A stretch of DNA of 39,312 bases from an uncultured Bacteroidales bacterium (lineage in GTDB: Bacteria > Bacteroidota > Bacteroidia > Bacteroidales > Bacteroidaceae). Below the pieces are notes generated by a model that did not search any database, was not told where the DNA came from, and saw nothing but the letters and a program-made list of their open reading frames with translations. Both the position numbers and the translations under genes were made by a program. Positions 1-39,312 of this stretch are shown here, piece after piece. Location of the stretch: NCBI GenBank assembly GCA_902788275.1, contig CADAJV010000013.1, positions 1 through 39,312 of the forward strand, in the 5' to 3' direction. The first letter of the stretch is position 1. Every line of letters begins with the position of its first letter.

Positions 1-15
1 AAGAGCCTTGAAACG

Positions 16-66
16 AAATCTAAGAGCCTTGAAAATGACAGCTCGAGGCTCTTAGATTTTTTTTCC
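16..66 (+). terminator. Rho-independent terminator of an upstream plus-strand gene
   Basis: A 17-bp stem (16-32 with 43-59, one G-T pair) with a 10-nt loop is followed directly by a run of T to position 64. No gene is visible between the window start and this hairpin, so the gene it ends lies to the left of the window. A partial copy of the left arm is also present at 1-13. Confidence 0.8.
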
Positions 67-127
67 ACGGAGTTAGTTTATTTTTCCACGGAGTTAAAAT
101 TTTTTTCAAGGGGATTAGATTAAACTT
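65..127. repeat. Three degenerate 21-nt tandem units after the terminator
   Basis: Units at 65-85, 86-106 and 107-127. The first two share CCACGGAGTTA followed by a T-rich half; the third is diverged but keeps the G-rich then ATTAG layout. The period matches the 21-nt array at 29308-29391, which also lies after a terminator. The rest of 128-277 shows nothing I can assign. Confidence 0.55.
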
Positions 128-277
128 AGGCAATGATTACGCAAAAGACTCGGATAAAAGTCTTATGTCTGTTCTAATCAACGCTGCTATGCAATAAATA
201 TACAACTAACGCAGTCAAAATTGGTTGCATTATGAGTAATCTGTGCCAACATCTATATTATTACCAAATAAAATTTA

Positions 278-285
278 TACCTTTG
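278..285 (+). promoter_or_regulatory. Bacteroidota -7 box for the first BspA-like gene
   Basis: TACCTTTG fits TAnnTTTG and is followed by GCAGCG, as at 14539. No clear TTTG -33 element is seen about 19-21 nt upstream. Transcription would start near 291, giving a leader of about 70 nt before the ATG at 361. Confidence 0.6.
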
Positions 286-360
286 CAGCGATTGGCCAGA
301 CAGCCAGCGCCATCCATCTTGTAACCACATAATCCAAACCTAAAAAAAATCCCAAGACGT

Positions 361-1623
361 ATGAAAAAAACATTACTCCTTTCATTAGCCCTGCTCATCG
401 GCACCGGCATCCTTGCCCAGAAAGCAATCACCATTAGCGGCATCATTTATACACTCAACCCTTCGGACAGCACCGCCACAGTGTACTCCGGCCAGCAGTG
501 TTCCGGCGACATCATAATTCCGGAAACCGTTGAAGACGGAGGCATAACCTACAAGGTGACGAGTATAGATGGCAACGCCTTCTATCAGAATGAGGGGCTC
601 ACCTCCATATTCCTCCCAGGCACCATGACAAGCATAGGGAGAGCAGCGTTCGCCTATTGCACCAACCTAACCGATATCGGTATCCCCAGCTCCGTGACCA
701 GCATAGGAGACTATGCTTTCTATAATTGCAAGAGTATAGAACAAGTCGTCATCCCCGACCTCGTTACAAGCCTGGGAGAGCAGGCCTTCGCAAGCTGCAC
801 GTCTCTGACCTCAATAGCCCTCCCCAATGCACTGAAGAAAATTGAATCAGGCACCTTCTACGGTTGCACCAGCCTATCCTTTGTAAATGCCGACCGTGCT
901 GAGAGCATCGAGAGTTATGCTTTCTACGGCTGCTCCGGCCTCAAGACAATCTCCCTGGGAAACACCTTGAAAAACATCGGAGGATACGCCTTCTATGGCT
1001 GCAAGAGTTTGACGGGAATAACCATCCCCAGCTCAGTCACCGACATTGGAACATGGGCTTTCTTTGGCTGTAGCGACCTTACCTCAATAACCATTCCCGA
1101 AACCGTGACCGACATAAAAGAGGAAGCATTCGCTTACTGCTCGGGTCTTACCTCGGTAACCATCCCCAACTCCGTGACCAACATAGGAATTGCAGCCTTC
1201 TATGGCTGCAGCAGCCTCGCCTCAATAACCATTCCCGAAACCGTGACCGACATAGGAACTGTAGCCTTCCGGGACTGCTCTGCCCTGACGGAAATAACCA
1301 TCCCCGGCTCCGTTACGGCCATCGGAGAAGATGCCTTCTATGGCTGCGACAACATAAAAGATGTCACGTTCCTCACCGAGAAGCCGTTTGATGTCAATTC
1401 CTCTTGCTTTACATGCCAAGACAATGCTACCCTGCACGTGCTGAAAAAACAAGTCCCCACCTTTAGCGAACTGGAAGGCTGGAAGTTCAGCAGCATCGCA
1501 GGGGAAGACGGAGAAGGAGGAGATGACGATGATCCTGCCGAAATAATGGACACCAACCGCGATGGAGAAGTCAACTCAGCCGACGTGGTCAGGATATACA
1601 ACTACATAATCACCGGAGAGTAG
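361..1623 (+). CDS. BspA-like leucine-rich-repeat surface protein with dockerin-like C-terminus
   Basis: This is a secreted 420-aa protein. Residues 1-20 form a signal peptide. Residues about 50-340 are tandem LRR_5 (BspA/TpLRR) repeats of 23 residues with the pattern F/Y-x-G-C-x-x-L-x-x-I-x-I-P-x-x-V-x-x-I-G. An acidic Gly/Asp linker follows at about 379-395. The last 24 residues (397-420) read like one calcium-binding half of a type I dockerin (D-x-N-x-D-G-E-V-N-S-A-D, then a helix ending IYNYIITGE at the stop). BspA-type proteins of oral and gut Bacteroidota bind host proteins or other bacteria; the ligand here is unknown. The gene has its own promoter and terminator, so it is probably monocistronic. 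The repeats are recent at DNA level: 35 nt at 1082-1116 recur exactly at 1220-1254, two repeat lengths apart. Confidence 0.88.
   Translation: MKKTLLLSLALLIGTGILAQKAITISGIIYTLNPSDSTATVYSGQQCSGDIIIPETVEDGGITYKVTSIDGNAFYQNEGLTSIFLPGTMTSIGRAAFAYCTNLTDIGIPSSVTSIGDYAFYNCKSIEQVVIPDLVTSLGEQAFASCTSLTSIALPNALKKIESGTFYGCTSLSFVNADRAESIESYAFYGCSGLKTISLGNTLKNIGGYAFYGCKSLTGITIPSSVTDIGTWAFFGCSDLTSITIPETVTDIKEEAFAYCSGLTSVTIPNSVTNIGIAAFYGCSSLASITIPETVTDIGTVAFRDCSALTEITIPGSVTAIGEDAFYGCDNIKDVTFLTEKPFDVNSSCFTCQDNATLHVLKKQVPTFSELEGWKFSSIAGEDGEGGDDDDPAEIMDTNRDGEVNSADVVRIYNYIITGE
1082..1254 (+). repeat. Exact 35-nt repeat between LRR units
   Basis: Positions 1082-1116 and 1220-1254 are identical. The 138-nt offset is two 69-nt LRR units, so unequal crossing-over or gene conversion can change repeat number in frame. 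Confidence 0.8.
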
Positions 1624-1647
1624 ATCACAACTATTCCATAAATAAAG

Positions 1648-1690
1648 CAAGTCCCCTGCCATTCTCCGAGAACAGCAGGGGACTTGTTCT
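1648..1690. terminator. Bidirectional terminator between BspA-like gene and sialidase
   Basis: A 12-bp perfect stem (1648-1659 with 1675-1686). TTCTGTTTT follows on the plus strand, and a T-rich stretch (GCTTTATTTA) follows on the minus strand. It lies between two convergent genes and can serve both. Confidence 0.75.
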
Positions 1691-1740
1691 GTTTTAGCTC
1701 TTTTTGAGTTTGTGTTGTCTTGATAATCAGTTGCTCCTTT

Positions 1741-3057
1741 CTATCTCCCTGCCTTGTATTTGCCTGCGGTGATGTGCTCGAGGGTGAGGGGACGGTAGAG
1801 CATCTGGTAGCCGCCCTTGCCGTCGGGGGTGTCCTCCCAATAGAAGGCGAGGCGCAGGTCTTTCTGTACTATCATGGTGCTGTAGGCTCCCTCGTTGGCG
1901 CTCACGAGCCAGGGCTCGCTCCAGCCGGAAGCAAAGGCGGTGGCATCCTGATAGTCGGCGGGTGAGGCGAGCTCCTTCCAGTAGATGGCTACGTTCCTGC
2001 GGCCCGGGCCGAGGGGCACGCTCTGCAGGGCTACCCACGTCTTGGTGCGGTCGGCCTGGCGCACGGCGGGGATGATGAGTATCTCGCCGTTGGTGACGTT
2101 GTCCTTGGCATTAACTCCGTTAGGGCAGTCGGCGGAAGCTACGGCCTGCTCCCAGTGGCCGAAGGTCTCGGCAGAGAAGGTGCTGACGGCCTTGCCTTCC
2201 ACTATTGAGAGGTCGCTGCCGATGGTGGTCACGGAGGGATAATGGTAGATATTGTAGAAGCGGCCGCTGTTCATGTTGTTCCATCCGGGTCGGCTGCTGA
2301 GCAGTACGTCGCCATTGGGCAGTTCCTCCACCTTGGGCTCGTCGCCTAGGGGTGCGGGGCTGGCATCAATGGTGCCGAGGGAGTGCCAGGTCTCTCCGAA
2401 GTCGTCGGAATAGATAACTCGGTTGCCACCGGGCCTTGCGCAGAGGGCGGCATAGATTCGATAGTATTTGTCACGCTTGACGATGCGACTCTGGCATATC
2501 TTGCCGCTTCCCACAAAGAGGCTCTGCACGGGACCGAGGGCACTCTGGTCGAAGAGGCTGTAGATCTGGTCAGTTATCTCCTCTGGTGCGCTCCATGTGC
2601 GTCCTCCGTCATGGCTGCGAAGTCGTGCCACGCGGTTGGGATTGTCGCGGGTAGCCTTGAAATAGGGAGTATTGCCGCAAACGCATAGGAGCAAGACCTC
2701 TTTGCTATTCCTGTCGGCAACAATGGCTGGGTCGCCATAACCGCACTGGGGAGTTCCCTCTACGCCGCTGCCTTCTACCATGACTTGCTCGGTGCTCCAT
2801 GTGCGACCGTTGTTGCGGCTGATGCGCTGGTGGAGGTCAACGCGGCCAAAGCCGATGTCGGAGAGGCAATGACGGTAATCGGTGACGGCAAGCAGCTGGC
2901 CGCTCTTGGTCTTGGCAATGGCCGGAATGCGGTAAGGCACCTGGCTGGCGGCGGAGTTAAACAGACACTGGGTGTCGTCAGCGGCGCTGACCGTACTGAT
3001 GCCAAGGAGCAGCAATGCAAAAATAATTTGAAATTTGGGACTGAAAGAAATTACCAT
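1741..3057 (-). CDS. nanH: Secreted exo-alpha-sialidase (BNR/Asp-box, GH33-like)
   Basis: This enzyme would release terminal sialic acids from host glycoconjugates. The 438-aa product has a signal peptide (about 1-25) and so acts outside the inner membrane. The family marks are visible: the RIP arginine at PYRIPAI (R43), the acid Asp at VTDYRH (D60), three Asp boxes (S-x-D/N-x-G-x-T-W at about 80-87, 148-155, 217-224), a glutamate region at about 244, and the likely nucleophile Tyr in EGAYST (Y392). The start codon lies inside a 16-nt direct repeat, but the signal peptide follows directly, so the start is credible. No sialic-acid lyase or transporter is nearby. The gene is convergent with the BspA-like gene and shares its terminator. 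Confidence 0.9.
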   Translation of the reverse strand: MVISFSPKFQIIFALLLLGISTVSAADDTQCLFNSAASQVPYRIPAIAKTKSGQLLAVTDYRHCLSDIGFGRVDLHQRISRNNGRTWSTEQVMVEGSGVEGTPQCGYGDPAIVADRNSKEVLLLCVCGNTPYFKATRDNPNRVARLRSHDGGRTWSAPEEITDQIYSLFDQSALGPVQSLFVGSGKICQSRIVKRDKYYRIYAALCARPGGNRVIYSDDFGETWHSLGTIDASPAPLGDEPKVEELPNGDVLLSSRPGWNNMNSGRFYNIYHYPSVTTIGSDLSIVEGKAVSTFSAETFGHWEQAVASADCPNGVNAKDNVTNGEILIIPAVRQADRTKTWVALQSVPLGPGRRNVAIYWKELASPADYQDATAFASGWSEPWLVSANEGAYSTMIVQKDLRLAFYWEDTPDGKGGYQMLYRPLTLEHITAGKYKAGR

Positions 3058-3090
3058 GAGGAAATTGAAATTAACTGAAAGAAATTACCA
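3041..3090. repeat. 16-nt direct repeat covering the sialidase start codon
   Basis: CTGAAAGAAATTACCA occurs at 3041-3056 and 3075-3090. The first copy holds the first codons of the sialidase on the minus strand; the second lies in its leader. The 34-nt offset suggests a decayed tandem duplication at the start site. Low-complexity words (CAACTTGTCAACTTGTTAACT type) fill 3100-3165. Confidence 0.75.
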
Positions 3091-3169
3091 GAAATTATTT
3101 AGAAATTTCACGATTTCACAAACAGCTCGTCAACTTATCAACTTGTCAACTTGTTAACTCAATTAGAAA

Positions 3170-3892
3170 TCAATAGTATTCTATTTTTCTTACTTGCAGT
3201 ACATACTCGGTATAGGTGCTCTTGTCGGGCTGACCGTCGGAATCGTACTCTTCGGTGGTGCAAACTTCTTTCTGCAAGCGGCGGGTCCAGTTGCCGTGGT
3301 CATCTCTGTCAAGTACGGTGATGGTGTAGGTGGACTCTACCTCCACTCCGTCGCCACCGCCATCTTGGGTATAACTGATGACTTCGCCTGCATCGTCATA
3401 GGTGAACAGGTACTCGAAGCCGCCTGACAGTTCGCCTACATATTCCTCGCCCATAGTCTTGAGCCTGCCTGCGGCATCATACTTATATGTATAGTCGTAT
3501 TCGTAGCCATAGCCCTCCTCTTTATTGATCAGGTAACTATAGGTGAGCTTGCTGATGCGTCCGTCTTTGTCGCGTGTGATATTGCCAGTCTTGAACTGGG
3601 CGTTCTCATTGCCGGTCCAATGGCCTTGAGGGTCGAAAGTCAGCAGAGTCGTTTTGCGCTCAAAGTCCTGCTTGCCGTTTTTGTCAGACTCATATTCCGT
3701 GGTGCTGACTTGCTTTACTTGCCCCTTGAGACCGTGCATCTGCAGGTCGGGTGAGGCAAAGTCTGTCTTTGCTTCGGTAGTGACAAGGGTGTCCTTCACT
3801 GTAGTGGAGTCGGAGGGTGATGCCTTGTCGGCTTTTTGTCCGCAGGCGGCGAGCATCATGGCTGCCGAGGCTGCAAGGATTAGGTGCTTCAT
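3170..3892 (-). CDS. Hypothetical lipoprotein with YD/RHS-like repeats
   Basis: The 240-aa product starts at the ATG at 3892; the longer frame upstream runs through leader repeats and lacks a signal. The N-terminus is a lipoprotein signal with lipobox LAAC (cysteine at about residue 17), so it is probably anchored in the outer membrane. The body has several short Y-x-Y-D-x-x-G-R/E segments (for example YKYDAAGRL and FTYDDAGEV), reminiscent of YD repeats or a beta-rich fold. The function is unknown. It lies 62 bp downstream of the alcohol dehydrogenase gene on the same strand. That gap is filled with repeats of the ATTCCTCATTTC type, so co-transcription is possible but not shown. Confidence 0.7.
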   Translation of the reverse strand: MKHLILAASAAMMLAACGQKADKASPSDSTTVKDTLVTTEAKTDFASPDLQMHGLKGQVKQVSTTEYESDKNGKQDFERKTTLLTFDPQGHWTGNENAQFKTGNITRDKDGRISKLTYSYLINKEEGYGYEYDYTYKYDAAGRLKTMGEEYVGELSGGFEYLFTYDDAGEVISYTQDGGGDGVEVESTYTITVLDRDDHGNWTRRLQKEVCTTEEYDSDGQPDKSTYTEYVLQVRKIEYY

Positions 3893-3954
3893 TTTGAAAT
3901 GAGGAATTAGAAATGAGGAATGAAAATTATCTTTCTCACTTGCCAACTAAATCA

Positions 3955-5127
3955 TTAGAGGCTTTGTCTGAGAATGGCTGTTACGTCTTCGGGGGTGAGG
4001 TCGCCGTAGCCGGCCTTGTAGGTGATGGTGCCCTTGGTGATGGCGGGTATCATCTCCTCGGTGGCGCCTAGCTCGCTGATGGTGAGAGGAAGGCCTATCT
4101 CCTGCATCCAGCCCTTGAGAGCCTCAATGCCCTCAGCGGCAATCTGCTCAGGTGTCTTGCCCTCGGGGCGCACATCCCATACCGTCTGGGCGAAACGGGC
4201 AAACTTGGGCAGGCCTCCCTGCATAATATACTTGTAATACGGAATCGAGACTGCTGCCAGTGTATAGCCGTGGGGAGCATGAGTCCATGCGCCGATGGAG
4301 TGGCCAATCATGTGTACCATCCAGTCCTGTGTCTTACCCTTGCCGATGAGAGTGTTGAGGGCCCAGGTGGCTGTCCACATTATGTTGGAGCGGGCCTCGT
4401 AGTCCTGGGGGTTGCCGACGGCCTTGCGTGCTGACACGATGAGGCTGCGCATGAGTCCCTCGGAGAGGTAGTCGGAAGTGTTGTCGTCTTCATCGGAGAA
4501 ATATTGCTCCATGATGTGGCTCATGATGTCGAAGATGCCGGCCTTCATCTGGTCGAGGGGTACGGTGTATGTGAACTTGGGATTGAGGATGGCGAACTTG
4601 GGCATGAGGCGGCTGTCGAAGACGTGGCCCACCTTGAAGGTGTTGGCTGCGTCGGTGATAACACTGCCGCCGTTCATCTCAGAACCGGTGCCTGCCATGG
4701 TGAGGATGCAGCCGATGGGGAGTATCTTTTGGTCCTTGGGCGGGTCTTGTTGGTTGAGATAGAAGGTCTGCCATGGGTCGCCGTCAAAGAATACGGAGGC
4801 TGCCACACCCTTGGAGTAGTCGCAGACGCTGCCTCCACCGAGGGAAAGGATGAAGTCCACCTTGTTGTCGCGGGCTATCTGGATGCCCTCGCGCAGCTTG
4901 TCAAGAGTGGGGTTGCTCATCACTCCGGCGTTTTCAACGATGGTCTTGCCGCAGTCGCGCAGTATGGCTACCACCTGATTGTAGATGCCGTTGCGCTTGA
5001 CGCTGCCGCCGCCGTAGTTGAGCAGCACGACAGGACCATAATTCTGTAGCTCGTCCTTAAGGAAACTGAGCGATTCATCACCAAAAAATAGCTTGGTGGG
5101 ATTGTAATATTCAAAGTTGCCATTCAT
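3955..5127 (-). CDS. Iron-containing (BDH/YqhD-type) alcohol dehydrogenase
   Basis: A 390-aa cytoplasmic group III metal-dependent dehydrogenase, the usual length for the NADPH-dependent butanol dehydrogenase/YqhD branch. The dinucleotide-binding GGGSV is at about residues 97-101. The metal ligands can be read as D200 and H204 (FDIMSHIMEQYF), then H272 and H286 in HMIGHSIGAWTHAPHG. It would reduce aldehydes to alcohols during fermentation or detoxification; the substrate cannot be told from sequence. The start MNGNFEYYNPTKLFFG is the normal family N-terminus. The 52-bp gap to the next gene upstream shows no TAnnTTTG box. Confidence 0.9.
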   Translation of the reverse strand: MNGNFEYYNPTKLFFGDESLSFLKDELQNYGPVVLLNYGGGSVKRNGIYNQVVAILRDCGKTIVENAGVMSNPTLDKLREGIQIARDNKVDFILSLGGGSVCDYSKGVAASVFFDGDPWQTFYLNQQDPPKDQKILPIGCILTMAGTGSEMNGGSVITDAANTFKVGHVFDSRLMPKFAILNPKFTYTVPLDQMKAGIFDIMSHIMEQYFSDEDDNTSDYLSEGLMRSLIVSARKAVGNPQDYEARSNIMWTATWALNTLIGKGKTQDWMVHMIGHSIGAWTHAPHGYTLAAVSIPYYKYIMQGGLPKFARFAQTVWDVRPEGKTPEQIAAEGIEALKGWMQEIGLPLTISELGATEEMIPAITKGTITYKAGYGDLTPEDVTAILRQSL

Positions 5128-5179
5128 AGGGAGTAAGGTAAGACCGCACAGGGAAACCGCGCGGCACAGTGGTTATTGG

Positions 5180-5422
5180 TTAATAGGAGAATGATATTCC
5201 CTCCTGCCACTTGTGGAGGAGATAGCCGTGGTCGTCGGTGCAGTGGTCGTAGATGGCTTGCCTGCGCTCGAGGGGCAGATTATTCCACACGGCAGTGCAC
5301 TCGGGATAGTTGCATACGGTTACAACACCCTCGGTCTGCTTGCTCATTATCTTGCCGGCGATGCGCTCTTTCTGGCCCACGGTAAGCGAGGCCCACCATG
5401 TTTCGAGTTCTCTTTCGTCCAT
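5180..5422 (-). CDS. Small conserved-looking protein of unknown function
   Basis: An 80-aa soluble protein starting MDERELETWW, acidic at the start and rich in aromatic residues. It has two cysteines in VCNYPECTAVW and a later HCTDDHGYLLHKW segment, so Cys/His metal binding is conceivable but the spacing fits no zinc motif I recognise. It has its own -7 box 30 nt upstream. I do not recognise a family. Confidence 0.6.
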   Translation of the reverse strand: MDERELETWWASLTVGQKERIAGKIMSKQTEGVVTVCNYPECTAVWNNLPLERRQAIYDHCTDDHGYLLHKWQEGISFSY

Positions 5423-5451
5423 GATATGCTGATTTTATAGTTATTTGGCTA

Positions 5452-5459
5452 CAAAGATA
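5452..5459 (-). promoter_or_regulatory. -7 box for the 80-aa protein gene
   Basis: On the minus strand this reads TATCTTTG (TAnnTTTG). The predicted leader is about 22 nt before the ATG at 5422. A -33 TTTG at standard spacing is not evident. Confidence 0.55.
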
Positions 5460-5528
5460 GTTTTTTCCTTCCAATTTAACTGCATTTGAGGGAGTGATTT
5501 TAGTACAATTAACCTATAGAGACACAAT

Positions 5529-5561
5529 AAGCCCCGACTCCAAGGACTGGAATCGGGACTT
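5529..5561 (-). terminator. Terminator of the Hsp20 gene
   Basis: A 14-bp stem (5529-5542 with 5548-5561, two G-T pairs) with a 5-nt loop lies 50 nt downstream of the hsp20 stop codon. The T-tail on the minus strand is weak (TTATTGTGT). Confidence 0.65.
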
Positions 5562-5612
5562 TCCGTATGCCTTGCTAAGGCATCTGAATCGCTCCGTAGA
5601 GGGAGGGCGGAG

Positions 5613-6047
5613 CTATGCTATCTCTATGAGTCGCCTCTGCTTGTCTTCCTCCTTTTTGGAGTATTTAGGCATCTCGATGCGGAGTACGCCATCGTTGACC
5701 TTGGCGCTAATCTTCTCGGGATCAACATTATCAGGCAGGGCATATGACTGCTCAAAATTGGTGTAATAGAATTCGCGCCTCAGATAGTGCTCCTTCTTGT
5801 CCTCGTCCTTGTGCTCCATCTTATTTTCGAGCTTTACCTCCAGGCAGCCTTGGTTGGTTACGTTGACGCGGCAATACTCTTTCTTCAGACCGGGCACGGC
5901 GATTTCCATCGTGTACTTTTCCACATCTTCCTTGACATTAACTGCAGGTGCTGTGGAGTTCATCTTAGGCATCCAGTTGGTATCAAAGAAATCATCAAAG
6001 AAGTTTGACATCAGGTTTGCGTCATTGTTTCTACGTGCTAGTAACAT
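5613..6047 (-). CDS. Small heat-shock protein, Hsp20/alpha-crystallin family
   Basis: A 144-aa ATP-independent holdase chaperone of the cytoplasm, which binds unfolding proteins and passes them to DnaK/ClpB. Residues about 35-130 form the alpha-crystallin domain (PAVNVKEDVEKYTMEIAVPGL at the start, then a typical NDGVLRIEMPK strand). The C-terminal RRLIEIA carries the I-x-I motif used for oligomer contacts. Unusually for this window, the start has a strong Shine-Dalgarno: GGAGG eight bases before the ATG (minus strand, about 6056-6060). The intergenic region upstream is 321 bp long with no gene and holds possible control sites described separately. Confidence 0.92.
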   Translation of the reverse strand: MLLARRNNDANLMSNFFDDFFDTNWMPKMNSTAPAVNVKEDVEKYTMEIAVPGLKKEYCRVNVTNQGCLEVKLENKMEHKDEDKKEHYLRREFYYTNFEQSYALPDNVDPEKISAKVNDGVLRIEMPKYSKKEEDKQRRLIEIA

Positions 6048-6099
6048 AATTAATACCTCCTGTTTTTATTTTTAAATGGTTAAACTTTTAGATTCTAAA

Positions 6100-6123
6100 G
6101 TTCGAGAGTTCGAGAGTTCGAAA
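6100..6123. repeat. Three 8-nt tandem units in the hsp20 leader region
   Basis: GTTCGAGA, GTTCGAGA and GTTCGAAA in direct tandem. It lies 53 bp upstream of the hsp20 start. Confidence 0.7.
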
Positions 6124-6255
6124 GTTGCCGCTTCGCTTTTCGTGCTTCGGTTCGCGATGCCTTTGGCGTTGCCGCTTTGCTCTCAGGCTTTTTTGCGTCA
6201 GCCCGGCTTCGCTGATTCCGAACTCTTAGCTCTTGCCGTTTTCACCCAAGAAAAG

Positions 6256-6271
6256 AGCATTGACTGTGCCA
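6256..6271 (-). promoter_or_regulatory. Possible sigma-54 (-24/-12) promoter upstream of hsp20
   Basis: The minus strand reads TGGCACAGTCAATGCT: a perfect TGGCAC, then a GC in the -12 element exactly ten bases after the -24 GG (consensus TGGCAC-N5-TTGC). Two similar dyads lie upstream: TGCCACAACGGCA at 6285-6297 and CTGCCAAAAACGGCAG at 6337-6352. A competing sigma-ABfr type box, TATTTTTG, is at 6272-6279 on the same strand. Either would give a leader of about 200 nt. Confidence 0.35.
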
Positions 6272-6368
6272 CAAAAATAAAAGCTGCCACAACGGCACCC
6301 GCAGGTGACATTATGGCAGAAATGCGCCGTACACGTCTGCCAAAAACGGCAGAACGGACGATGACCGG

Positions 6369-6752
6369 TTAGTATATTATAAATAGGTAGGTGGAGTTCT
6401 CGATAACCGACTCCAAGGTAAACACCCTCTTGCCCTGCACGGCTCCTACGGAGAATATGCCATTCAGCTTAGGGTCATCAGTCTTTATAGGGCCCGGCGG
6501 CACTGTGCGTATGGCTGAGGTGGGCACGGAGATTATCTGCTCATAGGTGCGGAAGTTCTCAAGTGTGATTAGCCAGTTGTCGTTAGACAAGGCTATGTCC
6601 TTGCCAAAGACCGTTACCGTGGGTGGCACATGGGAGTCAACGCGAATGGCCACTCTCACCTTGATGCGCGACATATTGTCGTCGTCGTCAGAGCAGGCGC
6701 AGAATGCCAGGGTGCAGAGCAGCAGAAGGGAAGCTATTCTGAAGAATTTCAT
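6369..6752 (-). CDS. Hypothetical lipoprotein with CSDDDD surface-export signal
   Basis: A 127-aa protein with a signal peptide ending in FCAC-SDDDD. The acidic stretch right after the lipid-bearing cysteine is the known lipoprotein export signal that sends Bacteroidota lipoproteins to the cell surface. The remaining about 100 residues are beta-rich and match no family I know. It is transcribed divergently from dxs and has its own promoter. Confidence 0.7.
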   Translation of the reverse strand: MKFFRIASLLLLCTLAFCACSDDDDNMSRIKVRVAIRVDSHVPPTVTVFGKDIALSNDNWLITLENFRTYEQIISVPTSAIRTVPPGPIKTDDPKLNGIFSVGAVQGKRVFTLESVIENSTYLFIIY

Positions 6753-6783
6753 AGGATATAGAGCTTAAAGTGTTTTTCTTTGG

Positions 6784-6814
6784 CAAAAATAGCAAAAAAT
6801 TCCTCGACGGCAAT
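6784..6814 (-). promoter_or_regulatory. Promoter of the 127-aa lipoprotein gene
   Basis: On the minus strand, ATTG (6811-6814) is followed after 19 nt by TATTTTTG (6784-6791), a fair match to TTTG-N19-TAnnTTTG. The predicted start is near 6777, 25 nt before the ATG. Confidence 0.5.
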
Positions 6815-6963
6815 AACTTGCAACCGAAAAAACATTGTTTCAACGGAGCACATACGGCAATTTGTGTTTTTTTAACTTCTATGTTGTCAGTATAAAGAAA
6901 TGGCAAGCCAAGTTGGTTTAGCAAAGCCCAGAAGAGGCATAAATTGAGAAAAGGTGAGCTAAA

Positions 6964-6997
6964 TTTGTGCGAATTCTGATATTTCTTCTTACATTTG
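6964..6997 (+). promoter_or_regulatory. Promoter of the dxs-trkA-trkH operon
   Basis: TTTG (6964-6967), 22 nt, then TACATTTG (6990-6997). The start would be near 7004, only about 20 nt before the GTG start codon of dxs. Confidence 0.6.
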
Positions 6998-7023
6998 CAT
7001 TTTATAGGACATAAATCTAGACT

Positions 7024-8916
7024 GTGGACGAAACAGAATACACATATAACCTACTTGACAAGATAGACTCGCCTGCCGACCTGCGCAAGCTCAGCGTGGA
7101 GCAACTGCCGGAGGTTTGCAGCGAGATCAGGCACCGCATAATTGAAGTGCTGGCCGAGCATCCGGGCCATCTGGCCTCCAGCCTCGGTACCGTAGAGATT
7201 ACCGTGGCACTGCACTACGTGTTTAACACTCCCGAGGACCGAATAGTCTGGGACGTTGGGCACCAGGCCTACGGGCACAAGATCATTACCGGCAGACGTA
7301 ACGCCTTCAGCACCAACCGCCAGCTGGGCGGCCTAAAGCCTTTCCCCTCGCCCGAGGAGAGCGAATATGACAGCTGTGTATGCGGCCATGCCTCCAACTC
7401 TATCTCAATAGGCCTAGGCATGGATGTGGCTGCCAGGATGCAGGGACAAAAAGAACGCAAGGTGGCTGTGGTGATTGGCGACGGAGCGATGAGTGGCGGA
7501 CTGGCCTTTGAGGGACTCAACAATGTGTCCTCAACGCCCAACAACATGCTCATCATCCTCAATGACAACAATATGAGCATCGACCGCAGCGTAGGCGGCA
7601 TGAAACAATACCTGCTAAGGCTGCACACCAGCAAGTGGTATAACCGTTTCCGCTTCCGCACCGCCAGGGGACTTGACCGCATGGGTCTGCTCAATGAGAA
7701 GCGCAAGAATGCCATTCTGCGCCTCAACAACTCGCTCAAATCGCTCATCACCCGCGAGCAGAACATCTTTGAGGGTCTCAACATACGCTACTTCGGTCCT
7801 GCTGACGGCCACGATGTGGTAAGGCTGGTGAAGATGCTGCAGCGCATCAAGGACATGAGCGGCCCCAAACTGCTGCACATACACACCCTGAAAGGCAAAG
7901 GCTATGAGGCTGCGGAGAAGAACGCCGCCCTCTGGCATGCCCCGGGAATGTTTGACCCCAAGACAGGCGAGCTGCTCAAGAAAGAACACATGGACCCTGA
8001 GCCGCCCAAATTTCAGGACGTGTTTGGCAAGACGCTGCTGGAACTGGCACAGAAGGACGACAAGATAGTAGGCATTACGCCGGCCATGCCCAGCGGATGC
8101 TCAATGAGCATAATGATGATGCAAATGCCCGAAAGAGTATTTGACGTAGGCATTGCCGAGGGTCACGCGGTGACTTTCTCTGCCGGCATGGCCAAGGAAG
8201 GACTACTACCCTTCTGCAACATCTACTCATCGTTTGCCCAGCGTGCCTACGACAATATCATTCACGACGTGGCCATAGGAAGGCTGCACGTGGTGCTCTG
8301 CCTGGATCGCGCCGGACTGGTTGGCGAAGACGGCCCAACCCACCACGGAGCCTTCGACATAGCTGCACTGCGCACTGTGCCCAACCTGACTATCTGCTCA
8401 CCCATGACCGAGCCCGAACTGCGTAACCTTATGTACACTGCCACCATACACCGACATCCCTGGGTGATTCGCTATCCGCGAGGCAAGGGCTCCACCATAA
8501 ACTGGCGCACGCCGATGGAGGAAGTGGCTGTAGGCTCCGGACGCAAGCTCAGAAGCGGCAACCGTGTGTGTGTGCTCTCGCTTGGCCCTTTGGGAGTGAC
8601 GGTGGAGAATGTGATAGAGAAAAGCGGTATGAACCACGTTGCCCACTACGATATGCGATTTGTTAAGCCACTGGACGACAGCATAATGCACGAAGTGGCT
8701 GAAGCAAGATATGAAAAGATAATAACCATAGAGGACGGCTCGCTAAGCGGTGGATTTGGCAGTTGTGTGGCTGAGTGGCTGGAGAGTCACGGCTGCACCA
8801 CCCCACTCCATTGCATGGGACTGCCCGACCACTTTGTGGAGCACGGCCCCGTCAAGGACCTATACCGCCTTGTAGGCCTGGACGAAGAGAGCATTGCAAG
8901 GAACCTCAACTCATAA
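7024..8916 (+). CDS. dxs: 1-deoxy-D-xylulose-5-phosphate synthase
   Basis: This enzyme condenses pyruvate and glyceraldehyde-3-phosphate to DXP with thiamine diphosphate, the first step of the MEP isoprenoid pathway. It is full length at 630 aa. The family signs are [16 protein letters not shown] near the N-terminus, the TPP-binding GDG...NDNN region ([11 protein letters not shown] to NDNNMSID), and [18 protein letters not shown] in the pyrimidine-binding half. The start is a GTG: an in-frame stop lies two codons upstream and no in-frame ATG occurs before conserved sequence. It is the first gene of dxs-trkA-trkH, an arrangement I associate with Bacteroidales. Confidence 0.96.
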
Positions 8917-8944
8917 TTCCTAACTCCTAAAATTCCCCAAAAGC

Positions 8945-10294
8945 ATGAAGATAATCATTGCCGGAGCAGGGCGCGTAGGCACCCACCTCGCCAAACTCTT
9001 TGCCAGAGAGAACCACAACATCATTGTGCTTGACGAGAACCCAGAGAAGCTCAATATGCTGCAAGTGAACTATGACCTGATGGTTAAGGTCATGTCGCCC
9101 ACCTCCATCACTGGCCTCAAGGAGATTGGCGTAGCCCACTGCGACCTGTTTATCGGAGTGACTCCTGACGAGGACCTCAACATCAACTGCTGCATGATGG
9201 CCGGCAGGCTGGGTGCCAAGCGCACCGTGGCCAGAGTGGACAGCGTGGAGTATCTGAGCAAGGAGTCGCAGGAATATTTCAAGGAGATGGGCATCAGCTC
9301 CATGTTCATACCCGAAATGGTGGCTGCCAAAGAGATAGTCAGCTCAGTGGAGCGCAGCTGGGCCCGCATGTGGTGGGAGCCCGACAACGGCGAAGGCAAT
9401 CTGGCCCTTATCGGAGTGAAAGTGCGCCAAGACTGCCAGATACTCAACATTCCACTCAAGAATCTGACACAGAAGGACGCCACCTACCATGTAGTGGCCA
9501 TCAAGCGCGGCAGCGACACACTGATTCCCCACGGCGAAGACACCATCATGCCCTTTGACCTTGTGTACTTCATGACCGACAAGCGCAATCAAGACTTCAT
9601 TCGCCAAATATGCGGCAAGAACAATTACACCAAGGTGGAGGACGTAATCATAATGGGCGGCGGCACCACAGCAGTATTCACTGCCCAACTGCTGCCTGGA
9701 AATATGAATATCAAGATTATTGAGCAGGATATCAACCGATGCTATGAGCTCAACAAGCAAATCACCAGCAGCAACGTGATGGTCATACACGGTGATGGCC
9801 GCGACCTCTCGATGCTGCGCGAGGAAAATGTTGACGATACCGACGCATTCATTGCCCTGACGCCCAACTCCGAGATAAACATTATCAGCTGCCTGACAGC
9901 CAAGAAGATGGGCGTCAACAAGACTGTGGCCATGCTGGATAACATCAACTTCATCCCTATGGCTGAGAGCCTGGACATCGGCACCCTCATCAACAAGCAG
10001 GCCATATCGGCCTCCAACATCTACCGCATGATACTCAAGGCCGACGTGAGCAACGTCAAGAGCCTGATGGTAGCCAATGCCGACGTGGCCGAGTTTACCG
10101 CTGCGCCAGGCTCCAAAATAACCAAGAAACTCATCAAGGACCTCAAGCTGCCCTCCACAGCCACACTGGGCGGGCTTATCCGCAACGGCAAGGGACAGCT
10201 AATCAACGGCATGACACAAGTCAATGAGGGCGACAAGGTGGTGGCCATCTGCATCGACAACGGCATGAAGGCGCTGGCAGCATACTTTGACTAA
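8945..10294 (+). CDS. trkA: Trk potassium uptake regulatory subunit TrkA
   Basis: A 449-aa cytoplasmic gating subunit that binds NAD(H) or nucleotides and controls TrkH. It has two RCK repeats: a first Rossmann fold at residues 1-130 (IIAGAGRVGTHLAKLFA, acidic VLDE at strand 2) with its TrkA_C domain, and a second from about 235 (VIIMGGGTTAVFTAQ) with another TrkA_C at the end. It starts 28 bp after dxs; the gap carries CCTAACTCCTAAAATTCC-type low-complexity sequence. It ends 21 bp before trkH. Confidence 0.95.
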   Translation: MKIIIAGAGRVGTHLAKLFARENHNIIVLDENPEKLNMLQVNYDLMVKVMSPTSITGLKEIGVAHCDLFIGVTPDEDLNINCCMMAGRLGAKRTVARVDSVEYLSKESQEYFKEMGISSMFIPEMVAAKEIVSSVERSWARMWWEPDNGEGNLALIGVKVRQDCQILNIPLKNLTQKDATYHVVAIKRGSDTLIPHGEDTIMPFDLVYFMTDKRNQDFIRQICGKNNYTKVEDVIIMGGGTTAVFTAQLLPGNMNIKIIEQDINRCYELNKQITSSNVMVIHGDGRDLSMLREENVDDTDAFIALTPNSEINIISCLTAKKMGVNKTVAMLDNINFIPMAESLDIGTLINKQAISASNIYRMILKADVSNVKSLMVANADVAEFTAAPGSKITKKLIKDLKLPSTATLGGLIRNGKGQLINGMTQVNEGDKVVAICIDNGMKALAAYFD

Positions 10295-10315
10295 AGAATC
10301 AACAATTTCAACCCA

Positions 10316-11788
10316 ATGCCCAAGAAAAAACTTATAAATCCGCAGACACTGTGCAGGGTGCTCGGTCAGCTGGTGCTGATTGAGGCATTCATGATGCTGG
10401 TGTCGCTGATAGTAGGTATTATATATAAGGAGGATAGCAATGTGCCCTTCATCGTCTCGCTCATCATCACCGCCACCGTGGGCATAGTGCTACGCCTGCT
10501 TGGCCTGCGCTCAGGCGACAGCATCAACAGGCGCGAAGCCTATCTGGTGGTCAGCCTCACATGGGTGGTGTTCTCGCTGCTTGGCACAATCCCCTTTCTT
10601 ATTGACGGTCACTGCAGCAGCTTCGGAGCAGCCCTCTTTGAGGCCATGTCAGGATTCACCGCCACCGGATTCACCGCTATGCCAGACGTGGACGCCCTAC
10701 CCCACAGCATACTCTTCTGGCGCAGTTTCATGCACTGGATAGGCGGCCTCGGAATCGTCTTCTTCACCATGACCATACTGCCCGTGTCAGGCAGCGGCGA
10801 GATACGCCTCTTTGCAGCAGAGTCAACAGGACTGGGCCAGGAGAAACTCCACACCAAGATCAAGACCACAGCAGCCTGGATATGGTCTATCTATATTGTG
10901 CTCACTCTCGCATGTGCCGCAGCACTCTACCTAGGCGGCATGGGCCTCTTCGACAGCATCAATCACGGTATGTCGGCCATCGCCACAGGCGGATTCTCCA
11001 CCCACAACAACGGCATACTCTACTACAACTCCACCCTGCTGCAATACATCATGATGGCCTTCATGCTCTTAGGCAGCATCAACTTCTATCTGCTCTACAC
11101 CGCAGGCACCAGGCGCAAGCTCTCACCATTCAAGAATAGCGACGAGCTCAAGTTCTACCTCGTCACCATACTCATCATCTCTGCCATCTGCGCCCTGAGC
11201 CTCTTCATACACAACGGCTACTCATTGGAGCGCTCCATCCGCACAGCCATGTTCAACTGCATATCCATAGCCAGCACCAGCGGATTCCTTACCGACGACT
11301 ATCAGCAGTGGTTCCGTCCCACCTGTATGCTCCTGATGTTCCTGATGTTTGTAGGCGGCAGCAGCGGCTCAACCTCCGGCGGATTCAAGAACATCCGAAT
11401 GCTCATCATCATCAAGACCACCCGCATACAGTTCAAACGCATACTCCATCCCAATGCTGTCATCCCGGTGCAGATGAACAAGGCCCCTATCAACTCCGCT
11501 GCCGAGCACAATGTCATGTCACTCCTCTTCTGGTTCCTCTTCCTGATAGTTATAGGAGCCGGAGCACTGATGCTCTCCGGAGTGCCAGGATATGACAGTT
11601 GCGCCCTCTCGCTATCCTGCATCAGCAATATAGGCACCAGTTTCGGCCACGTCTATGGTCCCTCGCAGGGAGTCTCACAGCTGCCCGAAGTAGCCAAGTG
11701 GATATGTAGCTTCCTCATGCTGGCCGGCCGTCTGGAGATATTCGCCATACTCCTGCCCTTCACCCGCTCCTTCTGGCAAAGACAGTAA
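10316..11788 (+). CDS. trkH: Trk potassium transporter membrane subunit TrkH
   Basis: A 490-aa inner-membrane K+ channel-like transporter with about ten hydrophobic segments. The four pore-loop repeats are readable: SGFTATGFTAM, ATGGFSTHN, ASTSGFLTDD and SNIGTSFGHV, each with the selectivity-filter glycine. It works with TrkA, encoded just upstream. No clear terminator hairpin follows. The 295 bp to rplU hold a degenerate AAGTCRGACT direct repeat (11815-11842), CTCAAATCTCAAA-type words (11906-11946) and the rplU promoter. Confidence 0.95.
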   Translation: MPKKKLINPQTLCRVLGQLVLIEAFMMLVSLIVGIIYKEDSNVPFIVSLIITATVGIVLRLLGLRSGDSINRREAYLVVSLTWVVFSLLGTIPFLIDGHCSSFGAALFEAMSGFTATGFTAMPDVDALPHSILFWRSFMHWIGGLGIVFFTMTILPVSGSGEIRLFAAESTGLGQEKLHTKIKTTAAWIWSIYIVLTLACAAALYLGGMGLFDSINHGMSAIATGGFSTHNNGILYYNSTLLQYIMMAFMLLGSINFYLLYTAGTRRKLSPFKNSDELKFYLVTILIISAICALSLFIHNGYSLERSIRTAMFNCISIASTSGFLTDDYQQWFRPTCMLLMFLMFVGGSSGSTSGGFKNIRMLIIIKTTRIQFKRILHPNAVIPVQMNKAPINSAAEHNVMSLLFWFLFLIVIGAGALMLSGVPGYDSCALSLSCISNIGTSFGHVYGPSQGVSQLPEVAKWICSFLMLAGRLEIFAILLPFTRSFWQRQ

Positions 11789-11984
11789 AGAACAGTTGTC
11801 GCACCAATCAGAAAAGTCGGACTAGCAAACAAGTCAGACTCGTCGGACCATTCAGCCACCAAAATTTCCGTCAATTTCTCTCAATGCCCACCACCGGACT
11901 TGGCTAAACCTCAAATCTCAAACATCAAACCTCAAATAATCTCATTTTTTCGCTGATTTCCTTCATCATTCAAAAAAATATTGC

Positions 11985-11992
11985 TAATTTTG
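11985..11992 (+). promoter_or_regulatory. -7 box of the rplU-rpmA operon
   Basis: TAATTTTG fits TAnnTTTG. Transcription from about 11998 would make an 85-nt leader. That leader contains a possible imperfect hairpin at 12034-12063. Confidence 0.6.
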
Positions 11993-12083
11993 CGCCCGAT
12001 TTTAGTCCGCCAAGGCTCAATCAAGCGGTTTCACGACGAGACTCGCCTCCGGTGGAAGCGTCATAAAACACAATAAAACAAAC

Positions 12084-12401
12084 ATGTACGCTATTGTTCA
12101 GATTCAAGGCCAGCAGTTCAAGGTTGAGGCTAACAAGACCCTCTTCGTTCACCACCTTGCAGGTGCTGAGGCCGGACAGGAAGTAGAGTTCGAGGACGTA
12201 CTTCTTGTTGACAACGAAGGTGCAATCACCGTAGGCACCCCCACCGTGGAGGGCGCTAAGGTAGTTGCCGAGGTAAAGACTCCGCTCGTAAAGGGCGACA
12301 AGGTGATCGTCTTCCACAAGAAGCGCCGCAAGGACTATCAGAAGAAGAACGGCCACCGTCAGCAGTTCACGGAAATCACAGTTAAACAAATCGTAGCTTA
12401 A
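12084..12401 (+). CDS. rplU: 50S ribosomal protein L21
   Basis: The product is 105 aa, full length, and begins [15 protein letters not shown], the conserved L21 N-terminus. A basic [15 protein letters not shown] stretch near the end contacts 23S rRNA. It is followed after 35 bp by rpmA, the universal partner gene. Confidence 0.98.
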
Positions 12402-12436
12402 TCCATTTTTAGGCAGATTCAAAATCCCGAAACATT

Positions 12437-12697
12437 ATGGCACATAAAAAAGGTGTAGGTAGTTCGAAGAACGGACGCGAATCAGCGTCGAAACGATTAG
12501 GTGTAAAGGTTTGTGGTGGTCAGGCTTGCGTAGCCGGCAACATCATCGTGCGCCAGAGAGGCACAGTCCACTATCCCGGCAAGAACGTCGGCATGGGTAG
12601 CGACCACACCCTCTATGCACTTGTTGACGGAACAGTCAAGTTCTCTCACGACCGCCGTGACCGCAGTGTGGTAGCTGTAGTGCCCGCCGAGGCATAA
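12437..12697 (+). CDS. rpmA: 50S ribosomal protein L27
   Basis: The product is 86 aa and begins [16 protein letters not shown], the flexible N-terminal tail that reaches the peptidyl-transferase centre. There is no Firmicutes-type cleavable extension. [20 protein letters not shown] is the conserved core. It is second in the rplU-rpmA operon and ends before a strong terminator. Confidence 0.98.
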
Positions 12698-12732
12698 GCT
12701 CTACCCTGCCCAACAGGAACAACCAGACAAAC

Positions 12733-12772
12733 AATATAGTCCCCGAAATCTCGGGGACTATATTATTTTTTT
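12733..12772. terminator. Terminator of rplU-rpmA, overlapping the convergent cupin gene end
   Basis: A 14-bp perfect stem (12733-12746 with 12751-12764), 4-nt loop, then ATTTTTTT on the plus strand. The T-run touches the stop codon (12771-12773) of the convergent cupin gene. The hairpin can form in either transcript, though the minus-strand tail is weaker. Confidence 0.9.
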
Positions 12773-13244
12773 ATTCCAAAGGAATCTCGGGGTGTTGCAC
12801 GGCCAGGGGTATATCCTTCTGCGAGAGATAGAACATATAGAGGATAACAGGCTTAGAGCCTCTGTTCTCGCCGTGATGGATAGTGTTCACCATCTCAACG
12901 ACCGACTCGCCCTCATGCACCGTTTTCTCCTTGCCGTCCTGTCCGATAATAGTCAGCTCACCCTGCACCAGTATACCGAAGTTCATCACCGGGTGGTGGT
13001 GCCAGCCCAGCTTTTTGCCGGCAGGGAACTCATACTTCACAGCCACCAGCTCCGGGCGTCCCTGGAAATAGTCAGGCAGCTCAACGCCGTCCCAGCTCTG
13101 GCTCGTGCGAACCAGCTCAGTCGATTGCACCTCCTGCTGGGCAGGGGTGTCCTGGCAGTTACATGCCTTCTGGCAGCTTACCAACACATTTGCGCCGCAG
13201 ACAGTAAGGATGGCGGCGAGCATCCAGTTTTTCAGATTTTTCAT
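12771..13244 (-). CDS. Cupin-domain lipoprotein
   Basis: A 157-aa protein with a lipoprotein-type signal (LVSC at about residue 24) followed by further cysteines (C-x3-C-x-C region). Residues about 65-150 form a single cupin barrel: PAGKKLGWHHHPVMNFGILVQGE is motif 1 with the metal-binding histidines (the usual Glu after H-x-H is not evident), and HEGESVV...NTIHHGENRG is motif 2. It may bind a metal and a small ligand in the periplasm; the reaction is unknown. It is monocistronic with a promoter box about 95 nt upstream. Confidence 0.8.
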   Translation of the reverse strand: MKNLKNWMLAAILTVCGANVLVSCQKACNCQDTPAQQEVQSTELVRTSQSWDGVELPDYFQGRPELVAVKYEFPAGKKLGWHHHPVMNFGILVQGELTIIGQDGKEKTVHEGESVVEMVNTIHHGENRGSKPVILYMFYLSQKDIPLAVQHPEIPLE

Positions 13245-13337
13245 ATTGCTTTAACTTGTTTGGTTGTCCTTAACACGGATAGAAATCTCAGCGCAGACGG
13301 GGGCATAAGGCCCCTATAGCTGGATAACATCCAGATG

Positions 13338-13345
13338 CAAAGGTA
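13338..13345 (-). promoter_or_regulatory. -7 box of the cupin gene
   Basis: The minus strand reads TACCTTTG. A TTTG lies 16 nt upstream, at the end of the T-run of the neighbouring terminator, which is shorter spacing than usual. Confidence 0.5.
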
Positions 13346-13362
13346 GTAAAAAAAATCCGCAC

Positions 13363-13403
13363 AAAAAAAGAGCCGAAGGCACTTTAAGCCCTCAGCCCTT
13401 TCA
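13363..13403 (-). terminator. Terminator of the HU-like gene pair
   Basis: On the minus strand a long imperfect stem (about 13 pairs, some G-T, 7-nt loop) follows the stop codon of the downstream HU-like gene and ends in a T-run (plus-strand A-run at 13362-13369). Confidence 0.65.
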
Positions 13404-13417
13404 TAATGTCTGTCTGA

Positions 13418-13882
13418 TTAAGGATTAGGCGTGGCAGCAGGCTCAGCCCACTTCTTGCCAAACACCGTCTTGCTCACATCAAAGAAGGTAGCCCTCTTCA
13501 TCTGCTCCCTCAGCTGGGTGCAGGGACGGAAGCGCACAAATACGCCCTTTATACCGTCAGAGCTTACGTCGTCCATATTGTCCTTTCCGGCCGACTTCCA
13601 CTTCTGAGTTTTCTCGTCCCACTCCCCGGTCTTGCAGGTAAGGCGGAAGTTGCCCAGCCCGTCAAGGGTCACCGAGTGGCCGTTAAGCACAAAGTCGTAG
13701 ATAGCCTGAGTCAGGGCAGCAAAGCCGGCACCGAGGTCCTGAGTATTGATATTGCTGTCAGCCAAAGCCAGTCTCACAATATCCTCCTCGCCAATCTTGC
13801 TATAGGGCACCAGTCTCACCCCATACTTAGCAGCACCAGTGTCGGCATCCTCATTTTTGTAAATTCTATAACCAAGTTTCAT
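13418..13882 (-). CDS. HU/IHF-like DNA-binding protein (Bacteroidales type)
   Basis: The 154-aa product starts at the ATG at 13882; a TTG two codons upstream is less likely. It has the long HU-like layout typical of Bacteroidales: an N-terminal strand segment, a helical part with FAALTQAIYDFVLNGHSVTLDGLGNFRL (the N-G-H-x-V-x-L-x-x-L-G-x-F signature of this family), and a C-terminal VRFRP strand with a basic helix. It probably binds DNA as a dimer. It lies 54 bp downstream of a second, diverged paralogue and likely shares its promoter. Confidence 0.82.
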   Translation of the reverse strand: MKLGYRIYKNEDADTGAAKYGVRLVPYSKIGEEDIVRLALADSNINTQDLGAGFAALTQAIYDFVLNGHSVTLDGLGNFRLTCKTGEWDEKTQKWKSAGKDNMDDVSSDGIKGVFVRFRPCTQLREQMKRATFFDVSKTVFGKKWAEPAATPNP

Positions 13883-13936
13883 AAGCAAACGTCATTTTTA
13901 GCAAATTAAACAAAAAAAGTTAACACACACTCAACA

Positions 13937-14335
13937 TCAAGGATTAACGTCGTCATCCACAGTGATGCCCGAGAACTTCACGCTCTTGCAAGCAGACTTG
14001 ATAGTGCCCTTGGGCGTAAACCTGATCTTTAGGCGCTTGATGCAGTCAGGTCCCGCGTCCTTAGCGTTGCTGACCAGTTTGCACTTGGCCGACAGGCTGA
14101 ACGTGCCCAGCTGAGGTATCTGCACCGTATGGCCGTTCATCAGGTAATTAACAAACACAGCTCTCAGAGCATTTACCGCAGCAATGGCCAGCGGCCTGTT
14201 GATGCCGGAGTTGACCGCCAGGTATTCCACCATCTGGTCGTTACCGATGTTGCTGAAGCTCACAATGTTAGGAAAGAGCTTCTTGCCGCCCCCAGGGACG
14301 GTCCTTCTGGTAATAGTTGTTTTTAATAGTCCCAT
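13937..14335 (-). CDS. HU/IHF-like DNA-binding protein (Bacteroidales type), paralogue
   Basis: The product is 132 aa with the same family signature as its neighbour (VNYLMNGHTVQIPQLGTFSL, then LKIRFTPKGTIK). The two differ widely in sequence, so the duplication is old. Such tandem HU-like genes often occur near DUF3987 genes and accessory loci in Bacteroidales. Here they precede a structured RNA region, a BspA-like gene and a DUF3987 gene. It has a well-formed promoter. Confidence 0.82.
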   Translation of the reverse strand: MGLLKTTITRRTVPGGGKKLFPNIVSFSNIGNDQMVEYLAVNSGINRPLAIAAVNALRAVFVNYLMNGHTVQIPQLGTFSLSAKCKLVSNAKDAGPDCIKRLKIRFTPKGTIKSACKSVKFSGITVDDDVNP

Positions 14336-14417
14336 TTTTTTAAGTTTTCTACATTAAACAAAAAGATTAACACAATCTGGGAAGTGTACGTACATCTCAT
14401 TCCCTTTAATTCTACTA

Positions 14418-14449
14418 CAAAGTTAACACTTTTTCTTGAAATACGCAAA
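14418..14449 (-). promoter_or_regulatory. Promoter of the HU-like gene pair
   Basis: The minus strand reads TTTG (14446-14449), 20 nt, TAACTTTG (14418-14425), an excellent match. The start would be near 14411, giving a leader of about 75 nt. Confidence 0.75.
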
Positions 14450-14516
14450 CTTTTTATCAAATTTGTTAAGCATCCTTAGTAAAAATGTTAAGTGCAGATT
14501 TTCGCTAAGGATTTTC

Positions 14517-14546
14517 TTGGCAATCAGAAAATATTGCCTAACTTTG
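14517..14546 (+). promoter_or_regulatory. Promoter reading into the structured region 14551-14774
   Basis: TTG (14517-14519), 19 nt, TAACTTTG (14539-14546), followed by CAGCG as at the first BspA-like gene. Transcription would start near 14551-14553. It is divergent from the HU-like promoter. Confidence 0.75.
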
Positions 14547-14550
14547 CAGC

Positions 14551-14725
14551 GTGTTCTTGTAGGACACGACATATTTGCTCAATTTCCTGTCGAACTGCAA
14601 CCTCAAAGGATAAAGAGAGCATAATGATAACCATTGAAGCTGTGCTTGCATAGTGCAGACTTCTCCATAGGTTATCATAGGTTGTTGCAGACCTGACAGG
14701 AATATGGTGGGTCTGCGCTTTTCTT
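14551..14725 (+). ncRNA. Candidate structured small RNA or attenuating leader
   Basis: About 175 nt with its own promoter. A 5' hairpin lies at 14551-14567. A rod-like fold follows: 14584-14591 pairs with 14695-14702, 14595-14600 with 14685-14690, 14601-14603 with 14679-14681, and 14624-14632 with 14670-14678 (9 perfect pairs), leaving a one-sided 20-nt bulge (14604-14623). An alternative hairpin, GCAGACC (14687-14693) with GGTCTGC (14710-14716), is followed by TTTTCTT and looks like a terminator; it excludes part of the rod. Length and shape recall 6S RNA. A cis-acting attenuator for the gene at 14788 is equally possible. I recognise no named family. Confidence 0.5.
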
Positions 14726-14732
14726 ATGCCCG

Positions 14733-14774
14733 TAAGTTAGCACAACTTCCCATTTGAGAACGAATACTAACTTA
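14733..14774 (+). promoter_or_regulatory. Inverted repeat just before the BspA/BIG2 gene
   Basis: TAAGTTAG (14733-14740) and CTAACTTA (14767-14774) are perfect inverted copies 26 nt apart, ending 13 nt before the ATG. No separate TAnnTTTG box is visible between 14725 and the gene, which favours read-through from the promoter at 14539. Confidence 0.5.
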
Positions 14775-14787
14775 AAAAACTATAAAT

Positions 14788-16383
14788 ATGAAAAAAACAT
14801 TTTTTTTATTTTTGATGCTAGCAACAATGACTAGCAGTGTATGGGCAGATAGTGTTGGAAAGCGTTTAACTCTATCGGAACTTAAAGAAGGACAAAAAGT
14901 TATCATCGAGGCTGCATCGACATCAAACAACTATGAATATTATATCAAGGCTGTTGGAAATTATTATGCGTGGAAGCAGGGGCTGGACACAGATTGTATA
15001 TGGGTTTTAGTTCATTCGGACAAGACTAAATATGGCGAAACTGACACATATTTTTTCCAGCACTTAAGAAGTGGAAAATATATGGGTGGTGGTGATGTGC
15101 GAGGACTCACGAATGCTTCTCCAATGTTAGCGGATGATATAGAAAATGCGACTCCAATAAAACTTTACGGCATGGATAAACCTTATGAGTGGACAGATTA
15201 TAGAAACCAGACATCTAATCCAAGAGGGTGGGATGACAACTCTATTGCTATGAGAGGTTTTGATGATGAGGTAAATACGGCTGACTGGTGGTATGCTAAT
15301 GATGTTATCTACCAAGATGGAGGTTATTTTCCCAACTCAACTCAAACATACAATTTTCAATGGAACTTCTATTCTGTTGACTTTGCGAGAGATGACATTT
15401 TCTCTTTCCAAATAATTTCCGACAGTACAGTTGTTATTATGGGGTTTGCAGAAGAAGAGTATGCGCCAAATTTGGTTATCCCGGATACTATTGTATACGA
15501 AGGAAAAACATACAAGGTTGTTGCAATAGCGGATCATGCATTTGACGGATGCAATGCGTTAAATTCTGTTGAGATATCTACGAATGTTACCACTATCGGA
15601 GAAAGTGCTTTCGCGCACTGTGATAATATTACGGAAATTATCTTTACTACTGATGAGCCTTTCGGTATATCTTCTAATGTCTTTTCCTGTCAGAAGAAAG
15701 CAACGCTAAAAGTGCGCGAGAAGTTTGTACAAGTATTTGGGAGGTTTGATGGCTGGAGAGATTTCTATTATATTGAAGCATATCATTTTCCAGTAGAATC
15801 TATATTGTTAAATATGCATGATCAAACATTATACACGGGAGAGACTTTCCTCCTGTCTACATCGTTTATGCCTCCGGAAGCCTATAATAAGACTATAAGC
15901 TATATGACTTCTGACCCTGTTGTGGCTTCGGTAGACGAGACAGGCTTAGTTACTGCATTGAAGGCAGGAGAAGCATACATAACTGTAATCTCCGAGGACA
16001 ATCCCGCGAAAAAAGACTCATGTTTACTAACGATAAAACAACATGTCACAGGACTAGAATTTAGTAAGCCTAGTTTCATCTTAAAGAATGTAGGTGACAC
16101 GGAAACCTTGACTGTGAATGTTCTTCCCGAAGACGCTACGGATAAAACCGTAAGGTTAGTAAGTACTAATCCTTCTGTTGCCGAGGTGTCTGAGGAAGGT
16201 ATAGTTACAGCAAAAGGCGAAGGAAAATGTTTTATTGTCGCATTGTCCAGCAAAAAAGATGTAGTTGCCGCATGTGTCGTTTATATTGGCACCAACCGCG
16301 ACAATGTAGATGTAAACAAGGATGATGAGGTAAATACGGCTGACGTGGTAGCTATCTATAACTACATCATCACCGGAGAGTAG
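14788..16383 (+). CDS. Secreted LRR/BIG2 protein with dockerin-like C-terminus
   Basis: The product is 531 aa. Signal peptide 1-20. Residues 21-225 form an N-terminal region I do not recognise. A short LRR_5 (BspA-type) segment lies at about 230-330 (AFDGCNALNSVEI and SAFAHCDNITEI). Two bacterial Ig-like BIG2 domains follow at about 335-417 and 419-499 (S-D-P-x-V-A-S-V-D-x-x-G-L-V-T-A pattern, twice). Residues 508-531 are a dockerin-like half repeat ending IYNYIITGE, matching the tail of the BspA-like protein at the window start. Its DNA is visibly richer in A+T than the flanking housekeeping genes, suggesting transfer or relaxed selection. Residues 159-166 (DDEVNTAD) repeat residues 512-519 exactly, at DNA level too. 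Probably a surface adhesin or carbohydrate binder; ligand unknown. Confidence 0.85.
   Translation: MKKTFFLFLMLATMTSSVWADSVGKRLTLSELKEGQKVIIEAASTSNNYEYYIKAVGNYYAWKQGLDTDCIWVLVHSDKTKYGETDTYFFQHLRSGKYMGGGDVRGLTNASPMLADDIENATPIKLYGMDKPYEWTDYRNQTSNPRGWDDNSIAMRGFDDEVNTADWWYANDVIYQDGGYFPNSTQTYNFQWNFYSVDFARDDIFSFQIISDSTVVIMGFAEEEYAPNLVIPDTIVYEGKTYKVVAIADHAFDGCNALNSVEISTNVTTIGESAFAHCDNITEIIFTTDEPFGISSNVFSCQKKATLKVREKFVQVFGRFDGWRDFYYIEAYHFPVESILLNMHDQTLYTGETFLLSTSFMPPEAYNKTISYMTSDPVVASVDETGLVTALKAGEAYITVISEDNPAKKDSCLLTIKQHVTGLEFSKPSFILKNVGDTETLTVNVLPEDATDKTVRLVSTNPSVAEVSEEGIVTAKGEGKCFIVALSSKKDVVAACVVYIGTNRDNVDVNKDDEVNTADVVAIYNYIITGE
15262..16344 (+). repeat. 24-nt exact in-frame repeat within the BIG2 protein gene
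   Basis: Positions 15262-15285 and 16321-16344 are identical and in the same reading frame, coding DDEVNTAD. Similarity continues weakly on the 3' side (GGTGGTATGC against GTGGTAGC). The second copy is the calcium-loop part of the dockerin-like tail. Confidence 0.9.
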
Positions 16384-16412
16384 CCCACCAATCCCCCCCC
16401 CATAAATACAAC

Positions 16413-16452
16413 AAAGCCCCCCACCGCTCACGAGAGCGGCAGGGGCCTTTTT
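16413..16452. terminator. Bidirectional terminator after the BIG2 protein gene
   Basis: CCGCTC/GAGCGG is capped by a 4-nt loop and extended by CCCC/GGGG with small bulges, then TTTTTTT on the plus strand. The minus-strand side ends in TTTGTTGTATTTA, so it may also end the convergent DUF3987 transcript. Confidence 0.8.
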
Positions 16453-16457
16453 TTGCT

Positions 16458-16658
16458 TTAGGACATTTTAAGCCTGTGCGTTTTGAGGTATTCTTCTACC
16501 TCCATCTTGCGTTTTTTGGTGTACTCATTATGTTTACCTACACCAGGCGAGTTTAATACGGCCACGATATCATACGTCGTGTTCCTGGTAAACTCCTCTA
16601 AATCGACATATTCGATTTTGGACTTCTTTTTTGTTGAAATGTTTTTGTTATTTTTCAT
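16458..16658 (-). CDS. Small lysine-rich protein downstream of the DUF3987 gene
   Basis: The product is 66 aa from the ATG at 16658; a longer frame would overlap the DUF3987 gene end. It begins MKNNKNISTKKKSK and has 12 or more lysines, then an acidic segment and a basic tail (EEYLKTHRLKMS). It starts 7 bp after the DUF3987 stop codon on the same strand, so the two are almost surely co-transcribed. I recognise no family. The basic N-terminus could bind nucleic acid, but that is a guess. Confidence 0.6.
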   Translation of the reverse strand: MKNNKNISTKKKSKIEYVDLEEFTRNTTYDIVAVLNSPGVGKHNEYTKKRKMEVEEYLKTHRLKMS

Positions 16659-16665
16659 TTGACAA

Positions 16666-18267
16666 TTATTTTTTGTTGCCGCTATCTGAAAGGGCGTAGC
16701 GACCATCGCCCTTATTAACAATCTCTTTGCCGAGCATCTTGTGGAATGCTCTGTTCACTGTTTTATAATCAGCATAACCAATCTGGAGGGCAACCTCCTT
16801 AAATTGCTGATAATTAAACGTATCCCCAAGGGATGAAAGGCCAAGTAGGAGCCTTTTTCTCAGAGATAAGCCCTGCTGCTTAGCCGCAGAGTTCATTCTC
16901 TCCCTTAATTGGGCCTCTTGCGTTGCATCAGGCTTCCTAAATAGCCTGAGGAACACAGCTTTTGTGTGCTCAAGCATGACATGCCCGATTTCCAGGGCAC
17001 TCCGGAAATCATCGTCCGAAATAAGGATTACATCCTCAACGAAGCTGACGGGGTTGTACTCAAACGCCCTGAGTACCGCCAGCACCATTGCCACCCTGGC
17101 AACATGCATCGGCATGCGCTTCAGAACGGAGTCAAACTCACTGCCCATTATGGCGGTAATCTCTCCGTCTTCGTAGATCTGACCGAGCCAGAGGTCAATT
17201 TGCCTCAATTGTGCCCGGCTAAACCGTACCCTTAGTTTTTTATCTCTGTTAGAGAGGTTGAAATAAATTTCCTCTAGCTTTTTAATTACCACGGAAAGGA
17301 TATCCCTTTCATCAAGAGCATCCTCGTCTTCGATGCTCCAAGCCTGCCAGACTTTTTTCTTCTCATTAAGACAGAAAAAAAGGCATCGGCTGAGCAGACC
17401 GCTCTGAATGCCGTCCTGACCCAGCAGATCTGCAATGTCAGAAGGCACACATGTAGCCACAATGGATAGCTCCGGATGAGCTATTTTGTACACCCTGTCA
17501 TCCATTATTCTGGCCAGCTGAATCATTTCATGTTCAGCCGCGCTTAACAATGTTTCTCTCGTCAAGCCATACTCCCTGTTATTCAGCATGTTGAGCAGAG
17601 CCTTGACTTCCGTCTCAAAGATCAGACCTCGCCCATTGTTTTTGCTCAGCAGCTCTAGGAACTTTGAGTTCGAGCTGTTGCCTGGCAGAATGATTGATTC
17701 CGCCATCATGGTGTTGCTTTCACCATTACGAGACTGCTCAGAGAGCCAGAGGTCGAGGTTCTCTACGAGCCTCCTCACCTTAGTAACAGATCCCTTACCG
17801 CTGGCAGGTGAACCGCAGATAATCAGCATAATGCTCGGGTTTATTTCCCTACCGTCCTTATTGGTATAGACGTTAGGCATCAGAGCCCCGATAGCTGCAA
17901 TCTCAGCTATAATCAGCATCGATTCATGATCTGCGTTAAACGCATAGTTACGTGGGAGGACCCTTAGCAACTGAGGGAGCCTCTCGATTGTCTCCCTGGC
18001 AAATGAAGGCGTAAGGTTTTCCTCCGCCGTGCTTGCTGTAGTGTCGTCCGAGTCGTAGAAGTAATCCTCGTTACTGCTGCTGTCGGAGGTACCATCGTCC
18101 AAATCGCTTATTCGGACGACATAATCATTCTGGCGGCCTTCCTCGTTGGAAGCCACCTCCACATAATCTACGTACTCTCCATCTAACAGGGAGAGGACGC
18201 CCTCTGCAGAGCTACTGTTGTTCGCCTCTACAGAGGATTTTCTTGTAATGGCGTTATTTTCTGCCAT
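16666..18267 (-). CDS. DUF3987-type P-loop protein (helicase/primase-associated)
   Basis: The product is 533 aa. Residues 1-85 are low-complexity and rich in Ser, Asp and Glu. From about 90 it matches the layout of DUF3987 proteins of Bacteroidales: a helical start (ERLPQLLRVLP), a Walker A loop GSPASGKGS at 152-160, a FETEVKALL segment, and a sensor-like SIVATCVPSDI region near 270. The C-terminal about 60 residues look like a winged helix (FNYQQFKEVALQIGYADYKTVNRAFHKML). Larger family members often carry a VirE/BT4734-type N-terminal domain; here an acidic tail takes its place. DUF3987 proteins are common on mobile or accessory loci and are thought to act in DNA replication or mobilisation, without firm proof. 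An unusual repeat-rich region lies upstream. Confidence 0.75.
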   Translation of the reverse strand: MAENNAITRKSSVEANNSSSAEGVLSLLDGEYVDYVEVASNEEGRQNDYVVRISDLDDGTSDSSSNEDYFYDSDDTTASTAEENLTPSFARETIERLPQLLRVLPRNYAFNADHESMLIIAEIAAIGALMPNVYTNKDGREINPSIMLIICGSPASGKGSVTKVRRLVENLDLWLSEQSRNGESNTMMAESIILPGNSSNSKFLELLSKNNGRGLIFETEVKALLNMLNNREYGLTRETLLSAAEHEMIQLARIMDDRVYKIAHPELSIVATCVPSDIADLLGQDGIQSGLLSRCLFFCLNEKKKVWQAWSIEDEDALDERDILSVVIKKLEEIYFNLSNRDKKLRVRFSRAQLRQIDLWLGQIYEDGEITAIMGSEFDSVLKRMPMHVARVAMVLAVLRAFEYNPVSFVEDVILISDDDFRSALEIGHVMLEHTKAVFLRLFRKPDATQEAQLRERMNSAAKQQGLSLRKRLLLGLSSLGDTFNYQQFKEVALQIGYADYKTVNRAFHKMLGKEIVNKGDGRYALSDSGNKK

Positions 18268-18444
18268 AAATTTTTTTGCCAGTTATATCCCATCGGCCCA
18301 TCGGTTTTAATGTGGAGTATTATTTCTTCAACAGGCCCACGTCACTCCATTACGCAGGGCTGCCCAAACCACCCATGCAACAAGTATGCCAAACCACCTC
18401 TCTGTCATATAAAATTTTTGCAGATAATTAGCTGATTTTCAAAA

Positions 18445-18556
18445 GTTTCCTCGCGCGCGTTAAAGTAGATATATAATAATAGTATTTTATTTTTATATAT
18501 AATATTATAATACCTTGTAATCGCGCACGCGCGTACGCGCGCACACGCGCGAGATT
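18445..18556. repeat. Alternating CG tracts flanking an AT-rich tract
   Basis: A short CGCGCGCG (18452-18459), then about 60 nt almost purely A/T (18460-18520), then 30 nt of strict pyrimidine-purine alternation (18522-18551) made mostly of CG steps with a central palindrome GCGCGTACGCGC. Such sequence favours left-handed Z-DNA and cruciforms next to an easily melted region. It lies in the 581-bp gene-free stretch 18268-18848 upstream of the DUF3987 gene. Confidence 0.85.
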
Positions 18557-18704
18557 TTTTGTGTCAGTTTTTACAGAACTAATCTTGCACCTCCCCTTAC
18601 CAAACCCCAACCTTAGGGCCGTAAGCACGCACTTTTTCGGCGAGAGATCGCACTTAGTTACGGTTATCACGCATCTAGATACAATAAAGACGCCCCAGTC
18701 ATAA

Positions 18705-18818
18705 GAAAAGCCGCTTATATAGAAAGAAAAGCCGCTATAGGATAATTAAAGCTACTATAGAATTAAAGCTGCTATAGAGAGAAAAAAGCCGCTATAGGTT
18801 AGACTATAGCAGCTATAG
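18705..18818. repeat. Array of six CTATAG-containing ~18-nt repeats
   Basis: Units share AAAGC(C/T)(G/A)CTATAG. Their ends are at 18722 (diverged, CTTATATAG), 18740, 18760, 18777, 18797 and 18818, so the spacing is 17-21 nt. The last unit is a 15-nt palindrome, CTATAGC-A-GCTATAG (18804-18818). The array lies between the 3' end of the permease gene and the CG/AT tract. There is no CRISPR-like spacer structure. Iteron-like protein binding sites or a degenerate tandem array are both possible. Confidence 0.85.
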
Positions 18819-18848
18819 GTGAGGATTGCTGTCCCTTCGCCCCCAGAG

Positions 18849-20081
18849 CTAATCGAACTTGAGGGCCTTGACGGGACGGATGTGTGACACGATGAGGGTA
18901 GGACCGATGAGTGTTACGGTGCAGATGACGAGTGTGGTGATGTTCAGCCCCAGTATGGCCAGCCAGTTGAAGGCTACGGGCACATGGTCAACATAGTAGC
19001 TGGTGGCGTCGAGAGGAAAGAGGTGCCACTGCCACTGCACGTAGCACAGCAGCAAGCCTATGGCATTGCCCAACAGCAGTCCGCGACCAATGATGAAGAC
19101 TCCATAGTGCAGGAAGACCCGTCTGACCAGGCCGTTGCATGCTCCCAGTGCCTTGAGGATGCCTATGGTGGCTGTGCGCTCCAGTATAAGGATGAGCAGT
19201 CCGCTGATAACGGTGAAGCAGCATACGCAGGTCATGAGGCCGAGGATTACCCAGATATTGAGGTCGAGCAGCTTGAGCCAGTCGAAGATGGCACCGTAGA
19301 GCTCGCTGACGCTATAGACGGCATAATAGCATCCGTTGCGGTCTGGAACATCAGGCTTGAGGCGAGCCACCTGGTCGGCTATGTCCTCGGTGCGGTTGAA
19401 GTCAGTGACGGCTATCTCGAGTGTGGAACACGAGAGGCTGTCCCAGCTGTTGAGGCCGTTGACTGAACGCAGGGTGGCAAAGACCGTGGAGTTGTCAAAC
19501 TGCATCATGTTGGTCTGGTAGATGCCGCTGATCTGGTAGCGCCGCATACGGATGTCGGTATCAAAGAAATAGGCAAAAACCTTGTCGCCGCAATGTAGCT
19601 GCAGGGCATCGCTGATAGCTTGGCTGATGGCCAGTTGATTGTCGGCGGTGGAAGGCAGGTGCCCCTCAACTATGTGGGAGGCCAGGAAGGTGGTGTCGTA
19701 GTCGGGGCCTATGCCGGTGAAGGTGATACCCTGAAAATCTGTCTCAGTCTTTAGAATACCTGCCTTGCGTGTGACTCGCTGCACATGGCTCACTCCCTCA
19801 CACTTAGCCAGCCGCTCAACAAAGGAGGGCGAGGCTATGACTGGCAGTGTGTCGGAGGTCTGCATGGCATCGGAGTTGACTATCTGGATGTTGGAGCCAA
19901 AACCGGTGACCTTGTTCTTTATCTCTCCCTTGAAGCCCAGCACTACAGCCACTGAGACTATCATGACGGCCAGTCCCACAGCTATGCCTACAGTAGCTAT
20001 GTTCACTCCCAGCGAGGCTATCCGTTCGGAGCGATTCTTGCTGCCATACAGGCGACGGGCTATGAAGAAGGGAAAAGACAT
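18849..20081 (-). CDS. ABC transporter permease, LolE/LolC (FtsX-like) family
   Basis: A 410-aa inner-membrane protein with four predicted transmembrane segments: one near the N-terminus (ATVGIAVGLAVMIVSVAVVLGF) and three at the C-terminus, around a large periplasmic MacB/LolE-type domain (about 50-265). The start MSFPFFIARRLYG is typical of Bacteroidota LolE-like proteins. It would extract outer-membrane lipoproteins or act as a mechanotransmission permease with an ATPase. No LolD-type ATPase gene is next to it, so the partner lies elsewhere. It is preceded by 77 bp of low-complexity words and a 9-nt tandem repeat that begins at the stop codon of the upstream gene. Confidence 0.85.
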   Translation of the reverse strand: MSFPFFIARRLYGSKNRSERIASLGVNIATVGIAVGLAVMIVSVAVVLGFKGEIKNKVTGFGSNIQIVNSDAMQTSDTLPVIASPSFVERLAKCEGVSHVQRVTRKAGILKTETDFQGITFTGIGPDYDTTFLASHIVEGHLPSTADNQLAISQAISDALQLHCGDKVFAYFFDTDIRMRRYQISGIYQTNMMQFDNSTVFATLRSVNGLNSWDSLSCSTLEIAVTDFNRTEDIADQVARLKPDVPDRNGCYYAVYSVSELYGAIFDWLKLLDLNIWVILGLMTCVCCFTVISGLLILILERTATIGILKALGACNGLVRRVFLHYGVFIIGRGLLLGNAIGLLLCYVQWQWHLFPLDATSYYVDHVPVAFNWLAILGLNITTLVICTVTLIGPTLIVSHIRPVKALKFD

Positions 20082-20125
20082 TGGGATTTGACAATTTTAC
20101 AATTTCACAATTTCACGATTTTTTA

Positions 20126-20161
20126 TAGGAACTATGGGAACTATGGGAACTATAGGAACTA
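20126..20161. repeat. Four 9-nt tandem units starting on the yggS-like stop codon
   Basis: T(A/G)GGAACTA four times in perfect 9-nt register. On the minus strand each unit begins with TAG in frame with the upstream gene, so the stop codon is repeated every three codons and ends with TAA. AATTTCAC-type words follow at 20088-20120. Confidence 0.9.
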
Positions 20162-20839
20162 TAGCTCAATGGTCAATGGTCTCGGGCCAAAGATGCCGGT
20201 ACCTATGCGGACCATGTTGCTGCCCTCTGATATGGCTAGGGGATAGTCATGACTCATGCCGTAGGAGCGGATGGAGAAATGGGGGGCGTCGGCAAAATAG
20301 TCGGTCTTGAGCTGGACAAAGAAGTCATTGACACTGCGGAAGTCCTGGCGTATGCGGCTCTCATCGTCGGTGTTGGAGGCCATGCACATCACTCCGCAAA
20401 GCCTGACACCCTCCATGCTGCGCCACTCTCCCTCGCTGAGCATCTGAAGGCATTCGCTGAAGGTGAAACCAAACTTGGTCTCCTCCTGAGCCACATGAAG
20501 CTGCAACAGGCAATCGATGACACGTCCGCACCTTAGGGCCTGCCTGTTGACCTCGCTAAGTAGGTGGAGGGAGTCGATACTGTGAATGAGGCTCACAAAA
20601 GGGGCTATATACTTGACCTTGTTGGTCTGCAGGTGTCCCAGGAAATGCCATTGCACATCGTCGGGCATCTGGGGCTGCTTAAGCCTGAGCTCCTGCACTA
20701 TATTCTCGCCAAAAATTCGCTGACCGGCACGGTATGCCTCCATCAGCTCGTCAACCGGATGGTATTTGGACACTGCCACAAGCTCCACGCCCTGCGGCAG
20801 GGTGTCCCTGACTGCCGTTAGTCTCTCTGTTACAGACAT
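20159..20839 (-). CDS. YggS/PLPBP-family pyridoxal-phosphate-binding protein
   Basis: The product is 226 aa from the ATG at 20839 (MSVTERLTAVRDTLP), the normal length; the longer upstream frame overlaps the preceding gene and is not needed. It is a single-domain alanine-racemase-like barrel. The PLP lysine is in VELVAVSKYHP, and FGENIVQEL, WHFLGHLQTNK and GTGIFGPR are family signatures. The family keeps B6 and amino-acid levels balanced and has no known catalytic activity. It follows the DUF4494 gene by 13 bp, a pairing I know from Bacteroidota. Confidence 0.95.
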   Translation of the reverse strand: MSVTERLTAVRDTLPQGVELVAVSKYHPVDELMEAYRAGQRIFGENIVQELRLKQPQMPDDVQWHFLGHLQTNKVKYIAPFVSLIHSIDSLHLLSEVNRQALRCGRVIDCLLQLHVAQEETKFGFTFSECLQMLSEGEWRSMEGVRLCGVMCMASNTDDESRIRQDFRSVNDFFVQLKTDYFADAPHFSIRSYGMSHDYPLAISEGSNMVRIGTGIFGPRPLTIEL

Positions 20840-20852
20840 ATACACCTCCGTC

Positions 20853-21293
20853 CTACTCGGGCATTTTCTTGTACTCAAAGACCTCCATGATATTTGTCTC
20901 AGCAATGGAGATTATGGTACTGTCCATCACTGAGCCGCCCAACCACTTCTCTGTGTTTTCAAAGGCTGATTTGAAGTCTTTCGCGCGTACATAATATATT
21001 ACATTGACCTTCTTCTCCTTGCCGGCGCTCTCGTCAATAGATATCATTGCCACCTTGACCTTATACCACAGGCCGTCGAGGGGATTGTGGGAGTCAACAA
21101 TCTCATTGGCCTCACAATACTTGATGCTGATGAGGGTTACGTCGCCATAGACCTTGGTCTCGTCAAGGATGCGGGCCTCTGCCTCGGTAAAGTTGACAGC
21201 GTCAACGATATATACTTCCTTTACCTGCTTCTGCAGGCCATCTTCCAGGGTGCGCTTAAGCGACACCTTGCATTCAAACCATTTTCCGTACAT
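20853..21293 (-). CDS. DUF4494 family protein
   Basis: A 146-aa soluble protein, full length for DUF4494. MYGKWFECKV at the start, then KVxxYIVDAVNFTEAEARI and its internal echo VIYYVRAKDFKSAFENTEKWL, suggest two related alpha/beta halves. The function is unknown. The tight coupling to the yggS-like gene suggests a role near it. A promoter box is found 54 nt upstream. Confidence 0.85.
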   Translation of the reverse strand: MYGKWFECKVSLKRTLEDGLQKQVKEVYIVDAVNFTEAEARILDETKVYGDVTLISIKYCEANEIVDSHNPLDGLWYKVKVAMISIDESAGKEKKVNVIYYVRAKDFKSAFENTEKWLGGSVMDSTIISIAETNIMEVFEYKKMPE

Positions 21294-21346
21294 AATGTAT
21301 TGGTGTTTTTTAATTGTCTTAATTGGTATTGCCTGTTATTGACTGG

Positions 21347-21354
21347 CAAAGTTA
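21347..21354 (-). promoter_or_regulatory. -7 box of the DUF4494-yggS transcript
   Basis: The minus strand reads TAACTTTG, with the predicted start near 21340. No clear -33 element is seen. This separates the pair from queD-queE, whose last gene ends at 21405. Confidence 0.55.
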
Positions 21355-21404
21355 CACATTTTATTGTTAACAGAGGACAGATAACCGGGAATAGATTATC
21401 GGGA

Positions 21405-22010
21405 TTAGCGAATGCCTATCAGCTTATGCAGCTGCAGTGACAGCGACCACTGGGAATGGACCAGGCAATAGCTGACTGCTGCCGCAGTAAGTTCGCGGTT
21501 ACGGTCGTCGCTGCCAGTGTCGCAGGGCTGTAGGTAGTAATAGGTGGCAGGGAAGGCAGAATAGCGCTCTACGGCCTCAGCATTGGTGCCATCGAAGACC
21601 AGCTTGACCTCGTCGGCATGAGCTATGATTACCTGGGCATTGCTGACAAAACAGTCTTTAGGAGAGAGGGTCACCCAGTCTATTCCCTTCGGCAAAGAAT
21701 GTGTGCCATTGGTCTCGATGGCAACATAGCAGCCTGCCTGATGGAGGGCATCTATGAGGGCCTCGTCAACAAAGAGCGACGGTTCACCACCGGTGAGAAC
21801 TACCATGGGGTTGCTGGAGGCTGGAGGTTGGAGATTTGATATTTGAGCCAACAACTCAGGTAGCGACATCAGGGTACGAGCGGTGTGGTCAGTATCGCAG
21901 AATGGACAGCGCAGGTTGCAGCCGCTGTATCTCACAAACACTGCCGGACGACCAGCCCAACGGCCTTCGCCCTGCAACGAATAGAATATCTCGTTGATAG
22001 GATAAGACAT
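21405..22010 (-). CDS. queE: 7-carboxy-7-deazaguanine synthase (radical SAM)
   Basis: This enzyme converts 6-carboxy-tetrahydropterin to 7-carboxy-7-deazaguanine in queuosine/preQ1 synthesis. The product is 201 aa from the ATG at 22010; a GTG two codons earlier is possible. The radical-SAM cluster is C-x3-C-x2-C in [13 protein letters not shown], preceded by the QueE-typical [18 protein letters not shown] is the SAM-binding GGE motif. It starts 9 bp after the queD stop on the same strand. queC and folE are not in the window. Confidence 0.95.
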
Positions 22011-22019
22011 GACCACTCT

Positions 22020-22367
22020 CTATAGGGTGCTGTCGTTGTCGAGGGAATAGACGGCCACATTGTCGTCCGACTCCTGGAACCTAACCTTGTAGCAGTTGGG
22101 CACGGCCTCGCAGATCCAGCGTGCAAGGTTCTCGGAGGTAGGATTGAAGGGCACCAGGTCATTGACATACTTATGGTCCAGCAGGCGCTTAACAATTCGC
22201 TTGAGGTCGGTGTAATCAATAACCATGCCACTCTCATTGAGCTCGGCAGTACGGCAGTAAACGGTTATTCTGGCATTGTGGCCATGAAGATTGGTACATT
22301 TGCTCTCATAGTTGAGGTTGAGCTTGTGGGCAAATGCCACCTCTATTGTTTTGCTTACGTAGTACAT
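22020..22367 (-). CDS. queD: 6-carboxy-5,6,7,8-tetrahydropterin synthase
   Basis: This enzyme converts 7,8-dihydroneopterin triphosphate to 6-carboxy-tetrahydropterin, the substrate of QueE encoded next to it. The product is 115 aa. The zinc histidines are in FAHKL and HGHN, and the catalytic cysteine precedes them in CTNLHGH. PTSENLARWI and KVRFQES are family signatures. The leader holds CCTAACTCCTAATTCC-type words like those before trkA. Confidence 0.95.
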   Translation of the reverse strand: MYYVSKTIEVAFAHKLNLNYESKCTNLHGHNARITVYCRTAELNESGMVIDYTDLKRIVKRLLDHKYVNDLVPFNPTSENLARWICEAVPNCYKVRFQESDDNVAVYSLDNDSTL

Positions 22368-22418
22368 TCTGGGAATTAGGAGTTAGGGGTTAGGAAAACT
22401 GCACTGTAAGTGTTGGTA

Positions 22419-24434
22419 TTATTGGTTTTCTACAGTTGGCTTAATGATGTCATTCTGCTCGTTGAGCCAGAGGATGAAAGGCATCAGATATTTGTGGCTT
22501 GGTTCCACGGGATGCCATTCTGAAGGGGGATTCTCTCCCATGCCCTCAAGGGCGTCAACCTGATAGTCCTTATTCTCTTTATAGTTGGTAATGGCTTCCT
22601 TTATTTTATGTATGTATAAGTCACGGTCAGCTGAGGAGGACATTTTTGGCAATTGCATCAGCAGTTGTGCAGTCTCTGCCATGCTACTAAGCTTGATAAG
22701 CCAAGGGCGCAGTTCTTGCAGCAGCAAAGAATCAGACTTTGAGGCTGGAGGCATCTTGAGCATACGGTCGGCAGCAGACTTGATTGCCTGTAGGGTGTCA
22801 CGCAGAGCAAAGCCGTCGTCACGGTACTCTGCAAGGGCTGTCTTGTAATGCTCAATCATGCTGCCGAGGTGGTCGGGGTCATCATGGCGCAGGTACAGGG
22901 AGAGGTATTTATAAAGCATAGCATTATCCTTGCCAACAATGTGCGTAAAGGCATCTTCCCAGTTGCGCCGGGTATTAAAGGCGTGACTGTTCCAGGCATA
23001 GTCGGCCACTCCAAAGAGGCATATCTTGGCCACCTCACCCTGCTGCATAGGGTTGCTGACCATACCCAAGCACTGCGGAATCTCTGTTTCGGGAGTGGGA
23101 AGCCCCATCTCGTGGAGGGTGGTGTGCATATCGGCAGTATAGACACGGCCGTCCTTGTTATCATTGCAGGGGTAGTTCCACCAAAGAGCCACGGGACGCT
23201 TCATCAGCTGCTTCATCTTTACGAAGTCGGCATTCTGCAGCGAGCTCCACACTCCGCTGCCTGTGGTATAGACAACGATGTTGGCCTTGGTCTGGCTGAT
23301 GGCATCGAAATAGGTCTGCAACTGCTGCTCATTGGCGAAGTTGATGGCATAGATATGAGGCACATAGTGGATTGGCAGCACCGTGTCGGAGCTGTTGACA
23401 TAGTTCCTGTTGTACTTCTGCTCCATGTATAACTGCAGGTTGTTGAGGAAATCACGATAGTTGTTGACATCATCAAAGTCCCAACCGGCATCGTCCAGGA
23501 AAACGGCAAACTGCCTTACTCCGAGGGAGTGCATCTTGCTGAACTTGGCCGCCACGTCGGCAACAGCACTGGCGGTAGATTCAGCAGTGTGAAAATCAAC
23601 GGCCTTACCGCTGTTGGGATGGATGGCCCAGATAAAGTTGACCTTTGTTTCTAGCGACAGACGTGACAGGTCAATAATCATCTGCTGCGATAGCCAGCCG
23701 TTTTTCTGCTGGAGGGGAGTAATGGCCTCCGGGTAAGCATCGCGCCAATAACCAGAGTGGTAGGGGTCACTCTTGGCACCATAGAGGTAGGTGTTCATCT
23801 TATAGCGTTTGAAGAACTGCATGAGGTCCTTCTTAACGTCAAACGAATAAGGGTAGCCGTAATATCCTTCCACAATACCGCGATACTGCATGTCGGCATA
23901 GTCGCTCACGGTGACCGTCTGCATCATCTTGCCATCGGCGGCAACCCCGGCAGACTGCTCAAGCATCTGCTCCAGGGTGGCAAGGGCATAGAACACAGCA
24001 TTGGTATGCTCGCCCAGAATAATAATATCGGCCTGCCCCTTAGCAGAGCGGCTGATGCTAAGCACATGACGGTCAAACTTGTCCTGAACAGCAAATACAT
24101 CCCTGGCCACAACACTCTTGACAGCCCTCTTGTCAGCAGCGCCCTTGGAGCCGTTGATGCCGAGCCACAGGTTGCTGCATCCTACCTTAGGCTTCCTGGC
24201 CAATGTCATGGCAATGCCGTTTTGCTGAGTCAGCACCTCCTTTAGGCGTGCAATGGTATAGGCATCTATACCCTTCTCTGCCACCACGTTGACACTGGCA
24301 GTAAGCAGAGCCTTGTCCCTACCTGCAGCCATTCTTTGAGGCGTTGGATAGATGGTGTAGTCGGCATGCCCCCATAAGGAACACAATATGGCAAGCACTG
24401 CGAGCAGCAACCTGCGGAACAGACAGATCATCAT
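22419..24434 (-). CDS. GH84 beta-N-acetylglucosaminidase (O-GlcNAcase-like)
   Basis: A 671-aa secreted enzyme with signal peptide 1-24. An N-terminal GH20b-like domain (about 25-180) is followed by the GH84 barrel beginning YRGIVEGYYGYPYS, with KMNTYLYGAKSDPYH downstream. The catalytic Asp pair of the substrate-assisted mechanism is FLDDAGW (314-315). The C-terminal helical part extends to the end. It is close to the length of characterised Bacteroides GH84 enzymes without extra binding modules. It would remove GlcNAc from host glycoproteins or glycosaminoglycans. It is divergent from the GH43 gene, so the two hydrolase groups share one intergenic region. Confidence 0.92.
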   Translation of the reverse strand: MMICLFRRLLLAVLAILCSLWGHADYTIYPTPQRMAAGRDKALLTASVNVVAEKGIDAYTIARLKEVLTQQNGIAMTLARKPKVGCSNLWLGINGSKGAADKRAVKSVVARDVFAVQDKFDRHVLSISRSAKGQADIIILGEHTNAVFYALATLEQMLEQSAGVAADGKMMQTVTVSDYADMQYRGIVEGYYGYPYSFDVKKDLMQFFKRYKMNTYLYGAKSDPYHSGYWRDAYPEAITPLQQKNGWLSQQMIIDLSRLSLETKVNFIWAIHPNSGKAVDFHTAESTASAVADVAAKFSKMHSLGVRQFAVFLDDAGWDFDDVNNYRDFLNNLQLYMEQKYNRNYVNSSDTVLPIHYVPHIYAINFANEQQLQTYFDAISQTKANIVVYTTGSGVWSSLQNADFVKMKQLMKRPVALWWNYPCNDNKDGRVYTADMHTTLHEMGLPTPETEIPQCLGMVSNPMQQGEVAKICLFGVADYAWNSHAFNTRRNWEDAFTHIVGKDNAMLYKYLSLYLRHDDPDHLGSMIEHYKTALAEYRDDGFALRDTLQAIKSAADRMLKMPPASKSDSLLLQELRPWLIKLSSMAETAQLLMQLPKMSSSADRDLYIHKIKEAITNYKENKDYQVDALEGMGENPPSEWHPVEPSHKYLMPFILWLNEQNDIIKPTVENQ

Positions 24435-24530
24435 AGCATTTGTTTTATTTCGTCAACAGATATTTTCTCGTTATTTCACTGCGCGAAATTAACAAGTTCC
24501 GCGCATATTTCATCATTTACGGGCGAATAT

Positions 24531-24561
24531 TTTGTTGTCTGCCATTTTTTTTGCAACTTTG
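24531..24561 (+). promoter_or_regulatory. Promoter of the GH43-GH25-GH77 gene run
   Basis: TTTG (24531-24534), 19 nt, CAACTTTG (24554-24561), one mismatch to TAnnTTTG. Transcription would start near 24568, about 12 nt before the ATG at 24580, so the leader is very short. Confidence 0.6.
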
Positions 24562-24579
24562 CACACAAAAGACAAAGAC

Positions 24580-25566
24580 ATGAATAAACTGACAACGACC
24601 ATAGCAATAGGCCTTGCACTACTGATGACAGGCGTCAACACAACCCAGGCAAGGAAAGACAAACACGTAGGCAACCCCGTGTTCAGCGGATGGTATGCCG
24701 ACCCCGAGGGAGCAGTCTTTGGCAAGGAGTACTGGATATACCCCACCTACTCGGTAGCCTTCCACCTGCAGCTGCACATGGACGCCTTCTCCTCCAGAGA
24801 CCTCTCAAACTGGCAGAAGCACGAGCGCATACTCTCCACCGACGGCGTAAGCTGGCTCAAGGGGGCGCTGTGGGCTCCGTCTATAGTGGAAAAGGGAGGT
24901 AAGTATTACCTCTTCTTCGGTGGCAACAACATCCAGAACAACGACCAATTAGGCGGAATCGGCGTAGCCGTGGCCGACACACCAGCCGGTCCCTTCAAGG
25001 ATGCCATAGGCCGTCCGCTGATTGACAAGATTGTCAACCATGCGCAGCCCATCGACCAGCACGTATTCCTCGACGATGACGGCCAATATTATATGTACTA
25101 CGGCGGCTGGGGCCATTGCAACGTCGTCAAGCTCAACAGCGACCTTACGTCACTCAGTCAGTTTCCTGACGGCGAGACCTTCAAGGAAATTACCCCCGAG
25201 GGCTACGTAGAGGGTCCCTTCATGCTTAAGCGCAAGGGCAAATACTACTTCATGTGGAGCGAGGGAGCCTTCACCGGTCCCGACTACCGCGTGGCATACG
25301 CCATCAGCGACAGCCCACTGGGCCCCTTCAAGAGAGAGAGCGTCATCTTGCAGCAAGACCCCAACATTGGTACAGGCGCCGGCCACCACTCAGTCATCAA
25401 GGGCAAAGGCAAGGACGAATACTACATCATCTATCACCGCCACCCGCTCAACAGCAAGGACGGCAACAACCGAGAGACATGCATTGACAAGCTGCAGTTT
25501 GGCTCCGACGGCAAGATACTGCCCGTCAAGATGACCAAGACAGGAGTCAAGCGCAGAAAACTTTAA
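24580..25566 (+). CDS. Secreted GH43-type glycoside hydrolase
   Basis: The product is 328 aa from the ATG at 24580, where a signal peptide (about 1-24) begins; the longer frame would start inside the promoter. It is a five-bladed beta-propeller with the three GH43 acids readable: D41 in GWYADPEG, D159 in PIDQHVFLDDDG and E211 in GYVEGPFMLKRKGKYY. It probably acts on arabinose- or xylose-containing side chains, though related enzymes also hydrolyse galactosides. There is no attached binding module. GH25 starts 19 bp after it. Confidence 0.9.
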   Translation: MNKLTTTIAIGLALLMTGVNTTQARKDKHVGNPVFSGWYADPEGAVFGKEYWIYPTYSVAFHLQLHMDAFSSRDLSNWQKHERILSTDGVSWLKGALWAPSIVEKGGKYYLFFGGNNIQNNDQLGGIGVAVADTPAGPFKDAIGRPLIDKIVNHAQPIDQHVFLDDDGQYYMYYGGWGHCNVVKLNSDLTSLSQFPDGETFKEITPEGYVEGPFMLKRKGKYYFMWSEGAFTGPDYRVAYAISDSPLGPFKRESVILQQDPNIGTGAGHHSVIKGKGKDEYYIIYHRHPLNSKDGNNRETCIDKLQFGSDGKILPVKMTKTGVKRRKL

Positions 25567-25584
25567 TGCACAGTCAGACAAAAG

Positions 25585-26400
25585 ATGTATCGTCTCAGAT
25601 TATCCATATTAGCACTGACCACAATCCTCCTGCAGTTGCCCATAGCCTCCACCCAGGCAGCAACAGCAGCCAGGAAGGACAAGCACAAAGTTGTGATAAA
25701 GGAGCCCCTTACCCCAGACCCCTACATAGAGAAACGTCTGGACACCCCCCTCAAGGAGTCACCACTAGTCAGCAGCAGCATGCGAGGGCCAGTCAACACC
25801 CTGCCCGACGGCATTGACGTGTCGCACTACCAGGGCACCATCAACTGGGCAGCCGTGGCAGCCACCGGCAAAGTAGGCTATGCCTATATCAAAGCCTCGG
25901 AGAGCGTGTCATTCGTTGACGACTACTACCAATACAACATGGCAGAAGCCCGCAAGCACGGCATCAACGTAGGCAGCTATCATTTCTACCGTGCCCACGT
26001 TGACCAGGACGCACAGTTCCGCCACATGGTGTCAATCATCGACCCCGCCAAGCAGGACCTCGTGCCCGTCATCGACGTAGAGAGCGCCAACGGAGTATCA
26101 GTGGAAACCTTTGCCAGCCGGCTGCGCCGATTCCTCAAGCGAGTAGAGGAATACTACGGCCGTCCGCCCATACTCTACACCTACGTCAATTTCTACAACA
26201 AATACCTCGCATATCGGGGATTTGAGCACTACCCCCTCTTCATAGCATTCTATCAGGACAGCAAGCCCAGCGTAAGCGACGGCAACAGATACATCATGTG
26301 GCAATACACCAGCAAAGGCCGCATCAACGGAGTCAATGGCAATGTTGACCGCTCAAAGTTTATGAACGGCCACACCATCTACGACATCATATACCCATAA
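25585..26400 (+). CDS. Secreted GH25 lysozyme (muramidase)
   Basis: The product is 271 aa: signal peptide 1-25, a basic linker, and a GH25 domain from about 75. The signatures are GIDVSHYQGTINW (D78), YAYIKASE, GSYHFYR and PVIDVES (D164 and E166, the catalytic pair), ending with MWQYTSKGRINGVNGNVDRSKF. It would cut beta-1,4 links between MurNAc and GlcNAc, either in the cell's own wall or in competitors. It sits between a GH43 and a GH77 gene, all on one strand with gaps of 19 and 35 bp, so a common transcript is likely. Confidence 0.93.
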   Translation: MYRLRLSILALTTILLQLPIASTQAATAARKDKHKVVIKEPLTPDPYIEKRLDTPLKESPLVSSSMRGPVNTLPDGIDVSHYQGTINWAAVAATGKVGYAYIKASESVSFVDDYYQYNMAEARKHGINVGSYHFYRAHVDQDAQFRHMVSIIDPAKQDLVPVIDVESANGVSVETFASRLRRFLKRVEEYYGRPPILYTYVNFYNKYLAYRGFEHYPLFIAFYQDSKPSVSDGNRYIMWQYTSKGRINGVNGNVDRSKFMNGHTIYDIIYP

Positions 26401-26435
26401 GACAATACACACAACAAACAAGAATACACACAAAT

Positions 26436-29147
26436 ATGGCAGAAGTAACCCAGATTGACATTGAGGTGGAATACATCACCCATAGCAAAGACCAAGCCGT
26501 TTACCTCACCCTGTCCTCCAACAAGCGACTGCGTGCAGGGCTTAATGAGCCCATCAAGATGAGAAGCGACGATGGCAAGCACTGGCATCAAACAATAGAG
26601 CTGCCCTCACGCAAAGTCGATGAGATAGACTACCAATTCACCGTACGCACCCGTCAGAACCTTATAGACGAAGAAAAAGGCCACGGCCAGTTTGCCCACC
26701 ACCTGCTCTTCCAAAACACACCCCACATCAGCGTCAAGGCACTATGGCACAGCGACATGGGCAAAAACTACCTCTACTCGTCAGCCTACTCCGACGTAGT
26801 GTACCCGTTCGTAAAAGACCAGAAAGTCAGCCAGACCATCAACAGCTCCGACCTCGTAGTAGCCTTCACCGACTACGTGCCGCCAGCAGGACATCAGATA
26901 TACCTCTGCGGCAGCAACCAGGCCACAGGCAACTGGCAGCCACTCAAAGGCATACCTGGCCTCAAGGTGCACAACGCCTCATGGGCCTTCCCCCTCAACA
27001 GAACCGACATACCCGCCGAGGGACTCAACTATAAATTCGTACTCATCAGCCCCGAGAGCAGCACCCCCCTATGGGAAAGCGGCCACGACCGCTACCTGCC
27101 GCCACAGCACCCCGACAGCGGCAAAGTCATAATCGACACCCACACCCCCCTGCTGCCACACGACGACCTCAAGATAGCAGGCGTAGTAGTGCCACTCTTC
27201 TCCCTGCGCTCAGAGGAAGGCTGGGGCATCGGAGACTTCGGCGACCTGCAACGGCTCGTAGACTGGGCAGCCGATTCCGGCCTGAGCATAATACAGCTCC
27301 TGCCCGTCAACGACACCACACGCGAAGGCAACTGGCACGACTCCTATCCCTACAACCCCATCTCAGCCTTTGCCCTCCACCCCCTGTACCTTGACTTCAA
27401 CTCCCTGCCGCCCCTCAAGAGCAAGACAAAACTCAAGCTCTACCTGCAGCGCCGAGCCGCCGTCAACAGCCAACCACTGCTGGACTACGACGAGGTGTTC
27501 GACCTCAAGGAAAGCTACCTCCACGACTATTTCCTCGAGAACAAGCAAGACATTCTGCGCTCAACCAAATACAAAATTTTCAAGCGCGACAATGCCGACT
27601 GGCTGATGCCCTACAGTTTCTTCCGCTACCTGCTGAAGATTAACGGAACAGCCAACTTCCGACGCTGGCCACAGTTCCGCGAATACGACCAGGTGGCACT
27701 ACAGAGATGGGCCATCGCCAGCAACATCCTTGACGACATCGAATTCTATAGCGTCGTGCAATTCCTGCTCGACAAGCAGTTCGCGCAAATCCACGAATAT
27801 GCCACCCAACGCGGCGTCATACTCAAGGGCGACATACCCATCGGAGTGGCGAGAGACAGTGCCACCGCATGGCTGCAGCCCCAGTACCTCAACTTCGACT
27901 CACAGGCCGGTGCTCCGCCCGACCAGTTCTCCGCAAACGGCCAGAACTGGGGATTCCCCACCTATAACTGGCCCGCAATACTCGACGACGATGGCACATG
28001 GTGGCACAGGCGGCTCAACCACATGGCACAATACTTCGACGCCTACCGCATAGACCACGTACTCGGATTTTTCCGCATCTGGGAGATACCACTGCAGCAC
28101 ATCTACGGCACACTCGGTCACTTCAACCCCGGCCTGCCGCTCACACGCTCCGAGCTACTGCTCATGGGATTCACCGCCGACCCCGAGACCTATACACGAC
28201 CGCGATTCACCGAAGGCGAGATGCAGCGACACTTCGGCGAACTGCTACCAGTAGCCAAAGAATACTTCTTCCAGTTTGGACAAGACGGCAAGTGGACCAT
28301 CACCGACAAATACGTCAACTCACAGCGAACCATCGACAAGGCACTACGCGAGATGGGATTCTCCGGACAACAGAGAGAACTCTTCCTCTCCGCCTACAAC
28401 AACATCCTCTTCATAGCACACCCAGGCACAACACAGATGTACCACATAAACATATGGGGAAAGAACACACGAGCATACCGACACCTCAGCGATACCGACA
28501 AGCAAGCCTACGACCGCATCTACCAGTACTTCTTCTATGAACGCCATGACCGCCACTGGACCGACGAAGCCTACCAACGGCTGCCAAAGCTCACATGCGC
28601 CACACCAATGCTTGCATGCGCCGAAGACCTAGGCATGATACCAACCTGCGTACACCCCGTACTGAAAGACCTCAACATACTCACACTCGAGATACAGACC
28701 ATGCCAAAGCGGGGCAACGGCCGATTCAGCGACCTACACGACAATCCCCTCTACTCAGTCGACACCATCTCCACCCACGACATGGCACCCCTGCGCCTAT
28801 GGTGGAAACAGAATCCCGAAGCAGCCGCCGACTACTGGCATAACATCCTGGGCAACACCACTCCACCGCCCGCCCTGCTCTCCCCCGACGACTGCAAGGC
28901 TGTCATCAGCCACCATCTGCAGTCAAACTCGCTGCTCACCATCATATCACTGCAAGACCTGCTCGGCATGAGCCAGACCATGCGCAGCGACCAGCTCGAA
29001 CAGGAGCAGATCAACCATCCCGAGATACCACGCCACTACTGGCGATGGCGTATGCAGCCCACCCTCGAGCAGCTTGCAGCCGACAAAGATTTCTCCAGGC
29101 AAATACGCAAGATGGTGAAAGACAGCAACAGGACTGTAAGCAAATAA
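26436..29147 (+). CDS. malQ: 4-alpha-glucanotransferase with two N-terminal starch-binding domains
   Basis: The product is 903 aa with no signal peptide, so cytoplasmic. Two CBM20-like domains occupy about 1-125 and 140-245 (QIYLCGSNQATGNWQP), followed by the GH77 catalytic domain from about 250. The active-site residues are D540 (AYRIDHVLGFFR, nucleophile), E730 (ACAEDLGMIP, acid/base) and D782 (STHDMAPLR, stabiliser). This layout matches the DPE2-like branch, which moves glucose between maltose and larger glucans. It serves glycogen or maltodextrin use. Its stop codon lies in a 26-nt tandem duplication. Confidence 0.93.
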   Translation: MAEVTQIDIEVEYITHSKDQAVYLTLSSNKRLRAGLNEPIKMRSDDGKHWHQTIELPSRKVDEIDYQFTVRTRQNLIDEEKGHGQFAHHLLFQNTPHISVKALWHSDMGKNYLYSSAYSDVVYPFVKDQKVSQTINSSDLVVAFTDYVPPAGHQIYLCGSNQATGNWQPLKGIPGLKVHNASWAFPLNRTDIPAEGLNYKFVLISPESSTPLWESGHDRYLPPQHPDSGKVIIDTHTPLLPHDDLKIAGVVVPLFSLRSEEGWGIGDFGDLQRLVDWAADSGLSIIQLLPVNDTTREGNWHDSYPYNPISAFALHPLYLDFNSLPPLKSKTKLKLYLQRRAAVNSQPLLDYDEVFDLKESYLHDYFLENKQDILRSTKYKIFKRDNADWLMPYSFFRYLLKINGTANFRRWPQFREYDQVALQRWAIASNILDDIEFYSVVQFLLDKQFAQIHEYATQRGVILKGDIPIGVARDSATAWLQPQYLNFDSQAGAPPDQFSANGQNWGFPTYNWPAILDDDGTWWHRRLNHMAQYFDAYRIDHVLGFFRIWEIPLQHIYGTLGHFNPGLPLTRSELLLMGFTADPETYTRPRFTEGEMQRHFGELLPVAKEYFFQFGQDGKWTITDKYVNSQRTIDKALREMGFSGQQRELFLSAYNNILFIAHPGTTQMYHINIWGKNTRAYRHLSDTDKQAYDRIYQYFFYERHDRHWTDEAYQRLPKLTCATPMLACAEDLGMIPTCVHPVLKDLNILTLEIQTMPKRGNGRFSDLHDNPLYSVDTISTHDMAPLRLWWKQNPEAAADYWHNILGNTTPPPALLSPDDCKAVISHHLQSNSLLTIISLQDLLGMSQTMRSDQLEQEQINHPEIPRHYWRWRMQPTLEQLAADKDFSRQIRKMVKDSNRTVSK

Positions 29148-29192
29148 ACTTAAAACCACACAAAAACAAATAAACTTTAAACCACACAAAAA
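29141..29192. repeat. 26-nt tandem duplication covering the malQ stop codon
   Basis: Units 29141-29166 and 29167-29192 differ at one base. The first contains the TAA stop of the glucanotransferase gene. Confidence 0.9.
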
Positions 29193-29195
29193 TAT

Positions 29196-29240
29196 ATCGC
29201 GCCAATACTCAACCCAGAGTCTGGACGCGATTATTTTTTT
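29196..29240 (+). terminator. Terminator of the GH43-GH25-GH77 run
   Basis: ATCGCG/CGCGAT, CCA/TGG and ACTC/GAGT stack into one interrupted stem (29196-29231), followed by a run of seven T. Confidence 0.8.
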
Positions 29241-29307
29241 AAACTAGGGAAAGACCGACTGAAATATCGTTATATTATTTTTTATCGCGCAGAGATAGTC
29301 AGTTTCG

Positions 29308-29391
29308 GCGCGATTAGATTTCGGCTCCGCGCAATTAGATTTTGGCTCCGCACGATTAGGTTTTGGCTCCGCACGATTAGGTTTTTTCTTT
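29308..29391. repeat. 21-nt tandem array between malQ and rsmE
   Basis: Units at 29308-29328, 29329-29349 and 29350-29370, plus a partial fourth from 29371. They have the form GC(G/A)C(G/A)ATTAG(A/G)TTT(C/T)GGCTCC. The array lies between the convergent ends of malQ and rsmE, just past a terminator. The minus-strand frame through it would code a repetitive Asn-Leu-Ile peptide, which I do not regard as real. Confidence 0.88.
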
Positions 29392-29444
29392 TCTCGGTGA
29401 AAATTTTTCCTGTCGCAGTGTATTCAAGGAAAGTTGTGCTGCTA

Positions 29445-30197
29445 CTAGTCTGCCTGTGCCAGCTGCATGAGGTGGACTGCAACAAGGGCTGCCGTCTCAG
29501 TGCGCAACCGTGAGTGGCCGAGTGACACCGGTGTGAATCCGCTGTGGAGAGCCTGTCGTACCTCATCGACAGAGAAATCACCTTCGGGACCGACGAGTAC
29601 GGTAAAGGTGGCAGCATTGGGGTCGGCTATCTTGTTGCGGAGAGCCTCAAGCAGCATAGGCTTTGTGCCGTCAGGCAGCAGCAGGTCGGCGTCATCATAG
29701 CAATGGGCAATGAATCTGAGCCCGCAGCGGGATGCCTTGACAAAGGTGTCGAACGGCTGCATTTCGTCTATCTGCGGCAAGTAGAACTTATGGCTCTGCT
29801 TCATAGCTGCCACGGCTATCTTAAGGAGGCGCTCGATTTTTATCAGACGCCGTTCGGAGTATAGGCAATCAAGGAAGCTTATCCTGTCAACACCTATCTC
29901 GGTGGCTTTCTCCACCAGCCACTCCATGCGGTCGATATTCTTGGTGGGGGCCACTGCCAGATGGACTCTACGGGGCCAGAGGGGCGGATGTTTCTCTACT
30001 TTAACTATTTTATAAAAGCACTCTCGGCGTGTTGCCTGGGTGATGATTGCCTCTATCAGGTGGCCACGCCCGTCTGTGATATTCAGGCTGTCTCCCTCTC
30101 CCAGACGTAGGACGCGTAGGACGTGGTTGGCTTCCTCATCGGGCAGCTGCTGAGTGGTCAGTGCATCAGGCGCATAGAAATATCGAAGCTCTTTCAT
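29445..30197 (-). CDS. rsmE: 16S rRNA (uracil-1498-N3)-methyltransferase
   Basis: The product is 250 aa, full length. An N-terminal PUA-like domain (MKELRYFYAPDA...EANHVLRVLRLGEGD) is followed by a SPOUT domain with the trefoil-knot motifs TVLVGPEGDFSVDEV and SLGHSRLRTETAA, the SAM-binding signature of RsmE. It methylates U1498 in the 30S decoding region. The leader right before the ATG carries TTGTAAAATCGTGAA, the same words as before the LolE-like gene. mtgA lies 55 bp upstream on the same strand. Confidence 0.96.
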   Translation of the reverse strand: MKELRYFYAPDALTTQQLPDEEANHVLRVLRLGEGDSLNITDGRGHLIEAIITQATRRECFYKIVKVEKHPPLWPRRVHLAVAPTKNIDRMEWLVEKATEIGVDRISFLDCLYSERRLIKIERLLKIAVAAMKQSHKFYLPQIDEMQPFDTFVKASRCGLRFIAHCYDDADLLLPDGTKPMLLEALRNKIADPNAATFTVLVGPEGDFSVDEVRQALHSGFTPVSLGHSRLRTETAALVAVHLMQLAQAD

Positions 30198-30252
30198 TTC
30201 ACGATTTTACAATTTTAGTAGTTAAGCCGTTAGTCTTTCTTCTTTCGAACTC

Positions 30253-30942
30253 CTAAAACTTGTGTTTCTTCTTCTGGTGTTCTATATAGGGCATCTGGCG
30301 GATTATCTGCCGTTGCCGTTTGCGCAGGTAGGGGGTGGGAGCACCGCTGTTAAAGCGCAGTGGGTTGGGCAGCGAGGCGGCTATCAGGGCGCTCTGTTTC
30401 TTAGTCAGGCGCGAGGCGGTGGTGCCAAAATGGTACTCTGCCACTGCCTGTGCTCCGTAGATGCCGTCACCCATCTCTATGGTGTTGAGATAGACTTCCA
30501 TTATGCGCTCCTTGCTCCACATCAGTTCTATGAGGAATGTAAAATAGGTCTCAAATCCTTTGCGTATCCACGAGGAGGTCGGCCAGAGGAATACGTTTTT
30601 GGCTGTTTGCTGGGATATGGTACTTCCTCCGCGTTTGCGCTTACCGTCAAGGTATTCCCGGGCTGCCTGCTTGATGGCTTTGGTGTCGAAGCCGTGGTGT
30701 TCCAGGAATAACTGATCTTCTGACGCCATGACGGCAGTGGACAGGTGGGGCGATATGCTGTCGAGGGGCACCCAGCTGTGGTGCAGGCGCATAGGCTGGT
30801 CACTGTGGTACTGCTGGGCGCAGCGTATGAGCATCAGGGGACTGACATATACCGGCACCCATTTATAGATTAGAGTGAAAAGGATGCTTGACCCGAAGAA
30901 CAGGATGAGTATCCAGAGGACTATTTTCTTTATTATTTTCAT
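30253..30942 (-). CDS. mtgA: Monofunctional peptidoglycan glycosyltransferase (GT51)
   Basis: The product is 229 aa from the ATG at 30942; the longer upstream frame runs through the promoter. One N-terminal transmembrane anchor ([21 protein letters not shown]) is followed by the GT51 domain: [15 protein letters not shown] (catalytic Glu in motif 1), [17 protein letters not shown] (motif 2), [20 protein letters not shown] (motif 3) and [10 protein letters not shown] (motif 4). It polymerises lipid II into glycan strands at the inner membrane. There is no transpeptidase domain. The promoter box is 14 nt upstream. Confidence 0.95.
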
Positions 30943-30955
30943 CGTGTTTTGAAAG

Positions 30956-30963
30956 CAAAGATA
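30956..30963 (-). promoter_or_regulatory. -7 box of mtgA
   Basis: The minus strand reads TATCTTTG. The start would be near 30949, giving a leader of under 10 nt and so a near-leaderless mRNA. No clear -33 element is seen. Confidence 0.5.
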
Positions 30964-31047
30964 GCATTTTTTTTGTTTAGTTGCGGGGCGTGGGTTCCTT
31001 TTAGTCGAAAATATGGCTGTTTGGCCGTCAATTTGCAACGTTTTTAG

Positions 31048-31055
31048 TATCTTTG
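31048..31055 (+). promoter_or_regulatory. -7 box of proS
   Basis: TATCTTTG followed by CATC. Predicted leader of about 28 nt to the ATG at 31090. The nearest upstream TTTG elements (31020, 31032) have non-standard spacing. Confidence 0.6.
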
Positions 31056-31089
31056 CATCTAAATTGTTTAAAATATCAAACTACATAGC

Positions 31090-32571
31090 ATGGCAATAGA
31101 GCTTAAGGACCTCACTAAGAGGAGCGAGAATTATTCAAGATGGTATAATGAACTGGTTGTTAAGGCTGACCTGGCCGAGCAGGCTGATGTCAGGGGCTGC
31201 ATGGTTATCAAGCCTTACGGCTATGCCATCTGGGAGAAGATGCAGCAGGTGCTGGACGGTATGTTCAAGGAGACTGGCGTACAGAACGCTTATTTCCCTT
31301 TGCTGATTCCGAAGAGCTTCCTTTCCAAGGAGGCTGAGCACGTTGAGGGCTTCGCCAAGGAGTGCGCCGTAGTTACGCACTACCGCCTAAAGACTAATGA
31401 GACTCATGACGGCGTAATTGTGGACCCCGAGGCTAAGCTGGAGGAGGAACTGATTATCCGCCCCACCTCGGAAACTATCATCTGGAACACGTACAGGAAC
31501 TGGATCAAGTCGTACCGCGACCTGCCTGTGCTATGCAACCAGTGGTGCAATGTCATGCGCTGGGAGATGCGTACCCGTCTGTTCCTGCGCACATCGGAAT
31601 TTCTCTGGCAGGAAGGCCACACGGCTCATGCCACGCGTGACGAGGCTGAGCAGAGGGCTCAGCAGATGCTCAAGGTTTATGCCAGGTTTGCAGAGGACTA
31701 TATGGCTGTGCCTGTAGTGCAGGGTGTCAAGAGTGCCACTGAGCGCTTTGCCGGAGCCATCGACACCTATACCATTGAGGCCATGATGCAGGACGGCAAG
31801 GCTCTGCAGAGCGGCACGAGTCACTTCCTTGGTCAGAACTTCGGCAAGGCCTTCGGCGTGCAGTTCCTTAACAAAGAAAATCAGTTGGACTATGCCTGGG
31901 CTACTTCATGGGGCGTAAGTACCCGACTGATGGGTGCTCTTATCATGACCCACTCTGATGACAACGGCCTGGTGCTGCCTCCGGCTTTAGCTCCCATCCA
32001 GGTGGTTATAATTCCTATTGGCAAACCCGCACAGATGGAAGCTCTCGACCAGAAAGCAGCCGAGATGGTGCAGAAGCTCAAGGCTCTCGGCATCAGCGTG
32101 AAGTACGACAATGACGACAGCAAGCGTCCGGGCTTCAAGTTTGCCGACTATGAGCTGAAGGGTGTGCCCGTGCGCATTGTGCTTGGAGCCCGCGACTTGG
32201 AAAAAGGCGAGGTGGAGATTATGCGCCGTGACACTCTGGAAAAGCAGAATGTCAGCGTAGAAGGTATTGAGGAATATGCGGCCAGGCTGCTTGACGACAT
32301 TCAGCAGAATGTATATAAGAAGGCTCTAGACTACCGCAAGACTCACACCTATGAGTGCAGCGACTATGAGGAGTTTAAGCAGCGCATCCAAGATGGCGGC
32401 TTCTTCCTTTGCCCGTGGGACGGCACTGAGGAGACCGAGGCTAAGATTAAGGAAGATACCCAGGCCACTATCCGCTGCATACCCTTCGATGTGGATCAGA
32501 CCAACCCGGGCACCGACATGGTCAGCGGCAAGCCTGCCAAATTTAAGGCCCTGATTGCACGTGCTTACTGA
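31090..32571 (+). CDS. proS: Prolyl-tRNA synthetase, archaeal/eukaryotic-like (type 3)
   Basis: The product is 493 aa. It is a class II synthetase of the short type that lacks the INS editing insertion of the E. coli form and has the C-terminal zinc-like extension ending in Tyr ([20 protein letters not shown]). [12 protein letters not shown] and [15 protein letters not shown] are motif 2 region signatures. The anticodon-binding domain starts near [12 protein letters not shown]. It charges tRNA-Pro. It is divergent from mtgA. The 203 bp after it hold only low-complexity words (TTTGAGATTTGAGG and CTATCTCC types) and no clear hairpin. Confidence 0.97.
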
Positions 32572-32583
32572 TAAACAGGTTTG

Positions 32584-32760
32584 AAATTTGAGGTTAGAAC
32601 ATTTAGGATTTAAAAGTAAATAAAAGAAGATATAAGTAGATATAGGGCATTAGTCTTGACTATCGTCCTTTATCTCCCGCGACGAATACGCATATCTCCA
32701 TCTATCTCCTTCTATCTCCATTCATTTGAGATTTGAGATTTGAGGTCTTGCTCTTAAACT
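32584..32760. repeat. Low-complexity word-repeat spacer between proS and hisH
   Basis: It contains TTTGAAATTTGAGG, then GATATAAGTAGATATAGG, then three CTATCTCC words (about 32693-32720), then ATTTGAGATTTGAGATTTGAGG. No gene, promoter box or terminator stands out. Confidence 0.6.
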
Positions 32761-32774
32761 ATACTACTTTAGAA

Positions 32775-33383
32775 GTGGACGTAGCCATCATAAAATATAA
32801 CGCCGGCAACATCTGTTCCGTAGCCAACGCAGTGAGGAGGCTTGGCATAGAGCCTAATATCACCGACAAGGCGGATGAGATAAGCAAAGCCGACTGTGTG
32901 CTGTTTCCCGGTCAGGGCGAGGCGGCATATACCATGCAGCATCTGCGCAACAGTGGCCTCGACCGGCTTATCAAAGAGCTGCGTCAGCCTGTGCTGGGCA
33001 TTTGCATAGGCATGCAGCTGATGTGCCGCCACAGCGAAGAGGGCAACACCGACTGTCTGGGCATCTTCCCCGCAGATGTCAAGCGCTTCTGCCCCACCCT
33101 GCACAGCCAGAAAATTCCGCACATGGGATGGAACAGCCTGCACAACCTTAAGAGCCCTCTCTATGAGGGTGTCAACGAGGGTGACTTCGTGTACTTCATC
33201 CATAGCTTCTACGTACCGCAGAATGAGCTGTCGGTTGCTGACTGTGACTATATTGAACCTTTCTGTGCCTCAATGCACCGCGACAACTACTACGCCACCC
33301 AGTTCCACCCCGAGAAGAGCGGACGGGTAGGCGAACAGATTATCCACAACTTCATAGAGATAGCTAGACCCAACCATGATTGA
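32775..33383 (+). CDS. hisH: Imidazole glycerol phosphate synthase, glutaminase subunit
   Basis: The product is 202 aa from the GTG at 32775, which gives MDVAIIKYNAGNICSV, the normal HisH N-terminus; a TTG start 42 nt upstream would add low-complexity residues. It is a class I glutamine amidotransferase: LFPGQGEAAY oxyanion region, nucleophile Cys in VLGICIGMQLM, and the His/Glu of the triad in ATQFHPEKSG. It feeds ammonia to HisF. Its stop overlaps the hisA start by 8 bp, implying translational coupling. An unusual base in this family: KYNAGN instead of the common DYGAGN. Confidence 0.95.
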   Translation: MDVAIIKYNAGNICSVANAVRRLGIEPNITDKADEISKADCVLFPGQGEAAYTMQHLRNSGLDRLIKELRQPVLGICIGMQLMCRHSEEGNTDCLGIFPADVKRFCPTLHSQKIPHMGWNSLHNLKSPLYEGVNEGDFVYFIHSFYVPQNELSVADCDYIEPFCASMHRDNYYATQFHPEKSGRVGEQIIHNFIEIARPNHD

Positions 33384-34122
33384 ACTCATACCCGCCATTG
33401 ACATCATCGACGGCAAATGTGTGCGCCTCACCAAGGGCGACTACAGCAGCAAGAAGGTGTACGACCTCAATCCCCTTGACTTTGCCAAGGAGGTTGAGCG
33501 GCTGGGGTATAAGCGCCTGCACATGGTGGACCTTGACGGGGCCAAGTCAAGCCATGTTGTCAATATCAACATACTCAGCGAGGTGGCCGGCAATACCAGC
33601 CTGCAGATAGACTTCGGCGGCGGCATTAAGAGCGATGCCGACATTGAAGCTGTTTTCAACAGCGGCGCAACGTATGCCACGGTGGGTAGCATTGCCGTTA
33701 AGCAACCAGAGCAAATGGAGCTGTGGATTAGCCGCTATGGAGCCGACCGCCTGATACTGGGAGCCGATGTAAACAATGGCTGCATAAGCATCAATGGCTG
33801 GAAGGAAGATAGCCGACAGGAGCTCATCCCATTCATTAAGAGCTATTACGACCGTGGCATCCACCGCGTGCTATGCACTGACATCTGCAAGGATGGTATG
33901 CTACAAGGCCCCGCCGTAAAGCTATATCAGGAAATCATGCAGCAATTCCCCGACCTGCAGCTCATAGCCAGCGGCGGAGTAAGCAGCGAGGAGGACATCC
34001 ACGCCCTCAACAATGCCGGCATACCTGCCGTAGTGTTCGGCAAGGCTATCTACGAAGGCAAGGTCAGCCTGCAATCACTGGCCAGCCAATTTCTGACCAC
34101 AAATCAGCAACACCCCTTTTAA
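33376..34122 (+). CDS. hisA: Phosphoribosylformimino-AICAR-P isomerase
   Basis: The product is 248 aa, an (alpha/beta)8 barrel. [23 protein letters not shown] carries the first catalytic Asp (PAIDI), and [15 protein letters not shown] carries the second. Phosphate-binding loops are FGGGIKS and [10 protein letters not shown]. It catalyses the fourth step of histidine synthesis and supplies HisF/HisH. It starts inside the last codons of hisH and ends 10 bp before hisF. Confidence 0.97.
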
Positions 34123-34132
34123 CATCGCTCCA

Positions 34133-34891
34133 ATGTCACTCGCCAAGAGAATAATACCATGCCTTGACGTCAAGGACGGCCAGACCGTCAAAGGCACAAA
34201 CTTCGTCAATCTGCGCTATGCCGGCGACCCCGTAGAGCTGGGCAAGGCGTACAGCGAGCAGAATGCCGACGAGCTTGTGTTTCTTGACATCACCGCCAGT
34301 TACGAGGGACGCAAGACATTCACCAACATGGTGCAGAGGGTAGCCGCCGAGCTGTCCATACCCTTCACCGTGGGTGGGGGCATCAATGAGCTGGCAGACG
34401 TTGACACCATGCTCAATGCCGGTGCCGACAAGGTCAGCATCAACTCCGCAGCACTGCGCAATCCGCAGCTCATCAACGAAATTGCCTGCCACTTTGGCTC
34501 ACAGGTTTGCGTGGTGGCCATCGACGCCAAGGAGACCGACGGCCACTGGCAGTGCTATATCAACGGTGGACGAGTACCAACCGACCGCAACCTCTTTGAC
34601 TGGGCCAGGGAGGTAGAGCAGCGTGGAGCCGGTGAGATACTGTTCACCAGCATGAATCACGACGGTGTGAAACATGGCTTCGCCAATGAAGCCCTGGCCC
34701 GCCTGGCAGACATGCTCTCCATTCCCGTCATAGCCAGCGGCGGTGCCGGTAAGATGGAGGATTTCCGCGATGTGTTCAAGCAGGGCAAGGCCGATGCCGC
34801 ACTGGCAGCCAGTGTCTTCCACTATGGTGAGATAGGCATCTCGCAGCTCAAGAGTTACCTCAGCCAAGAAGGAATAAGCGTCAGGCTGTGA
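34133..34891 (+). CDS. hisF: Imidazole glycerol phosphate synthase, cyclase subunit
   Basis: The product is 252 aa, a barrel homologous to His[20 protein letters not shown] holds the catalytic Asp (CLDVKDG), and [14 protein letters not shown] corresponds to the second catalytic Asp region (T-S-M-N-x-D-G). TVGGGI and [11 protein letters not shown] bind phosphate. With HisH it makes imidazole glycerol phosphate and AICAR. Confidence 0.97.
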
Positions 34892-34938
34892 GAGCAATAC
34901 CAAGACAAACAGACTTTACAGACATTAAATAATCTAAG

Positions 34939-35556
34939 ATGACAGCTATTGACTTCCAGAAGATGGGCGGCCTTGTGCCGGCAATCATTCAAGATGCCAC
35001 CACCAAGACAGTGCTCATGCTCGGCTTCATGAACGAAGAAGCCTACCTCAAAACCCTTGAGCTTAAGAAAGTAACCTTCTACTCCCGTACCAAGCAGCGC
35101 CTATGGACCAAGGGGGAAGAGAGCGGCCACTACCTACATCTGGTTGACATCAAGGTTGACTGCGACCAAGACACCCTGCTGGTGCTTGTAAACCCCGAAG
35201 GCCCCACATGCCACAAAGGCACCGACACATGCTGGGGCGAAAAAAACGAAGCCAATCCCCTACTCTTCCTCAGCGAGTTACAAGACTTCATTGAGAAGCG
35301 TCATGAAGAAATGCCCGAGGGCTCCTACACCACATCCCTATTCAAGGATGGCCTCAACCGTATGGCACAGAAAGTGGGCGAAGAGGCTTTGGAGGCCGTC
35401 ATCGAGGCATGCAACGGCACCAATGAACGATTAGTATATGAGGGCTCCGACCTCTTCTATCACCTCATCGTACTGCTCACCGCCAAAGGCCTGCGCATTG
35501 AAGACCTGGCCCGAGAACTGCAAGAGCGTCACAATCCTGGCTGGAAGAAGCACTAA
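34939..35556 (+). CDS. hisI: Bifunctional phosphoribosyl-AMP cyclohydrolase / phosphoribosyl-ATP pyrophosphatase
   Basis: The product is 205 aa with the HisIE fusion. Residues 1-115 are the cyclohydrolase (MLGFMNEEAYLKTLE, WTKGEESGHY, DCDQDTLLVLV and the metal-binding CHKGTDTCW). Residues from about 116 are the pyrophosphatase (EEALEAVIEACNG with the acidic helix). It catalyses steps two and three of histidine synthesis. It ends the his cluster here; hisG, hisD, hisC and hisB are not in the window, so the pathway is split or the rest lies outside. Confidence 0.96.
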   Translation: MTAIDFQKMGGLVPAIIQDATTKTVLMLGFMNEEAYLKTLELKKVTFYSRTKQRLWTKGEESGHYLHLVDIKVDCDQDTLLVLVNPEGPTCHKGTDTCWGEKNEANPLLFLSELQDFIEKRHEEMPEGSYTTSLFKDGLNRMAQKVGEEALEAVIEACNGTNERLVYEGSDLFYHLIVLLTAKGLRIEDLARELQERHNPGWKKH

Positions 35557-35595
35557 GCCTGACTTTGGAACTACAAAAAACCTCAAACCTCAAAT

Positions 35596-35604
35596 CCCCC
35601 CCCC
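35596..35604 (+). repeat. Nine-C homopolymer immediately before the ftsE-like start
   Basis: A run of nine C ends four bases before the ATG at 35609, preceded by CCTCAAACCTCAAATC words. Slippage here could change the distance of upstream signals to the start codon. Confidence 0.8.
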
Positions 35605-35608
35605 TCCT

Positions 35609-36274
35609 ATGCTACTCCATTATAATAATGTAGAAATAAGGCACGATGATGCCCTGATTCTCAGCAATGTCAACCTTACCGTCAACGAGGGCGACTACGT
35701 CTTTATCACCGGCAAGGTAGGCAGCGGCAAGTCCACCCTGCTCAGCACCATCTACGGCGAGTTGTGCCCCACCGGCGGCGAAGCCACAGTGCTTGGATTC
35801 GACATGCTCAAGATAAAGCCCAGACAACTGCCCGAACTCCGCAAGCAGCTGGGCATGGTGTTTCAGAATTTCCAGTTGCTCACCGACCGCAGTGTGCAGA
35901 AAAATATGGAATTTGTCCTTAAGGCCACCGGTTGGAAGGATAAAGACGAAATTCAGGAACGCATCAAGGAGGTGCTCAGCAAAGTTGAAACTCTCGACAA
36001 GGCTGATAAATTTCCCTATGAGCTGTCTGGCGGCGAACAGCAACGTGTGGCCATAGCCCGTGCCCTGCTCAACAAGCCCAAGATCATTCTGGCCGACGAG
36101 CCCACCGGCAACCTTGACCTTGAAAGCAGCACCAGCATTGTACGCCTCCTTGATGAGATACGCAGTGAAGGCACTGCCGTCATTATGTCCTCACATAACC
36201 TCCAGTTGCTTGACCAAGTGAACAACGCCACCGTCTTCAAATGCTGCGACAAGCAGTTGACTGTTGAGAATTGA
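35609..36274 (+). CDS. ftsE: ABC-type ATPase, FtsE-like
   Basis: The product is 221 aa from the ATG at 35609; the longer frame upstream overlaps hisI out of frame. Walker [10 protein letters not shown] is at 35-43, the Q-loop is in [10 protein letters not shown], signature LSGGEQQ is near 139, Walker B is [11 protein letters not shown], and the H-loop is MSSHN. Length and sequence fit FtsE, the ATPase that with FtsX drives peptidoglycan hydrolases at the septum. FtsX is not adjacent; the LolE/FtsX-like permease at 18849 is a different family branch. A LolD-type ATPase cannot be fully excluded. Confidence 0.85.
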
Positions 36275-36302
36275 TATCTAGCGCCTAGTCAGGTTAGACT
36301 AT

Positions 36303-36345
36303 TTGAAATTGAATAAGTTAAAGAATTAAAGTGTTTCAATTTCAA
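36303..36345. repeat. 11-bp inverted repeat between the ftsE-like gene and aspartate kinase
   Basis: TTGAAATTGAA (36303-36313) and TTCAATTTCAA (36335-36345) are perfect inverted copies. There is no T-tail typical of a terminator, so it may be a weak terminator, an operator or mere low-complexity sequence. Confidence 0.6.
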
Positions 36346-36383
36346 GATAACTATCAGCTTAATCCCTTACTCCCCCCTACCCT

Positions 36384-37700
36384 ATGAAAATACAGAAATT
36401 CGGCGGCACATCAGTCGGCACAGCCCAAAGGATGAAAGAAGTGGTGAAACTCTTCACCGCCAACAAAAGCAGCCTCGTGGTCCTCTCAGCCATGTCCGGC
36501 ACCACCAACACTCTGCTGGAGATATCCGATTACTTTGCCAAAGGCAACAAAGAGAGTGCTGCCGCCTTGGTCGGCAAGCTCCACCTGCGCTATAAGGCAC
36601 AGGTGGAAGAGTTGTATTCCACCCCCCAGATGAAGGAACAGACCCTACAGTTCCTCAACGACCACATCTTTGCCAAACTGCTGGAGTACACCAAAGGCGA
36701 CTTTACTCCCCAGATAGAGAAAGACATTGTCAGCCTTGGCGAAATCATGAGCACCAACATGGTGGCCAACTTCTGCAAGGAGCAAGGCATCAAGGCCAAA
36801 CTGCTCAATGCCCTCGACTTCATGCGCATCGGTGAGGACAACGAGCCTGACCTCAACTATCTGCGCACCAACCTTATCCCGCTGCTGGAGAGCAATGCCG
36901 ACACACCCTATTTCATCACCCAGGGATTTATATGCACAAACCATGAGGGCAAGGTTGACAATCTGCAGCGCGGTGGTTCCGACTATACAGCCTCACTCAT
37001 TGGTGCAGCCATCAAGGCCGACGTTATCGAGATATGGACCGACATCGACGGAATGCACAACAACGACCCCCGCTACGTAGAGGGCACCAAACCCGTTCGT
37101 CACTTACACTTTGAGGAAGCCGCCGAGCTCGCCTACTTCGGAGCCAAGATACTCCACCCCACCTGCGTACTGCCAGCCAAAGCCGCAGGCATACCCGTGA
37201 AACTGCTCAACACCATGCAGCCCGAAGCCGAAGGCACCCTCATAGACAACCATTTCGACCCGGGCCAGATCAAGGCTGTGGCCGCAAAAGACAACATCAC
37301 CGCCGTCAAGATTGTCAGCACCCGTATGCTCGCCCAGACAGGCTTCCTGCGCAAAGTGTTTGAAATATTTGAGACATACAACACCCCCATCGACATGGTC
37401 ACCACCTCAGAGGTGGGTATCTCAATGACCATCGACAACACCGACTACCTTGCCAACATCGTTGACGACCTCAAGCAATACGGCACCGTGGTCGTTGACC
37501 ACAACATGTGCATCATCTGCGTCGTTGGCGACCTGCGCAGCAAGAATGTCGGCTTTGAGTCAACCATCACCAATGCCATGCGCAACATACCCATCCGCAT
37601 GATATCCTTCGGCGGCAGCGAACACAACATCTCCTTTCTCGTCAATCAGGACGACAAGCAGGCAGCCCTCAAGGAACTCAGTAAACAAATATTTCAGTAA
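36384..37700 (+). CDS. lysC: Aspartate kinase (monofunctional)
   Basis: The product is 438 aa. It phosphorylates aspartate, the entry to lysine, DAP, threonine and methionine. KFGGTSVG is at the start (nucleotide/substrate loop), EIWTDIDGMHNNDPR is the conserved kinase motif, and two ACT domains lie in the C-terminal third (KIVSTRMLAQTGFLRKVFEIFE and later), where lysine or threonine feedback would act. lysA begins 53 bp downstream, so the pair supplies DAP and lysine. The number of isozymes in the genome is unknown. Confidence 0.96.
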   Translation: MKIQKFGGTSVGTAQRMKEVVKLFTANKSSLVVLSAMSGTTNTLLEISDYFAKGNKESAAALVGKLHLRYKAQVEELYSTPQMKEQTLQFLNDHIFAKLLEYTKGDFTPQIEKDIVSLGEIMSTNMVANFCKEQGIKAKLLNALDFMRIGEDNEPDLNYLRTNLIPLLESNADTPYFITQGFICTNHEGKVDNLQRGGSDYTASLIGAAIKADVIEIWTDIDGMHNNDPRYVEGTKPVRHLHFEEAAELAYFGAKILHPTCVLPAKAAGIPVKLLNTMQPEAEGTLIDNHFDPGQIKAVAAKDNITAVKIVSTRMLAQTGFLRKVFEIFETYNTPIDMVTTSEVGISMTIDNTDYLANIVDDLKQYGTVVVDHNMCIICVVGDLRSKNVGFESTITNAMRNIPIRMISFGGSEHNISFLVNQDDKQAALKELSKQIFQ

Positions 37701-37753
37701 TCACAGTGCCGCGCAGCAGTCAAGCTATGCGGACTCCCCTCGACATATCAACC

Positions 37754-38878
37754 ATGAACACCCCATATTATATTTACGACAAAGGCCTCTTCACTGCCAC
37801 CATCAATGCAGCCAAGGCCGAGGCCGCCCAAATAGCCAACGCCCACATACACTTCGCCGTTAAGAGCAACAACAATCGCGAGCTTATCACCATTGCCGCC
37901 AAGGCAGGACTGGGTGCCGACTGCGTCAGCGGAGCAGAGATTACCCACTGCATCAGTTGCGGCATACCCGCCGAAAAGATAATGTTTGCAGGCGTAGGCA
38001 AGACTGACAGCGAGATACGCCTGGCACTTGAGGTCGGCGTAGGCTGCTTCAACATTGAGAGCATTCCTGAGCTGGAAGTAATCAACCAGATAGCCGCCAG
38101 TTGCGGCAAGATAGCCAAAATAGCCATCCGCGTCAACCCCAACATAGATGCCGGCACCCACGCACACATCACCACCGGCCTTGACGAAAACAAATTTGGC
38201 GTATCCCTCATCAGAGCCCTCGAGGCCATACAGCTTGCCCACAACCTGAGCAACACCCATTACCTCGGCCTCCACTTCCACATCGGCTCACAAGTACTCG
38301 ACATGACCCCCTTTGCCCATCTGGCCCGCTTCATCAATCAGATACAAGACCGCATGGAGGCCGCAGGCATCACCGACACCGTCTCCATCAACGTAGGCGG
38401 TGGCCTTGGTGTGGACTACTATGACCCCGAGTCCAACCCCATCCCCGACTTCAAGGCCTACTATAAGGCCTACACTGACAATCTCAAGCTGCGTCCGGGC
38501 CAGGAGCTCCACTTTGAGTTTGGACGAGCCCTCAGCGCCCAGTGCGGCAGACTCATAAGCCGTTGCCTCTATGTCAAGCAAGCCGTTGGCCATGACATAG
38601 CCATACTCGACGCAGGCATGACTGAGCTCATACGCCCCGCTCTCTATCAGGCCCACCACAAGATTATCAACATCACCGGCCGCGATGAGCAACGCCCGCT
38701 CCACACCTACGATGTGGTAGGCCCCATTTGTGAGAGCAGTGACGTCTTTGCCTCACAGATACGCCTGCACGAGATGAGACGCGGCGACCTGATAGCCATC
38801 CTCTCGGCAGGAGCCTACGGTCGCACCATGTCCTCCAACTACAATATGCACCCCCTCCCCCCCGAGGTGGTAGAATAA
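37754..38878 (+). CDS. lysA: Diaminopimelate decarboxylase
   Basis: The product is 374 aa from the ATG at 37754; an upstream ATG at 37706 adds an unconserved extension. It is a PLP enzyme of alanine-racemase fold III: HFAVKSNNN holds the PLP lysine, HFHIGSQ and NVGGGLGVDY bind the cofactor phosphate, ELHFEFGRAL follows, and PICESSDVFA carries the active-site cysteine. It makes lysine from meso-DAP. It is followed by a strong hairpin terminator. Confidence 0.96.
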   Translation: MNTPYYIYDKGLFTATINAAKAEAAQIANAHIHFAVKSNNNRELITIAAKAGLGADCVSGAEITHCISCGIPAEKIMFAGVGKTDSEIRLALEVGVGCFNIESIPELEVINQIAASCGKIAKIAIRVNPNIDAGTHAHITTGLDENKFGVSLIRALEAIQLAHNLSNTHYLGLHFHIGSQVLDMTPFAHLARFINQIQDRMEAAGITDTVSINVGGGLGVDYYDPESNPIPDFKAYYKAYTDNLKLRPGQELHFEFGRALSAQCGRLISRCLYVKQAVGHDIAILDAGMTELIRPALYQAHHKIINITGRDEQRPLHTYDVVGPICESSDVFASQIRLHEMRRGDLIAILSAGAYGRTMSSNYNMHPLPPEVVE

Positions 38879-38944
38879 TCCCACCACCACAATAATATTA
38901 ATTCCACAACAATAATAGAGCGAAGTTCGGCTGTGCGGATTTCC

Positions 38945-38985
38945 AACCATGCCACGCAGTTTTGCTGCGCTGGCATGGTTAATTT
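38945..38985 (+). terminator. Terminator of lysC-lysA
   Basis: AACCATGCCA (38945-38954) pairs with TGGCATGGTT (38971-38980), extended inward by CGCAG/CTGCG around a 5-nt loop: 15 pairs with one bulged base. AATTT follows, a short T-tail. Confidence 0.7.
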
Positions 38986-39000
38986 GGCAACAATATAGCA

Positions 39001-39052
39001 GTTGGCACAGATTACAGTCTCTGCGAAATAGTCATGCTCTCTCTGTGCCAAC
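39001..39052. repeat. 11-bp inverted repeat GTTGGCACAGA / TCTGTGCCAAC
   Basis: Perfect copies at 39001-39011 and 39042-39052, 30 nt apart. The right arm with its flank (TCTGTGCCAACATCT) also occurs at 240-254, upstream of the first BspA-like gene, so the motif recurs in two intergenic regions of the window. Confidence 0.75.
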
Positions 39053-39104
39053 ATCTGTGTCATTGCCTATAAAAAAATAAGGCTGTTTTTTGTATACATT
39101 CTAT

Positions 39105-39170
39105 GGTTGTATTTAGAGACCTCTAAACAACCACAAACAATGAAAAATACATAGAGATAAGTCTATGTAT
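39105..39170. repeat. Two further inverted repeats in the terminal spacer
   Basis: GGTTG-TA-TTTAGAG (39105-39118) opposes CTCTAAA-CAACC (39121-39132), and ATACATAGA (39147-39155) opposes TCTATGTAT (39162-39170, perfect). No coding frame runs through 38879-39312. Confidence 0.7.
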
Positions 39171-39208
39171 ATCAACTACTTTTAGATTTTAACACTTCGG
39201 ACTTGCTT

Positions 39209-39240
39209 TTTGATGGTTCTCAAAAATCCGCTTACCTTTG
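39209..39240 (+). promoter_or_regulatory. Promoter for a gene beyond the right edge
   Basis: TTTG (39209-39212), 20 nt, TACCTTTG (39233-39240), an excellent match, followed by CAACGC. Transcription would start near 39246 and run off the window; no start codon with a convincing frame is visible in the last 66 nt. Confidence 0.7.
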
Positions 39241-39312
39241 CAACGCATTTCTACCGCGGAGAATTTTGAGGGCTTTTATTTTGCCATCTCGTGGACAGGG
39301 TTGACAAAGGTT

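Follow-up and report, generated by a model that had tools for sequence, protein, structure and literature searches.

A structured RNA of about 175 nt (14551-14726) lies just 5' of a surface-protein gene starting at position 14788 in the window analysed here, a stretch of 39,312 nucleotides from an uncultured Bacteroidales bacterium, and the question is whether this RNA is a free molecule or a leader of the gene that follows. The first-pass annotation left two options open, a free small RNA of 6S-like size and shape or a switchable leader controlling a surface protein, and it has been partly borne out: the results favour the leader and speak against the 6S-like RNA. It seems rather likely, judging from comparative sequence analysis, that 14551-14726 is a cis-acting, riboswitch-like switch leader of gene 14788, and the switch probably works by termination. 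The RNA can form two mutually exclusive shapes, and it therefore probably turns the next gene on or off. Comparison of related sequences is the basis on which the homology, the structure, the exclusive pairings, the promoter position, the T-tract and the gene linkage are described below. The features are collected in Table 1.

Table 1. Features of the RNA locus in the window, and copies of the RNA in the same genome
Feature	Position	Strand	Remarks
Promoter	14517-14546	+	TTG 14517-14519, 19-nt spacer, TAACTTTG 14539-14546; read directly
P1 hairpin, 7 bp	14551-14567	+	window fold; expected 5' end of transcript
PB1, local 5' helix	14576-14580 with 14617-14621 (part 14574-14621)	+	97.4% of cells paired
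P2a, closing helix of rod	14584-14592 with 14694-14702	+	double changes at every pair
P2b	14595-14601 with 14684-14690	+	7 pairs; beyond GAA / RCC internal loop
P3	14625-14632 with 14670-14677	+	87.6% of cells paired; each of the 8 pairs has double changes
P4 hairpin	14636-14663	+	3' strand is M (14653-14660)
PB3, small hairpin AGGY...RCCT	14679-14682 with 14691-14694	+	40 doubly changed cells vs 12.4
M:E	M 14653-14660 with E 14711-14718; extension 14665-14668 with 14704-14707	+	covariation
T-rich tract TTTTCTTA	14719-14726	+	immediately after E
F-like stretch, possible competitor of M for E	14740-14753	+	weak in window
Downstream gene, 531 aa, BspA-type leucine-rich repeats and Big_2	14788-16383	+	PF13306 8e-12, PF02368 3.4e-24
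Copy C13			the window RNA
Copies C38, C12, C7			model R3, E 0.002-0.011
Copy C25			model R3, E 0.22; carries sister pattern
Copies C2, C15			carry sister pattern; not found by R3

The initial observation, made by eye, was confirmed as a whole, as promoter, rod and repeats are all present and the fold is better than that of every shuffled sequence. The good promoter that had been claimed can be read in the window, and a strict TAnnTTTG motif is found 20-60 nt 5' of the core in 71 of the 84 members aligned, compared with three of 84 shuffled sequences. The TA of the motif lies 34-53 nt before the core in those 71 members, and in 47 of the 84 a TTG or TTT is found about 19-23 nt further upstream. 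The Bacteroidota promoter consensus has been given as TAnnTTTG at -7 and TTTG at -33 (PMC7366714), and the -7 element of this housekeeping promoter is thus present both in the window and in the 71 members. A consensus scan of the window returned neither promoter nor terminator, but it used the sigma-70 consensus and loops of 3-8 nt and was therefore blind to both signals at this locus. For the region 14551-14787 the folding energy is -69.4 kcal/mol, whereas dinucleotide shuffles average -50.8 +/- 4.1 (z -4.55; 0/200 as good), and the computed fold contains the interrupted rod with a one-sided bulge of about 20 nt that had been described. Both copies of TGCAGAC exist, at 14654-14660 and 14686-14692, the first of them one base to the right of the 14653-14659 originally given, and GTCTGC is read at 14711-14716. 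A family-model match on the opposite strand (14650-14783, minus) is weak, at 22.8 bits, and is probably a product of the near-palindromic fold. The perfect inverted repeat reported before the ATG is also there (14733-14740 with 14767-14774), but its pairing in 67 usable relatives, 5.443 against a shuffled mean of 5.233 and a highest value of 5.491 in 60 shuffles, is not clearly above shuffles, and it was rejected as a family feature.

When 61 genomes, the source genome and relatives, were searched at the DNA level, five of the relatives had clear matches, one genome having several. Twelve copies align well, and promoter, P1, rod and 3' end are retained in them. The covariance model R2 was made from these twelve copies, which come from 6 of the 399 genomes of the family, and R3 was made from 84 members; R1, with an automatically chosen alternative structure, was not used in searches. 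R2 matches 10 of 19 genomes of the genus and 128 of the 399 genomes of the family, with one to seven copies in each and a best E of 1.2e-35. The share is lower, 44 of 207, when only family genomes with a completeness of 90% or more and a contamination of 5% or less are considered. In a sample of the order 20 of 393 genomes match R2 at E 0.001, the source genome counted, and 25 of 393 match R3 at E 0.0001, counting the source genome and one other of its family. A sample of 296 genomes of the phylum gave the source genome as sole match, large searches of this kind using stricter filters. Among named genomes, a motif scan returned 84 stretches, 80 of which were taken as loci and searched again; 50 of these 80 match at E 3e-10 or lower, and five more at E 0.002-0.009 were left uncounted. 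The 50 carry Bacteroidales-type names (Prevotella, Prevotellaceae, Bacteroidaceae, Bacteroidales), many are from ruminants according to their record titles, and the isolate Hoylesella timonensis S9-PR14 is among them. Phage and plasmid records contained no similar DNA, and two viral contigs gave no model match. The RNA belongs to a widespread and apparently uncatalogued family of gut and rumen Bacteroidales. In 9 of the 46 loci L042-L087 the copy lies within 1 kb of a contig end, a raw count that may point to repeated sequence near the element.

The conserved body was assessed helix by helix in an alignment of 84 members (A5), made without structure and with a mean column identity of 57%. It comprises 89 model matches minus five rows, namely a weak antisense match (L110:3893), L051, which is without P3-P4, and the near-duplicates L107:5153, L119 and L122. 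In the rod, taken as P2a, P2b, P3 and one weak helix that was later dropped, 93.8% of the cells are paired compared with 68.2% after shuffling, and sliding the rod by 1-3 columns reduces pairing to at most 43.5%. There are 605 doubly changed cells against 180.5, with a score of 0.689 against 0.221, and RNAalifold on the first twelve copies gave double changes at 25 of 36 pairs. The weak helix, proposed by RNAalifold (14618-14620 with 14681-14683), contains no cell with a double change and clashes with both PB1 and PB3; it is included in the rod figures and excluded from the parts and from model R3. The proposal that compensatory changes should be seen in the stems across relatives thus holds for the rod, and also for M:E and P4, in the 84 members.

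The 8-pair core of P2a is 95.7% paired. P2b is paired in all 84 sequences, and double changes occur at 6 of the 7 pairs. In 80 of the 84 members, as a raw count, the P1 region reaches a folding energy of -3 kcal/mol or lower. PB1 is mostly invariant, with 5 doubly changed cells against 1.1. The short helix beside it, PB1b, scores 3.756 at 4 bp, against 3.364 and a highest value of 3.571 in 300 shuffles; it is not above shuffles when taken at 6 bp, and it competes with the base of P2a. The Y-R pair of PB3 is a standard pair in 84 of 84 members (C-G 43, U-A 35, U-G 6), and the number of pair types in this helix, 5 against 5.0, is not above shuffles. The loop of PB3 is the 3' strand of P2b, and the two helices may therefore coexist.

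At the 3' end of the RNA one strand, M, has two partners. P4 and M:E both use M and are mutually exclusive, and both are conserved. The 5' strand of P4 pairs with M at 4.42, with a shuffled mean of 3.78 and a highest value of 3.98 in 500 shuffles. For M:E 96.9% of the cells are paired compared with 94.2%, with 36 doubly changed cells against 12.0 (84 members), and the duplex energy is -19.61 with the own partner compared with -17.85 when partners are dealt out (z -7.2). It had been suggested that GTCTGC can pair with either copy of TGCAGAC. Only the first pairing stood up in the 84 relatives, scoring 7.006 against 6.469 for shuffles (highest of 2000, 6.708); the second (14686-14692), at 4.131 against 4.136, does not covary and was rejected. 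M and E were also seen by eye to be altered in concert in the distant members L221, L222, L229 and L231. The energies of P4 and M:E are not significantly correlated (rho 0.19, p 0.09).

M:E resembles an intrinsic terminator in having a G+C-rich stem followed by a T-tract, with at least five T in the first eight bases after E in 82 of the 84 members. The short loop of such terminators was not found; about 50 nt separate M from E, and the scan for loops of 3-8 nt was empty. Forcing M:E without pseudoknots costs the window RNA 10 kcal/mol (-46.6 compared with -56.9), and M:E is likely to be a pseudoknot rather than a standard hairpin if P3 stays formed.

E in turn appears to have an alternative partner, F, which mostly begins 15-20 nt after the core (51/84). 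With extended E and duplex energies, E:F amounts to -11.95 across the 84 members compared with -10.95 for dealt-out partners (0/5000 as good), and to -11.52 compared with -9.03 for dinucleotide-shuffled downstream sequence. The effect is modest: in 10 of 84 members the own F ranks within the top five for E, where about 5 such members are expected, and the window itself ranks 58 of 84 with -9.3. A simpler test in this subfamily, subfamily I, gave no signal against dealt-out partners (3.30 vs 3.27), and 3.30 against 2.65, highest 3.01, when compared with base-shuffled downstream sequence; the positive result for subfamily I thus belongs to the test with extended E and duplex energies. F lies 3' of the T-tract and can therefore come into play only after the termination decision. 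In the window a frame of 17 codons (14704-14757) opens at the conserved ATGG (14704-14707) and crosses E. Gaps of 1-2 bases between ATGG and GTCTG shift this frame among relatives, so that it is not conserved, and a leader peptide was rejected.

The E:F pairing is clearest in a sister subfamily, subfamily II. Of 384 genomes of the order, 27 carry a pattern derived from the distant members, which occurs three times in the genome of the window. Thirty loci inspected by eye repeat the arrangement of subfamily I in a different sequence; in a few of them (e.g., L247, L259, and L267) the automatically chosen E had a low score, and for two no ORF was found. In 37 distinct places out of the 43 loci scanned, E:F covaries, scoring 4.554 compared with 3.507, with none of 1000 shuffles as high. 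The promoter motif is present in 22 of the 37 places and in 2 of 37 after shuffling, and 33 of 36 have an ORF downstream. In these loci M is nearly fixed by the search pattern, E was picked partly by its match to M, and P2b and PB3 were judged by eye. With the sister subfamily included, the source genome likely has seven copies (Table 1), some of them weak by score. All seven were read for layout and fold; the count leaves out two further R3 hits, one on C30 (E 2.7) and one on C9 (E 6.0). For the copy of this genome at locus L283 the next ORF is more than 200 nt away.

In 79 of 87 copies the core is followed, after 25-130 nt, by the start of a same-strand ORF of at least 60 codons; on the divergent upstream side the count is 17 of 85, and at random positions it is 1114 of 4000. 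For this comparison 88 matches were used, 87 of them with room downstream, and 8 of the 87 have no close downstream ORF. For a Pfam survey 73 proteins were chosen from 80 ORFs, the full window protein replacing its clipped copy. BspA-type repeats were found in 13 of the 73, Big_2 in five and an outer-membrane barrel in four (E 0.01), and other families occur in one to three members each, related repeat models aside. Many of the N-termini resemble signal peptides by eye. The BspA-type genes, the frequent downstream ORF and the conserved exclusive helices support the switchable leader of a surface protein that the first-pass annotation had offered as one option. In the source genome, BspA/Big_2 genes follow two of the seven likely copies, those of the window and of C15, and the C12 copy precedes a gene for an EcoRI-type adenine methylase. 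Genes of this methylase type also follow the RNA at L278 and L240 (by Pfam) and at L226 (by similar sequence), in two Bacteroidales families; L240 is a copy from another family than that of the window, with the methylase gene next to it. In the window, the RNA-BspA unit lies between genes of the minus strand (13418-14335 and 16666-18267), two of them HU-HIG DNA-binding genes and one a DUF3987 gene. In the related genome L040 two genes of similar sequence are found just 5' of the RNA, which is followed by a gene that appears BspA-like by eye.

The switch might work as follows. The leader would be transcribed from its own TAnnTTTG promoter and form a conserved body of P1, the P2a/P2b rod with its GAA/RCC loop, P3 and PB3. 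Strand M would then pair either inside P4 or with the downstream E, as in a strand-exchange device. With a T-rich tract directly after E, M:E has the appearance of a stem that closes a terminator, and from this stem and tract we infer that it ends transcription and represents the OFF state, with P4 as the competitor that gives the ON state. In the ON state E would be free to pair with F nearer the start codon. The long loop and the likely pseudoknot call for caution as to termination by M:E. A discrete RNA ending at the T-tract would be a possible product of the OFF state. The balance between P4 and M:E would be set by a ligand or a protein. The downstream genes look mostly accessory, encoding BspA-type proteins, outer-membrane and lipoproteins, beta-propellers and DNA methylases, and a general signal is for this reason likelier than the metabolite of one pathway. 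A broader reading, which we put forward tentatively and with less confidence than the local one, is that these RNAs form a large undescribed riboswitch-like class with at least two subfamilies, in which one general signal acts through the P4 / M:E / E:F exchange to control accessory functions across Bacteroidales, such as BspA-type surface proteins, outer-membrane proteins and restriction-type methylases.

Alternatively, the RNA could be a free regulatory molecule with its 3' end at the T-tract, M:E being its ordinary terminator and the genes merely adjoining it. Promoter, compact fold and T-tract do delimit a discrete unit of about 175 nt. This would leave the site 25-130 nt before a same-strand ORF in 79 of 87 copies, the second partner of E beyond the T-tract, and a P4 that covaries and rivals the would-be terminator to be explained in some other way, and we regard a free RNA as unlikely, albeit as an alternative of some weight. 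Considerably less probable is a 6S RNA or a 6S-like polymerase decoy, which we regard as very improbable despite a rod of similar length with a one-sided bulge. The window contains no match to 6S, 6S-Flavo or Bacteroidales-1, and none of these is among the three hits of the relaxed search of 14400-14900. A search with RF01685 gave no match in the source genome, but none in the control genomes either, so that it carries no weight here. The Bacteroidales-1 RNA (RF01693) of this genome is a separate locus, on contig C17 (2590-2747). 6S-type RNAs usually occur in one or two copies and without a link to a particular mRNA. The present RNA occurs in up to seven copies per genome and mostly stands before a same-strand ORF, and a 6S identity was rejected.

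Proteins rather than small ligands could also be involved, the fold recruiting a protein with an effect on RNA polymerase or on the stability of the RNA. The put RNA and the EAR/LoaP elements are examples of such protein-bound antitermination or processing elements. The very diverse downstream genes and the promoter-proximal site would suit a generic element of this kind, but the conserved exclusive pairings and the T-tract suggest a switch, which makes this explanation quite unlikely, somewhat more so than the free RNA. It is more improbable still that the RNA is part of a mobile or cassette-like unit carrying accessory genes and acts in mobility rather than expression. Several copies per genome stand before accessory genes, EcoRI-type methylases among them, and L107 has two RNA copies 1.1 kb apart in tandem RNA-gene units with a different gene after each. 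The copies are, however, much diverged (57% mean column identity in the 84 members) with their pairing kept, and neither the phage and plasmid records nor the two viral contigs point to a mobile carrier. A switchable leader of the gene remains the reading preferred here.

Gut and rumen Bacteroidales have many genes for surface and accessory functions, and how these are regulated is an open field. With matches in 128 of 399 family genomes, up to seven copies in one genome and visible exclusive folds, the family offers a compact and testable handle on it, and any Bacteroidales genome can be read for its targets. Should there be a ligand, this would be a new riboswitch class, and the ligand would name a signal with which these bacteria set surface proteins and DNA methylases.

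The early remark that no Rfam family could be recognised holds, since the covariance search of the whole window against Rfam 15 gave no match above cut-off. With relaxed limits, 14400-14900 yielded three hits at chance level (E 3.3 to 6.5, limit 10), and relaxed searches of L042 and L231 likewise gave chance-level hits only. In thirty-five further loci of the family no Rfam match falls on the element; those found elsewhere in these loci are a tRNA in L219, a tRNA in L234 and a 5S rRNA in L059. 6S-flavo, Bacteroid-trp, Bacteroidales-1, Bacteroides-1 and Flavo-1 have Rfam numbers in Table 1 of one survey (PMC2864571), and another lists 3161 motif candidates from the human microbiome (PMC8040213). 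The literature search returned no paper recognisable as describing the family. The family is apparently undescribed as judged from Rfam 15 and this search, and it might be among the 3161 candidates.

Among known systems, Bacteroidales-1 (RF01693) and 6S-Flavo (RF01685) are likewise structured RNAs of Bacteroidota of about 110-180 positions. The present family differs from them in being multi-copy and gene-linked, and neither model matches the window or the members tested. Transcription attenuators also have one strand with two exclusive partners, the second pairing being followed by a T-tract, but here the putative terminator encloses a long structured loop and there is no leader peptide. As expected of a riboswitch, the RNA has, by position and structure, a structured domain in a putative 5' leader, and it has mutually exclusive pairings (P4 against M:E, and E:F); homology to a known Rfam class was not found in the window or the members searched. 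The closest likeness is perhaps to the orphan riboswitch candidates, described as leaders with unknown ligand (PMC10043782), which share a covarying fold, a site before genes and exclusive 3' helices with the present RNA. Unlike these, it has no shared metabolic theme among the downstream proteins scanned, and its promoter is joined to the RNA.
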